DNA of 61,200 bases from Candidatus Stoquefichus sp. (lineage in GTDB: Bacteria; Bacillota_I; Bacilli_A; Erysipelotrichales; Coprobacillaceae). This document shows, one piece after another, positions 1-61,200 of this stretch. The translations under genes and the position numbers were made by a program. The DNA is taken from assembly GCA_021768625.1 (NCBI GenBank), contig JAETUM010000010.1:1-61200 (forward strand). The letters run 5' to 3'. Numbering within the stretch: position 1 is the first letter of the stretch; every line of letters starts with the position of its first letter. The notes beneath the pieces were generated by a model, which was not told where the DNA came from, did not search any database, and saw nothing but the letters and a program-made list of their open reading frames with translations.

Positions 1-30
1 ATGAAAGGTTTTTACATACACGAAAAGGGT

Positions 31-112
31 ACCACACAAATATTTAAAGGTGGTCCTGAAAAAACCACACAAATATTTAAAGGGTACCCCCAACCACACG
101 AAAATTTAAAAT
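31..112. repeat. Short direct repeats at window edge
   Basis: Two identical 20-nt copies of ACCACACAAATATTTAAAGG lie at 31-50 and 64-83. A diverged third copy, beginning ACCACACGAAAATTTAAA, lies at 93-112. Offsets are 33 and 29 nt, so this is an imperfect tandem array. It lies just beyond the 3' end of the minus-strand gene that stops at 136. An open frame runs through it on the plus strand (1-159, peptide with repeated TTQIFKG), but it has no visible ribosome site and may continue out of the window. Function is unknown. Confidence 0.6.
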
Positions 113-135
113 GCCCTTCAAAATCACAACCTTTT

Positions 136-1389
136 TTATTTATTTCTCATTTTTGTTAAAGCAAGTAAAATAGAAAGCTTACCATATTCAAGAGTTAAAC
201 CACCTTGCATATACAAAGTATAAGGTTCAATTACTGGAGCATCTGCACTTAATTCAATAGTGCTTCCTTGTGTAAAACTACCACTTGCCATAACCTCATC
301 AAAAGGATATCCTGGCATTGGTGCAGGTAATACATGAACAAATGAATCAATTGGACTTGATTCTTGAATACCTTGAGTAAAAGCAACAAGGTTTTCTTTT
401 GTACCAAGTTCTAATGTTTGAATGATATCTGTTCTTTGTTCATTGTATTTAGGTGAGACATTTTTATATCCCAATTTTTCTAACATATATGAAGTAAATA
501 CAGCAGTTTTTAAAGCGTTCTTCACAGCATGAGGAGCCATAAAAATTCCTTTAAAGAAAGAATTATTTAAGTTAAAGTTAGCACCTAAATCTTTTCCTAT
601 GCCTGGAGCTGTTAACCTTTCAGCAACCATATGAATAAGATTACTCTTTCCAGCAACATATCCTCCTGTAGGAGCAATTCCTCCACCAAGATTTTTCATT
701 AACGAACCTACAACAACATCAGCACCAATATGTCCTGGTTCTTTTTTCTCTACTAATTCACCATAACAATTATCTACCATAATAATGACATCTTTATTGA
801 CTTCTCTAATTTTTTTAATCACATGTTCTATTTTAGAAATTGTTAAAGATAATCTATGTGAATATCCTCTAGATCTTTGAATTTCCACTAATTTGACATT
901 ATTTTCTTTTAGACGTTCAACGATTCTTTTTTCATCAAAATCATTATCAATTAAATCAATTTGTTCATAATGAACACCATTTGCTTTTAAAGATTGAGAT
1001 GAATCTCCACTTAAACCAATCATTTCTTGTAAAGAATCATAAGGAGCTCCTGACAAGGAAATCATTGTATCTCCGTGTTTCAATAAGGCAGAAAGTGTTA
1101 AATATAATGCATTTGTACCACTCATAATTTGAGGCCTTACTAAAGCATCTTCGCATCCTAATACAGTCGCAAATATTTTTTCTAGTTTATTTCTTCCTTC
1201 ATCATAATTCCCATAACCATTAATATCAGCAAAATCAGAATAAGAAACCTGATTCTCAATAAATGCAGATAAGATTCTATTTGAATTATGTAAACATATA
1301 TCATCAATATTTTTATAAATATCCTTTAGTTCTAAATCAGATTGTTCTGCTAAAGTTATTAAATCCTTATCTATTTGTTCTAAAATCAT
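136..1389 (-). CDS. PLP-dependent methionine gamma-lyase family protein (YnbB / aluminium-resistance type)
   Basis: Cytosolic pyridoxal-phosphate enzyme of the Cys/Met-metabolism fold. The fold is shown by a glycine-rich cofactor region with MSGTNALYL, an aspartate strand IIMVDNCYGE, and the likely Schiff-base lysine in VVGSLMKNLGGG. The C-terminal half carries the HVLPAPMPGYPFD and ASGSFTQGSTIELS segments typical of the YnbB/Alum_res family. The frame is open to 1518, but I chose the ATG at 1389. It gives 417 aa, matching the family length, and has AAAGGAG upstream, while a TATAAT hexamer lies inside the longer frame. The substrate is not established for this family; the aluminium-resistance name is historical. 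The gene is transcribed leftward, and the WYL gene upstream of it on the same strand could share a transcript. Confidence 0.85.
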   Translation of the reverse strand: MILEQIDKDLITLAEQSDLELKDIYKNIDDICLHNSNRILSAFIENQVSYSDFADINGYGNYDEGRNKLEKIFATVLGCEDALVRPQIMSGTNALYLTLSALLKHGDTMISLSGAPYDSLQEMIGLSGDSSQSLKANGVHYEQIDLIDNDFDEKRIVERLKENNVKLVEIQRSRGYSHRLSLTISKIEHVIKKIREVNKDVIIMVDNCYGELVEKKEPGHIGADVVVGSLMKNLGGGIAPTGGYVAGKSNLIHMVAERLTAPGIGKDLGANFNLNNSFFKGIFMAPHAVKNALKTAVFTSYMLEKLGYKNVSPKYNEQRTDIIQTLELGTKENLVAFTQGIQESSPIDSFVHVLPAPMPGYPFDEVMASGSFTQGSTIELSADAPVIEPYTLYMQGGLTLEYGKLSILLALTKMRNK

Positions 1390-1553
1390 AAAATCATTAC
1401 TCTCCTTTAAATCATCTATCATATTATACATGAAAATTGATGATATTTTAATACTTTTCATAGATATTAGATTTGTAAAGTCAAATGAAGCTTGTGATGA
1501 TAATAAAACTTTAGTCAAAGAGAAAGAAATTAGCAGATATTTTATGATAATAT

Positions 1554-2555
1554 TTATGCATGATTCAAAAAATGAGATGTCAAGAAATCTTTGAATTTAG
1601 ATATCTGTTTATCGTTACCAGCAATTTGAATATTTCCACCAAAACCTATTATCCAAGAATAAAAAGTACTATTAATAAAATGTTTGACTTGTACTCTGTA
1701 TGTATCATCATTCACTTGATAAGGATGGATATCTTTTCCAAATTTATCAATCATATTAGAATAAACTGACTTTTTAAAATCAAGCTCTATAATTTCTAAT
1801 TTGCCTTCACCATACATATATGTCATATTTTTAAGCTTTTCATGAAATGCTTGTAATTCTAGAACATCAAAATGTACAGAAGATTCATCTACGATTTCTA
1901 CATTTTTTATATAATCCAAACGATATTGGATACATTCTTGAGGATTTTTTGCACCTTGGCAAAGAAGATAATATTCGTTATTAGAAAATACAGTATCTAT
2001 AGGAGCAAGCTCTGTTATTTTATTGACTTGTTTTGTTTGTAAAGAAGGTTTTTGATATTGAAAACGTATTTTTTTATTTTCTTGTATGGCTTTAGAAATA
2101 ATTTCTAATTCATTATAAAAGACTTGATCATTTTCATTTTTTACAATATGTAGATTTAAATTTTTACGAAAATAAGCATGATAATGAATGCTAAACATAT
2201 CTTGTATTCTCTTTTTGTAATTTTCTTTTGTTTTTAAAGTAAAAAAATCTGAACTATATATAAGATCAACAATAGCCTTAGCTTCCATTCTATCTAGACT
2301 TGTATTGATATAGTAAAAATAGATGTTTCTTCCCTTTTTATATGATTCAATAATTGTATCGTCATGATAGTTATTATAATCTTGCACATATTTTTTAATA
2401 TGTTTATAGTTGACATGAAAATCATTATCAAGAGTATAAATTTTATCTTGAATATCCTTGACAGTCATTGGATGTTTTTCATCACTATATTTAATAATTG
2501 TATCAATAACAGCAATAAATTTAATGTAGGGTTCACTATCTCTCATTCTTTCCAT
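1554..2555 (-). CDS. WYL-domain transcriptional regulator
   Basis: 333 aa. The N-terminal ~80 residues look like a winged helix-turn-helix (IKFIAVIDTIIKYSDEKHPM, then a recognition-helix-like HVNYKHIKKYVQDYNNY). A central WYL-type sensor region follows, with NKKIRFQYQKPS, then LAPIDTVFSNNEYYLLCQG and YRLDYIKNVEI. The end resembles the WCX extension (YRVQVKHFINSTFYSWIIGFGG). WYL proteins bind ligands, often nucleic acids or nucleotides, and several regulate CRISPR-Cas or other defence operons. An AGGAGGA ribosome site precedes the ATG. The gene is divergent from the HIRAN gene and cas9. Palindromic candidate operators lie in front of cas9 (3032-3048), so control of the CRISPR locus is a reasonable inference, but the sequence does not prove it. 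Confidence 0.85.
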   Translation of the reverse strand: MERMRDSEPYIKFIAVIDTIIKYSDEKHPMTVKDIQDKIYTLDNDFHVNYKHIKKYVQDYNNYHDDTIIESYKKGRNIYFYYINTSLDRMEAKAIVDLIYSSDFFTLKTKENYKKRIQDMFSIHYHAYFRKNLNLHIVKNENDQVFYNELEIISKAIQENKKIRFQYQKPSLQTKQVNKITELAPIDTVFSNNEYYLLCQGAKNPQECIQYRLDYIKNVEIVDESSVHFDVLELQAFHEKLKNMTYMYGEGKLEIIELDFKKSVYSNMIDKFGKDIHPYQVNDDTYRVQVKHFINSTFYSWIIGFGGNIQIAGNDKQISKFKDFLTSHFLNHA

Positions 2556-2605
2556 AAAAAATCCTCCTCTTTTTTATATTATAATAATAAATGTAAAAAA
2601 ATAAC

Positions 2606-2641
2606 AATACCATCTTATATAAGACGGTATTTTCTTTTTTT
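2606..2641 (+). terminator. Hairpin with T-run upstream of HIRAN gene
   Basis: AATACC-ATCTTAT pairs with ATAAGA-CGGTATT (2606-2631, one mismatch) and is followed by TTTTCTTTTTTT. In plus orientation it sits about 40 nt before the HIRAN start and downstream of no plus-strand gene. It would therefore act as a leader attenuator, or block antisense transcription coming from the WYL gene. Confidence 0.55.
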
Positions 2642-2678
2642 ATATTGTAAAGTTAGGATATAAAAGGAGGGCATATGT

Positions 2679-2975
2679 ATGGAAGTTATGTTTACAATTG
2701 TAGGGATTAATCATTATTTTGATAGTGATGACTTAAGAGCAAATCAAGAAATTATATTAAGAAAGGAACTAGATAATAAGATAGATGAAGAAGCTATTGT
2801 TGTTTATACAAATGATTTGAATAAAGTAGGTTATATAGCGAATAGTGTTAATACAAGAGCTAAAGGGACTTATTCTGCTGGAAGACTGTATGATAAAATA
2901 GATAATGAGGTCGTGGCAAGAGCATTAGTTATTTTTCATAATACAGCAATAGGAGTCATTCATATTAATGATTAA
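2679..2975 (+). CDS. Stand-alone HIRAN-domain protein
   Basis: 98 aa, essentially one domain. FTIVGINHYF, then LRANQEIILRKELDN and DEEAIVVYTNDLNKVGYIANS follow the HIRAN pattern: G-x-x-x..., L-R-x-G-x-x-L-x-L-x-x-E-x-x-N, AI-x-V, and G-Y-I. HIRAN modules are fused to SNF2 helicases such as HLTF, where they bind DNA 3' ends at stalled forks. Bacteria also encode single-domain forms, often near restriction or other DNA-handling genes. Ribosome site AGGAGGG at 2664 precedes the ATG. It lies 150 bp before cas9 on the same strand. A role as an accessory to the CRISPR locus is inference from position only. Confidence 0.7.
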   Translation: MEVMFTIVGINHYFDSDDLRANQEIILRKELDNKIDEEAIVVYTNDLNKVGYIANSVNTRAKGTYSAGRLYDKIDNEVVARALVIFHNTAIGVIHIND

Positions 2976-3031
2976 AAGAATATTCAAGATTAATTCCTAT
3001 TATTAATATGATTATATTGGCTTGAATTATA

Positions 3032-3048
3032 TTATCAATGATTGATAA
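3032..3048. promoter_or_regulatory. Perfect 17-nt palindrome upstream of cas9 (candidate operator)
   Basis: TTATCAAT-G-ATTGATAA has perfect 8-bp arms. A second, imperfect dyad (ATTAATGA ... TCGTTAAT, 3053-3074) lies just downstream. Both fall 40-80 bp upstream of the putative cas9 -10 box, where an activator or repressor would bind. The regulator is unknown; the neighbouring WYL protein is the obvious candidate. Confidence 0.45.
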
Positions 3049-3086
3049 AAGTATTAATGAATATTATCGTTAATGAGTAAGAATGG

Positions 3087-3115
3087 TGTCTTTTATTAAG
3101 GAATAATGTTATAAT
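3087..3115 (+). promoter_or_regulatory. Putative cas9 promoter
   Basis: A consensus -10 (TATAAT, 3110-3115) has a weak -35 (TGTCTT, 3087-3092) 17 nt upstream. A weak -35 with upstream dyads suits an activator-dependent or regulated promoter. The ribosome site AGGAGG follows at 3135-3140. Confidence 0.5.
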
Positions 3116-3147
3116 AAGGGGGCTAAATGGATGAGGAGGATATTTTT

Positions 3148-6100
3148 ATGGGGAAATTAGTACTAGGTTTAGATATTGGAATTACATCTGTAGGTTATGG
3201 AATCGTTGATATAGATGAAAATAGATTTGTAGATTATGGTGTAAGATTGTTTAAAGAAGGAACAGCAGCTAATAATGAAGATAGAAGAGTTAAAAGAGGA
3301 GCGAGAAGATTAAAAAGAAGACAAAAAAATAGAATTAATGATATGAAAAATCTTCTTGAAAAAGAAGGGATATTAAATAAAGATTACAAGGTATTAAATA
3401 ATCCTTATGAAATAAGGGTAAAAGGATTAAGTCATGAATTATCTAATGATGAACTTGTTTGTGCTTTATTGCATATTACTAAACATAGGGGAAGTAGTTT
3501 AGAAACATCTGCTGATGAAGTTAAAGATGATGAAGTTATGAAAAACGTTTTAAATAATAATCAAAAGTTACTTAGTGATGGTAAATATATTTGTCAAGTA
3601 CAACTTCAAAGATTAAAAGAAGAAGGTAAAGTACGAGGGTTTAATAATAATTTTAAAACAGATGATTATATAAAAGAAGTCACTCAAATTTTATCATGCC
3701 AAAATATCTCTAAAGAGACTTCTCAAAAAATCATTGATATTATAAAGAGAAAAAGAGCTTATTATGAGGGACCTGGAAGCGAGAAATCACCAACACCTTA
3801 TGGAAGATGGATTGATTTTGGTGTTGAACCTATAGATTTAATTGAAAAGATGAGAGGAAAATGTAGTGTATGTCCAGATCAATTAAGAGCACCTAAGAAT
3901 TCATATAGTGCTGAATTGTTTAATTTGTTAAATGATTTAAATAATCTATCTATAAATCATGAAAAGATAACAATAGATCAGAAAAAGGATATTATTGAAT
4001 TTGTAAAAGAAAAAGGTAATATTACAATAAAACAATTATGCAAAATTTTAGATGTTGATATTGAAAATATAAGTGGTTTTAGAATTGATAAAAATGAGAA
4101 ACCACTACTTACAGAATTTAAGGGTTTTAAAAAAGTAAAAAAAGTTTTTGATGAATATCAAAATATAGATTATTTAAATGATACTGATATTGTAGATGAT
4201 ATTATTGATGTACTTACTAAATCAAAAGGTGTAGAGGAAAGAAAAAACACTTTAAAAGAAAAATATCCTCATTATTCAGATCAACTTCTTTTAGACTTAT
4301 CTAAAATAAAAGGTATATCACAATATCATTCATTGTCATTTAAAGCTTTAAGAATGTTAAATAAAGAAATGGTAACATCTGAATTAAATCAAATGCAATT
4401 ATTACATGAATTAGATTTATTTGATAAAAATAGAAAATCGACAAAAGGACAAAAAAGAATATATGCAGATGATGAGGCAATTCTCTCTCCTGTTGCAAAA
4501 AGAGCACAACGTGAAACATTTAAAGTAGTTAATAAATTAAGAGAAATCTATGGTGAATTTGATTCTATTGTTATTGAGACAACAAGAGATAAAAACACCA
4601 ATGAACAAAAGAAACGAATTGGAGATATACAAAAGTATTATGAGAACCAAAATAAAGAAGTAAATAAATTATTAAAAGAAAAGGGATTTAATCCAGAGAC
4701 TATTAATAATAAAACAAAATTAAAAATACGTTTATATTTAGAGCAAGATTGTAAAAGTGCATACACATTAAAACAAATAGATTTAAATACTCTTATTTAT
4801 GATGAAAATGCATATGAAATAGATCATATCATACCCATTTCTGTCTCTTTAGATGATTCAATTAACAATAAAGTATTAGCAACTCATAATGAAAATCAAG
4901 CAAAAGGAAATTTAACACCGATTGATGCTTATTTAAAAGGAAAATTTAATGATATGGGGTGCAATATTGATGAGTATAAATCTGTTGTTTTAACTAATAA
5001 AAAAATAAATAGAAAGAAAAAAAACTATTTGTTATATGAAAAGGACATTACTAAGTTTACAAATATTCAAGATTTTATTGCTAGAAATTTAGTTGATACA
5101 AGTTATGCAAATAGAGTAGTAATGAATACTTTAAGTCATTATTTTAAAGATAACAATATTCCAACAAAGGTCCATACAATTAAAGGTAGCGCTACAAATG
5201 TATTTAGAAAACGTATAAATCTTGAAAAGGATAGAGAACAAGATTATATGCATCATGCTATTGATGCTTTAATTGTTGCCTCAATAAAAAAACTTAATTT
5301 ATTAAATACATACTTAGGAAAATACAATATTAATGAATTATATAATGAAGAAACAGGAGAAGTATTTCCAGTTGGAGAAGATAAAGAACTTCTTGATTCT
5401 AAATATATTGAATTCATTCAAAATTTAAAAGCAATACATGAAGAATCTTATCGTTATTACAATGGATTAATTCAAAAAGAAAAAATGCAATTTAAACCTA
5501 TTAAAATATCTCATAAGATTGATACGAAAGCTAATCGTCAAATTTCAGATGAAACAATTTATAGTACACGTAAAGTGGAAGATAAAGATATGGTTGTTAA
5601 AAAATATTCAGATATACATGATCCGAAATTTGATAAATTAACTAATGATATTATTAATAATGATAACTTGGAAAGATGGTTGATGTATAAAAATGATCCA
5701 CAAACTTTTCAAATAATACAGGATATCATCTTAAATCATTTTAATACTTATAAAAAAGATAAAGATATATATTCTAAAAAAGAGAAAAAGGGAAAAGTTA
5801 TTTATAATTTAAAAGGATCAAACAATCCTCTTGCTGAGTATAAAAAAGAACATGGGAAAGTAAGAAAATATTCTAAGAAAAATAATGGACCAGAAGTAAC
5901 AATGATGAAATATACAGATGGACAATTTAATAGTGGAATAGATATTTCTAATAATTATCAATCTGAAAATAAAAAGGTGGTTTTATTACAAGTTAGTCCA
6001 TATAGAACAGATTTCTATGTTTCTCCAGAAGGGAAATATAACTTTGTTACTGTGCGTTATAAAGATGTTTTTTATAAAAAATCTATTAATAAATATACTA

Positions 6101-6471
6101 TAGATAAAGAGTGGTATAAGAAACAAAAGGAAAAGAAAAAGATTAAAGATGACTGGAAATTTGTTTGTTCATTACATCATGATGAATTAATTGGTGTAAT
6201 GAAAAAAGAGGGTAGTACATATGTTTATGATCTCTCTACCGAAGAAGATGGATATACAAGATATTATGATAATGATATTGAAATATTGAAATTTACTGCA
6301 ACAAATAATGATGATAAAGGAATATTTGAGGTCAAACCAATTTATACATATTGTAAAACACGATTAAAAATATCTGTGGGAACTCTCATAGAAATAAAAA
6401 AATATGCAACAGATGTACTAGGAAATCTTTATGAAGTGAAAGATAATGTCTTGAAATTTGAATGGGATTAG
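3148..6471 (+). CDS. cas9: Compact type II-A Cas9 endonuclease
   Basis: RNA-guided DNA endonuclease, 1107 aa. RuvC-I is at residues 3-18 (LVLGLDIGITSVGYG, D9). The arginine-rich bridge helix follows (RRVKRGARRLKRRQKNR). RuvC-II is IVIETTRD with E477, and RuvC-III is HHAIDALIVAS with H703 and D706. The HNH domain has YEIDHIIP (D559, H560) and N583 in THNENQ. All catalytic residues are present, so the enzyme should be active. These positions nearly superimpose on S. aureus Cas9 (E477, H557, N580, H701, D704), and the protein is only slightly longer than that enzyme. The start at 3148 is chosen because AGGAGG lies 7 nt upstream; an in-frame ATG at 3127 has no ribosome site. The last ~250 residues should hold the wedge and PAM-interacting regions; the PAM cannot be read from the sequence. 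It heads the cas operon. Confidence 0.97.
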   Translation: MGKLVLGLDIGITSVGYGIVDIDENRFVDYGVRLFKEGTAANNEDRRVKRGARRLKRRQKNRINDMKNLLEKEGILNKDYKVLNNPYEIRVKGLSHELSNDELVCALLHITKHRGSSLETSADEVKDDEVMKNVLNNNQKLLSDGKYICQVQLQRLKEEGKVRGFNNNFKTDDYIKEVTQILSCQNISKETSQKIIDIIKRKRAYYEGPGSEKSPTPYGRWIDFGVEPIDLIEKMRGKCSVCPDQLRAPKNSYSAELFNLLNDLNNLSINHEKITIDQKKDIIEFVKEKGNITIKQLCKILDVDIENISGFRIDKNEKPLLTEFKGFKKVKKVFDEYQNIDYLNDTDIVDDIIDVLTKSKGVEERKNTLKEKYPHYSDQLLLDLSKIKGISQYHSLSFKALRMLNKEMVTSELNQMQLLHELDLFDKNRKSTKGQKRIYADDEAILSPVAKRAQRETFKVVNKLREIYGEFDSIVIETTRDKNTNEQKKRIGDIQKYYENQNKEVNKLLKEKGFNPETINNKTKLKIRLYLEQDCKSAYTLKQIDLNTLIYDENAYEIDHIIPISVSLDDSINNKVLATHNENQAKGNLTPIDAYLKGKFNDMGCNIDEYKSVVLTNKKINRKKKNYLLYEKDITKFTNIQDFIARNLVDTSYANRVVMNTLSHYFKDNNIPTKVHTIKGSATNVFRKRINLEKDREQDYMHHAIDALIVASIKKLNLLNTYLGKYNINELYNEETGEVFPVGEDKELLDSKYIEFIQNLKAIHEESYRYYNGLIQKEKMQFKPIKISHKIDTKANRQISDETIYSTRKVEDKDMVVKKYSDIHDPKFDKLTNDIINNDNLERWLMYKNDPQTFQIIQDIILNHFNTYKKDKDIYSKKEKKGKVIYNLKGSNNPLAEYKKEHGKVRKYSKKNNGPEVTMMKYTDGQFNSGIDISNNYQSENKKVVLLQVSPYRTDFYVSPEGKYNFVTVRYKDVFYKKSINKYTIDKEWYKKQKEKKKIKDDWKFVCSLHHDELIGVMKKEGSTYVYDLSTEEDGYTRYYDNDIEILKFTATNNDDKGIFEVKPIYTYCKTRLKISVGTLIEIKKYATDVLGNLYEVKDNVLKFEWD

Positions 6472-6479
6472 TATATAAT
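6451..6479 (+). promoter_or_regulatory. tracrRNA promoter inside the 3' end of cas9
   Basis: TTGAAA at 6451-6456, a 17-nt spacer, and TATAAT at 6474-6479 form a near-consensus vegetative promoter. The -35 lies within the last codons of cas9 and the -10 straddles the region just past its stop. The predicted start, about 6486, is a few nucleotides before the anti-repeat. Confidence 0.8.
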
Positions 6480-6485
6480 GATTTT

Positions 6486-6568
6486 GGTTATATTCTAGCA
6501 AAAATTTATATGACCTAACAAAACAAGGGTTTATCCCGGATTCGACTCCTTTAGGGAGTCTTTTTTTT
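6486..6568 (+). ncRNA. tracrRNA
   Basis: The anti-repeat at 6491-6524 is complementary to the CRISPR repeat. A 15-bp upper stem (TATTCTAGCAAAAAT) is followed by a two-base mismatch, then ATATG, an asymmetric bulge (ACC opposite one base), and a 9-bp lower stem (TAACAAAAC). After it come AAGGG-TTTAT-CCC, which fits a nexus hairpin, and GACTCC/GGAGTC with a T-run as the terminal hairpin. This is the standard type II layout of anti-repeat, nexus and terminator. The bulged duplex should be cut by RNase III. Its strand and position between cas9 and cas1 mean it is made both from its own promoter and as part of any cas9 read-through transcript. The exact 5' end is an estimate. Confidence 0.92.
6544..6568 (+). 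terminator. tracrRNA terminator in front of cas1
   Basis: GACTCC-TTTAG-GGAGTC (6544-6560) is followed by eight Ts. The T-run ends only 6 nt before the cas1 ATG. The sole Shine-Dalgarno-like sequence for cas1 (GGGAG, 6554-6558) lies in the 3' arm of this hairpin. Confidence 0.85.
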
Positions 6569-6574
6569 ATTAAG

Positions 6575-7471
6575 ATGAGTCATAGAGTTTTATATATAGA
6601 AAAATGTGAGAATCTGAAGTTGTATTTAGATAATCTAAAAGTTTTAGTAAAAGATGATGAGATATTAATACCAATTTCAGATATCATGATTTTAGTAGTA
6701 GATAATTATAGATCTAGTTTAAGTGTTCCTTTAATTAATAAATTAACAGAAAATAATGTATGTACAATATTATGTGGAGTAGATCATTTACCTCAAAGTT
6801 ATATATTAGCTATGAATGGTCATTTTTCACAAAGTGGAAACATTAATAAACAAATTCTTTGGAATGAAGAAAGGAAATTGTTAGTGCATCAGCTTATTAT
6901 TAAGGCAAAAATATATAATCAAATTGAAATATTAAAATTAAATAATAAAAACAAAGAAGTTATAGATAAATTATACAAATTTATGAATGAGGTAGAAAAA
7001 GGAGATATTACTAATCGAGAAGGATTAGTTGCGAAAATGTATTTTAGAGAACTGTTTGGTAATGATTTTATTAGGATGAATGAAGATGTTATTAATGCAG
7101 GATTAAACTATGGATATGCAATATTTAGATCGTTGATATCTTCTATTATTGTTGCGAAAGGATATCTTGCAAATATTGGTATTTTCCATAAAGGAAAACA
7201 AAATATGTTTAATTTAAGTGATGATATTATTGAAGTGTTTAGACCAATTGTAGATAATTATGTTTTTAATAATATGATAGAAGATATTATTTTTAAACAA
7301 GAACATAGAGAAGTTCTTATACAGTTAACAGTAAAGAAAGTTAAAATAGATCATAGACAACAAACAATTTCAAATGCTATACATATATACATAGAGAGTA
7401 TATTAAAAGTATTAGAAACTGGTAATCCTAAAGATTTCATATTTCCTTTACCACAATGTTATGATATATAA
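6575..7471 (+). CDS. cas1: CRISPR integrase Cas1 (type II)
   Basis: 298 aa, the DNA integrase of spacer acquisition. The N-terminal beta domain starts MSHRVLYIEKCENLKL, as in other type II Cas1 proteins. The metal-binding triad is complete: E149 (NREGLVAKMYF), H205 (IFHKGKQNMF) and E220 (DDIIEVFRPIVD). It acts as a Cas1-Cas2 heterohexamer at the leader-repeat junction, with Cas9 and Csn2 helping to choose PAM-adjacent DNA. The start fits the family but has only a distant, partly buried ribosome site inside the tracrRNA terminator hairpin, which suggests low or coupled translation. It overlaps cas2 by 11 nt. Confidence 0.96.
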   Translation: MSHRVLYIEKCENLKLYLDNLKVLVKDDEILIPISDIMILVVDNYRSSLSVPLINKLTENNVCTILCGVDHLPQSYILAMNGHFSQSGNINKQILWNEERKLLVHQLIIKAKIYNQIEILKLNNKNKEVIDKLYKFMNEVEKGDITNREGLVAKMYFRELFGNDFIRMNEDVINAGLNYGYAIFRSLISSIIVAKGYLANIGIFHKGKQNMFNLSDDIIEVFRPIVDNYVFNNMIEDIIFKQEHREVLIQLTVKKVKIDHRQQTISNAIHIYIESILKVLETGNPKDFIFPLPQCYDI

Positions 7472-7784
7472 TTTTGTGAGATTAATATTATTTTTTGATT
7501 TACCAATGACTAATAAAAAAGAAAAGAGAATATATACACATTTTAGAAAATATTTAATTAAAAACGGATATCTAATGATGCAATATTCTGTATATTGTAA
7601 AATTTTTCCTAACAGAGAAGCTGCTATCAATCATATAAATGTTTTGAGAAAAAACGTTCCCAAAGAAGGTCAAATTAGAATAATGGTTGTAACTGAAAAA
7701 CAGTATTCTAAAATTGAAGTTATAGTAGGAGGTAAATCAAATCAAGAAAAAATAATAACAAGTGAGTCTTTTATAAAATTATGA
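7461..7784 (+). CDS. cas2: CRISPR-associated Cas2 (type II)
   Basis: 107 aa. The ferredoxin-like fold of Cas2 is seen in VRLILFFDLPMTNKKEKRIY, then FRKYLIKNGYLMMQYSVYCK, the VPKEGQIRIMVVTEKQY strand and a short C-terminal arm. As in streptococcal type II Cas2, a few residues (MIYNF) precede the first strand, which supports the start at 7461 inside the cas1 coding end. No ribosome site is evident, so translation is probably coupled to cas1. It bridges the two Cas1 dimers in the integration complex. It overlaps csn2 by 4 nt (ATGA). Confidence 0.95.
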   Translation: MIYNFVRLILFFDLPMTNKKEKRIYTHFRKYLIKNGYLMMQYSVYCKIFPNREAAINHINVLRKNVPKEGQIRIMVVTEKQYSKIEVIVGGKSNQEKIITSESFIKL

Positions 7785-8650
7785 ATAAATTAACAGTTGT
7801 AAAAGGATTAGATAAATATGAAATAATATTACAAGATTATAAAATGATTTATGGATTAAATTATAATATTAAATTTGATATCTTAAGAACTATTTTAAGA
7901 TTCTATAAAAATAATAAAAGTAGTGAGTATGCTGTTGAAGAAAATAATGTTGCGAGATTGTATATTAATGATAAAGAGGTTAAACCAAAAGATATTTTGG
8001 TATTTCATGTTAATAAACATTATTCAATAATAGATGATTTCAAATTATCTACGAAATCTCTTATATCAAAATATCTAGAAACTTTATTATCTAATGAAAG
8101 TTTCTTTGATACAATTAATACTTTAAATATTTTATTTGAATCATTAAGCCAAGAAATAACTATTGAATCATCAGTTTCAGGTTGTTTTAATACAATGGTA
8201 CCAAAACAATTAATAAAATTACTTACTCCTCAATATTTAGAAAATGATATATCTAAAGATGAATATGATTTATCTTTAGAAGAAATAATATTATTTCAAT
8301 TAAATTTAATTGATTATATAAATAAACATGATAATACAATAAATCATATAATAATATGTATAGAATTACCTAAATTAACAGAAACAATATATTCAAAGAT
8401 AAAAGAAATGAAGAACTGTTATATATTAATTTTTACAGATTTAGAAGATAGTCAAATAGAAGATATTTCTAAATATTATTTATGTGAAAATAAAATATTA
8501 GATTTAGCTGATGAAAATCAAGTGTTTAATTTGATATGTGATAATAATTATAAGTTACTGACATTGAAAGAAGGTAGAGAATATGTGGAGAAATATATAT
8601 TTGAAAAGGAACATGAAAAAGCAAGATTTATAATGGATTTACTAACTTAA
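7781..8650 (+). CDS. csn2: Adaptation protein Csn2 (long form, type II-A)
   Basis: 289 aa. The position (last cas gene, ATGA overlap with cas2, directly before the leader) and the N-terminal beta-rich segment (KLTVVKGLDKYEIILQDYKM, DILRTILRFYKNN) fit Csn2. Family members form ring tetramers that slide on double-stranded DNA ends during spacer acquisition. The length places it with the longer Csn2 variants rather than the ~220-aa S. pyogenes type. No nuclease motif is visible. Its presence assigns the locus to subtype II-A. Similarity is diffuse, so the call rests mainly on context and size. Confidence 0.88.
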   Translation: MNKLTVVKGLDKYEIILQDYKMIYGLNYNIKFDILRTILRFYKNNKSSEYAVEENNVARLYINDKEVKPKDILVFHVNKHYSIIDDFKLSTKSLISKYLETLLSNESFFDTINTLNILFESLSQEITIESSVSGCFNTMVPKQLIKLLTPQYLENDISKDEYDLSLEEIILFQLNLIDYINKHDNTINHIIICIELPKLTETIYSKIKEMKNCYILIFTDLEDSQIEDISKYYLCENKILDLADENQVFNLICDNNYKLLTLKEGREYVEKYIFEKEHEKARFIMDLLT

Positions 8651-8700
8651 TAAATAAAACGATTTGATAATTTTCAAATATATGCTAATATATGTTTGAG
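8651..8700 (+). promoter_or_regulatory. CRISPR leader with leader-anchoring-like motif
   Basis: The AT-rich leader starts directly after csn2. The last seven bases before repeat 1 are GTTTGAG, differing at one base from ATTTGAG, the type II-A leader-anchoring sequence known to direct Cas1-Cas2 integration. This, and the altered final repeat at 9595, place the leader end at 8700 and transcription on the plus strand. Confidence 0.7.
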
Positions 8701-9595
8701 GTTTTGTTACCATATGGATTTTTGCTAGAATAAGACATGCCAATACGGCTTTGATTTTGATAGTGCGTTTTGTTACCATATGGATTTTTGCTAGAATAAG
8801 ACATATAGGGTTATTAATGTTAAATACAGAATGTTTTGTTACCATATGGATTTTTGCTAGAATAAGACCTTCCCATTTTGCATTATTCTCAGCATATTGT
8901 TTTGTTACCATATGGATTTTTGCTAGAATAAGACTATCAGCTTATCTTACAGATGTAGAACTTGGTTTTGTTACCATATGGATTTTTGCTAGAATAAGAC
9001 TTTTTTTCCCTTGACCCCCGGTTGTAATACGTTTTGTTACCATATGGATTTTTGCTAGAATAAGACTGGTTATAGTGTTGCTCCTGGTCTTGATTTGTTT
9101 TGTTACCATATGGATTTTTGCTAGAATAAGACAGATGGAGTTGTCCAAGAATGTACACCGAAGTTTTGTTACCATATGGATTTTTGCTAGAATAAGACTC
9201 ATTAAAAATACACAAACATCAGCATCAAGTTTTGTTACCATATGGATTTTTGCTAGAATAAGACTAACATCTATGTTAATACCGACTAACTATAGTTTTG
9301 TTACCATATGGATTTTTGCTAGAATAAGACCATACAATGGAAAGAAATGGGATGGAATGAGTTTTGTTACCATATGGATTTTTGCTAGAATAAGACATAC
9401 AGTTTATTACAATTCCATTACAAACAGTTTTGTTACCATATGGATTTTTGCTAGAATAAGACTGAGAATCGTTGAAGAGCAACCTAAAATTGAGTTTTGT
9501 TACCATATGGATTTTTGCTAGAATAAGACATAATTGAACAGTAATGTTCTCGGTGAACAGTTTTGTTACCATATGGATTTTTGCTAGAATAAGAT
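8701..9595 (+). CRISPR. CRISPR array, 14 repeats, 13 spacers
   Basis: The 36-nt repeat begins GTTTTGTTACCATATGG and ends GCTAGAATAAGAC. Copies start at 8701, 8767, 8833, 8899, 8965, 9031, 9097, 9163, 9229, 9295, 9361, 9427, 9494 and 9560. All look identical except the last, whose final base is T instead of C, marking the leader-distal end. Spacers are 30 nt except the twelfth (9463-9493), which is 31. All 13 differ from one another. The GTTTT start pairs with the AAAAC end of the tracrRNA anti-repeat, confirming a plus-strand crRNA. Identical repeats and unique spacers suggest a recently active array. Spacer targets cannot be judged without a database search. Confidence 0.99.
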
Positions 9596-10170
9596 AAATC
9601 ATTAGTTAAATAATAAAGTTATTAAAATATATATTATATGCATATTTGGCTGTGTGTTGCTTTTCAATTATATTTATTTTAATGATATTTAAATCTATTA
9701 AGTATCTTTAGTTTTGCTATTTAGAGTATATAGTGGGAAATATGAATAATTCCATTGAATTAAGAAACCAATTTTTATTAGAATTAATATCAAATATATT
9801 TTTCACTTTTTATATTCATTGACATATATAAAAAGTATAGTATTGAGAGTATATTTATTAAAATATATAAAAATATTATTTGAATAGATATGTAAAATAT
9901 GTTATTGAATTGGCTCTTATTTTGCTAGACTAACTTTCTAATGTATTCAATTAGTTCTATTTTCCTGACTAAAATCAATTTGATTTCTAAAGGATATTTT
10001 TTTATTTAGTTTTATTTTTATATTTTTCTTAAAATGTGATATATTTTATGAGTTTGAACTGATAATTATTAAATAGTCGTATAATAAAAAAGATGTATTT
10101 TAAAATTATTGTGTCAAATCATATGAATATTTGATAGAATGTATTTGGACATAAAAAAGGAGTTAAAAGT
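9596..10170. other. 575-bp non-coding stretch between CRISPR array and rho
   Basis: Very AT-rich, no credible gene. It contains a consensus -35 (TTGACA, 9819-9824) with only a poor -10 (TATTGA), and a possible rho promoter (TTGTGT ... TGATAG, about 10110-10140). CTTATTTTGCTAGACTAAC at 9916-9934 resembles the 3' half of the CRISPR repeat and may be a decayed copy or chance. The length is compatible with a long rho leader. Confidence 0.5.
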
Positions 10171-11325
10171 ATGAATACAAATGAAGTAGATCAGTTAACT
10201 GAAACAAAAGATGAGCCAACAGGAAAAGTAGAAAATGGTATTATAGAAGTATTGCCTGACGGTTTTGGTTTTATAAGAAGTGATAATTATTTAACAGGGA
10301 AAGAAGATATCTATGTCTCTGCATCACAAATACGTCGTTTTAATTTAAAAACAGGAGATGCAATTACTGGATATATAAGAGAACCAAAATCAACAGAAAG
10401 ATTTAGAGCATTATTGCGTGTTAAAACAATTAATGATTTAGATTGTTCTATCGCAAAGTATCGTAACCCATTTGAAGACTTAACACCTATTTTTCCAAAT
10501 GAAAGAATAAAATTAAATCATAGCTTATCTATGAGAATTATAGATTTATTATCTCCAATAGGAAAAGGACAAAGAGGGGTTATTGTTTCTCCACCTAAGG
10601 CTGGAAAGACAACATTATTAAAAGATATTGCCATATCTGTCAAAGAAAGTCATCCAGAAATTCATTTGATTATTTTATTAATTGATGAAAGGCCAGAAGA
10701 AGTTACAGATATTAAAGAAGCTATTGGTGGAGAAAATGTAGAAGTCATATATTCAACATTTGATGAATTACCAGAACGTCATAAAAAAGTATCAGAAATG
10801 GTTATTGAGCGTGCAAAATGTTTGGTTGAGTGCGGTAAAGATGTCATGATTTTATTAGATAGTATTACAAGATTAGCAAGAGCATACAATTTAACAACAA
10901 CACCTTCTGGGAGAACATTATCTGGTGGATTAGATCCTAATGCTTTATATATGCCAAAGCGTTTCTTTGGAGCTGCAAGAAATACAAGAGAATGTGGAAG
11001 TTTAACAATACTTGCTACAGCATTAGTGGACACTGGTAGCAAAATAGATGATGTTATTTTTGAAGAATTTAAAGGGACAGGAAATATGGAAGTTGTCTTA
11101 AGTCGTAAACTACAAGAGAGAAGAATATTTCCTGCAATAGATATTTTGAAATCTGGAACACGAAGAGAAGATTTATTATTAACTGAAACAGAGTTAGAGG
11201 CTGTTAATAAGATGAGAAAAGCATTAAATGGTTTAAAGTCTGATCAAGCTGTAGATCAATTACTTTATTTATTTAAGAAAACTCAAAATAATGAAGAATT
11301 AATTCGTCAAATTTTAAAGAAATAA
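10171..11325 (+). CDS. rho: Transcription termination factor Rho
   Basis: 384 aa hexameric RNA helicase. The cold-shock-type primary RNA site is at residues ~20-75 (GIIEVLPDGFGFIRSDNYL). Walker A is GVIVSPPKAGKTTLLKDIA and Walker B VMILLDSITRLARAYN. The Q/R-loop region and the LDPNALYMPKRFFGAARN and TGSKIDDVIFEEFKGTGNME motifs complete the RecA-like motor. The helical Rho_N segment (~45 residues) that precedes the RNA-binding domain in most Rho proteins is missing; only ~20 charged residues are present. The start has AAAAGGAG 8 nt upstream. The gene stands alone, with trigger factor downstream under its own promoter. Confidence 0.97.
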   Translation: MNTNEVDQLTETKDEPTGKVENGIIEVLPDGFGFIRSDNYLTGKEDIYVSASQIRRFNLKTGDAITGYIREPKSTERFRALLRVKTINDLDCSIAKYRNPFEDLTPIFPNERIKLNHSLSMRIIDLLSPIGKGQRGVIVSPPKAGKTTLLKDIAISVKESHPEIHLIILLIDERPEEVTDIKEAIGGENVEVIYSTFDELPERHKKVSEMVIERAKCLVECGKDVMILLDSITRLARAYNLTTTPSGRTLSGGLDPNALYMPKRFFGAARNTRECGSLTILATALVDTGSKIDDVIFEEFKGTGNMEVVLSRKLQERRIFPAIDILKSGTRREDLLLTETELEAVNKMRKALNGLKSDQAVDQLLYLFKKTQNNEELIRQILKK

Positions 11326-11344
11326 GATGATATGATAAGTAAAG

Positions 11345-11374
11345 TTGATTCGTTCAACCTATTTATGGTACAAT
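11345..11374 (+). promoter_or_regulatory. Promoter of the trigger-factor-like gene
   Basis: TTGATT (11345-11350), 18-nt spacer, TACAAT (11369-11374). It lies in the 81-bp gap after rho, with the ribosome site GAAAGGA just before the ATG at 11407. Confidence 0.65.
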
Positions 11375-11406
11375 AGTCTCACGTTGCAAAGAGAAAGGAA
11401 AAAATT

Positions 11407-12360
11407 ATGAGTAAAATAAACAAGCTAGGACAATACAAAGAAATTGAAGTAACAGTTCAAAAACAAAATGTAACTCCTGAAGAAGTTAAACAACAAGTTG
11501 AAGCATTAGTTGCTCAAAATTCAACATTTGTTGAAAAAGATGGAGATACTGTAGAACAAGGAGATATGACAACTATTGATTTTGAAGGTTTCAAAGATGG
11601 AGAACCTTTTGATGGAGGAAAAGCTGATAATTATAAGTTAGAAATTGGTTCAGGACAATTCATTCCAGGATTTGAAGATCAAATGATTGGTATGAAAAAA
11701 GGGGAAACAAAAGATTTAAATTTAACATTCCCAGAAAACTATGGTATGGCTGATTTAGCAGGAGCAGATGTTGTTTTCAAAGTTACAGTTCATAACATAG
11801 AAGTAAAAAAAGAAGCTGAATTAAATGATGAATTTGTAGCATCATTAAATGTACCTGATGTAAAAACAGTTGCTGATTTAAACGAAGCTATGAAAGCAAA
11901 CCTTCAAGCACAATATGATCAAACATATAGAACAAATGTTGAAAATGCTATTTTTGATATCTTACTTAAAAATTGCGATGTAGATGTTGATAAAGAAGAT
12001 ACTGATATTGCTATGGAACAACATATTCAACACATTAGTATGGAATTAGCAAGACAAGGTATGCAGTTAGAACAATATTTACAAATGATGGGTATGAATG
12101 AGGAGGCATTACGTCAACAATTAGAACCTGCTGCTAAACAACAAGCTATATTTGAAGCAATTATTGATGAAATTGTAAAAGTAGAAGAGTTATCAACAAC
12201 AGATGAAGAAGTTGATCAACAAGTTGAAGCTATAGCCCAACAAAATCAAATGACAAAAGAACAAGTTTTAGAAAAAGTAAAAGTAGAAGATTTAAAACGT
12301 GATTTCAATCGTGTAAAAGCAAGTCAATTGATTATTCAAAGTGCTATTATTCATGAATAA
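11407..12360 (+). CDS. tig: Trigger factor lacking the ribosome-binding domain
   Basis: 317 aa against about 430 for normal trigger factor. It begins ([20 protein letters not shown]) where the linker to the PPIase domain usually starts. The FKBP-type domain is intact ([36 protein letters not shown], residues ~45-135), and the alpha-helical SurA-like chaperone arms follow to the end. The N-terminal ~110 residues, which carry the ribosome-docking signature near G-F-R-x-G-K, are absent. Only 81 bp with a promoter and ribosome site separate it from rho, so they were not lost to a missed start or frameshift here. Either it is a free chaperone/PPIase, or another locus supplies the ribosome-binding form. 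Confidence 0.88.
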
Positions 12361-12370
12361 AGATGAAAAG

Positions 12371-12395
12371 TGTGAGAAATATTCTCACATTTTTT
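12371..12395 (+). terminator. Terminator after tig
   Basis: TGTGAG-AAATATT-CTCACA followed by six Ts. Confidence 0.85.
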
Positions 12396-12416
12396 AATAC
12401 AATCAAATAATATTTC

Positions 12417-12446
12417 TTGACATTATTCTTTAAGAATAAGTATAAT
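12417..12446 (+). promoter_or_regulatory. Promoter with palindromic operator in its spacer
   Basis: TTGACA (12417-12422) and TATAAT (12441-12446) are perfect consensus boxes 18 nt apart. The spacer holds TTATTCTT-T-AAGAATAA (12423-12439), a perfect 8-bp inverted repeat. A second dyad, AAGTAT ... ATACTT, spans 12438-12466. A dimeric repressor bound here would block RNA polymerase; autoregulation by the AbrB-type product is plausible. Confidence 0.8.
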
Positions 12447-12480
12447 TAGTATAACAAATCATACTTAAGGAGAAAAAACA

Positions 12481-12684
12481 ATGAATCAACCAAAAGGAAA
12501 ATATGCATGGACAGTAACAATTGGAGAAAAAGGACAATTTGTTATACCAAAACAAGCAAGAGATATTTTTGATATCCACCCAGGCGATACGCTTATCTTA
12601 TTAGCAGATGAAGAAAAAGGAATCGCTATCCCACCTAAAACAATGTTTGCTCATTTAACAGAAGAAATTTTCAAGGAAAAGTAG
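12481..12684 (+). CDS. AbrB/SpoVT-type DNA-binding protein
   Basis: 67 aa. The swapped-hairpin AbrB fold is recognisable in WTVTIGEKGQFVIPKQARDIF and IHPGDTLILLADEEKGIAI. These small dimers act as transition-state regulators or as regulators of a neighbouring gene. AAGGAG precedes the ATG. It is the first gene of a two-gene operon with the glycosyltransferase and lies under a very strong promoter with a palindromic operator, so negative autoregulation is likely. It could also resemble an antitoxin, but no toxin follows. Confidence 0.85.
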   Translation: MNQPKGKYAWTVTIGEKGQFVIPKQARDIFDIHPGDTLILLADEEKGIAIPPKTMFAHLTEEIFKEK

Positions 12685-12693
12685 GTGAATGTT

Positions 12694-13875
12694 ATGAGTC
12701 ATATTATGTTTTTTTGTATTCCTGCACATGGACACTTTAATCCTACTGTTGAAGTTGTTAAAGAACTAGTTAAACGTGGACATTATGTTAAATATTATCT
12801 AACAAGCGAGTTTCAACAAAAAATAGAAGATACACAAGCTGATTTTATTTCAATAGATGATTATATGCCACCAGCACCAGAAGATCTTGATCAAAAAGTA
12901 GGTAAAGATTTTGCTTCATTAATAGAAATGGTTGCCGATACAACACTTTCTTTAGAATCATTTATTAGCAAAGAAATCAAGGAGTTTCATCCTGATTGTA
13001 TTGTTTCAGACTCATTATGCTTTTGGGGTAAATTATTTGCTAAAAAGTATCAAATTCCATTTATTTGCTCTACAACTTCTATTGCTTTTAATCAGTATAC
13101 AGCCCGATTAATGAAACAAGGTTTTAAAGAAATGTTTTTAATGTTAAAAGGAATGCCAAGAATTAATAAAAAGATAAAATTATTAAATCAGCATGATTAT
13201 CATATAGATAACTTTGTTTCTATTATACAAAACGATAATGAAACAAATACAATAGTTTATACATCAAGACAATTTCAACCTATGGTTGAAACATTTTCTG
13301 ATCGCTATCTTTTTGTAGGACCATCTTTAAATAAGTGTCGTTTTTCTTCAAAGAAAAAAGATACACCACTTATTTATATATCATTAGGCACTGTATTAAA
13401 TCAAAATATACCATTTTATAAACAATGCATAGAAGCATTAAAAGATGAAGATTATGATATTGTTATGTCAGTTGGTAAAGATACAGATATATCTCAATTA
13501 GAACCTATACCATCATCTTTTCATATATTCCCACGAGTCAATCAATTAGAAGTTTTATCAAATGCAGATGTTTTTTTAACACATTGTGGAATGAATAGTG
13601 TGAATGAGTCACTTTATTATGGTGTGCCTATGGTATTATTTCCTCAACATTCAGAAGAAAATGCAGTTGCTATATGTGTTGAAAATGTAGAAGCAGGGTT
13701 ACGATTAAAGAAGCCACAATCTTCTCATATCAAAAAAGCAATCAATGATGTTATCATAAATAAGTCTTATAAGAAAAATGCAGAAAAAATGAGTTATGAC
13801 TTTCAACAGTATCAAGCAGATAAGATGGCATCTGATTTTATTGAAAAAATAATTCAAGAATCTAAAAAAATATGA
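12694..13875 (+). CDS. MGT-family (GT1) glycosyltransferase
   Basis: 393 aa, GT-B fold, UDP-sugar-dependent, probably cytosolic. The N-terminal acceptor lobe starts HIMFFCIPAHGHFNPTVEVV, the usual HGHxNP signature of macrolide-type transferases. The C-terminal donor lobe has ISLGTVLNQN and VFLTHCGMNSVNESLYYGVP (THCG-N-S-E signature), then FPQHSEENAVA. Such enzymes glycosylate macrolides, flavonoids or other small hydrophobic molecules, often as detoxification. The ATG at 12694 follows AGGTGA; a GTG at 12685 directly after the abrB stop has no room for a ribosome site. It is co-transcribed with the AbrB-like gene. Confidence 0.9.
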   Translation: MSHIMFFCIPAHGHFNPTVEVVKELVKRGHYVKYYLTSEFQQKIEDTQADFISIDDYMPPAPEDLDQKVGKDFASLIEMVADTTLSLESFISKEIKEFHPDCIVSDSLCFWGKLFAKKYQIPFICSTTSIAFNQYTARLMKQGFKEMFLMLKGMPRINKKIKLLNQHDYHIDNFVSIIQNDNETNTIVYTSRQFQPMVETFSDRYLFVGPSLNKCRFSSKKKDTPLIYISLGTVLNQNIPFYKQCIEALKDEDYDIVMSVGKDTDISQLEPIPSSFHIFPRVNQLEVLSNADVFLTHCGMNSVNESLYYGVPMVLFPQHSEENAVAICVENVEAGLRLKKPQSSHIKKAINDVIINKSYKKNAEKMSYDFQQYQADKMASDFIEKIIQESKKI

Positions 13876-14000
13876 TTTTTTTAATAATATAATTCATTAT
13901 GAGTGTACAAAAGACTGTTAATCTCAAATTAAAGATGGTATAATAGTATTAATGGATATGTGAGGAATATAAAGCAGTTGCTTTGGTGGAGGAAATTAAT

Positions 14001-15677
14001 ATGAGTCTTGAAAATCAAAATATATCAGTTGACCAATTGTGTCATGTTATAGATTTGTTGAATCCAACTATTGATGATTATATTTATCTTTGTGATTTTC
14101 AACATGACTTTTTTTATATTTCACCTCATGCTACTGAAAGATTCTCAATGACAAAGAATTGTTTTTATGGATTTGATGAAGGTCTTGAAGAATTTGTTTG
14201 GTCTGAAGATTTACCAGCTCTTCGTCAAGAAATACAAGATATTATTGTGAATAAAGAACGTACAAATCATAATATGGAATATAGATGGAGAGATCAACAA
14301 GGACAACCTGTATGGATTAATTGTAGGGGTGTTATTGTAAGAGATGATTCAAATCCTTTATATATGATTGGATGTATTAATGAAATAGGTGAAAAACAAA
14401 AGGCTGATAATATTAGTGGATTATTAGGTGAATCAAGTTTAAAAGACTATATTGATCGATTATCATCATATAAAAGTCATGTTTATTTATTACGTTTAGG
14501 AATTGATGACTTTGGTGCTATTAATGAAAAATATGGTGTTGAATATGGAAATACAATTATTAAGAAAACTGCTGAATGTATAGCAAGATGTTTATATGCT
14601 AATCAAAAATTATATAGGATGATAGGTGATGAATTTATTGTGGTTGATCCATCATCAAAGAATATAGAAGATATTATTGGATTATATAAAGGTATTAGAC
14701 AAACAATTGATTATTTTGTTGAAGAAAATCATTATAAGGCTATTTATACAATATCAGGTGGTATATTCTGTGTTGAAAATATTAATGATTATATTTATTC
14801 TGATATTATGAAATATACAGAGTTTGCTCTTAATGAAGCAAAGATGAAGGGTAAGAATACATACTACATTTTTAATGATAATGATTATCAAAGATTTTTA
14901 AAGAGAAGAAAACTGACTCAAGCTTTAAGAAAATCAATTAATCAAAATTTTGATCGTTTTGGAGTGTATTTGCAACCTTTATTTTATCCAGATAGTAATG
15001 AATTGTTTGGAGCAGAAGCATTGATGCGATTTGATACAGATGAATTTGGAGCTATAGCACCTAAAGAATTTATACCAATATTAGAAGAAACTGGATTAAT
15101 TATTCCAGCTGGAAGATGGATTATTCATCAATCACTTTTAATGTGTAAAGAAATTCAAAAATCTATACCTCATTTTAAAATAAGTATCAATATATCGCAT
15201 ATACAAGTTACAAAGAGTGATCTGCTTTCTGAACTTTTATTAGCAATAGATGAATATCAAGTTGATCCATCAACAGTTATTGTTGAATTGACAGAAAGTG
15301 GAATTTTGGAATTAGATAAGAATATTAATAAAGTTTGGACACAGTTGAGTGAAAAAGGTGTTAAATTAGCATTAGATGATTTTGGAACAGGATATTCTAA
15401 TTTCCATTATCTCAATGATTTAAAGCCAGATATTATTAAAATTGATCGTTCATTTACATCAAAAGCTGTTCAAAGTGAATATGATTATAAGTTGCTTTCA
15501 TTATTAAGTCATATGGTTCACCATTTGAATCTTAAAATATGTATTGAAGGTATTGAAATAGAAGAAGAACGTGAAATCATAAAAACTTTAGCACCTGATT
15601 ATTTCCAAGGATTCTATTTTGGAAGACCAAGTGCATATCAACAATTTGTTGATATGTTTGTAAAACGAGAAAATTAA
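14001..15677 (+). CDS. PAS-GGDEF-EAL cyclic-di-GMP phosphodiesterase
   Basis: 558 aa, no transmembrane segment, so a cytosolic sensor. A PAS-like region (~30-135) ends with the PAC-type WRDQQGQPVWINCRG. The GGDEF domain (~150-290) is degenerate: the signature reads MIGDEF, so it may bind GTP but probably does not make c-di-GMP. The EAL domain (~305-550) is complete: EALMRF, INISHIQ, ELTESG, LDDFGTGYS, IKIDRSF, EGIE and YFQGFYFG. Net activity should be c-di-GMP hydrolysis. The start at 14001 has GGAGG 8 nt upstream; the frame is open from 13983 through TTG and GTG codons. It is followed by a terminator and a diguanylate cyclase gene, forming an opposing pair. Confidence 0.92.
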   Translation: MSLENQNISVDQLCHVIDLLNPTIDDYIYLCDFQHDFFYISPHATERFSMTKNCFYGFDEGLEEFVWSEDLPALRQEIQDIIVNKERTNHNMEYRWRDQQGQPVWINCRGVIVRDDSNPLYMIGCINEIGEKQKADNISGLLGESSLKDYIDRLSSYKSHVYLLRLGIDDFGAINEKYGVEYGNTIIKKTAECIARCLYANQKLYRMIGDEFIVVDPSSKNIEDIIGLYKGIRQTIDYFVEENHYKAIYTISGGIFCVENINDYIYSDIMKYTEFALNEAKMKGKNTYYIFNDNDYQRFLKRRKLTQALRKSINQNFDRFGVYLQPLFYPDSNELFGAEALMRFDTDEFGAIAPKEFIPILEETGLIIPAGRWIIHQSLLMCKEIQKSIPHFKISINISHIQVTKSDLLSELLLAIDEYQVDPSTVIVELTESGILELDKNINKVWTQLSEKGVKLALDDFGTGYSNFHYLNDLKPDIIKIDRSFTSKAVQSEYDYKLLSLLSHMVHHLNLKICIEGIEIEEEREIIKTLAPDYFQGFYFGRPSAYQQFVDMFVKREN

Positions 15678-15681
15678 AAAA

Positions 15682-15712
15682 GATAAGTGAACAAAAACTT
15701 ATCGTTTTTGTT
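15682..15712 (+). terminator. Terminator after the EAL gene
   Basis: GATAAGT ... ACTTATC (15682-15703) followed by GTTTTTG. Confidence 0.75.
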
Positions 15713-15753
15713 ATAAGAATATGAAATATAGATATATGATGGAGAAATGAAAT

Positions 15754-16590
15754 ATGAGAAGAGATGAAATTGTTTCTTTAGCAAAGCATTTAAGTGTAAT
15801 ATTTGATATTGTAAGAATTGTGGATGTAAGAAGCATGGATCAATATCTTTATACAGATGAAGGTACATTTAAAAAAGAATCTTATTCTTGTTATGGAATA
15901 TGGAAAAAGACAAATAGGTGCGATAATTGTATAGCAACAAAAGCATTAGTTCAAAAAACAAAGATTTCAAAGTTTGAGTTTGTTGATAATGACATATACT
16001 ATGTAATAGCAATGTATATTGAGATTGATGATGTACCACTTGTTTTAGAAACAGTTTTACATGTTACATATGAGATTTCATTTGACGCTTATGGTCAAAA
16101 TGAATTAGTCCAATCTATTTTAAATACAAATAAAAAGATTTATGAAGATGCATTAACTGGAGCTTATAATAGGCATTTCTATGAAGATCAACTTATTGGA
16201 CTTTATGATGACTTTTCTATGGTTGTTGTTGATGCAGATGAATTTAAAATGATTAATGATACTTATGGACATGAAGCGGGAGATATGGCTTTACGTGCAA
16301 TTGTTCAAACGATTCAGTCATTTATACGAAGCAATGATATTGTTATTCGTTATGGTGGTGATGAATTTGTCATTGTGTTTAGAAATATCCCTAAAGATGT
16401 CTTTGCTCTTAAATTAGAAAAGATTAGAATGGCAATTAGTGAGATAGTTGTTGAAAAATATCCATCTATGCATATAACTGTAAGTATGGGTGGAATTAGT
16501 GAAGCTGGAAAAGTAGAAGATTTATTTAATAAAGCAGATCATTTACTTTATCAAGCAAAAAAAGAAAAGAATAAAGTCATTATTCAATAG
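15754..16590 (+). CDS. GGDEF diguanylate cyclase with Cys-containing sensor domain
   Basis: 278 aa, soluble. The C-terminal GGDEF domain (~125-278) is intact, with RYGGDEFVIVF and an RxxD inhibitory site (RSND) five residues before it. It should make c-di-GMP with product inhibition. The N-terminal ~115 residues form a small PAS-like domain with three closely spaced cysteines (CYGIWKKTNRCDNC, ~48-61). These could bind metal or a cluster, or respond to thiol state. GGAG precedes the ATG. It sits next to the EAL phosphodiesterase, so the two genes probably set local c-di-GMP levels. The signal is unknown. Confidence 0.9.
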   Translation: MRRDEIVSLAKHLSVIFDIVRIVDVRSMDQYLYTDEGTFKKESYSCYGIWKKTNRCDNCIATKALVQKTKISKFEFVDNDIYYVIAMYIEIDDVPLVLETVLHVTYEISFDAYGQNELVQSILNTNKKIYEDALTGAYNRHFYEDQLIGLYDDFSMVVVDADEFKMINDTYGHEAGDMALRAIVQTIQSFIRSNDIVIRYGGDEFVIVFRNIPKDVFALKLEKIRMAISEIVVEKYPSMHITVSMGGISEAGKVEDLFNKADHLLYQAKKEKNKVIIQ

Positions 16591-16599
16591 CGTAAAACT

Positions 16600-16629
16600 A
16601 TTAACAAGATTTCTTGTTAATGGTTTTTT
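16600..16629 (+). terminator. Terminator after the GGDEF gene
   Basis: ATTAACAAGA paired with TCTTGTTAAT, then GGTTTTTT. Confidence 0.85.
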
Positions 16630-16659
16630 ATCTTAAAAATGTAAAGAGTGGTGATAATA

Positions 16660-19218
16660 ATGAAAAAAACAGTGATAGGAATATTAGCACATGTTGATGC
16701 AGGAAAAACAACTCTATCAGAGAGTATGTTATATTTAGCAGGAAGTATAAGAAAGCTAGGGAGAGTAGATCATGGAGATGCTTTTTTAGATTATAATAAA
16801 CAAGAAAGAGATAGAGGAATTACTATTTTTTCTAAACAAGCTATGTTTGAATGGAATGATGTAGAAATGACTTTGATAGATACACCAGGACATGTTGATT
16901 TTTCCTCTGAAATGGAAAGAACATTACAAATTTTAGATTATGCTATTATTGTTATTAATGGGATAGACGGTGTCCAAAATCATACAAAGACAATTTGGAA
17001 TTTATTGGACCGTTATCAAATTCCAACATTTATATTTTTAAATAAAATAGATTTACTACAAACAGATAAAAATCATCTTATATTAGATTTACAAAAAACA
17101 ATAGATGATAAATGTCTTGATTTTACTCATTTTAATAACGAAACATTAGAAGCTATTGCATTAAACGATGAAGATTTACTTAATCAATATTTAGAGACAC
17201 AAACATTAACACATTCATCTATACAAGAAGCTATATATAATAGAAAAGTTTACCCTTGTTATTTTGGCTCAGCACTTAAAATGGATGGAGTCAAAGAGTT
17301 TCTTGATAATATAACTTCATATATCAAAGAAAAAACATATCCTCAAGAATTTGGCGCAAAGGTTTATAAAATTTCAAGAGATGAACAAGGACAACGCTTG
17401 GTACATATGAAGATTACAGGAGGGAGTCTTAAAGTTAAACAACAACTTCATCATGAAAAAGTAGATCAAATTCGTCAATATACAGGAAGTAAATATCAAA
17501 TGGTAGAAGAAATCAATGCAGGAAGTATCTGTGCAGTGAAAGGGTTAAAAGATATACAATTAGGGGAAGGTTTAGGAATAGAAACAAGTTTCTATCAACC
17601 ATTTCTTGAACCATATATGAATTATCATATCATTTTACCTAAAGATTGCGATAAACATGCCATGCTTCATAACATTAAACAACTTGCTGAAGAAGATCCA
17701 AACTTACATATTCAATTTTCTCATCAAAATGAAGATATTATGATTCAATTAATGGGAGAAATTCAAATAGAAATATTGAAAAAAACAATATCTGATAGAT
17801 TTCATGTGGATGTTGAGATAGATCAAGGAAATATTATTTATAAAGAAACAATTGCTCAACCAGTAGAAGGTATAGGACATTTTGAACCTCTTCGTCATTA
17901 TGCAGAAGTTCATTTATTGTTAGAACCTGGAGAAAGAGGAAGTGGTTTACAATTTTTGACAAATTGTAGTGAGGATATTTTAGATAAACATTGGCAAAAC
18001 TTAATTCTTACACATTTAAAAGAAAAAAATCATAGAGGAGTCTTAACAGGTTCTTCTATTACAGATATGAAAATAACATTATTAACTGGAAAAGCTCATT
18101 TAAAGCATACAGAAGGTGGAGATTTTAGGGAAGCGACATATCGAGCTGTAAGACAAGGATTGAAATCAGGGCAATCAGTTTTATTAGAACCTTATTTCCA
18201 ATTTCGTTTAGAAGTGTCTCAAGAATATTTGAGTAAAGTCATCTTTGATATAGAAAAGATGAACGCAAACTTTACCATTTCAGATACTATAGAAAATATG
18301 ACAGTGGTAGAAGGACATGCTCCTGTGAGAAAAATGAGAAATTACCAACAAGAAATTGTTCATTTAACGAAAGGACAAGGAAAATTATATTGTACATTAA
18401 GTGGTTATCAAGAATGTGAAGAACAAGATAAGATTGTAGAAAGTATCCAGTATGATAGTGAAACAGATCTTGAGAATCCAACGGGATCAATTTTCTGTTC
18501 TCATGGTGCAGGTTTTTATGTGAAATGGGATGAAGTTAAAGACTATATGCATATTGATAGTGAATGGAATAAGCGTAGCCATCAAGAAAAACAAGCCTAT
18601 TATTCATCATCACTTCATGATGATGAAGAGTTAGAAGAAATTTTTACACGAACTTATGGAACTGTTAAACGAAGATTATCTGATAACTTTCAGTATAAAA
18701 AAGAACCCCAACAACAAGTTAATGTTGTCAAGCCTTTGCCAGAATGTTTATTGGTTGATGGATATAATGTTATTTATTCATGGCCTGAACTAAAAGAATT
18801 AGCTGAAGATCATTTAGATGTTGCACGTACACGTTTGATTGACATCTTAGGAAACTATCAGGGGTATAAACAATGTGTACTGATTATTGTTTTTGATGCT
18901 TATAGGGTAAAAGGAAATATTGGAACAGTAGAACAATTGCATAATGTTCATGTCGTATATACAAAAGAGGCTCAAACTGCTGATATGTATATAGAACGTG
19001 CAACACATGAATTAAGTGAGAAATATAATGTTGTTGTAGCGACATCAGATGCTCTAGAACAAATGATTGTTATTGGGCGAGGGGCAAGACGTATGTCATC
19101 TCGAGAGTTAAAATTAGAAGTCGAATCACTTGTTAAGATAAAAAAAGAAGAATTTGAAAGAAAGCAAGAAAGAAATCATAATTTATTATTAGAAGATGTG
19201 AAAAAATACCAAAGTTAA
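16660..19218 (+). CDS. TetM-like ribosomal-protection GTPase fused to a YacP/Rae1-type NYN ribonuclease
   Basis: 852 aa. Residues 1-~690 are an EF-G-like translational GTPase of the TetM/TetO group: G1 AHVDAGKTT, G2 region RGITIFS, G3 DTPGHVDF, G4 NKID, G5 GSALK, then EF-G domains II-V. From ~695 a PIN-like NYN_YacP domain follows: LLVDGYNVIYSW, LIIVFDAYRV, TADMYIERA, VVATSDALEQ. Those acidic positions are the ones conserved in YacP. B. subtilis YacP (Rae1) is a separate ~170-aa protein that cuts mRNA in the ribosomal A site. The fusion would therefore bring an A-site GTPase and an A-site nuclease to the same ribosome. Whether it confers tetracycline resistance cannot be told. The start at 16660 follows GAGTGGTG; a GTG at 16648 is less likely. 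Terminators flank it, so it is a single-gene unit. Confidence 0.9.
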   Translation: MKKTVIGILAHVDAGKTTLSESMLYLAGSIRKLGRVDHGDAFLDYNKQERDRGITIFSKQAMFEWNDVEMTLIDTPGHVDFSSEMERTLQILDYAIIVINGIDGVQNHTKTIWNLLDRYQIPTFIFLNKIDLLQTDKNHLILDLQKTIDDKCLDFTHFNNETLEAIALNDEDLLNQYLETQTLTHSSIQEAIYNRKVYPCYFGSALKMDGVKEFLDNITSYIKEKTYPQEFGAKVYKISRDEQGQRLVHMKITGGSLKVKQQLHHEKVDQIRQYTGSKYQMVEEINAGSICAVKGLKDIQLGEGLGIETSFYQPFLEPYMNYHIILPKDCDKHAMLHNIKQLAEEDPNLHIQFSHQNEDIMIQLMGEIQIEILKKTISDRFHVDVEIDQGNIIYKETIAQPVEGIGHFEPLRHYAEVHLLLEPGERGSGLQFLTNCSEDILDKHWQNLILTHLKEKNHRGVLTGSSITDMKITLLTGKAHLKHTEGGDFREATYRAVRQGLKSGQSVLLEPYFQFRLEVSQEYLSKVIFDIEKMNANFTISDTIENMTVVEGHAPVRKMRNYQQEIVHLTKGQGKLYCTLSGYQECEEQDKIVESIQYDSETDLENPTGSIFCSHGAGFYVKWDEVKDYMHIDSEWNKRSHQEKQAYYSSSLHDDEELEEIFTRTYGTVKRRLSDNFQYKKEPQQQVNVVKPLPECLLVDGYNVIYSWPELKELAEDHLDVARTRLIDILGNYQGYKQCVLIIVFDAYRVKGNIGTVEQLHNVHVVYTKEAQTADMYIERATHELSEKYNVVVATSDALEQMIVIGRGARRMSSRELKLEVESLVKIKKEEFERKQERNHNLLLEDVKKYQS

Positions 19219-19248
19219 AATACTCATTTTAAGAGTATTTTTCTTTTT
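19217..19248. terminator. Bidirectional terminator between convergent genes
   Basis: AAAATACTC-ATTTTAA-GAGTATTTTT. It serves the GTPase fusion on the plus strand and lies over the end of the minus-strand exonuclease. Confidence 0.8.
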
Positions 19249-19769
19249 GCAAGTTCACTTTTACACTTTTCATAGAGTTCATATGTAGAAATACAGTCAG
19301 CCAATGCTCTATGTTCATTATTTGATAAATGAAGATATTCAACCATATCACTAAGGCGATGATGTTTTAATTGTGGATAAACAAGTCTAGAGAATTGAAC
19401 TGTATCCATGTATTGATTTTCCATATTTATTTGAAAATGATTAGCAATAAAATTTAAGTCAAATGATGTATTGTGTCCAATAATAATATCATCACCAATA
19501 AATTGAAGAACATCTTTTTTAACATCATCAATACAAGGCATATTTTTAACCATTTCATTAGAAATGCCTGTTAATTGAGTGATAAAAGCACTAATTCTTG
19601 TTTGAGGATGAATGAGTTGAGAATAACGATCAATAATCTTATGATCTCTAACTTTAAGAATTCCTATTTCTATAATTCGATCATTTTGCCAAGATAATCC
19701 AGTTGTTTCAATATCCAGTACACAATAATCATTAACTAACTTTTTGATATAAAAACCTCTACTATACAT
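19224..19769 (-). CDS. DEDDh 3'-5' exonuclease (DnaQ-like)
   Basis: 181 aa single-domain exonuclease of the DNA polymerase III epsilon group. Exo I is CVLDIETTGL, Exo II is IIGHNTSFDLNFI, and Exo III is HRALADC (His-x4-Asp). All four acidic metal ligands and the histidine are visible. It could proofread, degrade oligonucleotides or process RNA. There is no BRCT or helicase domain to specify the role. AGGTGA precedes the ATG. It is a single-gene unit between the convergent GTPase fusion and a divergent small gene. Confidence 0.9.
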   Translation of the reverse strand: MYSRGFYIKKLVNDYCVLDIETTGLSWQNDRIIEIGILKVRDHKIIDRYSQLIHPQTRISAFITQLTGISNEMVKNMPCIDDVKKDVLQFIGDDIIIGHNTSFDLNFIANHFQINMENQYMDTVQFSRLVYPQLKHHRLSDMVEYLHLSNNEHRALADCISTYELYEKCKSELAKRKILLK

Positions 19770-19892
19770 TATCCATTCACCTCAAGAAATATTATAACAT
19801 ATATAGAGGATAATGAAATCAATTCTTGTCTAGATAATTTGACTTATTTATAATATAATATTAATAGGGAAAACATAGAGGAGGAAAAGGAT

Positions 19893-20174
19893 ATGACTTT
19901 TGATATAAGGGAAAGGACTGCATTGATAGAGGAAATTAAATCAGTTTATTATGAAATATTTGAGGCAGAACTTGATCAATTTGATCAGTTGACATTAGAA
20001 GAACTCAAAGATATGCTTATAGACCTTCATATGAAGCAACCTATAGTAGAAAATATTAAAGTGCTTGTAGGACGAGATGATGATTTAGATTATACAAATC
20101 TTAATGAATTAACAGTTGAAGGTTTATTAGAACTTGAAGAACGTTTAGAAGATGATATGAGATATGAGAATTAG
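19893..20174 (+). CDS. Small acidic hypothetical protein
   Basis: 93 aa, not recognised. Highly acidic, predicted helical, with two leucine-rich stretches that look like a weak internal duplication (LTLEELKDMLIDL and LTVEGLLELEERL). No cysteines or membrane segment. A strong GAGGAGG ribosome site precedes the ATG, so it is probably a real gene. It is the first of a run of small plus-strand genes. Confidence 0.7.
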   Translation: MTFDIRERTALIEEIKSVYYEIFEAELDQFDQLTLEELKDMLIDLHMKQPIVENIKVLVGRDDDLDYTNLNELTVEGLLELEERLEDDMRYEN

Positions 20175-20230
20175 AATCGTGATAGAAATGTTGTGAAAGA
20201 AGTATTAAATCATAGAAAGGAGCAAAAAAT

Positions 20231-20422
20231 ATGGAAAGAAAATTAATGATTATTGAAGAAAAATGTCCACAAAATCATGCATGTCCAGCTGTAAAAGTAT
20301 GTCCTGTAGGAGCATTGTCTCAAAGTGAGTTTCATGCTCCACAAATTGATTATGATAAATGTATAAAATGTGGCAAATGTTCAAACTTTTGTCCTAAAAA
20401 AGCCTTGGTTTTACAAGGGTAA
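20231..20422 (+). CDS. Ferredoxin-like 4Fe-4S protein
   Basis: 63 aa. A canonical C-x2-C-x2-C-x3-CP motif (C44, C47, C50, C54) supports one 4Fe-4S cluster. The first motif is irregular: C12, C18 and C24-P. Only seven cysteines are present, so a second standard cluster would lack a ligand. It probably acts as a small electron carrier or as an orphan subunit of a larger oxidoreductase. AAAGGAG lies upstream. Confidence 0.85.
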   Translation: MERKLMIIEEKCPQNHACPAVKVCPVGALSQSEFHAPQIDYDKCIKCGKCSNFCPKKALVLQG

Positions 20423-20451
20423 TATAAAAAAATTTATAAGGAGATTGATTT

Positions 20452-20943
20452 ATGCAGAAAGTTATTGTGATTGGAAGTCCAGGTGCTGGTAAAAGTACAT
20501 TCTCAAGACAATTAAGAAACATAACAAATCTACCATTATATTATTTGGATATGATATGGCATAAATCAGATCAAACAAACATTTCTAGAGAAGAGTTTGA
20601 TATAAAATTAGAAAGAATATTACAAGAAGATCAATGGATTATTGATGGAAATTACTTACGCACATTAGAAATGCGTTTAAAAAAGTGTGATACTGTTTTT
20701 TTATTAGATATGCCATTAAGCGATTGCCTTTTAGGAGCAAAGTCTCGTATTGGAAAAGCAAGAGAAGATTTACCATGGATTGAAAATGAATTTGATGAAG
20801 AGTTTAAGCAATGGATTATTGATTTTCCAAAAACACAATTACCTCAAATTTATCAATTATTAAAAGAATATCAAACTCATAAAAATATTATTATTTTTAA
20901 ATCAAGAGATGAAATAGAGCGCTATTTAACTAAATATTTTTGA
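20452..20943 (+). CDS. P-loop kinase (FlaR / topology-modulation-like)
   Basis: 163 aa. Walker A VIGSPGAGKSTFSRQL at the N-terminus, then the typical LPLYYLDMIWHK and WIIDGNYLRTLEMRLKKCDTVFLLDMP of the adenylate-kinase-like FlaR family. The phosphate acceptor is not known for this family. AAGGAG precedes the ATG, and the gene follows the ferredoxin by 29 nt in the same direction, so an operon is likely. Confidence 0.85.
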   Translation: MQKVIVIGSPGAGKSTFSRQLRNITNLPLYYLDMIWHKSDQTNISREEFDIKLERILQEDQWIIDGNYLRTLEMRLKKCDTVFLLDMPLSDCLLGAKSRIGKAREDLPWIENEFDEEFKQWIIDFPKTQLPQIYQLLKEYQTHKNIIIFKSRDEIERYLTKYF

Positions 20944-20993
20944 AAAAAGTATAAAATTAAAAAAAACTTCCATAATATAATGGGAGTGATATT

Positions 20994-21353
20994 ATGAAAT
21001 TATATAAAAACAACGATCAACATTTTTTTGTACAATTAGATCAAGAAGAGTTTAATCATGATGATTTTACAGAGGTTTATGTAGAAAAACACGAAGGTGC
21101 TGGGGAAAAACACCAACCTATAGTCACTCATGAAAAGAATCAAATCAAGGTGAAAATTGGTGATATTATGCATCCAATGACACCAGAACATCATATTTCT
21201 ATGATTTTCTTAAAGACAAAACAAGGTGGGCAATATAAATTATTAACACATTTAGATACACCAATTGTTACATTTGAAATGTCTGAAGACGATGTTCCAT
21301 TAGAGGTTTATGGTTATTGTAACTTACATGGTTTATGGAAAGAAGAATTTTAG
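20994..21353 (+). CDS. Superoxide reductase (neelaredoxin-like desulfoferrodoxin)
   Basis: 119 aa. It contains the catalytic Fe(His)4Cys centre II ligands: H40 in GEKHQP with the adjacent K39, H60 in IMHPM, H66/H67 in EHHIS, and C109 and H112 in YGYCNLHGLWK. The N-terminal rubredoxin-like centre I (four Cys) of desulfoferrodoxin is absent, so this is the one-iron class. It reduces superoxide to peroxide in the cytosol of anaerobes, using rubredoxin or ferredoxin as donor; a small ferredoxin gene lies two genes upstream. Confidence 0.9.
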   Translation: MKLYKNNDQHFFVQLDQEEFNHDDFTEVYVEKHEGAGEKHQPIVTHEKNQIKVKIGDIMHPMTPEHHISMIFLKTKQGGQYKLLTHLDTPIVTFEMSEDDVPLEVYGYCNLHGLWKEEF

Positions 21354-21377
21354 AACATACTCTTGTATGTTCTTTTA
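21352..21377 (+). terminator. Terminator after the superoxide reductase
   Basis: AGAACATAC-TCTT-GTATGTTCT followed by TTTT. Confidence 0.85.
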
Positions 21378-21409
21378 ATTATGATAAAATGTTTTGTAAG
21401 GTGATAAGA

Positions 21410-21946
21410 ATGAAACTTGCAAATCAACAACAATTAAAACAAATATATCAACTTTTTGAAAATTCTTTTATTCCTAGTGAATTACGTCCTTATGATGCAT
21501 TTTCTCATATGTTTTATAATCACGATTTTCAAATTTATATAGAAGAACAAGACTCTCAAGTTATTGCTGCACTTATTGTTTGGGAGTTTCAAGATTATAT
21601 ATTTTTAGAAAACTTTGCAGTTGATCAACACTTAAGGGGACAAGGAATTGGTGGTGTTTTTTTAGAAAAAATCAAAGATTTTTATCCTAACTATGATATG
21701 ATTTTAGAAGTAGAAGAAGATAAAAATGATTTAACACATAGGCGTATTCAGTTTTATCAAAGACATCAATGGTTATTTAATGATTTTCATTATCAACAAC
21801 CATCATTAAGAGAGAATATGGTGGGAGAAGAACTTTATATAATGAGTTATCCAAGTTTATTAAGTGAGGAACAATTTCTAAAAAGAAAAAAGGAATTATT
21901 TCATAAAGTTTACCAATATGATGAAAAAAAGGAAAGCGGGGAATAA
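21410..21946 (+). CDS. GNAT-family N-acetyltransferase
   Basis: 178 aa. The acetyl-CoA pyrophosphate loop is recognisable in LENFAVDQHLRGQGIGGVF (R/Q-x-x-G-x-G), with the beta-bulge strand before it and a C-terminal YQRHQWLFNDFHY typical of the fold. The substrate is unknown. The ATG at 21410 follows AAGGTGA, downstream of the superoxide reductase terminator; the frame is open further upstream but overlaps that terminator. Confidence 0.85.
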   Translation: MKLANQQQLKQIYQLFENSFIPSELRPYDAFSHMFYNHDFQIYIEEQDSQVIAALIVWEFQDYIFLENFAVDQHLRGQGIGGVFLEKIKDFYPNYDMILEVEEDKNDLTHRRIQFYQRHQWLFNDFHYQQPSLRENMVGEELYIMSYPSLLSEEQFLKRKKELFHKVYQYDEKKESGE

Positions 21947-21948
21947 AT

Positions 21949-22368
21949 ATGTATTGTCAAAATTGTGGGAAAGCATTATCAGATAAAGATGTCTTTTGTC
22001 CAGATTGTGGAGTAAAAGTACAAAGTGATAAAATATATTGCCAAAACTGTGGAGCAGAAATTGATAGTTATACAAGTATATGTCCAAAATGTGGTTATCA
22101 TATACCACCTAAAGTTGTAAAAACATCCTCTCCAAAATATAAAGTGACAGCGGGTTTATTAGGAATCTTTTTGGGTGGTTTAGGAATTCATAATTTTTAT
22201 TTGGGATACAGTTCGAAAGGTGTTATTCAATTGGCTTTGTTTTTTGGAGGATTTTTCACTTGTGGACTAACAACACTTGGTGCATCAGTTTGGGGATTGA
22301 TAGAAGGTATTTTAATATTAACTGGAGATATTGATAGAGATGTAGATGGGAATTTTATAGAAAAATGA
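21949..22368 (+). CDS. Zinc-ribbon TM2-domain membrane protein
   Basis: 139 aa. Two N-terminal zinc ribbons (CQNCGKALSDKDVFCPDCG and CQNCGAEIDSYTSICPKCG) precede a TM2 domain with two membrane helices (AGLLGIFLGGLGIHNFYLG and a glycine-rich second helix). The family has no settled function. It begins 2 nt after the GNAT stop and overlaps the DUF2752 gene by 4 nt, so the three are probably co-translated. Confidence 0.9.
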   Translation: MYCQNCGKALSDKDVFCPDCGVKVQSDKIYCQNCGAEIDSYTSICPKCGYHIPPKVVKTSSPKYKVTAGLLGIFLGGLGIHNFYLGYSSKGVIQLALFFGGFFTCGLTTLGASVWGLIEGILILTGDIDRDVDGNFIEK

Positions 22369-22670
22369 GTCGCTTTTATCATAATCAAACATTCTCTTTG
22401 ATGAGAATGTTTTTCTATATAAGTTTATGTGTGTTTATCATTATTCAACCAGTTTACTTTATGGATCATATATCTTTATGTATTGTGAAATACTTTTTTG
22501 GGACAGAATGTTTATTTTGTGGCATGACAAGAGCATGTATTCATATGCTCCATTTGGATTTTATAGGAGCACTTCATTTTAATCCACTGTCATTTATTGT
22601 TTTTCCAATATTGTGTTTTATTGTTTTATGGGATTGTATAAATATCATGAAATCATTGAAAAAAAGTTGA
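22365..22670 (+). CDS. DUF2752 membrane protein
   Basis: 101 aa with three hydrophobic helices. The signature CLFCGMTRAC and the FNPLSFIVFP motif identify DUF2752. This family is regularly found next to TM2 proteins, as here (ATGA overlap). Function unknown; the conserved cysteines suggest a metal or redox site at the membrane. Confidence 0.85.
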   Translation: MSRFYHNQTFSLMRMFFYISLCVFIIIQPVYFMDHISLCIVKYFFGTECLFCGMTRACIHMLHLDFIGALHFNPLSFIVFPILCFIVLWDCINIMKSLKKS

Positions 22671-22726
22671 TAAAATCAAAAGAATATTGTATTCTTATTA
22701 TTACATAACGAAAGTGGGGGAAAAGA

Positions 22727-24040
22727 ATGAGTAAAGTTGTTAAATTTGGGGGTTCGTCTTTAGCAGATGCGACACAATTTAAGAAAGTTTATGATATTAT
22801 TAAATCTGATAAAGAAAGAAGATTTGTTGTGCCTAGTGCACCAGGGAAAAGATTTAAAGACGATACAAAAGTAACAGATTTATTATATAAAGCATATAAT
22901 GCAACAAGTAAAAGTGAGTTTCAAGCAACATTTGAAGAAATTAAATCAAGATATCAAGATATTATTGATGGGTTAAAATTAAATATTTCTCTAGATAAAG
23001 AATTTGAAGTGATTCAAGATAATTTTGAGAAAAAATTAGGTGAGGATTATGCTGCAAGTCGTGGAGAATATTTGAACGGAATGTTATTAGCAAATTATTT
23101 AGGATTTGAATTTATAGATGCAAAAGATGTTATTTTTATTGATGAAAATGGAAATTATGATATAGAAATGACAGATCCTATTTTATCAGAGAAATTAGCA
23201 AATGTAGATTATGCAGTTATTCCAGGTTTCTACGGTTCACTTAATGATGGAACACAAACAATTAAAGCTTTTTCAAGAGGTGGATCTGATGTCACAGGAT
23301 CAATTGTCGCTAAAAATGGAAAAGTTGATTTATATGAAAACTGGACTGATGTTTCAGGATTCTTAATTGCTGATCCAAGGATTATTAAAAATCCAGCAGT
23401 TATTCAAACAATTACATATAAAGAATTAAGAGAGTTATCATATATGGGAGCTTCTGTATTACATGAAAATTCAGTTTTCCCAGTACGTAAAGAAGGTATT
23501 CCTATTAATATTAAAAATACAAATAGTCCTGAAGATCCAGGAACACTTATTGTTGAAAGTACATGTCATAAACCAGCTCATGTTATTACAGGGATTGCAG
23601 GAAAAAAAGGTTTTGCAACTGTTATGATTGAAAAGGATATGATGAACTCTGAAATTGGATTTGGACGTAGAGTTCTACAAGTTTTTGAAGATTATGAACT
23701 TTCATTTGAACATATGCCTTCAGGTATAGATACAATGACAGTTATTGTGAATACAGATGATTTTATTGATAAGGAACAAGATATCCTTGCTGGAATTCAT
23801 AGAGCAGTACAACCTGATTCTATTGTTTTAGAATCTGATTTAGCATTAATTGCTGTTGTAGGACGTGGGATGAAAGCAAGTCGTGGAACAGCTGCTAGAA
23901 TATTTAATGCATTAGCTCAAAAGAATATTAATATAAAAATGATTGATCAAGGATCAAGTGAGTTAAATATTATTATTGGTGTGCGTAATTGCTATTTTAA
24001 TCAAGCAGTAAAAGCTATTTATAATGAATTTATAGATTAA
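22727..24040 (+). CDS. lysC: Aspartokinase
   Basis: 437 aa, first enzyme of the aspartate pathway (Lys, Thr, Met, diaminopimelate). The amino-acid kinase domain starts VVKFGGSSLADATQFKKV, with the SRGGSDVTGS motif near residue 190. Two C-terminal ACT domains (from ~290, with ATVMIEKDMMNSEIGFGR and IALIAVVGRGMKASRGTA) provide feedback control by lysine or threonine. GTGGGGG precedes the ATG. No lysine riboswitch is apparent in the 56-nt leader. Confidence 0.93.
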   Translation: MSKVVKFGGSSLADATQFKKVYDIIKSDKERRFVVPSAPGKRFKDDTKVTDLLYKAYNATSKSEFQATFEEIKSRYQDIIDGLKLNISLDKEFEVIQDNFEKKLGEDYAASRGEYLNGMLLANYLGFEFIDAKDVIFIDENGNYDIEMTDPILSEKLANVDYAVIPGFYGSLNDGTQTIKAFSRGGSDVTGSIVAKNGKVDLYENWTDVSGFLIADPRIIKNPAVIQTITYKELRELSYMGASVLHENSVFPVRKEGIPINIKNTNSPEDPGTLIVESTCHKPAHVITGIAGKKGFATVMIEKDMMNSEIGFGRRVLQVFEDYELSFEHMPSGIDTMTVIVNTDDFIDKEQDILAGIHRAVQPDSIVLESDLALIAVVGRGMKASRGTAARIFNALAQKNINIKMIDQGSSELNIIIGVRNCYFNQAVKAIYNEFID

Positions 24041-24064
24041 TGAGACATGAATATGTCTCATTTT
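24041..24064 (+). terminator. Terminator after aspartokinase
   Basis: TGAGACAT-GAAT-ATGTCTCA followed by TTTT. Confidence 0.8.
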
Positions 24065-24072
24065 CATTTTGT

Positions 24073-24121
24073 TTGACAATAATAAAAATATATGTATAAT
24101 AATGATATACCCCTTAGGGGT
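24073..24121 (+). promoter_or_regulatory. copA promoter and CsoR-type copper operator
   Basis: TTGACA (24073-24078), 16-nt spacer, TATAAT (24095-24100). The 13-nt palindrome ACCCC-TTA-GGGGT (24109-24121) covers the start-site region. A GC-rich dyad of this kind is the known CsoR operator, and csoR is the last gene of this operon. Cu(I) should release CsoR and induce copA. Confidence 0.9.
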
Positions 24122-24134
24122 GGGAGGCGTTTAA

Positions 24135-26612
24135 GTGAAACAGAAATTTGATATTATAGGTATGAGTTGTAGTGCTTGTAGTGCAACTATAGATAGAGCT
24201 ATAAGAAAGATTGATGGTATTCAAGACGTTAATGTTAATTTATTAAGTAATAATATGGTTGTTGAATACGATGAAAGTAAAGTTAATGATGCTTTGGTTA
24301 TGAAGACAGTAGAAGATGCTGGATATAAGGCATTGTTAGAAAAAGCAATTATTCAAAAAGATGATAAAGAAAATGTGGTGGAAAATAAGAAAAAGTCACT
24401 TATTTTATCTTTTGTGTTTCTTTTACCATTATTCTATATATCTATGGGACACATGATGGGTGCTCCTTTACCATCTTTTTTACAAGGTCATGAGAATATG
24501 ATGGTGTTTGCTTTAACACAATTATTCTTAACATTACCTATTATGTATTTTAATAGAGGATACTTTCAAAGAGGTTTCAAATCTTTAATGCATAAGAGTC
24601 CAAATATGGATACATTAATTGCAATGGGTTCAAGTGCAGCAGCAATTTATAGTATTTATGCTATCTTTATGATGGGTTATGAATTAGGTCATGGACATAT
24701 GGATTTAGCTCATTCTTATATGATGCAGTTATACTTTGAATCAGCAGGAATGATATTAACATTAATTTCATTGGGAAAATACTTGGAATCACGTTCTAAA
24801 AAGAAAACATCAGAAGCAATTGAAAAGTTAATGAATTTGATGCCATCAACAGCTATTTTATTAAAAGATGGGCAAGAGGTTGTTGTGCCTATAGAAGATG
24901 TTCAAATGAATGATATTGTTGTTGTAAAACCAGGACAAAGTATTCCTGTGGACGGTACTATTATAAAAGGTCAAACATCTATTGATGAATCAATGATTAC
25001 AGGAGAAAGTCTACCTGTTGATAAAAATGTTGATGATAAAGTTATTGGAGCAACTATGAATGTATCAGGATATATTCAAGTTAAAGTTACTCATACAAAT
25101 CAAGATACAGTTTTATCACAAATTATCCAATTGGTAGAAGATGCAAGTTCATCTAAAGCGCCAATAGCTAAGTTGGCTGATAAAATAAGTGGTATCTTTG
25201 TTCCAACAGTAATTATAATTTCATTGATAACATTTATTGTTTGGCTATGTGTTGGACAAACATTTCACTTTGCTTTAACTTGTGCTATTGCAGTATTGGT
25301 TATTTCATGTCCATGTGCTTTAGGTTTAGCGACTCCAACAGCAATTATGGTAGGAACAGGCAAGGGAGCACAATTGGGAATTTTAATAAAATCAGCAGAA
25401 AATCTAGAATTATTATCGAAAGCTGATACAATAGTCTTAGATAAGACAGGAACAATTACACAAGGAAAACCACAAGTGACAGATATTGTTACTCAAAATA
25501 TATCTGATGAAGAATTATTAAAATTAGCTGGTACAATTGAATCAAATTCACAACATCCACTAGCAAAAGCTATTGTTGATTATGTTCATGAAAAAAATAT
25601 TGAACTTGGTCATTTAGAATCATTTGAAATGATTCAGGGGCAAGGATTGAAAGGTTTTTATAATCAAAAGATTCTGTTGTCTGGAAATAAGCGTTTGATG
25701 GAAGAAAACAGTATTGATTTATCATGTGTTTATGAACAATCGCAGGAGTTTGCAAAGGTGGGAAAAACACCATTATATTATGCTTATAATGGTCAACTGG
25801 TTGGTATGATTGTAGTCAGTGATGTTTTAAAAGAGACAAGTCAACAAGCAATCAATTTATTAAAAAGTAAAGGTTTATCTATATATATGTTAACTGGTGA
25901 TAATGCTTTAACAGCTTCAGCGATTGGAAATCAATTAGGGATTCAAACAATAGCAGAAGTCTTGCCTCAAGATAAAGAAAAGCATGTGAGAGATTTACAA
26001 GCAAAAGGGCATCAAGTCATTATGGTAGGAGATGGTATTAATGATGCTCCTGCATTGATGAGAGCAGATGTTGGAATTGCAATGACATCTGGAACAGATA
26101 TAGCTATGGATAGTGCAGATATTGTTTTGATGAAAAATGATTTAAACGATGTATACGCTTCTATTGAATTGAGTCATGCTGTTATTAAAAACATTAAAGA
26201 AAATCTATTTTGGGCATTCTTTTATAACGTTATAGGTATACCAGTAGCAGCAGGAGTGTTCTATTCATTCTTTGGCTGGTTGTTAGATCCAATGTTTGGA
26301 GCGGCTGCCATGAGTTTAAGTTCTGTATTTGTTGTTAGTAATGCATTAAGATTAAGATTTTTTAAACCAAAATATATTCAAACAGAGAAAAAACAGGAGG
26401 AGAAGAAAATGAAGAAAATGAATATTGAAGGAATGATGTGTGCACATTGTCAAGCACATGTAGAAAAAGCATTGAATGGAATTGATGGTGTGAAAGCGAC
26501 TGTTGATTTAAAGAATAATTGTGCTTATCTTGATTTAGAAAAAGAAGTGAGTGAAGATGTATTAAAGAAAGCAGTAGAAGAAGCTGGATATGAAGTGAAA
26601 GGATTTGAATAA
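24135..26612 (+). CDS. copA: Copper-exporting P1B-type ATPase CopA
   Basis: 825 aa with a GTG start after GGGAGG. An N-terminal HMA domain ([14 protein letters not shown]) is followed by the membrane region with [12 protein letters not shown] (CPC ion-binding motif). DKTGT is the phosphorylation site, then SQHPLA and [10 protein letters not shown]. Unusually, a second HMA domain ([14 protein letters not shown]) sits after the last membrane helix, joined by a lysine/glutamate-rich linker at ~750-760. Normally CopZ is a separate chaperone; here it is fused at the C-terminus and also has its own ribosome site (see 26409). Regulation is by CsoR at 24109-24121. Confidence 0.95.
26409..26612 (+). 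CDS. Probable CopZ chaperone from an internal copA start
   Basis: The ATG at 26409 is in frame with copA and has a perfect AGGAGG (26395-26400) 8 nt upstream. The product would be 67 aa: [20 protein letters not shown] plus the rest of a complete HMA fold with its C-x-x-C copper site. That is the size and sequence type of free CopZ chaperones. The strong internal ribosome site inside the linker suggests the cell makes both fused and free forms from one gene. This is inferred from sequence only. Confidence 0.6.
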
Positions 26613-26875
26613 TGAAAGCAGATAAGTCACAAGTCACAAGATTATTAAAAACTGCACAAGGACAAATCAACGGTATTTTAAAGATGATTGAACAAGATAG
26701 ATATTGTGTAGATATTTCTAATCAATTAATGGCAACACAAGCTATATTAAAACGTGCAAACAAGGAAATTATTGGTGCACATATGAAACATTGCGTTCAT
26801 GATGCATTAGCTAGTGATGATGCTGAAAAGAAAATAGAAGAAATGATTGGTGTTATAGATCAATTATTAAAGTAA
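26612..26875 (+). CDS. csoR: Copper-sensing repressor CsoR
   Basis: 87 aa all-helical DUF156 repressor. The Cu(I) ligands are at the canonical spacing: C32, H57 and C61 (YCVDIS and HMKHCVH). Tetramers bind the GC-rich operator and leave it when copper is bound. The ATG overlaps the copA stop (TAATG), so translation is coupled. It is autoregulated through the operator ahead of copA. Confidence 0.93.
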   Translation: MKADKSQVTRLLKTAQGQINGILKMIEQDRYCVDISNQLMATQAILKRANKEIIGAHMKHCVHDALASDDAEKKIEEMIGVIDQLLK

Positions 26876-26895
26876 AAAATAGTCGAATGATTTCT

Positions 26896-27204
26896 TCATT
26901 CGGCTATTGCTGTATATTCTATATCACTTTCATGAACCATTTGTTTATAAATACGACTACGATGTGCTATTGAAACAATAGTCACATTTTTCTTTTTATC
27001 ATCAATTTCACAAATAATTCTATATTGTCCAATACGATATGACCAATACTGTTTGAATTGTCCGCTTAATGCCTTACCATATAATCTTGGATGAGAGTCA
27101 TGAGTAAGATGATTGTTAATCCAATTTTTAATTAAATTTTGTAATTGATAATCTAATTTTTTTAAATCATGTTTTGCTTTGTCAGAAAAAATAATGTCAT
27201 ACAT
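26896..27204 (-). CDS. RelE/YafQ-type toxin without an obvious antitoxin
   Basis: 102 aa. IIFSDKAKHDLKKLDYQLQN, then LSGQFKQYWSYRIGQYRIIC and VSIAHRSRIYKQ match the RelE/ParE fold, with the basic catalytic-type residues at the C-terminal strand. Such toxins cleave mRNA on the ribosome. The start at 27204 follows AAAAGGAG. The frame continues upstream to 27273 but that part looks non-coding. No antitoxin frame lies on this strand in the ~190 bp upstream, and none follows. A ~12-residue tail extends beyond the usual end. It may be inactive, or be neutralised by an antitoxin encoded elsewhere. Confidence 0.8.
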   Translation of the reverse strand: MYDIIFSDKAKHDLKKLDYQLQNLIKNWINNHLTHDSHPRLYGKALSGQFKQYWSYRIGQYRIICEIDDKKKNVTIVSIAHRSRIYKQMVHESDIEYTAIAE

Positions 27205-27463
27205 AATTATCGAACTCCTTTTCAAATATGTAAACGATTGGCTTTTTTGTGATTCAATAATAAGACTCATCATTTTGGATAGTTATACATTTTTCTTAAT
27301 ATAACTGTGTGATATATGTTTATTGATTATTTGTTAATGAGATTATAATTATAAATATGATTTTATAAGTATTATATCATTGTATATTGCTTATAGCAAT
27401 AACAATATAAATCTTTTTCTTTGTCATAAAATAGAGTATAATAGACCAAGGGGTGGAAAAGAA

Positions 27464-28912
27464 ATGAAAAATGGTGTTATGATGCAATACTTTGAATGGT
27501 ATTTTGATAATCAAAAACATTTATGGACATTATTAAAAGAAGATGCACAACATTTAAAAGATATTGGAATAACTGCTGTATGGATGCCTCCAGCATTTAA
27601 AGGTATTGGCGGTGTCAATGATGTTGGTTATGGTGTCTATGATATTTATGATTTGGGTGAATTTAATCAACAGGGAACAATTCGTACAAAATATGGAACA
27701 AAAGATGAATATCTTTTAGCTATAGAAACATTACATCAACATGGTCTTTATGCTTATGGTGATATTGTCTTAAATCATAAAATGGGTGCAGATGGAACAG
27801 AGATTGTTAAAGCATATGAAGTGAATCAATCTAATAAAAACGAAACCATTAGTGCAGAAGAAACAATAACAGTTCCAACACTTTTTACTTTCCCTCATAG
27901 AAATAAGAAATACAGTGATTTTACTTGGAATTGGAAATGTTTTGATGGAATAGATTATGATATAGCAACAAAAAGACATGCTACTTTTTTATTTAAGGAT
28001 AAGAATTGGGATCAAGAAGTTGATGATGAAAATGGTAATTTTGATTATTTAATGGGTGCAGATGTTGATTTCTCTTATCCACCAGTACTAGAGGAAATGG
28101 ATAGATGGGGGAAATGGTATTTAGAAATGACTCATTTAGATGGTTTTCGCTTAGATGCTGTTAAACATATTAATGCTGAGTTTTATAAAAATTGGATACA
28201 AAATTTAAGAAATGAATATAAAAAAGAACTATTTACTGTTGGAGAATATTGGCATGGAGATGTCCAACATCTTTTACATTATTTAAAACAAGTTGATTAT
28301 GAAATATCTTTATTTGATGTCCCATTACATTATCGTTTTTATGAAATTAGTCATGCTAATGGACAGTTTGATTTAAGAAGAATATTTGATAATACACTTG
28401 TTCAATGTGATGCAATGCATGCTGTTACATTTGTTGATAATCATGATACGCAGCCTTCTCAAGGATTACAATCTTGGGTGGAAGATTGGTTTAAGCCTTT
28501 GGCTTATGCTTTGATTCTTTTAAGAAAAGATGGGTACCCATGTATATTTTATGGAGATTATTATGGTATTCCTTATAGCCACATATCCTCTCAAAAGAAT
28601 ATGTTGGATAAATTACTTTACTTAAGAAAATACTATGCGATTGGAGAACAATATGATTATTTTGATCATCCAGATATCATTGGATGGGTAAGATATGGAC
28701 ATCCTTCAACAGCATTGGTATGTATAATGAGTGATAGTACAGGTGGAGAAAAATATATGTATGTTGGAAAAGAGTATGCTCAATGTGTATATGTTGATGT
28801 TTTGAATCATGTCCAACAAGAAATTGTTATTGATGAAAATGGAAATGGTTGTTTTATATGTCAAGGTGGAAGTGTGAGCGTATATATTGTTAAAGGAGTT
28901 TATGATGGATAA
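27464..28912 (+). CDS. Cytoplasmic alpha-amylase (GH13)
   Basis: 482 aa with no signal peptide, so intracellular. It begins GVMMQYFEWYFDN, as in the GH13_5 liquefying amylases. The four conserved regions are present: DIVLNHK, GFRLDAVKH (nucleophile D231), GEYWHG (acid/base E261) and FVDNHDT (D328). It hydrolyses alpha-1,4 links in maltodextrin or glycogen. The start at 27464 follows GGGGTGGA; a TATAAT box lies at 27437-27442. The EamA transporter start overlaps its end by 8 nt. Confidence 0.93.
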   Translation: MKNGVMMQYFEWYFDNQKHLWTLLKEDAQHLKDIGITAVWMPPAFKGIGGVNDVGYGVYDIYDLGEFNQQGTIRTKYGTKDEYLLAIETLHQHGLYAYGDIVLNHKMGADGTEIVKAYEVNQSNKNETISAEETITVPTLFTFPHRNKKYSDFTWNWKCFDGIDYDIATKRHATFLFKDKNWDQEVDDENGNFDYLMGADVDFSYPPVLEEMDRWGKWYLEMTHLDGFRLDAVKHINAEFYKNWIQNLRNEYKKELFTVGEYWHGDVQHLLHYLKQVDYEISLFDVPLHYRFYEISHANGQFDLRRIFDNTLVQCDAMHAVTFVDNHDTQPSQGLQSWVEDWFKPLAYALILLRKDGYPCIFYGDYYGIPYSHISSQKNMLDKLLYLRKYYAIGEQYDYFDHPDIIGWVRYGHPSTALVCIMSDSTGGEKYMYVGKEYAQCVYVDVLNHVQQEIVIDENGNGCFICQGGSVSVYIVKGVYDG

Positions 28913-29801
28913 AAAGAGTTTGATTTCAATTCATATTGCAGTTTTATTATTTGGGGCTGCAGGACTTTTTGCAAAGTTGATTCCTATGTCAGCTCTTTTA
29001 TTAACAATGGGAAGAGCTTTATTTTCAGCAATATCTTTATATATGTTTATACATTTTCGTCATTATTCATTAAAGTTAAATAGTATGAAAGATTATTTTT
29101 GGAATGGATTAGCAGGTATATTTTTAACTGTTCATTGGTTTTTCTTTATTATGTCTATTCAAGTTTCTAAGGTTTATATTGGGACAATTACAGTTGCTGC
29201 TTATCCTATATTTGTTATATTTATGGAACCATATCTTTTTAAAGAAAAGTTTCAATTTCAGAATCTTATAAGTGTTATTGTGATTTGTGTAGGGATTGCT
29301 TTTTTAATACCTTCATTTCAACTTAATGATTCTATGACATTAGGTATTTTTTATGGCTTAGTGAGTAGTTTTGCTTTTGCTGCTTTATCTATTATTAATA
29401 GAAGATTAGCTTCTTCTTATAATAGTGTTATTATCTCTTTATATGAACAAACAATTGCAGCATTTATTATGACTCTTGTTATTTCTTTAATTCATCCAAC
29501 TTTAGGAGAAGGATCATTTATTGATTTTATTAATCTTGTGATATATGGAGTTATTTTTACTGCACTAGCTCATTCTTTATATATTAATGGTTTAAAAGAT
29601 ATAAAAGCACAAACAGCAAGTATTATTTCTGTATTAGAACCAGTTTATAGTATTTTTTGGGCTTTGGTATTTTTAAATGAGAGATTAACATCACAAGAAA
29701 TCATAGGAACCATTATTATTATTTTAGCAGTTATGATACATATCATACAAAATAATCGTCAGGGAGAAGAAGACAATGAAAAAATATCAATCTCAAATTA
29801 A
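28905..29801 (+). CDS. EamA-family (DMT) transporter
   Basis: 298 aa with ten hydrophobic helices in two EamA repeats; the second repeat begins around LGIFYGLVSSFAFAALSIIN and ends with SVLEPVYSIFWALVFLNE. It is probably an exporter of small metabolites. AAAGGAG lies inside the amylase end and the ATG overlaps its stop, so the two are coupled. The MATE gene starts 26 nt before its end. Confidence 0.9.
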   Translation: MDKKSLISIHIAVLLFGAAGLFAKLIPMSALLLTMGRALFSAISLYMFIHFRHYSLKLNSMKDYFWNGLAGIFLTVHWFFFIMSIQVSKVYIGTITVAAYPIFVIFMEPYLFKEKFQFQNLISVIVICVGIAFLIPSFQLNDSMTLGIFYGLVSSFAFAALSIINRRLASSYNSVIISLYEQTIAAFIMTLVISLIHPTLGEGSFIDFINLVIYGVIFTALAHSLYINGLKDIKAQTASIISVLEPVYSIFWALVFLNERLTSQEIIGTIIIILAVMIHIIQNNRQGEEDNEKISISN

Positions 29802-31134
29802 ATCAATTTTTCATTTGGCTTGGCCTGCTATAGTTCAAGAAGCATTAAACGTTATTGTTGTATATATAGATACTGCAATGGTTGGAGCTTTAGGAGCAAG
29901 TGCTTCAGCAGCTGTTGGTTTAACAGGGTCAGTAGGTTGGTTGGTTTCATCTGTTGCTGTTGCTTTTGGCATAGGTGTATTAGCTGTATGTGCACAAGCT
30001 GATGGTGCAAATAATCAAGCAAAGGTAAAAAAAGTAGGACAACAAGCTTTGTTTATGACTTTTTTTGTAGGAATAGCTCTTACTGTTATTTGTGTTACCA
30101 TTTCACCATTTTTACCAACATGGCTAGGTGGAGATGTTTCTATTCGTCACGAAGCATCTATGTATTTTATGATTATATCTATACCATTATTATTAAGAAC
30201 GGCTGTTTTGATTTTATCTTCAGCATTAAGAGGTGTTAGTGATATGAAAACACCTATGTTAATTAATCTTTATATGAATATAGTTAATGTTGTTTTCAAC
30301 TTTTTCTTGATATATCCAACACAAAAATATTTTGGAATAACAGTATTTGGAGCAGGGCTAGGAGTAGAAGGTGCTGCTATAGCAACAGCAATTTCTTTTG
30401 CTTTTGGTGGATTATTGATGTTTAAACATTATTATCAAAATCCTTCTTTTCAATTTAAAGATACTGGTTTTCATTTTGATTTACCTGTTTTTAAAGAATG
30501 TTTACGTATTGGAATTCCTGTTGTCATGGAAAGAAGTGTCATTTGTTTAGGACATGTGACGTTTGCATCATTGATTGCTAAACTTGGAGTTGTACCATTT
30601 GCGGCTCATACAATTGCTTTACAAGCAGAGGAAGCTTTTTATATTCCAGGGTATGGGTTTCAATCTGCAGCTTCGACGTTGGTAGGGAATGCAGTTGGAG
30701 AAAAAAGTGAAAGTAAAGTTAAGCAAGTTACATATTTGATTTGTGCGATGACTTTTTCATTGATGTTACTTGCTGGAATTATGTTGTTTTTCTTTGCAGG
30801 TCAATTGATGAGTATTTTTACACCTGATCCTGATGTTATTCGATTAGGAACAAATGTTTTACGTATTGTTTCTGTTTCGGAACCAATATATGGTGTTTTA
30901 GTTATATTAGAAGGAACGTTTAATGGAATGGGAGATACAAAGGGTCCTTTTGTTTATTCTCTTTGTACAATGTGGGGGATAAGAATATTTGGATCTTGGA
31001 TGATGATTCATGTATTTTCATTAGGTTTACAAGCTGTATGGATTATGATGGTTTGTGATAATATTGCAAGATGTTTTCTTTTAACAAGAAGATTCTTTCG
31101 AAAGAAGTGGCTTTATCGTTTAAATATTGAATGA
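29776..31134 (+). CDS. MATE-family efflux transporter
   Basis: 452 aa with twelve membrane helices in two MatE halves. The first begins FHLAWPAIVQEALNVIVVYI, with the family PxxxqxxxxxxxxxxDxxxVG pattern, and the second begins ECLRIGIPVVMERSVICLG. Na+ or H+ antiport of cationic compounds is usual. AGGGAGA precedes the ATG. It is the last gene of the amylase-EamA-MATE operon. Confidence 0.92.
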   Translation: MKKYQSQIKSIFHLAWPAIVQEALNVIVVYIDTAMVGALGASASAAVGLTGSVGWLVSSVAVAFGIGVLAVCAQADGANNQAKVKKVGQQALFMTFFVGIALTVICVTISPFLPTWLGGDVSIRHEASMYFMIISIPLLLRTAVLILSSALRGVSDMKTPMLINLYMNIVNVVFNFFLIYPTQKYFGITVFGAGLGVEGAAIATAISFAFGGLLMFKHYYQNPSFQFKDTGFHFDLPVFKECLRIGIPVVMERSVICLGHVTFASLIAKLGVVPFAAHTIALQAEEAFYIPGYGFQSAASTLVGNAVGEKSESKVKQVTYLICAMTFSLMLLAGIMLFFFAGQLMSIFTPDPDVIRLGTNVLRIVSVSEPIYGVLVILEGTFNGMGDTKGPFVYSLCTMWGIRIFGSWMMIHVFSLGLQAVWIMMVCDNIARCFLLTRRFFRKKWLYRLNIE

Positions 31135-31136
31135 TT

Positions 31137-31382
31137 TTAAGATATTGTTGCATAATAAAATGTCATATAACTTGTTAAGAATATTGATGCATAGAATAAG
31201 AACTGAGTTATTTTTAATTTGAGATAATGAAGTTCTTTTGTTTTGGCTTCTTGAATCAATTGATATGATATAACTAATGAAATAAAATTAAGGACACTGA
31301 GAAATGAACCTATTAAAGATAATAAAGTAAAAATAAGCGTTACATTAATGAAATAATTATCTTTTTGTATATATTGTTTCAT
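31137..31382 (-). CDS. Small two-helix membrane protein
   Basis: 81 aa, not recognised. Two long hydrophobic segments (~14-41 and ~59-80) flank a short polar loop (QEAKTKELHYLKLK). AAGGTGA precedes the ATG, which supports a real gene. It converges with the MATE gene, leaving almost no gap. Confidence 0.65.
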   Translation of the reverse strand: MKQYIQKDNYFINVTLIFTLLSLIGSFLSVLNFISLVISYQLIQEAKTKELHYLKLKITQFLFYASIFLTSYMTFYYATIS

Positions 31383-31482
31383 ATAATCACCTTCTTCATT
31401 TATTATTGTAAAGAAAGTGAATAAATATAACTATCAATTTTTCATGAATATTATGTTAAGTTTATCTAAAGAAGAGTATTTT

Positions 31483-31510
31483 AAAAGTACATTAAAAATG
31501 TACTTTTATT
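31483..31510. terminator. Hairpin after small membrane-protein gene
   Basis: AAAAGTACAT-TAAAA-ATGTACTTTT. On the minus strand it follows the gene ending at 31516. Confidence 0.65.
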
Positions 31511-31515
31511 GATAT

Positions 31516-31791
31516 TTATTTTGCTTTTTTCTTATTTAATACTACTGTGGCAATAATAATAATGACAAGCATAACAACAGCAGCTATTCCTGCAACAGGT
31601 AATAAATCAGGTTTTGCAAAAGCTTTTGTCCACATAGCTATCTTTCTAATAAAAATAGAAATAGCATATCCAGAAGTTGCAGCTCCTAATAAAGCAAGAA
31701 ATGCTTTTAACCATTTAGGAAAAACCTCAGTGAATAAAATTGCAGTCACTAAACATATCAATGCAATAAACACACAAATAACAAAATGCAT
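31516..31791 (-). CDS. Small three-helix membrane protein
   Basis: 91 aa, not recognised. Hydrophobic segments lie at ~3-20, ~27-48 and ~62-85, with a lysine-rich C-terminal end (NKKKAK). AAGGAGG 6 nt before the ATG supports it. Upstream it is divergent from the VanY-type gene. Confidence 0.7.
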   Translation of the reverse strand: MHFVICVFIALICLVTAILFTEVFPKWLKAFLALLGAATSGYAISIFIRKIAMWTKAFAKPDLLPVAGIAAVVMLVIIIIATVVLNKKKAK

Positions 31792-31945
31792 AGAGTAACC
31801 TCCTTTGTATACAACATTTAAAATAGCACAAATTTATGACGATTGCAATATATTCTTTATGTCGAATGTGCAAATAGAATGTTATTTTTGTATGAAATGT
31901 GATATTATATATAATATATAGTATGTTAAAGTGAGGTTGGTAGAA

Positions 31946-33208
31946 ATGAGATTTAATCATGGTAGAAAATATTCATATTATAGTAGTTATACAAGTTCTA
32001 GAAGATCTAGAGTTCGTTGGGATAGAATTGGGATTATTGCAGGTGCAGTTGTTATTGTTTTAGGTGTCGTTATTTGGTTTAACTTAAGCCGTATTCAATT
32101 GATGTTTAAAGGATATTCATTTGGACAACAAAATGATATTTTATCATTAAGTTCAAAAGCAGTAGATGAAGTTTTATCACATGATAAACTAGATAATATT
32201 ACAAATTGGATTGAGGAAAGTCAGAATTATCAATACTATGATGAATATGAAAAGTATTTATCATTACATAAAAGTACAAAAGTCAAAGATGTTGTTAAAA
32301 CAGTAGATGATATTTATGATAATTACGTACCAAAATTAACAACTTTAAAATATACTGATCAACAAATTTGGGAAATTTTAAAAAAAGCAACTGTTAATGA
32401 TATAAAACATATTGTTGAAAAAGAATATACTTTTGCACAGATTGAACCATTTATGAAAGTCAAAGGATTTGTTTTTGCTGATCTTGATAATTATATAAAA
32501 GTCTACGCTGAAAAGAAAAATTATAATTATGCAGTTCTTATTACAACATATCCATTTATTGTTTCTTCCAATGATGTTAATAAATCTTATGTTATTCAAA
32601 ATACTGACGATATTTCTATCTTGGTAAAAAAAGGTTTCTACTTACCAGAAAATTATGTTCCAAAAGATTTGGTAACGCCAAAGATGCCAATAGAAGCAAG
32701 TTGTAAAGATCCACAGTTAAGAAAAGAAGCTGCTGATGCACTTATTGAAATGTATAATGCAGCTAAGAGCGAAGGCTATAATTTGGTGATTAATAGTGCA
32801 TATCGTTCTTTTACAAAGCAAAAGGAAACTTATGATGAGTACTTTAAAAAGTATGATCCTATAACTGCTGCTTCATTGGTTTCATTACCTGGAGCAAGTG
32901 AACATCAAACTGGATTAAGTGTTGACTTAACATGTCAAGCAGTTATTGATGATAAACGCAATGGTATTGAAAATAGTAAATTTGGATATAAACCAGATTA
33001 TAAATGGTGTCTTGCGAATTCTTATAAGTATGGATATATTTTAAGATTTGAAGAAGATAAAGCTAATATTACAGGGATAGGAAATGAACCATGGCATTTT
33101 AGATATGTAGGTAAAGAGGCTGCTAAGGAAATTTTTAACAATGGCTGGACTCTTGAAGAATATTGTTTATATAATGGTATTATACCAACAATTAAAGAAA
33201 AGAAATAA
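31946..33208 (+). CDS. Membrane-anchored VanY-type D-Ala-D-Ala carboxypeptidase
   Basis: 420 aa. A basic cytosolic start (RKYSYYSS ... RRSRVRWDR) precedes one membrane anchor (~30-50), a ~180-aa helical stalk, and a C-terminal peptidase_M15 domain. The latter has AYRSF, SLPGASEHQTGLSVDL (zinc site H and D) and NEPWHFRYVG (E and H). It trims peptidoglycan stem peptides outside the cell. No vancomycin-resistance partners are nearby, so it is likely ordinary wall remodelling. The start at 31946 follows GAGGTTGG. Confidence 0.9.
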   Translation: MRFNHGRKYSYYSSYTSSRRSRVRWDRIGIIAGAVVIVLGVVIWFNLSRIQLMFKGYSFGQQNDILSLSSKAVDEVLSHDKLDNITNWIEESQNYQYYDEYEKYLSLHKSTKVKDVVKTVDDIYDNYVPKLTTLKYTDQQIWEILKKATVNDIKHIVEKEYTFAQIEPFMKVKGFVFADLDNYIKVYAEKKNYNYAVLITTYPFIVSSNDVNKSYVIQNTDDISILVKKGFYLPENYVPKDLVTPKMPIEASCKDPQLRKEAADALIEMYNAAKSEGYNLVINSAYRSFTKQKETYDEYFKKYDPITAASLVSLPGASEHQTGLSVDLTCQAVIDDKRNGIENSKFGYKPDYKWCLANSYKYGYILRFEEDKANITGIGNEPWHFRYVGKEAAKEIFNNGWTLEEYCLYNGIIPTIKEKK

Positions 33209-33234
33209 TCTAGGAAAACCTAGATTATTTTTTA
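33207..33234 (+). terminator. Terminator after vanY-type gene
   Basis: AATCTAGG-AAAA-CCTAGATT followed by ATTTTTT. Confidence 0.85.
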
Positions 33235-33243
33235 GGAGAGATT

Positions 33244-34869
33244 ATGAAAACGTTAATAACAACATTGAATTCAAAGTTTATTCATACATCATTATCATTA
33301 AGATTGCTTTTTGTTGCAACAAAAGATAAACATGATGTTAATTTTATAGAATATACAATTAAAGATAATATTCAACATATTGTTGATGATATTATTCAGA
33401 GTCAAAGTGATATTATTGCTTTTTCTTGTTATATTTGGAATATTGAGTATATCAAGGAAGTTTCTGCATTATTAAAGAAAAAGAAACCACAATGTATTAT
33501 TATTTATGGTGGACCAGAAGTGACATATGAACCTAAATACTTTTTAGAAAATTATTGTGTAGATTACATTATAAGTGGAGAGGGAGAAGTTGTTTTTGAT
33601 GAGTTACTAACAGCTCTTGAGAATAAAAAAGAGATTCATATCTCAAATGTAAGTTATCAAGGACATATTAGTCAAGAAGTCGCATGTGTTGATTTATCAT
33701 ATGTGGAAAGTTTGGATTCACCCTATGATTTACCTCAAGATAAAGATGATATGGCAAAACGTATTTTATATTTCGAGACAAGTCGTGGTTGTCCGTTTCA
33801 ATGTCAGTATTGTTTATCTTCATTAGAAAAAGGATTACGTTTCTTTAGTGAAGATTATTTAAAAAAGCAATTAGGTATCATTTGTCATAGTGGTGTCAAA
33901 ACAATAAAATTATTAGATCGTAGTTTTAATGCTAAGGCAGAACATGCGATTATGATTTTAGATTATATTTTTAAAAATTATCAAGAAGGACAACAATTTC
34001 AATTTGAAATTAATGCTGATGTTCTTCAACAACCTATTATTGATTTTATAAAAGAAAACGCTCCTGTAGGCTTATTACGTTTTGAAATAGGAATACAATC
34101 AACATATGAACCTACCAATCAGGCTGTAAAACGTCTTCAAAACTTTAAAAGATTAAGTGAAGTGATTAAACAACTGATGCAAGATGGGAAGTGTGATTTA
34201 CATTTAGATTTAATAGCTGGATTGCCTTATGAAACATATGAAAGATTTCAACAATCATTTGATGATGTTTTCTATTTTAGAGCTAAAGAATTACAATTAG
34301 GTTTCTTAAAGCTGTTAAGAGGAACATCACTTAGAAATGATGCTGATAATTATGGATATATATATCAACAACATTCACCTTATGAAATGATAGAAAATAA
34401 ATGGTTATCAAAAGATGATGTTAAAAAAATTCATATTGCTGAAGATATGTTAGAAAAATATTGGAATAGTGGTCGTTTTGTAAGAACAATGAATAAAGTT
34501 ATGGATTATGAACCATCAGCATTTGATTTCTTTTATCGATTAGGTTGTTTTTATCAACAACAAGAATATAAAACGATAGGTTATCAATTAGATGAATTAT
34601 TTCAATATTTAGATTCATTTTTAAATCAAAAAGAATATCATGAATTATTAATTCAAGATTATTTATCTTTATTCAAAGTGAAACCTAAAAAATGGTATCA
34701 AGCTACACTAACATCTCAACAAAGAAAAGAAGTTATACGAGAATTAAGTGAACAATACCATTTAGATAAAGAAACTTTATTTAGGTATGCTGTTGTGGAG
34801 AAGCTTCATCAGGGATATTTGGTGGTAATCTATAAAGATTACACATGTAAGATGGAAATTTATAAATAA
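33244..34869 (+). CDS. B12-binding-domain radical SAM protein (DUF4080 type)
   Basis: 541 aa. Residues 1-~130 have a cobalamin-binding-like Rossmann fold (IIIYGGPEVTYEPKYFL, YIISGEGEVVF). The radical SAM core follows, with CPFQCQYC (C-x3-C-x2-C) near residue 180 and the barrel strands LRFEIGIQS and LDLIAGLP. A DUF4080-like C-terminal region runs from ~370. The substrate is unknown. GGAGA precedes the ATG. Its 3' end overlaps the convergent membrane-protein gene by 89 nt. Confidence 0.88.
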   Translation: MKTLITTLNSKFIHTSLSLRLLFVATKDKHDVNFIEYTIKDNIQHIVDDIIQSQSDIIAFSCYIWNIEYIKEVSALLKKKKPQCIIIYGGPEVTYEPKYFLENYCVDYIISGEGEVVFDELLTALENKKEIHISNVSYQGHISQEVACVDLSYVESLDSPYDLPQDKDDMAKRILYFETSRGCPFQCQYCLSSLEKGLRFFSEDYLKKQLGIICHSGVKTIKLLDRSFNAKAEHAIMILDYIFKNYQEGQQFQFEINADVLQQPIIDFIKENAPVGLLRFEIGIQSTYEPTNQAVKRLQNFKRLSEVIKQLMQDGKCDLHLDLIAGLPYETYERFQQSFDDVFYFRAKELQLGFLKLLRGTSLRNDADNYGYIYQQHSPYEMIENKWLSKDDVKKIHIAEDMLEKYWNSGRFVRTMNKVMDYEPSAFDFFYRLGCFYQQQEYKTIGYQLDELFQYLDSFLNQKEYHELLIQDYLSLFKVKPKKWYQATLTSQQRKEVIRELSEQYHLDKETLFRYAVVEKLHQGYLVVIYKDYTCKMEIYK

Positions 34870-35347
34870 AATATGTGATGATGAGCCCTCCAATAAGGGA
34901 TACAATCATATCTTGCATTGTGTCATGAACACCTGTTGTATAATGATGTGATGCATCATAGTTAAAAAGAATTAAACCACAGTATTCAAAGATTTCCCAT
35001 AAAAACGCTATAGACATTTCAACACAGTTAATCATCAAATAGAGAATCTTTTTTGTAGGAATATATTTTTGTAAAAAAACATATCCCATACAAACAAAAA
35101 CCATTCCAGATAAAAAATGCATGACTTTATCATAGAAAGGAAGATTATAAAAATGACAAGTTGTTCCTAGAACCTGTGTTAAATAAATATAAATTATATA
35201 CTCTATTTGATAAAGATAATCATGTATAAAATAGAGAGGTATAAGTAATAGTAAAGATACTATGAGATTTAAATGAAAGTTTGTTATAGTGGTATAAAGA
35301 AGGGTTAATAAATATATAGACATAAGTATACGATAAATTGTTTTCAT
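34781..35347 (-). CDS. Multi-helix membrane protein (YjdF/DUF2238-like)
   Basis: 188 aa from the ATG at 35347. About five or six hydrophobic helices. The motifs FYDKVMHFLSGMVF, AFLWEIFEY and TGVHDTMQDMIVSLIGG resemble the YjdF/DUF2238 family of unknown function. No ribosome site precedes this ATG or the in-frame ones at 35380 and 35410. A TATAAT ends 6 nt before the chosen ATG, so the mRNA may be leaderless. The 3' end overlaps the radical SAM gene by 89 nt on the opposite strand. Confidence 0.7.
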   Translation of the reverse strand: MKTIYRILMSIYLLTLLYTTITNFHLNLIVSLLLLIPLYFIHDYLYQIEYIIYIYLTQVLGTTCHFYNLPFYDKVMHFLSGMVFVCMGYVFLQKYIPTKKILYLMINCVEMSIAFLWEIFEYCGLILFNYDASHHYTTGVHDTMQDMIVSLIGGLIITYFIYKFPSYMCNLYRLPPNIPDEASPQQHT

Positions 35348-35400
35348 AATTCTATTATAGAAAGTTATAAAAAAATTATACATGAAGGGAAGAAAAAAAG

Positions 35401-35943
35401 ATGTTATCAATGGTTGAATATGTTCACCAAAGAGTGAAAACTTATCCTAGTGGACTCATTGGAGTTGATATGACAATGGGAAATGGAAATGATACAGCTT
35501 TACTTGCTAAACATTGTCGAGAAGTCTATGCGTTTGATATACAGGAAGAAGCAATAATTAAAACAAAGAATAGACTCAAAGATGACAAGCATATTCATTT
35601 TATAATGGATGATCATCAAAATATTGATCAATATTTACAATCATTTGATATTGGAATATTTAACTTAGGATATTTACCAGGATTGAATCATCATATAACA
35701 ACAATGTTGGCATCTACTCAAGTTGCTCTTGAAAAATCGATATCTATGGTAAGAGAGGTTTTGTTTATTGTTGTTTATCCAGGGCATGGTGAGGGGAAAA
35801 AGGAAAGCTTATGGATTGATGATTATGTCAGGCATTTAGATACACATCTTTATAATGTTTCTTGTTATTCTATGTTAAATAAAAAAAATGCACCTTATGT
35901 TATTGAAATACAAAAGAGAAAAGATCAAAAACGTTTTGGATAA
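35401..35943 (+). CDS. mnmM: YtqB-family SAM methyltransferase (tRNA mnm5s2U, MnmM-like)
   Basis: 180 aa class I methyltransferase. The SAM site is IGVDMTMGNGNDTALLA, followed by VYAFDIQEEAI; FNLGYLPG replaces the usual catalytic N/D-PPY motif, and VYPGHGEG is typical of the rRNA_methylase/YtqB family. Its B. subtilis and S. aureus members methylate nm5s2U in tRNA wobble positions. The start has GAAGGGAAG upstream. Assignment to MnmM is by family pattern, not by alignment. Confidence 0.82.
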   Translation: MLSMVEYVHQRVKTYPSGLIGVDMTMGNGNDTALLAKHCREVYAFDIQEEAIIKTKNRLKDDKHIHFIMDDHQNIDQYLQSFDIGIFNLGYLPGLNHHITTMLASTQVALEKSISMVREVLFIVVYPGHGEGKKESLWIDDYVRHLDTHLYNVSCYSMLNKKNAPYVIEIQKRKDQKRFG

Positions 35944-36011
35944 GAAAGATTTTAAATATCAATTATATAAAAAATAAGTCATTGATATATAATAAGTTCT
36001 TAAAAAATGAA

Positions 36012-36113
36012 TTGAAACTTTTATTTGAACCGTATATTATATATATAGGATTGTGACTATTCAATTAGGCAAGGACTCAAAATGTTTTGATTATCATTTT
36101 GTACCTTGTTTTT
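36012..36113 (+). promoter_or_regulatory. Promoter, RAT antiterminator and overlapping terminator (PTS control element)
   Basis: TTGAAA (36012-36017), 17-nt spacer and TATTAT (36035-36040) form a promoter with a start near 36047. A BglG/LicT-type RAT follows at 36048-36078: GGATTGTGACT, a loop, then AGGCAAGGAC. Its 3' part overlaps a terminator, CAAGG-ACT-CAAAATG ... CATTTTG-TAC-CCTTG (36070-36108) plus TTTTT. Antiterminator binding would stop the terminator from forming. The next gene downstream on this strand is IICB at 36701; between them lies the IIA gene on the opposite strand. Confidence 0.8.
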
Positions 36114-36116
36114 ATA

Positions 36117-36602
36117 TTATTTACATGTCATTATCTTTTTTCCTTGTTCTATTGTAGAAGCTGTTGTTAGTGATTTGATAGGATGTTGTTGATAATTGAG
36201 TATAACTATAGGAATGATAACTTTATAATGATGTGATTTTAAAAACTCTTCACTTAAAGTTAAAATAGGATCTTGTGTTGAAATTGTTTGACCGACTTCA
36301 ACATGATAATCAAAATATTCTTGACTTGGTTTATCGTGATAAAGTCCTATATGAATAAGAAGTTCTGCTCCGTTATCTAATGTGATAATGAAGGCATGCT
36401 TTGTTGAAGCTATAGTAGAAATAACTCCATTACAAGGAGAATAAATATTTGATGAACTGATTTCTAAAGCTAAACCATCACCTATAAGAAGATGTGAGAA
36501 AGCAGTATCTGGAATATTTTCTATACGAATAATATTTCCATCTGCAATAGCATGAATAGAGTAGCTTTTATTTTTAAATAGTTTTTGAATTTTTTTCATC
36601 AT
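36117..36602 (-). CDS. PTS EIIA component, glucose family (Crr-like)
   Basis: 161 aa single-domain EIIA-Glc. FSHLLIGDGLALEIS, IYSPCNGVIST, H69 in STKHAFII and the phosphorylated H84 in ELLIHIGLY are the family signatures. It passes phosphate from HPr to the EIIB domain of the adjacent IICB. AAAGGAG precedes two ATGs (36602 and 36599; either could start). It has its own promoter (TTGAAA-N17-TATAAT, minus strand 36644-36672), divergent from the IICB gene. Its 3' end abuts the RAT/terminator element of the opposite strand. Confidence 0.92.
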   Translation of the reverse strand: MMKKIQKLFKNKSYSIHAIADGNIIRIENIPDTAFSHLLIGDGLALEISSSNIYSPCNGVISTIASTKHAFIITLDNGAELLIHIGLYHDKPSQEYFDYHVEVGQTISTQDPILTLSEEFLKSHHYKVIIPIVILNYQQHPIKSLTTASTIEQGKKIMTCK

Positions 36603-36618
36603 ATGACTCCTTTTTTCT

Positions 36619-36672
36619 TTGCAATAGAGGTGTTCTTTGGTTTATTATACTTTTAGATAAAGTTATTTTCAA
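36619..36672. promoter_or_regulatory. Overlapping divergent promoters of IIA and IICB
   Basis: Minus strand: TTGAAA at 36667-36672 and TATAAT at 36644-36649 with 17 nt between. Plus strand: TTGCAA at 36619-36624 and TATTAT at 36643-36648 with 18 nt between. The two -10 boxes occupy the same bases, so polymerases would compete. Confidence 0.65.
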
Positions 36673-36700
36673 GATAATTCAATAAAAGGGAGGTGGATGC

Positions 36701-38167
36701 ATGATTAATTATTTACAACGATTAGGAAAATCATTAATGTTACCTGTATCAATTATGCCAATTGCAGCTATATTAAAAGGTATTGGATATTGGATAGACC
36801 CTGTTGGTTGGGGAACAAACAATATTATTGCTGCATTTTTGATAGAATCTGGTGGTGCTATTATTGAAAATCTTCCTTTTTTATTTGCTGTAGGTATAGC
36901 TATTGGAATGGCTAAACAGAAAGATTCAATGATTATGATGAGTACAGTTGTTTCATTTTTGTTGGTTGAAAGATTATTATCGAAATCAACAATATCTTTG
37001 TTAATGAACGTTCCTATTTCAGAAGTTCCTAAGTGTTTTGAAAGTACACCTAATGCTTTTATAGGTATTCTTGTAGGATTGATAAGTGCTTATTTATATG
37101 ACCATTTCTCACATGTTCAATTACCAAAGGCTTTTTCATTCTTTGATGGGAAAAGATTTGTCCCGATTGTTTGTACAGGAGCAATGTTAGTATTATCAAT
37201 AGTATTGATTTTTATATGGCCGATATTTTATAATTTCTTTGTAAGTTTTAGTGAAGTCATTGCTCAATTAGGAGCACTAGGAGCAGGAATATATGCTTTC
37301 TTCAATAGATTACTGATTCCAACAGGATTACATCATGCTTTAAATTCTGTATTTTGGTTTGATGTTGCCAATATTAATGATATTGGTAAGTTTTGGGGAA
37401 CTGTTTCTGGTGGAGTATTAGGACAAACAGGAATGTATCAAGCAGGTTTCTTCCCAATCATGATGTTTGGGTTACCAGCAGCAGCATTAGCTATGTATCG
37501 TTATGCAAGACCTGAAAATAAAAAAAGAGTAGGTATTATTTTATTATCAAGTGCTATTGCTTCTTTTTTAACAGGAGTTACAGAACCTATTGAGTTTGCT
37601 TTTATGTTTGTTGCACCATCATTATATTTGATGCATGCACTATTAACAGGAATCTTTGTTTTTATAGCCGCGTCAATGAAATGGATTGCAGGATTTAGTT
37701 TTTCAGCTGGTTTTATTGATTATATTCTAAGTATCAAAGCTCCATTTTCTAATGATATTTTTATGCTTATTCCATTAGGTATTATTTGTGCATTTGTTTA
37801 TTATTTTCTCTTTAAATTTATGATTTTAAGATATAATTTGATGACACCAGGAAGAGAGATAGATGAGATTGTTTTTACTGATACAGTAGCAGAAAGTAGT
37901 ATAACATTAGAAAGTGATGATTATGATGAATTAGCTATTATTTATGTAGAAGCATTAGGTGGAGTAGATAATATTATTTCGGTAGATAGTTGTATTACAA
38001 GATTAAGAGTTGAAGTGAAGGATATGCAATTAGTAGATGAGGATAAAATTATTAGTACTGGTGTAAGTGGGATTGTTAAAATGGGGAAAACAGGATTACA
38101 AGCAATTATAGGAACACGTGTTGATTTTATAGTTGAAGCGATGAATGATATTATTAGGTATAGGTAG
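36701..38167 (+). CDS. PTS EIICB transporter, glucose/N-acetylglucosamine family
   Basis: 488 aa. The membrane EIIC domain (~1-385) has LPVSIMPIAAILKGIGYW, LIPTGLHHALNSVFWFD and FLTGVTEPIEFAF, typical of the NagE/PtsG group. The C-terminal EIIB domain (~405-488) carries the phosphorylated cysteine in SVDSCITRLRVEV. The sugar is probably GlcNAc or glucose. EIIA is supplied by the divergent single-domain gene. AGGGAGGT precedes the ATG. The antiterminator gene follows directly, which fits control by RAT-dependent antitermination. Confidence 0.9.
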   Translation: MINYLQRLGKSLMLPVSIMPIAAILKGIGYWIDPVGWGTNNIIAAFLIESGGAIIENLPFLFAVGIAIGMAKQKDSMIMMSTVVSFLLVERLLSKSTISLLMNVPISEVPKCFESTPNAFIGILVGLISAYLYDHFSHVQLPKAFSFFDGKRFVPIVCTGAMLVLSIVLIFIWPIFYNFFVSFSEVIAQLGALGAGIYAFFNRLLIPTGLHHALNSVFWFDVANINDIGKFWGTVSGGVLGQTGMYQAGFFPIMMFGLPAAALAMYRYARPENKKRVGIILLSSAIASFLTGVTEPIEFAFMFVAPSLYLMHALLTGIFVFIAASMKWIAGFSFSAGFIDYILSIKAPFSNDIFMLIPLGIICAFVYYFLFKFMILRYNLMTPGREIDEIVFTDTVAESSITLESDDYDELAIIYVEALGGVDNIISVDSCITRLRVEVKDMQLVDEDKIISTGVSGIVKMGKTGLQAIIGTRVDFIVEAMNDIIRYR

Positions 38168-38177
38168 GTGTGGCAAA

Positions 38178-39011
38178 ATGGTTATATTAAAGATATTTAA
38201 TAATAATAGTATAGTAGCTTTATCTGAGGATAAACAAGATATTATTTTGACTGGAGCAGGAATAGGTTATAAGAAGAAGCCTGGAGATTTAGTGGATGAA
38301 AGTAAAATAGAGAAAAGATATATATTTCAAGATGAACAAACAAAGAGACTTGAAACATCATTACAGAAAATACCTGTTATTTATTTTGAAATTACTGAGC
38401 AAATTATTAAGAAAGCAAGTAAAGAATTAGATACAGATTTTAGTAGTGAAATCTTTATTGCAATTAGTGATCATATTTCATTTGCTATGAAACGTTATCA
38501 AGAACGAGTTTATTTGCCTAATATTATTCTTAATGAAACAAAAATTCTTTATAAAAAAGAGTTTGCAGTTGGATTATGGGCAATACAATATATTTTTAAG
38601 AAAACGGGTGTTCTTTTAGATGAAAATGAAGCCGGGTATATTGCATTACACCTTGCTAATTTCTCTTTATCTAATAAACATAATAATGCTACAAAAGTAA
38701 CAACACTTACAAAAGAAGTCATTGAAGTTATTCAAAGAACAATGAAAAGAGAATTAAAATCTGATTCATTAGAATTTGCCCGTATTTCTATGCATCTTAA
38801 ATATTTAGGAGAACGTATTTTTAGAAATGAGCCTATTTCTAATATAGATACAACTTATGATATTAGAAAGGTTTTAAAAGATGACCCGAGATTATCAATG
38901 TGCATTAATAGAATTGTTGATTTGATTTTAAAGAAATATAATTATGAGTTATCTCCAGATGAACAAACATATTTATGTGTACATATAAAAAGAAACATGA
39001 ATACGAAATAA
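38178..39011 (+). CDS. BglG/LicT-family transcription antiterminator
   Basis: 277 aa. An N-terminal CAT RNA-binding domain (VILKIFNNNSIVALSED, ~1-60) is followed by PRD1 and PRD2. Candidate regulatory histidines lie in ISDHISFAMKR, YIALHLANFS, RISMHLKYLGERIF and YLCVHIKRN. PTS-dependent phosphorylation of the PRDs sets dimerisation and RAT binding. The RAT at 36048-36078 is the obvious target. The start at 38178 follows GGTAGGTG; the frame is open from 38145 inside the IICB gene. Calling it GlcT- or LicT-like is not decided. Confidence 0.92.
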   Translation: MVILKIFNNNSIVALSEDKQDIILTGAGIGYKKKPGDLVDESKIEKRYIFQDEQTKRLETSLQKIPVIYFEITEQIIKKASKELDTDFSSEIFIAISDHISFAMKRYQERVYLPNIILNETKILYKKEFAVGLWAIQYIFKKTGVLLDENEAGYIALHLANFSLSNKHNNATKVTTLTKEVIEVIQRTMKRELKSDSLEFARISMHLKYLGERIFRNEPISNIDTTYDIRKVLKDDPRLSMCINRIVDLILKKYNYELSPDEQTYLCVHIKRNMNTK

Positions 39012-39058
39012 AGAAAATAGGCACCATGTTAAGAGTGGAACCTATTTTCTTTATTTTA
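39011..39058. terminator. Bidirectional terminator
   Basis: AAGAAAATAGG (39011-39021) pairs with CCTATTTTCTT (39041-39051), followed by TATTTT. It lies between the antiterminator gene and the convergent BrxF-like gene. Confidence 0.75.
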
Positions 39059-39484
39059 ACATAAGATATATTTGAAATCTTCTTTGTCTACAGAGTAGAT
39101 AAGATCTTCAGGAGAATCTTTGCGGAAATGGAAGACTTGTCCATCTTCTATTTTACCATTCCATGTTGCAATAACTGGAATAGTTTCACTAATTTCTTTT
39201 AAGAAAGCTAATAAATCAATGGTACTATTTTTTGCATATAGTATTTTTTTATTATCTAATAATAGTACTTTTTGATGATATGTTGATAAGAAGTTCTTCA
39301 TTTCATTCATTAATTGATCAGAAGGGGTATTAATGAAAATATTATCTAAATCAATGATAGGTATACCAGTTTCTTGACTATACTCTCTAATGATTTTAGA
39401 CTTACCACTACCAGGGGCACCAATGATTAATAATAATTTGTGTTTTGCATGACCTAATTCTTCAACTTTTTTATTCAAGTTCAT
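39056..39484 (-). CDS. BrxF-like small P-loop ATPase (orphan)
   Basis: 142 aa. Walker A LLIIGAPGSGKSKIIREY, an acidic strand KVLLLDNKKILY, then TIPVIATWNGKIEDGQVFHF near the C-terminus. This layout (P-loop, LLDNxxxLF, VATWNG) is that of BrxF, the small ATPase of type 3 BREX phage-defence systems. No BREX methylase, BrxC or PglZ lies within the window, so it is an orphan or has been recruited to another task. AAAAGGAG precedes the ATG. A catabolite-response-like site lies in its promoter region (39542-39556). The family call is by motif order and should be tested. Confidence 0.6.
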   Translation of the reverse strand: MNLNKKVEELGHAKHKLLLIIGAPGSGKSKIIREYSQETGIPIIDLDNIFINTPSDQLMNEMKNFLSTYHQKVLLLDNKKILYAKNSTIDLLAFLKEISETIPVIATWNGKIEDGQVFHFRKDSPEDLIYSVDKEDFKYILC

Positions 39485-39541
39485 GGGTATTGTCTCCTTT
39501 TCTATATGATGTTGATTTGTTAATATTATTATACCATCAAA

Positions 39542-39556
39542 TGAAAACGGTTTCCA
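39542..39556. promoter_or_regulatory. Candidate CcpA cre site
   Basis: TGAAAACGGTTTCCA matches the cre consensus TGNAANCGNWNNCA at all fixed positions but the last. It is about 60 bp upstream of the BrxF-like start, next to a minus-strand TATAAT. Confidence 0.5.
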
Positions 39557-39580
39557 TGAAATGTTAAAAAATTATAAATA

Positions 39581-40987
39581 TTATGAACTTTGAACACAAA
39601 GAATCATACTACCTAGTAAACTATATTCATTAAGATCATTAATTTTAATAATTTCAGGAATATATTCTTGAGGGATGTATTTTGTTAGTTCTTCTTTTAA
39701 TTCATCAACCTTTGGAATAAGCGATGAAAAAAGAATAATAGCTTCTGGATTAATAATGCATATAATCGTTGTTATGATTTTAGAGACAAGTTCTAATGTT
39801 CCTTCAGGTGTTTTATTTAATTGAAAGACTCCGTCAGATAAAACAAGTGGGAGATATTGAACTTCACCAGCTAAATTTGATGGTCCACAGATTAATTGAC
39901 CATTAATAATAGATCCTACACCACCAAAAAAACTTGTTGGTTGAAATAACAAAGAAAGAGATTGATATTCTTTTTGTGAAGCATAATAGCCAACAGCAGC
40001 AGCATTTACATCATTTGTAAAAATGATCTTTTGTTTATATTTTTGTCTTAAATAATCTATATCAACTTCTTCTAATCCATTAATAGCAAGTGATGTAATC
40101 ACTTTATCTGTAATAATCCCTGGTAAAGATATTCCAATCATTTCAGTATCAGAATATTGCACAAGAACAGTATCAATAACATCACAAATATCTTGTAATA
40201 CAATTTTATTTTTAATAATTTCTTTATCTAAAATAATATGATTATGTGGACCATAAAGACGATAAACAATATGAATACGATTACTATTTCTAATAATTGA
40301 TAAGCTTAATGTCTTACAAGTACAATGTATATGTGAACGAATTTTTAATGGCTTTGATTCTGATGAAGATGCTATATTGTTCTTTTTAGTATCAAAAGCA
40401 TCTTTCATAATAGCTAGCATTTTACCAACATTATATTTGGCAAAAACTTGAGGTGGAATGTTAATGACAATTTGATCTGCTAGAATTTCTTGTACTTTAG
40501 CATGTGTATATGATATTTGAGGAGCAAGCATGATAATATCATAATCATTCCCCACATCAAACAATTGATTATATCCAATAGCATCAACCTGATAATCAAG
40601 GAATAATAAACGTGCAGCATCATTCATTTTAGAAGCAAAGAAAGATGTTGTTAAACCGCCACTACAACTGAGTAGAACCTTTGTAATAGGTTTATGTACA
40701 AGTCTTTTTAAACAATCTAACATTTCATAGAAGAGTTCCAGTGCATGCTTCATTGTTTTCATTTGAAAGTGTAAGTAAAACTCAGTTTCATTATTAAGCG
40801 TATTTATGACTTGAAATTCTATAATATTATATTTATTAAAAACAATTGTTCCATTACCATATTCTGTAGTTATATAAATTTTATTGGGATTCTTTTCATT
40901 CATATAAATTTGATAATCTTCATGCTTTTGAAAAAGAATCCATTTTTTAAAAACTGATGTACTTATATCTCTCAAGAATTCATCCAT
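39581..40987 (-). CDS. EIIB-like and ROK-like fusion protein with a novel N-terminal domain
   Basis: 468 aa in three parts. Residues 1-~98 form a domain I do not recognise (MDEFLRDISTSVFKKWILFQ). Residues ~102-190 match PTS EIIB of the lactose/cellobiose type, with KVLLSCSGGLTTSFFASKM (C108 at the phosphorylation position) and YDIIMLAPQISY. Residues ~210-468 resemble the ROK sugar-kinase/regulator fold: MIGISLPGII, FTNDVNAAAVGYY and GPSNLAGEVQYLP. There is no helix-turn-helix and no clear ROK zinc motif. It may be a sugar-responsive sensor whose EIIB part is phosphorylated. A shorter paralogue of the first two domains is at 52518-52880. Confidence 0.75.
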   Translation of the reverse strand: MDEFLRDISTSVFKKWILFQKHEDYQIYMNEKNPNKIYITTEYGNGTIVFNKYNIIEFQVINTLNNETEFYLHFQMKTMKHALELFYEMLDCLKRLVHKPITKVLLSCSGGLTTSFFASKMNDAARLLFLDYQVDAIGYNQLFDVGNDYDIIMLAPQISYTHAKVQEILADQIVINIPPQVFAKYNVGKMLAIMKDAFDTKKNNIASSSESKPLKIRSHIHCTCKTLSLSIIRNSNRIHIVYRLYGPHNHIILDKEIIKNKIVLQDICDVIDTVLVQYSDTEMIGISLPGIITDKVITSLAINGLEEVDIDYLRQKYKQKIIFTNDVNAAAVGYYASQKEYQSLSLLFQPTSFFGGVGSIINGQLICGPSNLAGEVQYLPLVLSDGVFQLNKTPEGTLELVSKIITTIICIINPEAIILFSSLIPKVDELKEELTKYIPQEYIPEIIKINDLNEYSLLGSMILCVQSS

Positions 40988-41047
40988 TTTTATCGCTCCC
41001 CTTATCTCATATTATAAAATGGTAAAGTGTATTTTTAAAGGAATTTA

Positions 41048-41869
41048 TTATCTTTCATTATTAAAAATAAATTTTTCAATAACCTCAGCAATAGCATCTT
41101 CATTATTTGTTGCTTTAGTTATATAATCACAATTCTTTTTAATACCATCCACACAATTATGAACCCCTACACCTAAACCAGCAACTTTAATCATTGATAA
41201 ATCATTAAAGTTATCTCCAATAGCAATTGTTTCTTCTTGTTTCACATTTAATAGCTGAGCTAATGTTAATAAACCTTGTCCTTTATTGACGCCTTTATGA
41301 TTAAATTCGATATATCGATTAGATGAATAACTAACATCTACATCGTTTGTGATATCTTTTAAATCATTTTCAATTTGTTTTAAATATTGATAGTTAGTAT
41401 TCATATATAATGCTTTTACAATTTCTTGGTCTTTTAAAAAGTCAATATTATTATCAAAGATTTCTTGAACCTCCATTCTTCCTGCTAAATAATCTTTTTC
41501 TTCTTGAACATAGTTATAAACATAAACAGTATCTTTGGTATAAATATGAATACAAACATCATATTGTAGACCTCTTTGATATAATTCACTTGCTAATTGA
41601 AAAGATATGCCTTCAAAATGTAATAATTGATTATCTTTGTTTTCAGTAATTGCTCCACCATTATATGAAATAACATATTCTTTATCTTTGTTATATAATC
41701 CTAATTCTTTTAAAGTTTTATCAACAGTGTTAAAACCTCTTCCTGTAGCTGGAACAAATTTCACACCTCGTTTTTTAGCTTTTAAAATAGCTTCTTTATT
41801 TTTTTGTGATACACTACGATCATCACATAACAATGTTTCATCTAAATCGCAAGCTATAATTTTATACAT
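41048..41869 (-). CDS. Cof-type HAD phosphatase
   Basis: 273 aa, HAD superfamily with a C2 cap. Motif I is IIACDLDETLL, motif II is FVPATGRG, and the end is AIGDNFNDLSMIKVAGLGVG. Cof enzymes act on sugar phosphates, flavin precursors or other small phosphates. The start at 41869 follows AGGAGGA; the longer frame to 41896 includes that ribosome site. Same strand as the EIIB-ROK gene downstream, 60 nt apart. Confidence 0.92.
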   Translation of the reverse strand: MYKIIACDLDETLLCDDRSVSQKNKEAILKAKKRGVKFVPATGRGFNTVDKTLKELGLYNKDKEYVISYNGGAITENKDNQLLHFEGISFQLASELYQRGLQYDVCIHIYTKDTVYVYNYVQEEKDYLAGRMEVQEIFDNNIDFLKDQEIVKALYMNTNYQYLKQIENDLKDITNDVDVSYSSNRYIEFNHKGVNKGQGLLTLAQLLNVKQEETIAIGDNFNDLSMIKVAGLGVGVHNCVDGIKKNCDYITKATNNEDAIAEVIEKFIFNNER

Positions 41870-42170
41870 AAATGCTCCTCCTTTATTTAAATACATCTTT
41901 ATGTTAGCATAGAGTTATAAAGAATACAGAATATTTTCTCAACTGGAAAGTTGTTTTTATTTATGTTAATGATGAGAAAAAGTCAAGTTATATGAGATAA
42001 TAATGATTAAAATAAAGAATTTTTCTTAGTATTTTAAAATAAAGAAGTATTAAATGATTTCTTTCATAGAAGATACTAGAAATTTGACGATATTTATAAT
42101 ATAATGTCAGAGTCTTAAGTGATTTTATTTATAGAGTTCTTAAGGGAGAAAAGTAGAAAGGAAAAGAAAA
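41870..42170. other. 301-bp intergenic region before the NCS2 permease gene
   Basis: AT-rich, no gene. A short stem CAACT-GGAA-AGTTG with TTTTT lies at 41940-41959. CTTAAG occurs twice, at 42114-42119 and 42139-42144, and could form a stem in the permease leader. A TATAAT-like box lies near 42100. I looked for a guanine-class riboswitch core and did not find one. Confidence 0.4.
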
Positions 42171-43499
42171 ATGGAAAAAATTTCAAAATTATTTAAGTTT
42201 CAAGAACGTGGAACAACATTTAATACTGAACTTATTGCTGGATTGACAACATTTATGACCATGGCATATGTTTTAGTATTACAACCAAATGCTATTGTAG
42301 GCTTTGGAGTGCCTGAATTGGTAGATGTGAATGGTGTCTTGATTACAAAAGAAGCTGTTTTAATTACAACTGCTTTAGTGTCAGGACTTATCACATTATT
42401 TATGGCATTCTATGCTAACTTGCCATTTGCACTTTCTTGTGGTATGGGAAGTAATTTTATGTTTGGTGGTATGTTACAAAGTGGAAGCATTTCTTTTGGG
42501 GAAATTATGGGAATGACTTTAGTAACAGGAATTATTTTTGTGGCTTTATCAACTTTTGGTATTCGTGATTTAATTGTACGTATGATTCCAAAAAATATTA
42601 AAACAGCTATTAGTAGTTGTATTGGTTTCTTTATTGCTTATTTAGGATTAAAAAGTACAGGTATCTGTGATTTTTCTGCTGGATTAGCAATGGGAGATTT
42701 TACTCAACCTACTGTTTTAGTTTCTTTGTTTGGATTACTATTGATTGCAACATTAACTGCATATAAAGTGAAAGGTGCTATGTTAATTGGGATTGTTGTT
42801 ACAACATTAATTTGTATTCCTTTAGGAATTACAAGTTTACCTGATACAATTTTCGATATTCCATCTTTCTCAGCTGTTACAAATGTTGTTGGAAATATTA
42901 ATTTCTCTACAATTTGGACTGCTGAAGGAGTTGTCTTAATGTTTATTGCTTTCTTTGGTGATTTCTTCTCTACATTAGGAACTGTATTGGGTGTTGCTTC
43001 AAAAGCCAATATGTTAGATGAAGATGGAAATCTTCCAGGAATCGAAAAACCATTCTTAGTAGATGCTATTGGAACATGTGTTGGAGCTGTTTGTGGTTGT
43101 ACAACAATTACAACTTACGTGGAATCAACATCAGGGGTAGAAGCTGGTGGACGTAGTGGTTTTGCTTCAGTGGTTACAGGAATATTATTTATTATTATGA
43201 TGTTCTTTGCACCACTTGTATTAATTATTCCAGATTGTGCAACTGGACCTGCATTGATTTTTGTAGGATTCTTAATGATTAGTGGATTTAAGGATATTGA
43301 TTTTAGCGATTTTACAGAAAGTTTTGGACCATTTGTTATGATTATGTTTGGAACTTTTATGGGAAGTATCGCAGCAGGTATTGCAGCAGGTATATTAGCA
43401 CATTTATTTATTAAAGTTATTACTGGTAAGTTTAGTGAAATACATGTTGGTATGTATGTTCTTGCTATTCCTCTTATTTTATATTTTATTTATGGATAA
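42171..43499 (+). CDS. NCS2-family purine permease (PbuG/AzgA-like)
   Basis: 442 aa with 12-14 membrane segments. The N-terminal GTTFNTELIAGLTTFMTMAYV and ALSCGMGSNFMFGG are typical of the AzgA/PbuG branch of the nucleobase transporters. TTYVESTSGVEAGGRSGFAS is the conserved signature loop. Likely substrates are adenine, guanine or hypoxanthine. The adenine deaminase gene begins 12 nt downstream, so import and salvage are coupled. Confidence 0.92.
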   Translation: MEKISKLFKFQERGTTFNTELIAGLTTFMTMAYVLVLQPNAIVGFGVPELVDVNGVLITKEAVLITTALVSGLITLFMAFYANLPFALSCGMGSNFMFGGMLQSGSISFGEIMGMTLVTGIIFVALSTFGIRDLIVRMIPKNIKTAISSCIGFFIAYLGLKSTGICDFSAGLAMGDFTQPTVLVSLFGLLLIATLTAYKVKGAMLIGIVVTTLICIPLGITSLPDTIFDIPSFSAVTNVVGNINFSTIWTAEGVVLMFIAFFGDFFSTLGTVLGVASKANMLDEDGNLPGIEKPFLVDAIGTCVGAVCGCTTITTYVESTSGVEAGGRSGFASVVTGILFIIMMFFAPLVLIIPDCATGPALIFVGFLMISGFKDIDFSDFTESFGPFVMIMFGTFMGSIAAGIAAGILAHLFIKVITGKFSEIHVGMYVLAIPLILYFIYG

Positions 43500-43511
43500 A
43501 AGGAGATATAT

Positions 43512-45278
43512 ATGGAAATTAAATGTAAAGACAAAAAAGTATTATTAAAAGCTGCTTTAGGAGAAATCAATAGTGATTTAGCGATTACTCATGCAAAGAT
43601 TGTGAATATGTTTAATGGAAATATTGACTATGGAACTGTTTATGTAAAAGATGGTTTCATTGCTCATATTGAATTAAATGAAGAAGAAACAATTAAAGCA
43701 GATGAAATTATAGATGCAAACGGTATGTATTTAATTCCAGGATTAATAGATTCTCATGAACATATTGAAAGTTCTATGATGGTTCCTCGTAATTTTGCAA
43801 AGGCAGTTATTCCTTGGGGAACAACAACAGTTATTACAGATCCACATGAAATTGGAAATGTATGGGGTGTTGAAGGTGTTAAATATATGCATGATGATGC
43901 TGATGATTTACCAATGCGTCAATGTATTGATATTCCCTCATGTGTTCCTGCTGTTCCTGGCCTTGAAAATGCAGGAGCTGATTTCTTAGCAAAAGAAATT
44001 GAAGAATTAACAAAGCTTCCAAGAGTTCTTGGGCTTGCAGAAGTTATGGACTTTTTAGCTGTTATTCATGGAGAAGATCGTATGATGGATATTCTTGATG
44101 TTGCTGAAAAGCATGGTTTATATTTACAAGGGCATGCACCATTTTTAAGTGGTAGAATGTTAAGTGCATACTTATGTGGTGGTCCAAACACTTGTCATGA
44201 AAGTCGTGATACAAATGAAGCTTATGAGAAATATCGCAATGGTATGTTTTTAGATATGCGTGATTCAAGTATGTGTAAAAACATTCCTGCTGTTTGGGAT
44301 GCGGTAAAAGATAGTCGATATTTAGATCATTTATGTTTATGTACAGATGATCGTGAGTCAGAGGATATTTTAGTACATGGACATATTAATGATGTTGTTC
44401 GTATTGCTATTAAAAATGGTATGAATCCAATTGATGCTATTCGTAGTGCTACATATAATACAGCTAGAGAAGTTGGTTTAAAGAATTTAGGTGCGATTGC
44501 TCCAGGATATGTAGCAGATATGATTTTATTAGATGATTTGGAAGAAATGACACCTAGTGTTGTTTTCTATGGTGGTCAAAAAGTTGCTGAAAATGGAAAG
44601 CTTTGTGTAGAAATTAAAGATCATAGTTTTGAATTAGAAAGAAGAAATTCAGTATCTATTAAACCATTAACTGTTGATGATTTTACAATCAAGGCTCCTA
44701 TTGAAAATGGAAAAATCAAGGCTAATATTATGGAATTTGAAGATCCAATCAATTCACTTAGTGATGTTGCATCAGTAGAACTAGATGTTGTAGATGGAAA
44801 GATTGTATTAAATGATCCTGATTTGAAGTTTGTTGCAGTTGTTAACCGTTATCAAAATAATGATAACATTGCTGTTCATGTTGTTCGTGGTTTTGGAACA
44901 ACACATGGAGCATTGGCTTCTACTGTTTCACATGATTCTCATAACTTAACGATTGTATATGACTATGCAGAAAATGCTTTAGTTGCTGCTAATGAGTTAA
45001 AACGTGTTGGTGGAGGAATGTGTGCTGTTGAAGATGGAAAGATTATTCATACATTAGAACTTCCTGTTGCTGGTTTATTATCATTAAAACCTGCTGAGGA
45101 GTTAGCAAAAGATGCAAACTTGATGAAGCAAGCTAATCGTCAATTAGGATTAACTCAACTTGAGAATCCTTTGCTTCGTATTGTAACTTTAGCATTACCA
45201 GTTGTTCCAAATGCTAAAATGAGTGATTTAGGATTGGTAGATGTGAATAATAAAAAACTTATTCCATTATTTGATTAA
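43512..45278 (+). CDS. ade: Adenine deaminase
   Basis: 588 aa amidohydrolase converting adenine to hypoxanthine and ammonia. Metal ligands are in LIDSHEHIESSMM, and VITDPHEIGNVWG, LGLAEVMDF, LQGHAP and CTDDRESEDI are the family motifs. The C-terminal domain with GFGTTHGALASTVSHDSHN is characteristic of bacterial Ade. AAAGGAGA precedes the ATG. It forms an operon with the purine permease. Confidence 0.96.
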   Translation: MEIKCKDKKVLLKAALGEINSDLAITHAKIVNMFNGNIDYGTVYVKDGFIAHIELNEEETIKADEIIDANGMYLIPGLIDSHEHIESSMMVPRNFAKAVIPWGTTTVITDPHEIGNVWGVEGVKYMHDDADDLPMRQCIDIPSCVPAVPGLENAGADFLAKEIEELTKLPRVLGLAEVMDFLAVIHGEDRMMDILDVAEKHGLYLQGHAPFLSGRMLSAYLCGGPNTCHESRDTNEAYEKYRNGMFLDMRDSSMCKNIPAVWDAVKDSRYLDHLCLCTDDRESEDILVHGHINDVVRIAIKNGMNPIDAIRSATYNTAREVGLKNLGAIAPGYVADMILLDDLEEMTPSVVFYGGQKVAENGKLCVEIKDHSFELERRNSVSIKPLTVDDFTIKAPIENGKIKANIMEFEDPINSLSDVASVELDVVDGKIVLNDPDLKFVAVVNRYQNNDNIAVHVVRGFGTTHGALASTVSHDSHNLTIVYDYAENALVAANELKRVGGGMCAVEDGKIIHTLELPVAGLLSLKPAEELAKDANLMKQANRQLGLTQLENPLLRIVTLALPVVPNAKMSDLGLVDVNNKKLIPLFD

Positions 45279-45293
45279 TGATAAATATAAAAA

Positions 45294-45328
45294 GGTATTA
45301 TTCATTTACATGAGTAATATCTTTTTTA
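45294..45328 (+). terminator. Terminator after ade
   Basis: GGTATTATTCAT-TTAC-ATGAGTAATATC followed by TTTTTT. Confidence 0.85.
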
Positions 45329-45457
45329 TCTTTGAAAGATTTATTTTATTCTTTTATATTTTCTTTATAAAAAACTGTTATATATAAGAGATACTTATCT
45401 ATATGGTTGTTACTTTTTATTTGTGATATAATATTGATTATATAAGGAGGGGTAGAT

Positions 45458-46018
45458 GTGAAAATTATTGCATTTACTGGTGCTGGTATTTCAAAGCAAA
45501 GCCATATTCCAACCTTTATGGAAAGACCAGATGTAAGAGAAAAACTATTTAGAAGTTACGCGAATAGACATCATGAAGAATATAATGAAGTCATTAAACA
45601 ATTAAAAGCCAACATGAATGGAGCAAAACCAAATGATGCACATTATGCTTTGGCAGAGTATCATATTCCAGTGATTACAATGAATATAGATGGACTTCAT
45701 CGATTAGCAGGAAGTCAAGCATTGGAATTACATGGAGGATTACCTGAAGATGATGAAATGGATAAAGCGTGGTCATTATATAATAAACCAGTATTATATG
45801 GTGATCCTGCACCTAATTATCAAAAAGCTTATGAAATGGTTTATGATTTAGAGGTCAATGATATATTGATTGTTGTAGGGTGTTCATATCATACAGCAAT
45901 AGCGTGTGATTTAAGAGAAGTTGCAAAAAGTAGAGGAGCAAGGATTATAGAAATACAAGAAGATGCCGCTCATAATGTCAGAAAAGTATTAGAAGAAATA
46001 AAAAAATCAAGGGATTAA
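45458..46018 (+). CDS. Short Sir2-like (sirtuin) protein without a zinc module
   Basis: 186 aa, GTG start after AGGAGGGG. The NAD-binding Rossmann core is clear: IIAFTGAGISKQSHIPTF, ITMNIDGLHRLAGSQALELHG (catalytic H in LELHG) and ILIVVGCSY. The four-cysteine zinc-ribbon insertion of classical sirtuins is absent; GLPEDDEMDKAWSL follows LELHG directly. It is ~50 residues shorter than CobB-type deacylases. Activity may be deacylation, ADP-ribosylation or NAD hydrolysis, and cannot be told from sequence. Confidence 0.85.
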   Translation: MKIIAFTGAGISKQSHIPTFMERPDVREKLFRSYANRHHEEYNEVIKQLKANMNGAKPNDAHYALAEYHIPVITMNIDGLHRLAGSQALELHGGLPEDDEMDKAWSLYNKPVLYGDPAPNYQKAYEMVYDLEVNDILIVVGCSYHTAIACDLREVAKSRGARIIEIQEDAAHNVRKVLEEIKKSRD

Positions 46019-46031
46019 ACCTTGATTTTTT
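46003..46031. terminator. Bidirectional terminator after sir2-like gene
   Basis: AAAAATCAAGG-GATTAAA-CCTTGATTTTTT. It covers the stop codons of both convergent genes. Confidence 0.85.
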
Positions 46032-46389
46032 GGTTTCTTATTAACATTTCTTTCTTTTCTCTAAAATGTTGAATTTGGTTCATAATTTGCTTTCTTGTTT
46101 GTGATGTTAAGTATTCAGCACTAATAATAGCACTTACCATTGCTAAAAAGACTGAAATAGGCATAAAGTAAACAAATAGTATTTCATCTGTTAGTATATA
46201 TATCATAGCAAGTATAGCAACAAAAATTAATTCCTTTTTTAAATGTTTCATACCCAAGAAATGATTATACATTTCTCTTCTTATTGTTTTATATGAATTT
46301 TGTAATATTTCAATGATTTGTGAACATGTTTCAATTGTTAAATCTCCATCTTGAATATTTGTTTGAACGTCAATTTTAAATGGTAACAA
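46015..46389 (-). CDS. Small membrane protein of unknown function
   Basis: 124 aa with a TTG start after GGAGGTGATA. Two hydrophobic helices (~53-67 and ~71-92) lie between a polar N-terminus and a lysine-rich amphipathic C-terminus (QHFREKKEMLIRNQKIK). Not recognised. The strong ribosome site supports it. Confidence 0.65.
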   Translation of the reverse strand: MLPFKIDVQTNIQDGDLTIETCSQIIEILQNSYKTIRREMYNHFLGMKHLKKELIFVAILAMIYILTDEILFVYFMPISVFLAMVSAIISAEYLTSQTRKQIMNQIQHFREKKEMLIRNQKIKV

Positions 46390-46493
46390 AATATCACCTC
46401 CATAATATTCTTCATTATTATAGCATGTCTACAAAAAAAGAAAAGAGATTTACTCAAGAATAAAAAAAGAGTATACTATTCATGGTGATTAAT

Positions 46494-47018
46494 ATGAAAG
46501 CATTACAACATTTTAAAACAATAACAAAACATAAAATACAAGTTGGAAAACTCTGTTTTCGTATAGGATTGTATAAACAAGGACTATTACATGATTTATC
46601 TAAATATGCACCTTGTGAATTTATGACAGGTGTTCGTTATTATCAAGGAGACAAATCTCCGAATTCTGCTGAAAGAGATGAAAAAGGTTATTCAACAGCA
46701 TGGTTACATCATAAAGGAAGAAATAGACATCATTGGGAATACTGGGTTGATTATACACGTTCAGGTTTAAAGCCAGGTAAAATGCCTAATCGCTATATCT
46801 TGGAAATGTTCTGTGATCGTGTAGCCGCAAGTCAAGTTTATCAAGGAAAAAAATATACTGATCATTCTCCATTGGCATATTATGAAGGTGGAAAGCATTC
46901 TTATATTATGCATCCTCATACACGATTATTACTTGAAGAGTTACTGCGTTATTTAGATCAACATGGTTTAGATGAAACAATACAATATATTAAGCAAAAT
47001 ATTGATAAAAAAGGATAA
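46494..47018 (+). CDS. DUF5662-family protein
   Basis: 174 aa. It is rich in conserved histidines: LLHDLSKY, WLHHKGRNRHHWEYWVDY and MHPHTRLLLEELL. The HD-type pair near residue 35 suggests a metal-dependent phosphohydrolase-like fold. The family is uncharacterised. The start at 46494 follows GGTGATT; an upstream ATG at 46482 lacks a ribosome site. Confidence 0.75.
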   Translation: MKALQHFKTITKHKIQVGKLCFRIGLYKQGLLHDLSKYAPCEFMTGVRYYQGDKSPNSAERDEKGYSTAWLHHKGRNRHHWEYWVDYTRSGLKPGKMPNRYILEMFCDRVAASQVYQGKKYTDHSPLAYYEGGKHSYIMHPHTRLLLEELLRYLDQHGLDETIQYIKQNIDKKG

Positions 47019-47050
47019 CATATTCATGAATAAAGGAATATGTTTTTTAT
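47017..47050 (+). terminator. Terminator after the DUF5662 gene
   Basis: AACATATTC ... GAATATGTT followed by TTTTT. Confidence 0.8.
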
Positions 47051-47100
47051 TTACTTCATATTAGAATTTCAGTATGATATAAACAGAAAGAAGGGGTAAA

Positions 47101-47661
47101 ATGCTGACAAAAAAAGATATTTTATTTAAACTTTTTATATCAACTTTTTCTTTAAGTGCTTTTACCTTTGGTGGAGGATATGTCATTGTTACATTAATGA
47201 AAAAGAAGTTTGTAGATGAATATCATTGGATAGAAGAAAAAGAAATGTTAGATTTAGTTGCTATTGCACAATCTGCACCAGGACCCATTGCTGTTAATGG
47301 AGCTATTGTTATGGGATATAAGTTATGTGGTTTATTAGGGGTTATTGTCAGTGTTATTGCAACAATTATTCCACCATTTTTTATTATTTCTTTTGTTTCG
47401 TTTTTTTATCATTTATTTAAAGAAAATAGATATGTTGCTTTCATGTTAGAAGGTATGCAAGCAGGTGTAGGAGCAGTTATTGTTGGTGTTGTTTATGAAA
47501 TGGCATCAGGATTATTAAAAGAGAAAAATTCTTTTTATATTGTGATTATGGTTTGTTCTTTTTTAGCCAATTATTTGTTTAAGATTAATGTTGTTATAAT
47601 TATTTTGATTTGTATATGTATTGGTATTGGACAATCTTTGTATAGAAGGAGGGCATTATGA
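47101..47661 (+). CDS. chrA: Chromate transporter subunit (short-chain ChrA, first half)
   Basis: 186 aa, one CHR domain with about six membrane helices. FTFGGGYVIVTLMKKKFVDE and IAQSAPGPIAVNGAIVMGY are the CHR signatures. Short-chain CHR proteins work as heterodimers of adjacent genes. Here the second subunit overlaps by 4 nt. Chromate or sulfate-like oxyanion export is the family role; the native substrate is uncertain. Confidence 0.9.
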   Translation: MLTKKDILFKLFISTFSLSAFTFGGGYVIVTLMKKKFVDEYHWIEEKEMLDLVAIAQSAPGPIAVNGAIVMGYKLCGLLGVIVSVIATIIPPFFIISFVSFFYHLFKENRYVAFMLEGMQAGVGAVIVGVVYEMASGLLKEKNSFYIVIMVCSFLANYLFKINVVIIILICICIGIGQSLYRRRAL

Positions 47662-48215
47662 TATATATTCAACTCTTTTTAAGTTTTTTACAAATAGGAC
47701 TTTTTAGTTTTGGTGGTGGATATGCAGCCATGCCTCTTATTCAAAATCAGGTTGTTGATATTTATCATTGGTTGAGTCTGGCAGAGTTTACAGATTTAGT
47801 GACAATTTCTCAAATGACACCAGGACCAATTGCGATTAATTCAGCAACTTTTGTTGGTATGAAGATTGCAGGTATGCCAGGTGCTATAGTCGCAACATTA
47901 GGATGTATTTTACCATCATGTATCCTTGTGACGATACTTGCTTATATCTACATCAAATACCGACATTTGAAGACTATACAAGATATATTGAAAGTATTAC
48001 GCCCAGCTGTTATTTCATTGATAGCAGTAGCTGGATTATCTATTATAACGACTGCTTTTTTTAAAGGAAATGCAATATCTTTTGATATGTTAAAAATACA
48101 AATGGTTATTATATTTGGAATATGTCTTTATTTGCTTCTTAAAAAGAAAGCCAATCCGATATGTGTTATGTTATTGGCTGGAATACTTAATATGGTTTAT
48201 GGAATATTATTTTGA
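47658..48215 (+). CDS. chrA: Chromate transporter subunit (short-chain ChrA, second half)
   Basis: 185 aa, the partner CHR domain. FSFGGGYAAMPLIQNQVVDI and ISQMTPGPIAINSATFVG repeat the motifs of the upstream gene with inverted-topology-type divergence. ATGA overlap with the first subunit and a GGAGGG ribosome site inside it show coupled translation. Confidence 0.9.
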   Translation: MIYIQLFLSFLQIGLFSFGGGYAAMPLIQNQVVDIYHWLSLAEFTDLVTISQMTPGPIAINSATFVGMKIAGMPGAIVATLGCILPSCILVTILAYIYIKYRHLKTIQDILKVLRPAVISLIAVAGLSIITTAFFKGNAISFDMLKIQMVIIFGICLYLLLKKKANPICVMLLAGILNMVYGILF

Positions 48216-48252
48216 ACATGTTATAATAAGAGAAAAGAAGGGAGAAAGTGAT

Positions 48253-49209
48253 ATGTGGGGTATTATTGCAACTTGGCGAATGGCATTAGAAGGTATTGAA
48301 GAGGCTCAAGATATTTTAGAAAATCAAGGAAGTGCTTCTGAAGCCATTGAAGTGGCTATTCAAAATGTTGAAGATTTTCCATACTATAAATCTGTAGGAT
48401 ATGGGGGACTTCCTAATGAGAATATGGAAGTTGAATTAGATGCAGCTTATATGGATGGAGATACATTAGATATTGGTGCTATTGGAGCAATCAAAGATTT
48501 CGCTCATCCTATTTCTATTGCAAAACAGTTATCAAAAGAAAAGGTTAATAATATGCTTGTAGGACAAGGAGCAGAAAAGTATGCTGATCATGAAAACTTT
48601 GAAAAGAAAATCATGTTAACAGATAGAGCAAAGATTCATTATTATAACCGAAAAAAAGAAATTGAAGAACAACAAATCAAACCTTATGATGGACATGATA
48701 CAGTTGGTATGGTTTGTTTAGATAATAGTGGAAAGATGACTGCGGGAACCTCAACAAGTGGCTTATTTATGAAAAAACAAGGACGAATTGGAGATTCACC
48801 ATTATCAGGTTCAGGTTTTTATGTAGATTCTAAAGTCGGTGGAGCGACAGCAACGGGATTGGGTGAAGATTTAATGAAAGGATGTATTTCTTATGAAATA
48901 GTCAGATTAATGAAAGAAGGAAAGCATCCTCAAGAAGCATGTGAGATAGCAGTTTGTCAATTAGATAAAGAGTTAAAAGAAAGACGAGGACAAGCAGGTG
49001 ATATTTCTGTTGTTGCAATGAATAATCAAGGAGAGTGGGGAGTAGCAACAAATATTGATGGTTTTTCTTTTGTTGTAGCATCAGCTATACAATCTCCTAT
49101 TGTTTACTTGGTGAAAAATATCAATGGAAAATGTATTCATGAGGTTGCTAGTGAAAAATGGTTAGAGGAGTATATACAAGAAAGAATAAAACCAATTGTT
49201 CAAAAATAA
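48253..49209 (+). CDS. N4-glycosylasparaginase / isoaspartyl-peptidase-type Ntn hydrolase
   Basis: 318 aa. The precursor should cut itself before the threonine of GHDTVGMVCLD (T150), the N-terminal nucleophile of the beta chain. GTSTSGLFMKKQGRIGDSP and the flanking VGGATATGLGED are typical of the aspartylglucosaminidase group. No signal peptide is seen, so it is likely cytosolic and handles glycoasparagine or isoaspartyl peptides from host glycoproteins. The start at 48253 follows GGGAGAAAGTG; the longer frame into the chrA gene is not coding. Confidence 0.9.
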   Translation: MWGIIATWRMALEGIEEAQDILENQGSASEAIEVAIQNVEDFPYYKSVGYGGLPNENMEVELDAAYMDGDTLDIGAIGAIKDFAHPISIAKQLSKEKVNNMLVGQGAEKYADHENFEKKIMLTDRAKIHYYNRKKEIEEQQIKPYDGHDTVGMVCLDNSGKMTAGTSTSGLFMKKQGRIGDSPLSGSGFYVDSKVGGATATGLGEDLMKGCISYEIVRLMKEGKHPQEACEIAVCQLDKELKERRGQAGDISVVAMNNQGEWGVATNIDGFSFVVASAIQSPIVYLVKNINGKCIHEVASEKWLEEYIQERIKPIVQK

Positions 49210-49227
49210 GCAAAGGAGGAAAAAGAA

Positions 49228-49818
49228 ATGTTACATTTTGAAAGAGAAGTTATTGATCCAGTATTGATTGAAGCTATGCTTCAACAGTTTCACACAGTTC
49301 ATATGGGATTAAATGATAAAGATGGTTATCCATATGTAGTTCCTGTGAATTTTGGATATGAGATGAAAGATGAAAAATTGTATGTTTATATACATTTTAC
49401 AAAAAAAGGACATAAGGTTGATTTGATGCGAAAAGACTCAAAAGTATGTTTGGAATTTAGTATGTTTAATGATTTTCCAGATCGATCTTATAAAGGACAT
49501 AGACATGATTATCGTTCTGTTATAGCAAAAGGAAGAATTAGAATCATTGATATTAATGATGATTATAAAACATTTAAGAAAGGGTATGATTTATTGTATA
49601 CATGCAATCATAGAGAAATTGTTCCTTTAGAAAGTAGAAAAGTCAAACCTCCTATGTATATTGGAGAAATTGTGTGTGATATGAAAGATGTTACAGCAAA
49701 ATCAGAATTTCCCATAAGAACAATAGACGATGTTCCATTTATAGATGTCTATTCTTTACCAGAAGATAATACACCATTTGATATAAAGGATATTATAGAA
49801 GCAAGAAAAAAGAAATGA
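49228..49818 (+). CDS. Pyridoxamine 5'-phosphate oxidase-like flavoprotein (NimA type)
   Basis: 196 aa, split-barrel FMN-binding fold. FHTVHMGLNDKDGYPYVVPVNFGYE, the HFTKKGHKVDLMRKD segment and CLEFSMF match the Nim/PNPOx-like group. Such proteins reduce nitro compounds or bind flavin or heme; the substrate here is unknown. AAAGGAGG precedes the ATG. It follows the Ntn hydrolase by 18 nt. Confidence 0.85.
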   Translation: MLHFEREVIDPVLIEAMLQQFHTVHMGLNDKDGYPYVVPVNFGYEMKDEKLYVYIHFTKKGHKVDLMRKDSKVCLEFSMFNDFPDRSYKGHRHDYRSVIAKGRIRIIDINDDYKTFKKGYDLLYTCNHREIVPLESRKVKPPMYIGEIVCDMKDVTAKSEFPIRTIDDVPFIDVYSLPEDNTPFDIKDIIEARKKK

Positions 49819-49828
49819 AATAGTGGAG

Positions 49829-49860
49829 AACTGAATAAAATTTCAGTTTTTTCTTTTTTT
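49829..49860 (+). terminator. Terminator after the flavoprotein gene
   Basis: AACTGAA-ATAAA-TTTCAGTT followed by TTTTCTTTTTT. Confidence 0.8.
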
Positions 49861-49914
49861 ATCAAAAATATATGTTAAAATCTTTTTTAGAAAAATGAAA
49901 GGGGGATTATAACA

Positions 49915-50445
49915 ATGGAAGCTTCCATATTATTATTTATACAAGAATTTATAAGAAATGACATAATGACACCTATCATGATTTTTATAACACATTTAGG
50001 AGATTTTGGAATAATATGGATAGTATTCACTGTTATATTCTTATGTTTTCAACAAACAAGAAAAATAGCTTATATGATGATATGTGCATTACTTTTATCA
50101 CTGCTTATTAATAATGGTATTTTAAAAAATAGTTTTTTACGAATTAGACCATATGATACTATTGAAGGTTTGACAAGATTGATAGAAGCACAGTCAGATT
50201 TTTCTTTTCCTTCTGGACATTCTGCTTCTTCTTTTGCGGGAGCTGTTGTTATTTACAAGATGGTTGATAAAAAGTATGGTATAATGGCTATTGTGCTTGC
50301 ATGTTTTATATCTTTTTCTAGATTATATGTAGGAGTTCATTATCCTACAGATGTCTTATGTGGTATTATTTCAGGGACATGTATAGCTTTATTTGTAGTA
50401 TTTATTTTTAGGAAGTATCATTTGATAGAAAATAGGGATAATTGA
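49915..50445 (+). CDS. PAP2-family membrane phosphatase
   Basis: 176 aa with about five membrane helices. The three acid-phosphatase motifs are present: KNSFLRIRPYD (K-x6-RP), FPSGHSASSF and SRLYVGVHYPTDV. It probably dephosphorylates lipid phosphates such as undecaprenyl pyrophosphate or phosphatidylglycerophosphate at the membrane's outer face. GGGGG precedes the ATG. Confidence 0.92.
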   Translation: MEASILLFIQEFIRNDIMTPIMIFITHLGDFGIIWIVFTVIFLCFQQTRKIAYMMICALLLSLLINNGILKNSFLRIRPYDTIEGLTRLIEAQSDFSFPSGHSASSFAGAVVIYKMVDKKYGIMAIVLACFISFSRLYVGVHYPTDVLCGIISGTCIALFVVFIFRKYHLIENRDN

Positions 50446-50458
50446 TTATCCCTATTTT
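50431..50458. terminator. Bidirectional terminator after the PAP2 gene
   Basis: AATAGGGATAA-TTGA-TTATCCCTATT overlaps the PAP2 stop codon, followed by TTAAATTT. It is shared with the convergent HAD gene. Confidence 0.75.
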
Positions 50459-50465
50459 AAATTTA

Positions 50466-51287
50466 TTATTCAATATCTTCTTTTAAAATATGTTCATAAA
50501 TAAATTGAGCAATACCATCATGATTATTATCATCTGTTATATAATCAGCAACACTTTTTGTTTTTTCACTACCATTTGCCATCACAACTCCAATACCAGC
50601 ATGTAATGTCATATCATAGTCATTATCAGCATCTCCAAATGTACAAAGTTCTTTCATGTCAATATTATGCATTTCCATAACTTGTTTCAATCCAAATGTT
50701 TTTGATATTCTTGGATCCATATATTCAAAGAGGGAACTTGCTGTTATTAAAGAAGCACATTTATATTTGTCGTTCTTAAAAGTTTTGCTTCTTTCTACAA
50801 CATCTTTCATTGTTTCAGGTTTACAAACAATAACGAGTTTTGGTCTAGGTTCTTTTAAAAACTCGTCAAAATCAACAACTTGATAAGGAACTTTATCTGC
50901 TATAGCAAGTTCTTGTATAAGTTCATCATCTTTTGGGGCAAATAGAATACCTTCCCAAGGTATTGTAAAGTTAACATCCATATCATCAAAGTGTTTGATG
51001 ATTTCTTTGATTAAATGTCCATCTAATGGATAACTTTGTTTTTCAACATTGAGTACAAAATCACATATTTCTGCACCACCAGTACCAACAATACTGTCAA
51101 CTAATCCTTCAATACCCCATTCACTAAGAAGTGTTTTGACACCGTTAACATCTCTTCCTGTAGATAATCCAAAAAGAATACCTTTATTTCTAACTTTTCT
51201 AATTGCTTCAATTGTTTTAGGTGAAACAACTCCTTCATTTGTCAATAATGTTCCATCTACATCACACATAATTGCTTTAACATTCAT
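50466..51287 (-). CDS. Cof-type HAD phosphatase
   Basis: 273 aa. Motif I is IMCDVDGTLL, motif II is GLSTGRD and the end is CTFGDADNDYDMTLHAGIGV. A second paralogue lies at 41048-41869. The substrate is unknown; proximity to the PTS/RpiR genes suggests a sugar phosphate. The start at 51287 follows AGGAGG; the frame to 51422 is non-coding. Confidence 0.92.
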   Translation of the reverse strand: MNVKAIMCDVDGTLLTNEGVVSPKTIEAIRKVRNKGILFGLSTGRDVNGVKTLLSEWGIEGLVDSIVGTGGAEICDFVLNVEKQSYPLDGHLIKEIIKHFDDMDVNFTIPWEGILFAPKDDELIQELAIADKVPYQVVDFDEFLKEPRPKLVIVCKPETMKDVVERSKTFKNDKYKCASLITASSLFEYMDPRISKTFGLKQVMEMHNIDMKELCTFGDADNDYDMTLHAGIGVVMANGSEKTKSVADYITDDNNHDGIAQFIYEHILKEDIE

Positions 51288-51405
51288 AATCTTACCTCCT
51301 ATTCTTATTATAAAACAATTGAATACAAAGACAAGAAATGTATAAAAAAATGAGAAATATTTATGCATATTCTCATTTGTAATAATCAAAAATAGGAATA
51401 TTTTT

Positions 51406-52260
51406 TCAAAGGTCATTTTCATTAATGACTTTATAATAGCTTAATTTTTTCATTAGATTTTCATCATAATCTAATGAAAAATAACAAGTATATAAAACAT
51501 CAAGTATATAGAGAATAGAAAGCCGAGTTGAAAATGATGAAATTTTATGATAATGGTTTTCTAATGAACTCATATATAAATGATAATTGACTGTAAATAA
51601 AGGTTTATATTGATAAGAGGATATAAGTAATATTGGCGTTCCATTATCTTGTAACATTTTAGGAATAATATTAGCTAAAATGCCACGGCCTTCAAATGAA
51701 ATAATAATAGCAAGATGTGTTTTATCACTTTGTGAAGCAAGCAATCTTTGATGATATTCTTCAATAGGAACATTTACAGAGACACCTATTTCTTGCATTT
51801 GAAATTGAAAATTTTGTGCAAAATATATGTTTCCAGAAGACGTATAAATATCAATAACTTTTGCCTTTTTTAATGCTTGAGTAGCGAATCTTAAATTTTC
51901 TAGACTAAATAGATTTAGTGTAGAAGAAAGAGTATTTTCATAATCTTCTTTAATTTTATTAATAATTTCAAAATGTGTTTGATATTTTTTTACAGGAAAA
52001 TCATAGTTAAAATGATCATCATCTTTCATGTATTCATTTAAAGAATGAGAAATACGTACCTTCAATTCTGAAAAACCAGATAATTTTAGCTTTTCACATA
52101 ATCTATAAATTGTTGCTGTAGAAACAAAACAAGCCTCTTTTAATTGTTTTGTATTCATTTTAAGAACTTGATCTGGATGCTCTAAAATATAATCAGCAAT
52201 AATTCGTTCATTGTGAGATAGGTTTTTATTTGATTGTAGTTGAGTGAAAATATTAATCAT
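51406..52260 (-). CDS. RpiR-family transcriptional regulator (HTH + SIS)
   Basis: 284 aa. The N-terminal HTH_6 domain has NLSHNERIIADYILEHPDQV and ACFVSTATIYRLCEKLKLSG. The C-terminal SIS domain (~120-245) should bind a phosphosugar; KVIDIYTSSGNIYFAQNF and LAIIISFEGRG are its core. The start at 52260 follows GGAG. It is downstream of the two PTS IIB-type genes on the same strand and probably controls them. Confidence 0.9.
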   Translation of the reverse strand: MINIFTQLQSNKNLSHNERIIADYILEHPDQVLKMNTKQLKEACFVSTATIYRLCEKLKLSGFSELKVRISHSLNEYMKDDDHFNYDFPVKKYQTHFEIINKIKEDYENTLSSTLNLFSLENLRFATQALKKAKVIDIYTSSGNIYFAQNFQFQMQEIGVSVNVPIEEYHQRLLASQSDKTHLAIIISFEGRGILANIIPKMLQDNGTPILLISSYQYKPLFTVNYHLYMSSLENHYHKISSFSTRLSILYILDVLYTCYFSLDYDENLMKKLSYYKVINENDL

Positions 52261-52312
52261 AAAATAATCTCCAATCTGTAAATGTATTGTAATAAACAGA
52301 TACAATGTTTTT

Positions 52313-52527
52313 TTAACTTTTTATTGAACTTTTAATCATTTCTACTATTTTTGAATAATTATATGTGGCATATATATTTGTTGGTATAACTTGAATATTA
52401 AAAGAACTTGTATATTTTTTAGCAAGGTATCCTACTTGTGGAGCAAGTAAGATAAGTTGTTTGTCTTTACCTTTTTCACAGATATGATGAAAACTAGATG
52501 CTTCAATATCTATATTTTCATGATTTT
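52313..52527 (-). pseudogene. Frame-shifted remainder of the EIIB-like domain
   Basis: In another minus-strand frame this stretch encodes KKNHENIDIEASSFHH, then KDKQLILLAPQVGYLAKKY and a helical end. This is the missing second half of the EIIB domain that starts in the 52518-52880 gene. The two frames meet at an A8 run (minus strand; T8 at 52524-52531). Removing one A restores one continuous domain. It is either a true frameshift mutation, a slippage site, or a sequencing error in the homopolymer. Confidence 0.7.
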
Positions 52528-52880
52528 TTTTGGATGTATTCTTTTAATTCTTCAACAAGATAAGAAGATGTTAATGCTGAACTACAACATATAAGAACTT
52601 TTATAGTTTTTTTAGGAAAAAGCCATTCCATGAAATCATGAAAAAGATGAATTGCATTTAAAAAATCAATAAATTCATAGTGTAAATAATAATAGGGTTG
52701 ATTATTTTTTTCTACACTTAATTCCATAACCATTTGTTTTGTAAAAAATATTTGACAATGTAATTGTTCATTAATAAGTAATGTACCAAATTTATTATCA
52801 TTTAATTTTGACTTTGGTAGACAATAATAAACATATTTTTTAAAAATTTGATAATTGATTTCTCTTAAAAAAACATCCAT
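52518..52880 (-). CDS. Truncated EIIB-like protein, paralogue of the EIIB-ROK fusion
   Basis: 120 aa. It begins MDVFLREINYQIFKKYVYYC, clearly related to the start of the 468-aa EIIB-ROK protein (MDEFLRDISTSVFKKW). The beginning of an EIIB domain follows (KVLICCSSALTSSYL with its phosphorylation-type cysteine). The reading frame then ends at a TGA just after an A8 run, and the rest of EIIB continues in another frame. The ATG at 52880 is preferred because it aligns with the paralogue and lies 9 nt from AAAAAGG. It sits between a complete IIB gene and rpiR. Confidence 0.7.
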   Translation of the reverse strand: MDVFLREINYQIFKKYVYYCLPKSKLNDNKFGTLLINEQLHCQIFFTKQMVMELSVEKNNQPYYYLHYEFIDFLNAIHLFHDFMEWLFPKKTIKVLICCSSALTSSYLVEELKEYIQKKS

Positions 52881-52895
52881 TTTCATCATCCTTTT

Positions 52896-53201
52896 TTATT
52901 TGTTTTCAATTATTCTTAGAGCTGATTCTAAAACCTTTTCTCCATTCATTAATCCATAATCACGCATATCAATAATTTCTACAGGAATACCATTTGCTTT
53001 TCCTTTTAATGATTTTATTTGATGTCTAACTTGTGGACCCAATAAAACAATATCCCATTCATTAAGAATTTTTTCTGCTTCAAGAACACCAACGGCTGTA
53101 ATTATCACTTCTAGACCTTTTTCTTTAGCTGCTTTTTCCATTCTTGATACTAATAAACTTGTTGACATACCTGCATTACAGGCTAATAAAATTTTTTTCA
53201 T
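52896..53201 (-). CDS. PTS EIIB component, lactose/cellobiose type
   Basis: 101 aa. KKILLACNAGMSTSLLVSRM carries the phosphorylated cysteine near residue 8. WDIVLLGPQVRHQIK and PVEIIDMRDYGLMNGEKVLE complete the Chb/Cel-type IIB fold. No IIC or IIA gene lies beside it. The start at 53201 follows GAGGAGAG; the frame to 53288 runs through a leader hairpin and is not coding. Confidence 0.9.
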   Translation of the reverse strand: MKKILLACNAGMSTSLLVSRMEKAAKEKGLEVIITAVGVLEAEKILNEWDIVLLGPQVRHQIKSLKGKANGIPVEIIDMRDYGLMNGEKVLESALRIIENK

Positions 53202-53520
53202 ATTATTCTCTCCTCGCTTATTTATTTTTAAGAAAGAGGCTGAAAGGAATATATGAAAACTATGCCTCTTTCTTATATATCTCAACAATATGTTTATATT
53301 GATAAGATTGCTTTTGATACTTTTATTTTATTGATATAAAAAAAGAAGAAAATATGAAATTTGTATTTTGAAAAAATTTTTTCTTAAAAATTATTTTTTT
53401 GTTTTTATATATGAGAAAATTTTTCTTTTCTAAGAGTTTAAAAACGTTTTAAAGGATGAAATTCTACAAAATCTTAAACATAAATATCATCATCAATACA
53501 TAAATTATATTGGTGATATT
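53202..53520. other. 319-bp intergenic region between the PTS IIB and dacB genes
   Basis: No gene. AAGAAAGAGGC (53230-53240) pairs perfectly with GCCTCTTTCTT (53264-53274); on the minus strand this is an 11-bp stem in the leader of the IIB gene, just before its ribosome site, with no T-run in that direction. TTAAAAACGTTTTAAA near 53440 is a symmetric, weakly cre-like dyad. The dacB promoter must lie at the right end, but I cannot define its boxes. Confidence 0.5.
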
Positions 53521-54531
53521 ATGAAGAAATTATTATGTTTATGTTTATTGATCTTAAGTATACAAAGCGTTAAAGCAGTAAATTTTCAGGGAAAATCATA
53601 TGTCGTTATGGATTCATATAATCAAAATGTCCTTGCTAGTCAAAATGAACACCATGTACAAAGTGTGGCGTCTATTTCTAAAATTATGACAGCTATTATA
53701 GCCATAGAAAATGGTAACTTAGATGATGTTTATACAATTGGGGAAGAAGTGAATAAAGCTTGGGGAAGTGGTGTCTATATACATATAGGCGATAAAATAA
53801 ATTTAAGAGATTTATTACATGGATTAATGTTAAGAAGTGGAAATGATGCTGCTAATTGTATAGCTAAAAATATTGGTGGTGATATTCCAAAGTTTGTTGA
53901 AATGATGAATCAAAAAGCACAAGAATTAGGTTTGACAGATACACATTTTTCTAATCCAACAGGTTTAGATGAAGAAGATGAAGGAAATCGTTCTAGTGCA
54001 TACGATATGGCTAAATTAATGTGCTATTGTAGTCAAAATCCTATTTTTAATGATATTGTTTCAAAAGAGAGTTATAAAAGAGAAGACGGTGGGGGAACTT
54101 GGCATAATAAAAATAGATTGTTGAAGGATTATAAATATTGTGTGGGGGGAAAAACAGGTTTTACTAAGAAGGCTAAGCGTACTTTGGTAACACGTGCTAT
54201 TAAGAATGATATGTCTTTGGTTATTGTAACTTTTAATTGTGGAAATGATTTTGAGTTTCATGAAAAAATGTATGAAGAATGCTTTGAGAAATATCAAAGA
54301 ATTTTAATTTTACCAAAAGGAATTTATCAATATCATGGACATTCCTTTTTAATAGATCAGGATTTATATTATACAGGAGAAGAATCAGCAAAAACAACAT
54401 TTCAAGAAGTTGATAATACTATGCAAGTTTATGTTTCTAAAGATCATATTTATCAAGTGAAAAAAGAAAGTGGTATAAGGGTGATTATAAGATATTGGAT
54501 GATATTGTTGGGGGAATTCTTTAATGGCTAA
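53521..54531 (+). CDS. dacB: Serine-type D-Ala-D-Ala carboxypeptidase (DacB/DacF type)
   Basis: 336 aa with an N-terminal signal peptide (MKKLLCLCLLILSIQSVKA). The penicillin-binding motifs are SISK (SxxK), SGND (SxN) and GGKTGFT (KTG). The C-terminal end is hydrophobic and may anchor it. Its linkage to spmA and spmB reproduces the B. subtilis dacB-spmA-spmB operon, whose products control cortex cross-linking and spore core dehydration. GGTGATATT precedes the ATG. Confidence 0.9.
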   Translation: MKKLLCLCLLILSIQSVKAVNFQGKSYVVMDSYNQNVLASQNEHHVQSVASISKIMTAIIAIENGNLDDVYTIGEEVNKAWGSGVYIHIGDKINLRDLLHGLMLRSGNDAANCIAKNIGGDIPKFVEMMNQKAQELGLTDTHFSNPTGLDEEDEGNRSSAYDMAKLMCYCSQNPIFNDIVSKESYKREDGGGTWHNKNRLLKDYKYCVGGKTGFTKKAKRTLVTRAIKNDMSLVIVTFNCGNDFEFHEKMYEECFEKYQRILILPKGIYQYHGHSFLIDQDLYYTGEESAKTTFQEVDNTMQVYVSKDHIYQVKKESGIRVIIRYWMILLGEFFNG

Positions 54532-55093
54532 AATATGGCGTTATGGAATGATATTGTTTTTTATTTGTGGTCTTTTATTGCATAGAGAAGAAGATATGGT
54601 TAATGCAATGATGGATACACCTTATATTGTTTTAGATTTAGTGACAACATTGATTTTATCATCCTGTCTATGGGGCGGTTTTTTAAATATTATAGAAAAA
54701 ACAGGTTTTATGAATTATTTTTCTTTTTTACTAAAACCTATTCTTCATCTTATATATGGTGATGTTCTCAATCAAGAACATGTCTATAATTATATTTCTT
54801 CAAATGTTGTCGCTAATTTATTGGGTTTAGGAACACTGGCTACTCTTTCAGGAATCAAAGCATTTCAAAGATTACACGAATTAAATACACATCCCTCTTA
54901 TCCAAGTCGAGCTATGTTGACACTTGTAATTATGAATACAGCAGGACTTTGTTTATTTCCATCATCAATGATTATGTTAAGGAGACAATTTGGTTCTACA
55001 TCACTTTATGAATTTTATCCATATATGCTTATCATTTCTATAACAATTATTGTGGTTGGATTAATTATTCAAAGGGTGATTGATCATGAATAA
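54524..55093 (+). CDS. spmA: Spore maturation protein A
   Basis: 189 aa, about four or five membrane helices. The Gate (nucleoside-recognition) domain is seen in SSNVVANLLGLGTLATLSGIKA, and the LVIMNTAGLCLFPSSMIMLR segment matches SpmA. Together with SpmB and DacB it is needed for proper spore core dehydration and heat resistance. It starts 8 nt before the dacB stop, with GGGGG upstream. Confidence 0.9.
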   Translation: MAKIWRYGMILFFICGLLLHREEDMVNAMMDTPYIVLDLVTTLILSSCLWGGFLNIIEKTGFMNYFSFLLKPILHLIYGDVLNQEHVYNYISSNVVANLLGLGTLATLSGIKAFQRLHELNTHPSYPSRAMLTLVIMNTAGLCLFPSSMIMLRRQFGSTSLYEFYPYMLIISITIIVVGLIIQRVIDHE

Positions 55094-55595
55094 GATAATT
55101 ATTATATTTCTTATGATTGTTTTTGTTGATGGATTAATCAAGAAATGCAATATGTTTGATATGTTTATAGATGGTGTTAAAGATGCTTTAAAGCTTATTA
55201 AACCTATTTTTACAACATTAATAGCATTTATGCTATTTGTAGAATTATTAAGAAGTAGTGGTTTTATAGATGTTTTAAGTGTTATTATTCAACCTATTAT
55301 TCAATGGTTAGGTATCCCCATAGATATTTTTATCTTAGGTTTTTTACGCCCTATTAGTGCAAATGCTTCATTATCATTTCTATATTCCATATATGAATTA
55401 TTTGGTGTAGATCATCCATTAAGTCTTCTTGGAACATTAATACAAAGTGGTAGTGATACAACTTTGTATGTAACAACATTATACTTTTCTACAATTCATA
55501 TAAAAAATACAAGATATGCATTATGGTTAGGTTTATTGATGGATTTTATAGCTATTATGCTAGCCATTATCTTTTATTTAAAAGTGTTTGTATAA
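55086..55595 (+). CDS. spmB: Spore maturation protein B
   Basis: 169 aa, a second Gate-domain membrane protein. FLRPISANASLSFLYSIYELF and TLIQSGSDTTLYVTTLYFST are SpmB signatures. The ATG at 55086 follows GGGTGAT and overlaps the spmA end by 8 nt; a TTG at 55080 is a less likely start. Confidence 0.9.
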   Translation: MNKIIIIFLMIVFVDGLIKKCNMFDMFIDGVKDALKLIKPIFTTLIAFMLFVELLRSSGFIDVLSVIIQPIIQWLGIPIDIFILGFLRPISANASLSFLYSIYELFGVDHPLSLLGTLIQSGSDTTLYVTTLYFSTIHIKNTRYALWLGLLMDFIAIMLAIIFYLKVFV

Positions 55596-55637
55596 TTGAT
55601 AAATATATGTATAATGAAGAAGAAAGGACGTGATACT

Positions 55638-56384
55638 ATGGAAAGACTACAAAAAGCAATAGCAACAAGCGGATATACTTCACGTAGAAAAGCGGAAGAT
55701 CTTATTCGTGAGGGAAGAGTCAAAGTCAATGGTGAGGTCATAAGTGAAATGGGATTTAAGGTCAAAAAGGGTGATCTTATCATGATAGATGGTAAAGTTT
55801 TAGAAGGGGAAAATAAGGTTTACTATGTTTTTTATAAACCTAAGAGTTGTATTTGTTCATTAAGTGATGAATTAGGTAGAAAAACAGTTATTGATTATTT
55901 TGAGGATATTAAAGAACGTATTTATCCTGTTGGAAGATTAGATTATGATACAACTGGTTTATTATTAATGAGTAATGATGGAAAGTTTGCAAATCTTATG
56001 ATGCATCCAAGTTCTCATTTAGAAAAGGTTTATGAAGTTACTGTTAGTGGACTTGTCAACGGTGATACTTTACACAAACTAGAAAAAGGTATTTATTTAG
56101 AGGGTGTTAAAACTTTACCGTGTAAAATAAGAGTTGTTGGTAAAGATATGGAACATCAAACAACAATGTTAATTATTAAATTAATGGAAGGTAAAAATAG
56201 ACAAGTTAAAAAGATGTTTGAGTCTATGGGACATAAAGTCAAGAGATTGCATCGTCAACAGATTGGACATATTAACTTGAAAGGACTAAAACCTGGAGAA
56301 TACCGTATATTGAAACCTCAAGAAGTTAAGGAGTTAAAAAATATAGCATTAGCTAGAAAGACAAAAGTAAGAAAAAATAAATAA
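55638..56384 (+). CDS. rluB: Pseudouridine synthase, RluB family
   Basis: 248 aa. An S4 RNA-binding domain (ERLQKAIATSGYTSRRKAED, 1-60) is followed by the RsuA-type catalytic domain with VGRLDYDTTGLLLMSNDG, whose aspartate is catalytic, and GKNRQVKKMFESMGHKVKRL. It modifies 23S rRNA near helix 89. The start at 55638 follows GAAAGGACGTGAT. Rlu genes are often linked to cmk and der in Firmicutes, as here. Confidence 0.92.
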   Translation: MERLQKAIATSGYTSRRKAEDLIREGRVKVNGEVISEMGFKVKKGDLIMIDGKVLEGENKVYYVFYKPKSCICSLSDELGRKTVIDYFEDIKERIYPVGRLDYDTTGLLLMSNDGKFANLMMHPSSHLEKVYEVTVSGLVNGDTLHKLEKGIYLEGVKTLPCKIRVVGKDMEHQTTMLIIKLMEGKNRQVKKMFESMGHKVKRLHRQQIGHINLKGLKPGEYRILKPQEVKELKNIALARKTKVRKNK

Positions 56385-56490
56385 TCATTGAATTATGAAA
56401 TATATGATGAAATAATGTCGATATTTTGATGATGAAGTTTATTGATGTGATGGTAATTATGGTTATAATGAAAATCAAGGAGGTATCAAG

Positions 56491-56706
56491 ATGCGTAGTG
56501 TTGTATTAGATGATAAAAAGGAAAATGTCTGTGGAATATGTGGTTCTAAGGAGCCGTTTATAGAATATATGAAATTAGAAGGCGTTCATTTTATTTGGTG
56601 CAATAAATGTCATACAATAACTTTTTTTAAAAAGCCTCAAAGTGAAGAAAAGAAAAACTTGATTGAAAATGAAATGAATTCTTATCATCAGAATTATCAA
56701 AAATAA
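56491..56706 (+). CDS. Small zinc-ribbon protein
   Basis: 71 aa. Two Cys pairs, CGICG and CNKC, form a likely zinc ribbon. An acidic/lysine helical tail follows. Not recognised beyond that. AAGGAGGT precedes the ATG. Confidence 0.75.
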   Translation: MRSVVLDDKKENVCGICGSKEPFIEYMKLEGVHFIWCNKCHTITFFKKPQSEEKKNLIENEMNSYHQNYQK

Positions 56707-56729
56707 AAGATCCTTGCGGATCTTTTTTT
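56706..56729 (+). terminator. Terminator after zinc-ribbon gene
   Basis: AAAGATCC-TTGC-GGATCTTT followed by TTTT. Confidence 0.9.
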
Positions 56730-56738
56730 GTACTTCAT

Positions 56739-56921
56739 TTATTCATTAATAATAGCATTTACAGGACAACTTTCTGCCGCTTCTTTTGCTTCTGCCTCTA
56801 ATTCAGAAGGAACATCACCTATAATATTTTCAGCAACTCCTTCATCATTTAAATCAAAGACATCAGGACAAATAGCCACACAAGTACCGCAACCAATACA
56901 ATTGTTATTAACTTTATACAT
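56739..56921 (-). CDS. Single-cluster 4Fe-4S ferredoxin
   Basis: 60 aa. CIGCGTCVAICP and the distal ESCPVNAI give a one-cluster ferredoxin in which the central region is an acidic helix instead of a second motif. It is an electron carrier for anaerobic metabolism. The start at 56921 follows GGAGGT; the ATG at 56936 would put the ribosome site inside the gene. Confidence 0.92.
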   Translation of the reverse strand: MYKVNNNCIGCGTCVAICPDVFDLNDEGVAENIIGDVPSELEAEAKEAAESCPVNAIINE

Positions 56922-57035
56922 ATATATAACCTCCATAATTTTTATTTTTCACATATTATGAATGAAATATAATTATTTTTAAAGATTATTTTCATAATTT
57001 TTAGAGTTATGCTATAATAGAGGCGGTGATGAAAA

Positions 57036-57755
57036 ATGGAAAAACAAACAAGAGTAAGTAAATATAAAGAATTAAGAGATGAAATGAAAGAAGAAGTGGC
57101 AATTAATCGTGATATAGAACCAACTTCTCATGAGGAAGATGATGATTTTTTAGCATTTATTCCAAAGCAAGAAGAAAAGAAAATAGAAGATACTTTGATT
57201 GAACCATTATCATATGAAACATTAGATCAAGACAGCGAAGATATCGTGAATGCACTTAGAGAAGCAAAAGTGACTGTTGGAAAAGAAAAATATAATACAA
57301 GACTAGATATTCTTAATAAAATTAAACAAGATAGTAGTTATGTTCCTACACACGAAGCAAAGAAAGAAACTGTTCAAGATATTAAGCAAGAAGATTTGCC
57401 AAAAAAGATGTCATTATTGGAAAGACTTGCAGCAATGTCTCCAGAAGAGGATGCTGAGGAATTAAAGAAGTATGAAGAAGAAATATCAGTTGAAGAATTG
57501 ATGAAACAAGAAAAGAAAAGAATTCAGCAAGAAAAGAAAGCAAAAGAGGTAGAGAGACCAAGAATGGTTGTACCAGAAGAACCTATTATTAAAGAAGAGA
57601 AAAAACATAAAGTTCAACCTGTTAAAGAGGAACCTGAAGAACAAGATGAAGAGAATGGTGGAAGACTTGTAACAATTTTGAATTATGTCATTATTGTATT
57701 TATGGTTATATTTTTGGTTTTAGTCTTTTTGATTGCTAAACAGTTATTTTTTTAA
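57036..57755 (+). CDS. Charged tail-anchored membrane protein of unknown function
   Basis: 239 aa. About 205 residues are strongly charged and helical or disordered (many E/K repeats such as KYEEEISVEELMKQEKKR), followed by one C-terminal membrane helix (LNYVIIVFMVIFLVLVFLIA). The orientation suggests a cytosolic domain tethered to the membrane. No known domain is recognised. A TATAAT lies close to AGGCGGTG, and the terminator overlaps its stop codon, so it is monocistronic. Its place before cmk and der gives no clear role. Confidence 0.75.
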   Translation: MEKQTRVSKYKELRDEMKEEVAINRDIEPTSHEEDDDFLAFIPKQEEKKIEDTLIEPLSYETLDQDSEDIVNALREAKVTVGKEKYNTRLDILNKIKQDSSYVPTHEAKKETVQDIKQEDLPKKMSLLERLAAMSPEEDAEELKKYEEEISVEELMKQEKKRIQQEKKAKEVERPRMVVPEEPIIKEEKKHKVQPVKEEPEEQDEENGGRLVTILNYVIIVFMVIFLVLVFLIAKQLFF

Positions 57756-57779
57756 AACTAAGGGGAACCTTAGTTTTTT
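57754..57779 (+). terminator. Terminator before cmk
   Basis: AAAACTAAGG-GGAA-CCTTAGTTTT followed by TT. Confidence 0.85.
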
Positions 57780-57799
57780 AAGGGAAGAGAGGAAAATAT

Positions 57800-58462
57800 A
57801 TGAAGAAGATTTCAATTGCTATTGATGGACCAGCTGCTGCAGGGAAGTCAACTATTGCCAAGCTTGTTGCAAAAAATTTAAACTATACATATATTGACAC
57901 AGGAGCTATGTATCGTTGTGTTGCTTTTTATGCTTTAAAAAATAAGGTGGCATATGAAGATGAAAAAGGGGTATGTGAACTGTTAAAGGATATTGAGATT
58001 CAAATGTGTCCAGATGGAACTATTCATTTAAATCATGAAGATGTGACTTCACTTATTCGCGAAAATGAAGTTTCAATGGGAGCAAGTATTGTTTCTCGTT
58101 ATGGAGATGTAAGAGAATTTTTAGTTGAAAAGCAAAGAGAAATGGCACAAGGTGGAGGCGTTATCCTAGACGGTAGAGATATTGGAACAGTTGTTTTAAA
58201 AGATGCAGAACTTAAAATTTATCAGGTAGCAAGTATAGAATGTCGTGCATTAAGAAGACATAAAGAAAATGTGGAACGTGGTATTGAATCTGATTTAGAG
58301 GCTATCAAAGAAGAAATAGCCAAACGTGATGAGCAAGATATGACACGTGAAATTTCACCACTCAAGAAAGCTGATGATGCAATAGAAATTGATACTTCTG
58401 ATATGACTTTGGATGAAGTTGTTGCCCATGTTATGAATTTAGTATCACAAAAAATACAATAA
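57800..58462 (+). CDS. cmk: Cytidylate kinase
   Basis: 220 aa, phosphorylates CMP and dCMP. P-loop AIDGPAAAGKSTIAKLVA, IDTGAMYRCVAFYAL, GGVILDGRDIGTVVL and the LID-type RDEQDMTREISPLKKA identify it. GAAGAGAGG precedes the ATG. It heads a cmk-der-gpsA gene order common in Firmicutes. Confidence 0.96.
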   Translation: MKKISIAIDGPAAAGKSTIAKLVAKNLNYTYIDTGAMYRCVAFYALKNKVAYEDEKGVCELLKDIEIQMCPDGTIHLNHEDVTSLIRENEVSMGASIVSRYGDVREFLVEKQREMAQGGGVILDGRDIGTVVLKDAELKIYQVASIECRALRRHKENVERGIESDLEAIKEEIAKRDEQDMTREISPLKKADDAIEIDTSDMTLDEVVAHVMNLVSQKIQ

Positions 58463-58491
58463 TATAAGAGATAAGAAAGGAAGTGAGCATA

Positions 58492-59799
58492 ATGATTCAA
58501 GGTGTTGTTGCGATAGTAGGACGTGCTAATGTAGGTAAATCAACAATTTTTAATCGTATTGTTGGAGAAAGAATCTCAATTGTTGAGGATATACCAGGAG
58601 TCACAAGAGATCGTATATATGCTAATGCCTCATGGCTAACAAGAGATTTCCGTCTGATTGATACAGGAGGTATTGAATTAGAAAATGCGACTTTTACTGA
58701 GCAAATAAAGATGCAAGCTGAGATTGCTATTGAAGAAGCAGATGTTATTTTATTTGTTGTTAATGGTCGTGAAGGTGTGACAAAAGAAGATATGTTTGTC
58801 TCAAGAATGTTACAAAAATCAAATAAGCCAGTTATTTTAGCAGTGAATAAAATTGATGATCAAGCATACCAAAATGATATATATGATTTTTATAATTTAG
58901 GTATTGGTGATCCAATAGCAGTATCTGGAAGTCATGGAATTGGGATTGGAGATATTTTAGATCAAATTATTCACTTATTACCTCATAGTCAAGAACATAA
59001 AGAAGAAGATGAAATTCGTTTTTCTATTATTGGGAGACCAAATGTTGGTAAATCTTCTCTAACAAATGCTTTGTTAGGAGAAGAAAGAGTTATTGTTTCA
59101 GATGTTGAAGGAACAACAAGAGATGCTATTGATACAGCATTTGTTAAGGATGATCAAAAATATCGTGTTATTGATACAGCAGGAATGCGTAAAAAAGGAA
59201 AAATTTATGAAAATGTAGAAAAGTATTCTATATTAAGAGCGTTATCAGCTGTTGAGAAAAGTGATGTTGTCTTAGTTGTTGTTGATGGAAGTCAAGATAT
59301 TATTGAACAAGATAAACATGTTGCAGGAAATGCACATGAGGCTGGAAAAGCTGTTATTATTGTTGTGAATAAATGGGATTTAGTGAAAAAAGACGATAAA
59401 ACAATGGCAAAAATGGAAAAAGAAATACGTGAGCAATTTAAGTATTTAGATTATGCTCCAATTGTTTTTGTTTCAGCAAAAGACAGAAAACGTGTAGATT
59501 TGCTTTTTCCATTAATTCAAGAAGTTTATGCTAATAGTCGTAAACGAGTATCAACAAGTGTGTTAAATGATGTTTTAATTGATGCTCAAGCAATGAATCC
59601 AACAACAACATTTAACGGTGGACGTTTAAAAATATATTATGCAAATCAAGTGAGCATTTGTCCACCAACATTTGTTTTATTTACAAATGATCCTGATTAT
59701 CTTCATTTTAGTTATAAGCGTTATCTAGAAAATAGATTACGTGAAGCATTTGGATTTGAGGGAACACCTATCCACATTATTTGTAGAAAGAGGGATTAA
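58492..59799 (+). CDS. der: Ribosome-assembly GTPase Der (EngA)
   Basis: 435 aa with two tandem G domains: the first has [13 protein letters not shown] and NKID; the second has [14 protein letters not shown] and NKWD. A C-terminal KH-like domain (from ~345) contacts rRNA. Der helps mature the 50S subunit. The ATG at 58492 is preferred over a GTG at 58483, which would overlap the AAAGGAAG ribosome site. Confidence 0.97.
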
Positions 59800-59801
59800 G
59801 A

Positions 59802-60812
59802 GTGACAAAAATTGCTATTTTAGGAACAGGAAGCTGGGCTACAGGTTTAGCAAGAGTCCTTCGTGATAATGGACATACTGTCATGTTATATGGTATAGAT
59901 CAAGGTGAAATTGATGATATTAATTTAAGGCATTGCAATTATAAATATTTCAGAGATGTTATTTTAGAAGATGATATTATAGCGACATCTTCATTAGAAG
60001 AAACATTGAAAGATGCTACTTATATTTTGATTACGATTCCTACTCAATATATTAGAGAAACACTAATAAAGGTCAAAGATTTATTAAGTCATAAAGTAAC
60101 TATTATTAATGCTTCAAAGGGATTCGATATGAATACTAATATGCGTATTTCAGATACGATAAGAGATATCTTATCAAGTGAAGACATTAACCCTGTTGTA
60201 TCATTAATAGGGCCATCACATGCTGAAGAAGTTGTTGAAAGAATTTTAACAGCCGTATGTTCTGTATCATTAGATGAAAAGTATGCTAAAGATGTTCAAA
60301 AATTATTTTCTAATCATTATTTTAGAGTTTATACAACAACAGATGAAATAGGTGCAGAGTATGGAGCTGCATATAAAAATGTGATTGCTGTTGCTTCAGG
60401 GATTATTGCAGGATTAGGATATGGAGACAATTCAAGAGCGGCATTGATTACACGTGGACTTCATGAAATGAGTTTATATGGTGTTGTTAAAGGTGGCAAT
60501 CGAGAGACATATTTTGGATTAACAGGAATTGGTGATTTGGTTGTAACTTGTTCATCAGTTCATTCTCGTAATTTTCAAGCTGGTTTAGAAATTGGGCAAA
60601 GTAATAGAGCAGTTAACTTTATGGCACATAATACCAAGACATGTGAAGGAGTCAGAACATGCAAAGTTATTCATGATGACGTTTCACAACATGATTATGG
60701 TATTGAAACACCTATAGTTGATGCCGTTTATCAAGTTCTTTATGAAAATGCCAATCCTAAAGAAGTTGTTGGAAAATTGATGGAACGTGAACTAAAAGCT
60801 GAACATATGTAA
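59802..60812 (+). CDS. gpsA: Glycerol-3-phosphate dehydrogenase [NAD(P)+]
   Basis: 336 aa, GTG start 2 nt after the der stop. The N-terminal Rossmann motif is AILGTGSWATGLARVL. NASKGFD, SLIGPSHAEEV, GAAYKNVIAVASGI (catalytic K) and NSRAALITRGLHEM are family motifs. It makes sn-glycerol 3-phosphate for phospholipid synthesis. Translation is coupled to der. Confidence 0.96.
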   Translation: MTKIAILGTGSWATGLARVLRDNGHTVMLYGIDQGEIDDINLRHCNYKYFRDVILEDDIIATSSLEETLKDATYILITIPTQYIRETLIKVKDLLSHKVTIINASKGFDMNTNMRISDTIRDILSSEDINPVVSLIGPSHAEEVVERILTAVCSVSLDEKYAKDVQKLFSNHYFRVYTTTDEIGAEYGAAYKNVIAVASGIIAGLGYGDNSRAALITRGLHEMSLYGVVKGGNRETYFGLTGIGDLVVTCSSVHSRNFQAGLEIGQSNRAVNFMAHNTKTCEGVRTCKVIHDDVSQHDYGIETPIVDAVYQVLYENANPKEVVGKLMERELKAEHM

Positions 60813-60843
60813 GACTTTTGCATATACTATTCTAGGTGATAGA

Positions 60844-61086
60844 ATGGATAAACATGATAAATTATTAGATAAAGTTTCATCAAAAACACATGTTTCAAAG
60901 CAAGATATCTTAGCTTTAGCAAGTGATCTTCAAACAAAGGATTTAAGTAATGAGGAGAATATTAAAGACTTTGTTTATAAGATATCTAAGATGACAAATA
61001 AACAAGTCAAACCAGAACAAATGGATAAGATTATTTCTGTTATTAAGAATAATCAAGTTCCAAAAGATATAGATCGATTTGTATAG
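60844..61086 (+). CDS. SpoVIF-like sporulation protein
   Basis: 80 aa, helical. VSKQDILALASDL, then NIKDFVYKISKMTNKQVKPEQ and DKIISVIKNNQVPKD match the stage VI sporulation protein F family, which is needed for spore coat assembly in B. subtilis. TAGGTGAT precedes the ATG. With dacB-spmAB it supports a spore-forming ancestry. Confidence 0.8.
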   Translation: MDKHDKLLDKVSSKTHVSKQDILALASDLQTKDLSNEENIKDFVYKISKMTNKQVKPEQMDKIISVIKNNQVPKDIDRFV

Positions 61087-61200
61087 AGGCTGTAACGAAA
61101 TAAAATAGGAATACAGTCCATCAAAAAAAGACAATGTTATCAGTATTATACTGATATGCATTGTCTTTTTTGATATAATTAGATTATGGAAAACACGACT
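61085..61200. mobile_element. Possible left end of an insertion sequence, with long hairpin
   Basis: TAGAGGCTGTAACGAAATAA begins at 61085, overlapping the spoVIF-like stop. It resembles the GAGGCTGT-type terminal repeats of some transposases in Firmicutes. It is followed by a nested palindrome centred on 61147: TCAAAAAAAGACAATG (61121-61136) against CATTGTCTTTTTTGA (61159-61173), with TATCAGTAT/ATACTGATA inside. A TATAAT box (61174-61179) and an ATG at 61186 start an open frame that leaves the window (MENTT...). Only five codons are visible, so the element is inferred. Confidence 0.35.

Follow-up and report, generated by a model that had tools for sequence, protein, structure and literature searches.

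We show here that the 61,200-nucleotide stretch of DNA under analysis (the window) encodes an EF-G-type GTPase that is followed, in the same reading frame, by a linker and a NYN_YacP (Rae1) nuclease domain. We propose that in this product an orthologue of Rae1 is permanently attached to a translational GTPase that binds the ribosome, and that the protein would cut mRNA at the ribosomal A site; we assign this proposal as a whole a probability of roughly 0.55. The gene and its product comprise the following parts, all on the forward strand.

16646-16654 (+): Shine-Dalgarno-like AGAGTGGTG, just 5' of the ATG at 16660 (sequence)
16660-19218 (+): fusion protein, GTPase plus NYN_YacP nuclease, 852 aa, a single frame from the ATG at 16660 (ORF and Pfam)
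16672-17328 (+): G domain, aa 5-223 (Pfam PF00009, GTP_EFTU, 1.2e-51; motif conservation)
17353-17568 (+): EF-G domain II, aa 232-303 (PF22042, 6.6e-6; strands in the predicted model)
17608-17823 (+): EF-G domain III (EFG_III), aa 317-388 (PF14492, 2.5e-10)
17830-18171 (+): EF-G domain IV (EFG_IV), aa 391-504 (PF03764, 1.1e-17)
18091-18153 (+): domain IV tip loop III, aa 478-498, KAHLKHTEGGDFREATYRAVR (mean conservation 0.89)
18178-18426 (+): EF-G domain V (EFG_C), aa 507-589 (PF00679, 1.5e-19)
18427-18594 (+): family-specific C-terminal module, aa 590-645, SIFCSHGAGFYVKWDEVKDYMH (alignment; present in NYN-less relatives too)
18595-18735 (+): flexible linker that includes a short, conserved helical motif (low pLDDT; alignment)
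18748-19194 (+): NYN_YacP / Rae1 nuclease domain, aa 697-845 (PF05991, 2.8e-50)

The strand opposite to the gene carries many stops, and the G domain retains its G1 motif (AHVDAGKT), T55, GIT, DTPGH, NKxD and SALK. The domain search suggested by an earlier note on this DNA recovered the EF-G domains, with domain II marginally under its cut-off (26.6 bits against 27), as well as PF05991 at 171 bits against a curated cut-off of 24.6; the note's claim of an intact GTPase and a complete NYN_YacP domain in one frame is thereby confirmed. Assembly chimerism or chance fusion is ruled out by the recurrence of the same architecture in public genomes, where a search that took one genome for each species found the complete fusion in 80 of the 80 best relatives, from Lachnospiraceae, Oscillospiraceae, other Clostridia and Erysipelotrichia. 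Within the window's own family, the fusion is present in 10/10 sampled genomes. Thirteen phage matches to the NYN domain fall in unannotated records that are most likely host DNA, and a phage-borne origin was set aside.

The architecture itself is already known, as the same note had cautiously allowed: Atkinson 2015 (PMC4342817) described Tet proteins of ten Clostridiales species that had gained an RNase domain of the YacP-like NYN type, and NCBI carries the name 'translation factor GTPase family protein'. The order of the published fusions, an EF-G/Tet-type GTPase followed by NYN_YacP, is that of the window protein; the account consists of one passage restricted to Clostridiales, with antibiotic resistance guessed at and no tests. 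Our literature search, which did not reach the main Rae1 and TetM cryo-EM papers, found no experimental study of the fusion. New beyond the 2015 account are the extension to Erysipelotrichia, a single fused clade, mutual exclusion with separate Rae1, a non-Tet domain IV tip and a series of naturally reduced forms. In a GTPase tree of 114 proteins, all surveyed fused proteins, those of Clostridia and the window alike, form one clade (SH-aLRT 98) that is sister to a NYN-less clade (99) and that includes a single nested NYN-less protein, from a Ligilactobacillus salivarius megaplasmid. The window protein itself belongs to an 18-member Erysipelotrichia clade (SH-aLRT 100). Three genomes from another family of the window's class (G302, G305 and G158) carry copies nested among Clostridia, beside Fusibacter, and some horizontal transfer must therefore have occurred; as judged from the tree, inheritance has been mostly vertical.

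To the window protein, the nearest characterised GTPases are TetO and TetM. An AlphaFold2 model built from 64 homologues (mean pLDDT 84.7) is confident over the GTPase and mostly confident over the NYN domain, and structure comparison matches its residues 1-625 to both EF-G and TetM (for TetM 3j9y_w, Z 30.9 and rmsd 10.9 over 604 residues), in keeping with a five-domain EF-G-like GTPase fold. The earlier description of the protein as TetM-like thus holds as to fold and descent; it does not extend to the residues by which Tet ribosome-protection proteins are defined. Every Tet NCBIfam cut-off is missed (442.9 against 775 for NF012153, 300.7 against 1100 for NF033148), as is the curated EF-G score (306.7 against 659.4 for TIGR00484); the source genome has two further EF-G-type genes at other loci, one of which is an ordinary EF-G by its sequence. 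Conservation along the protein is highest at the domain IV tip KAHLKHTEGGDFR (mean 0.89), which across the fused family features the highly conserved motif KHTEGGDFR. Where TetM loop III reads SP(V/A)STPADF, the window protein has KHTEGGDF, with K482 at the position of TetM Pro-509 and lysine there in 95/98 fused proteins; the loop III proline of TetM is described as touching C1054 within the tetracycline site (PMC8161019). Because the curated cut-offs fail and the tip lacks the TetM proline and bears a motif of its own, the GTPase is probably not a tetracycline-protection protein, and the window protein further differs from TetM and TetO in its extra C-terminal module, linker and nuclease.

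These data bear directly on the speculation in PMC4342817 that the fusion confers antibiotic resistance by combining Tet-type ribosome protection with RNase activity. Such a role would fit the kinship with TetO and TetM and the tetracycline-resistance label that NCBI attaches to some copies, yet the missed cut-offs, the substituted tip, the non-sporadic presence of the gene throughout the sampled family and its mostly vertical inheritance make it highly improbable, and the earlier suggestion that the protein might rescue the ribosome from an antibiotic finds no support in them. We argue that core genes of gut Lachnospiraceae and Erysipelotrichia are mislabelled where they carry the name 'tetracycline resistance', and that such labels would inflate resistome counts. 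The fused protein of Agathobacter rectalis (L191, 4971-7772) is one that NCBI names 'tetracycline resistance protein', although its homologue in the window scores far below the Tet cut-offs.

Rae1 is characterised by translation-dependent cleavage of mRNA in the A site. The NYN domain of the window protein aligns to B. subtilis YacP (PDB 5mq8/5mq9) over 131 residues (2e-26), with D700, D746, D775 and D797, its catalytic residues, corresponding to Rae1 D7, D53, D81 and D104. The likeness extends from the NYN domain and the four aspartates to the presence of one copy per genome, a count that the fusion itself makes up in the surveyed genomes. B. subtilis Rae1 is, however, a separate protein of ~170 aa, while the window domain occupies the C-terminal end, after 690 aa of GTPase and linker, of a protein of 852 residues, which we accordingly class as a Rae1-domain fusion rather than a classical Rae1. 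The four catalytic aspartates are invariant in 99/99 fused proteins, in 51-52 separate ones and in six reduced proteins; loss of acidic residues in homologues, which the earlier note had named as one observation that would count against its reading, is thus seen in none of the fused copies. In close pairs, dN/dS is as low for the NYN domain (0.05-0.12) as for the GTPase (0.03-0.14 in domain IV), as compared to 0.13-0.64 in the linker. The domain IV tip and the nuclease are therefore both under strong purifying selection, and a decayed nuclease is ruled out by the invariant aspartates together with the low dN/dS. Aromatic residues are fixed in the fused NYN domains at two sites beside catalytic aspartates (B. 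subtilis positions 55 and 83), unlike in B. subtilis Rae1, and both sites vary among separate Rae1 proteins; a clean H55Y/R83Y switch upon fusion was weakened after 40 more separate YacPs were added.

The same domain could in principle act on stable RNA, trimming rRNA or tRNA on the ribosome or in precursor form, a role once proposed for NYN domains (cited in PMC4342817) and one in which the GTPase could sense subunit state. We consider such a maturation factor improbable, as Rae1, the nearest relative studied so far, lowers the stability of mRNAs in a way that depends on translation (PMC10100781).

No separate Rae1 that might do the work alongside the fusion was found. In the source genome, the single PF05991 locus is the fusion itself, and the separate full-length rae1 that the earlier note had raised as a counter-argument was not found there by PF05991 search. 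No distinct separate YacP was detected in any of 93 fused genomes (27, 50 and 16 from three surveys), where the second, identically scoring PF05991 match of R. flavefaciens FD-1, which lies on a different contig within a frame of 360 aa, is read as an assembly duplicate. Among 299 evenly drawn genomes of a neighbouring phylum, 161 have PF05991 above the cut-off, with 18 carrying the fusion, 143 PF05991 without the fusion and none both (Fisher 6e-6, uncorrected for phylogeny). These counts leave out below-cut-off matches (G003, G217, G229 and G299), two of which were assigned by eye to other proteins, an 896-aa frame to DNA polymerase I (G299) and another to a histidine-biosynthesis-like protein (G229). 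Replacement of a separate Rae1 gene by the fusion thus appears well supported. Because no acidic residue is lost from the 99 fused copies and no separate rae1 accompanies the fusion, ribosome-directed mRNA cleavage is probably the best reading of the protein.

The literature searched does not settle how Rae1 enters the A site or how it distinguishes paused ribosomes from moving ones. Its fusion to a GTPase of the ribosome suggests that a translational GTPase recruits it, an idea that is directly testable. In the mechanism that we propose, the GTPase part, of EF-G fold and Tet-related, would bind at the factor site when the A site of the ribosome is empty, and its domain IV tip (KHTEGGDFR) would probe the decoding centre. 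GTP hydrolysis would then lead to withdrawal of domain IV, whereupon the NYN domain, on its long flexible linker behind domain V, would reach the A site and cut the mRNA in or next to it, so that decay would follow for the stalled message and ordinary rescue for the ribosome. The mechanism presupposes that domain IV and Rae1 act one after the other, since they would be competitors for the A site. We infer ribosome binding, the order of hydrolysis and cleavage, stalled ribosomes as the target and, by analogy with B. subtilis Rae1, mRNA as the substrate; delivery of the nuclease may be gated by the GTPase. Tentatively, and at somewhat less than even odds, we extend this to a single-protein, GTP-gated A-site mRNA cleavage that would replace free Rae1 in gut Clostridia and Erysipelotrichia, with hydrolysis swapping domain IV for Rae1. 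In the AlphaFold2 model, pLDDT falls below 50 at linker residues 644-654 and 667-690, and with a pTM of 0.65 and a poorly ordered linker the placement of the domains relative to each other is not predicted. Between these two low-pLDDT segments lies the conserved helix motif (D/E)EELxxIFxRTYG (aa 654-667), whose residues E657, I661 and T665 are kept in 91/98, 85/98 and 78/98 fused proteins, respectively.

Around the gene, two c-di-GMP genes lie in a row immediately 5' of it (PAS-GGDEF-EAL and GGDEF, 13983-16590, +), and a convergent DnaQ-like exonuclease gene lies downstream. A macrolide-family glycosyltransferase gene 2.8 kb upstream (12685-13875, +) scores 299 bits against a cut-off of 260 for TIGR01426 and does not reach the specific macrolide-inactivation models. 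A terminator-like hairpin of 15 pairs (16594-16627, +) is separated from the start codon by no more than 32 nt, so that a promoter would hardly fit between them; transcription from the GGDEF gene might read through the hairpin, or the hairpin might serve as an attenuator. A tet(M)-like leader attenuator was considered and rejected, as hairpins are not enriched in the family (10/111 against 20/380, p 0.17).

Further insights come from lineages in which the two halves occur apart. In genus g11, of the same order as the window (36 genomes examined), most species with a match have the full-length fusion of ~810-870 aa, and two species, which have a neighbouring gene in common, carry frames of 603 and 615 aa that keep the G motifs, linker helix and NYN domain.

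L218, 5752-7563: fusion without EF-G domains IV and V, g11 (intact G motifs and NYN)
L034, 7843-9690: fusion without EF-G domains IV and V, g11 (intact G motifs and NYN)

The deletion of domain IV with retention of the nuclease in these two species is a further argument against a resistance function. Six g11 species have open frames of ~200 aa that begin near the linker helix and consist of the helix and NYN domain alone, and no GTPase was recognised in the DNA next to them. Five of the six proteins group in a single clade, and the closest relative of that clade that is not reduced is a congener's full-length protein. All reduced forms keep the catalytic residues, and in the g11 lineage it is thus the nuclease that selection keeps. 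Conversely, NYN-less 'translation factor GTPase family' proteins (NCBI; Ligilactobacillus and Bacillales-like genomes) share the GTPase, tip loop and C-terminal module of the fusion but end after the module, without linker or NYN domain. Their Bacillales-like orthologues, from one clade, co-occur with a separate Rae1 in 10/10 genomes, an association that is weak because separate yacP may be nearly universal there; bacteria with both proteins would be the place to look for a pair acting in trans. A strict Rosetta-stone rule, in which the NYN-less GTPase would occur only with separate Rae1, fails in two genomes of the window's own phylum (G082 and G251) that carry the NYN-less GTPase but lack any PF05991, and in G251 a genuine TetM-like gene is present besides the NYN-less copy, which again argues against resistance. 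With nuclease lacking an adjacent GTPase in six species and GTPase lacking NYN in Ligilactobacillus, G082 and G251, coupling of the two is not obligatory: it is a tendency, not a law.

This natural dissection favours, to some extent, the main rival to tethered delivery, namely a fusion of convenience in which the NYN domain alone does Rae1's job and an independent GTPase, for example a back-up translocase or a recycling or LepA-like factor, shares with it only the ribosome as address. Apart from the NYN-only proteins of g11 and the GTPase-only ones, such independence would suit a linker that varies from 65 to 152 residues between the end of the C-terminal module and the first active-site aspartate. 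Against it stand retention of the fusion across two classes with few losses, the fixed aromatics at positions 55 and 83, which hint at adaptation to the fused state, and the lack of any recurrent gene neighbour across ~100 loci that might explain a chance joining; we therefore regard it as rather unlikely, and retain tethered delivery as the preferred reading. The linker helix is retained in the natural NYN-only proteins. In one genome (G262, L041), the GTPase (2943-5081) and the NYN domain (5036-5518) occupy overlapping frames that are a single frame in a congener, a split (2943-5518) that reflects sequencing error, a pseudogene or a frameshift. The NYN-less copy on the L. salivarius megaplasmid (L190, 4986-6920) has as neighbours an additional rpsN (S14) and a gene with a putative role in metal homeostasis.
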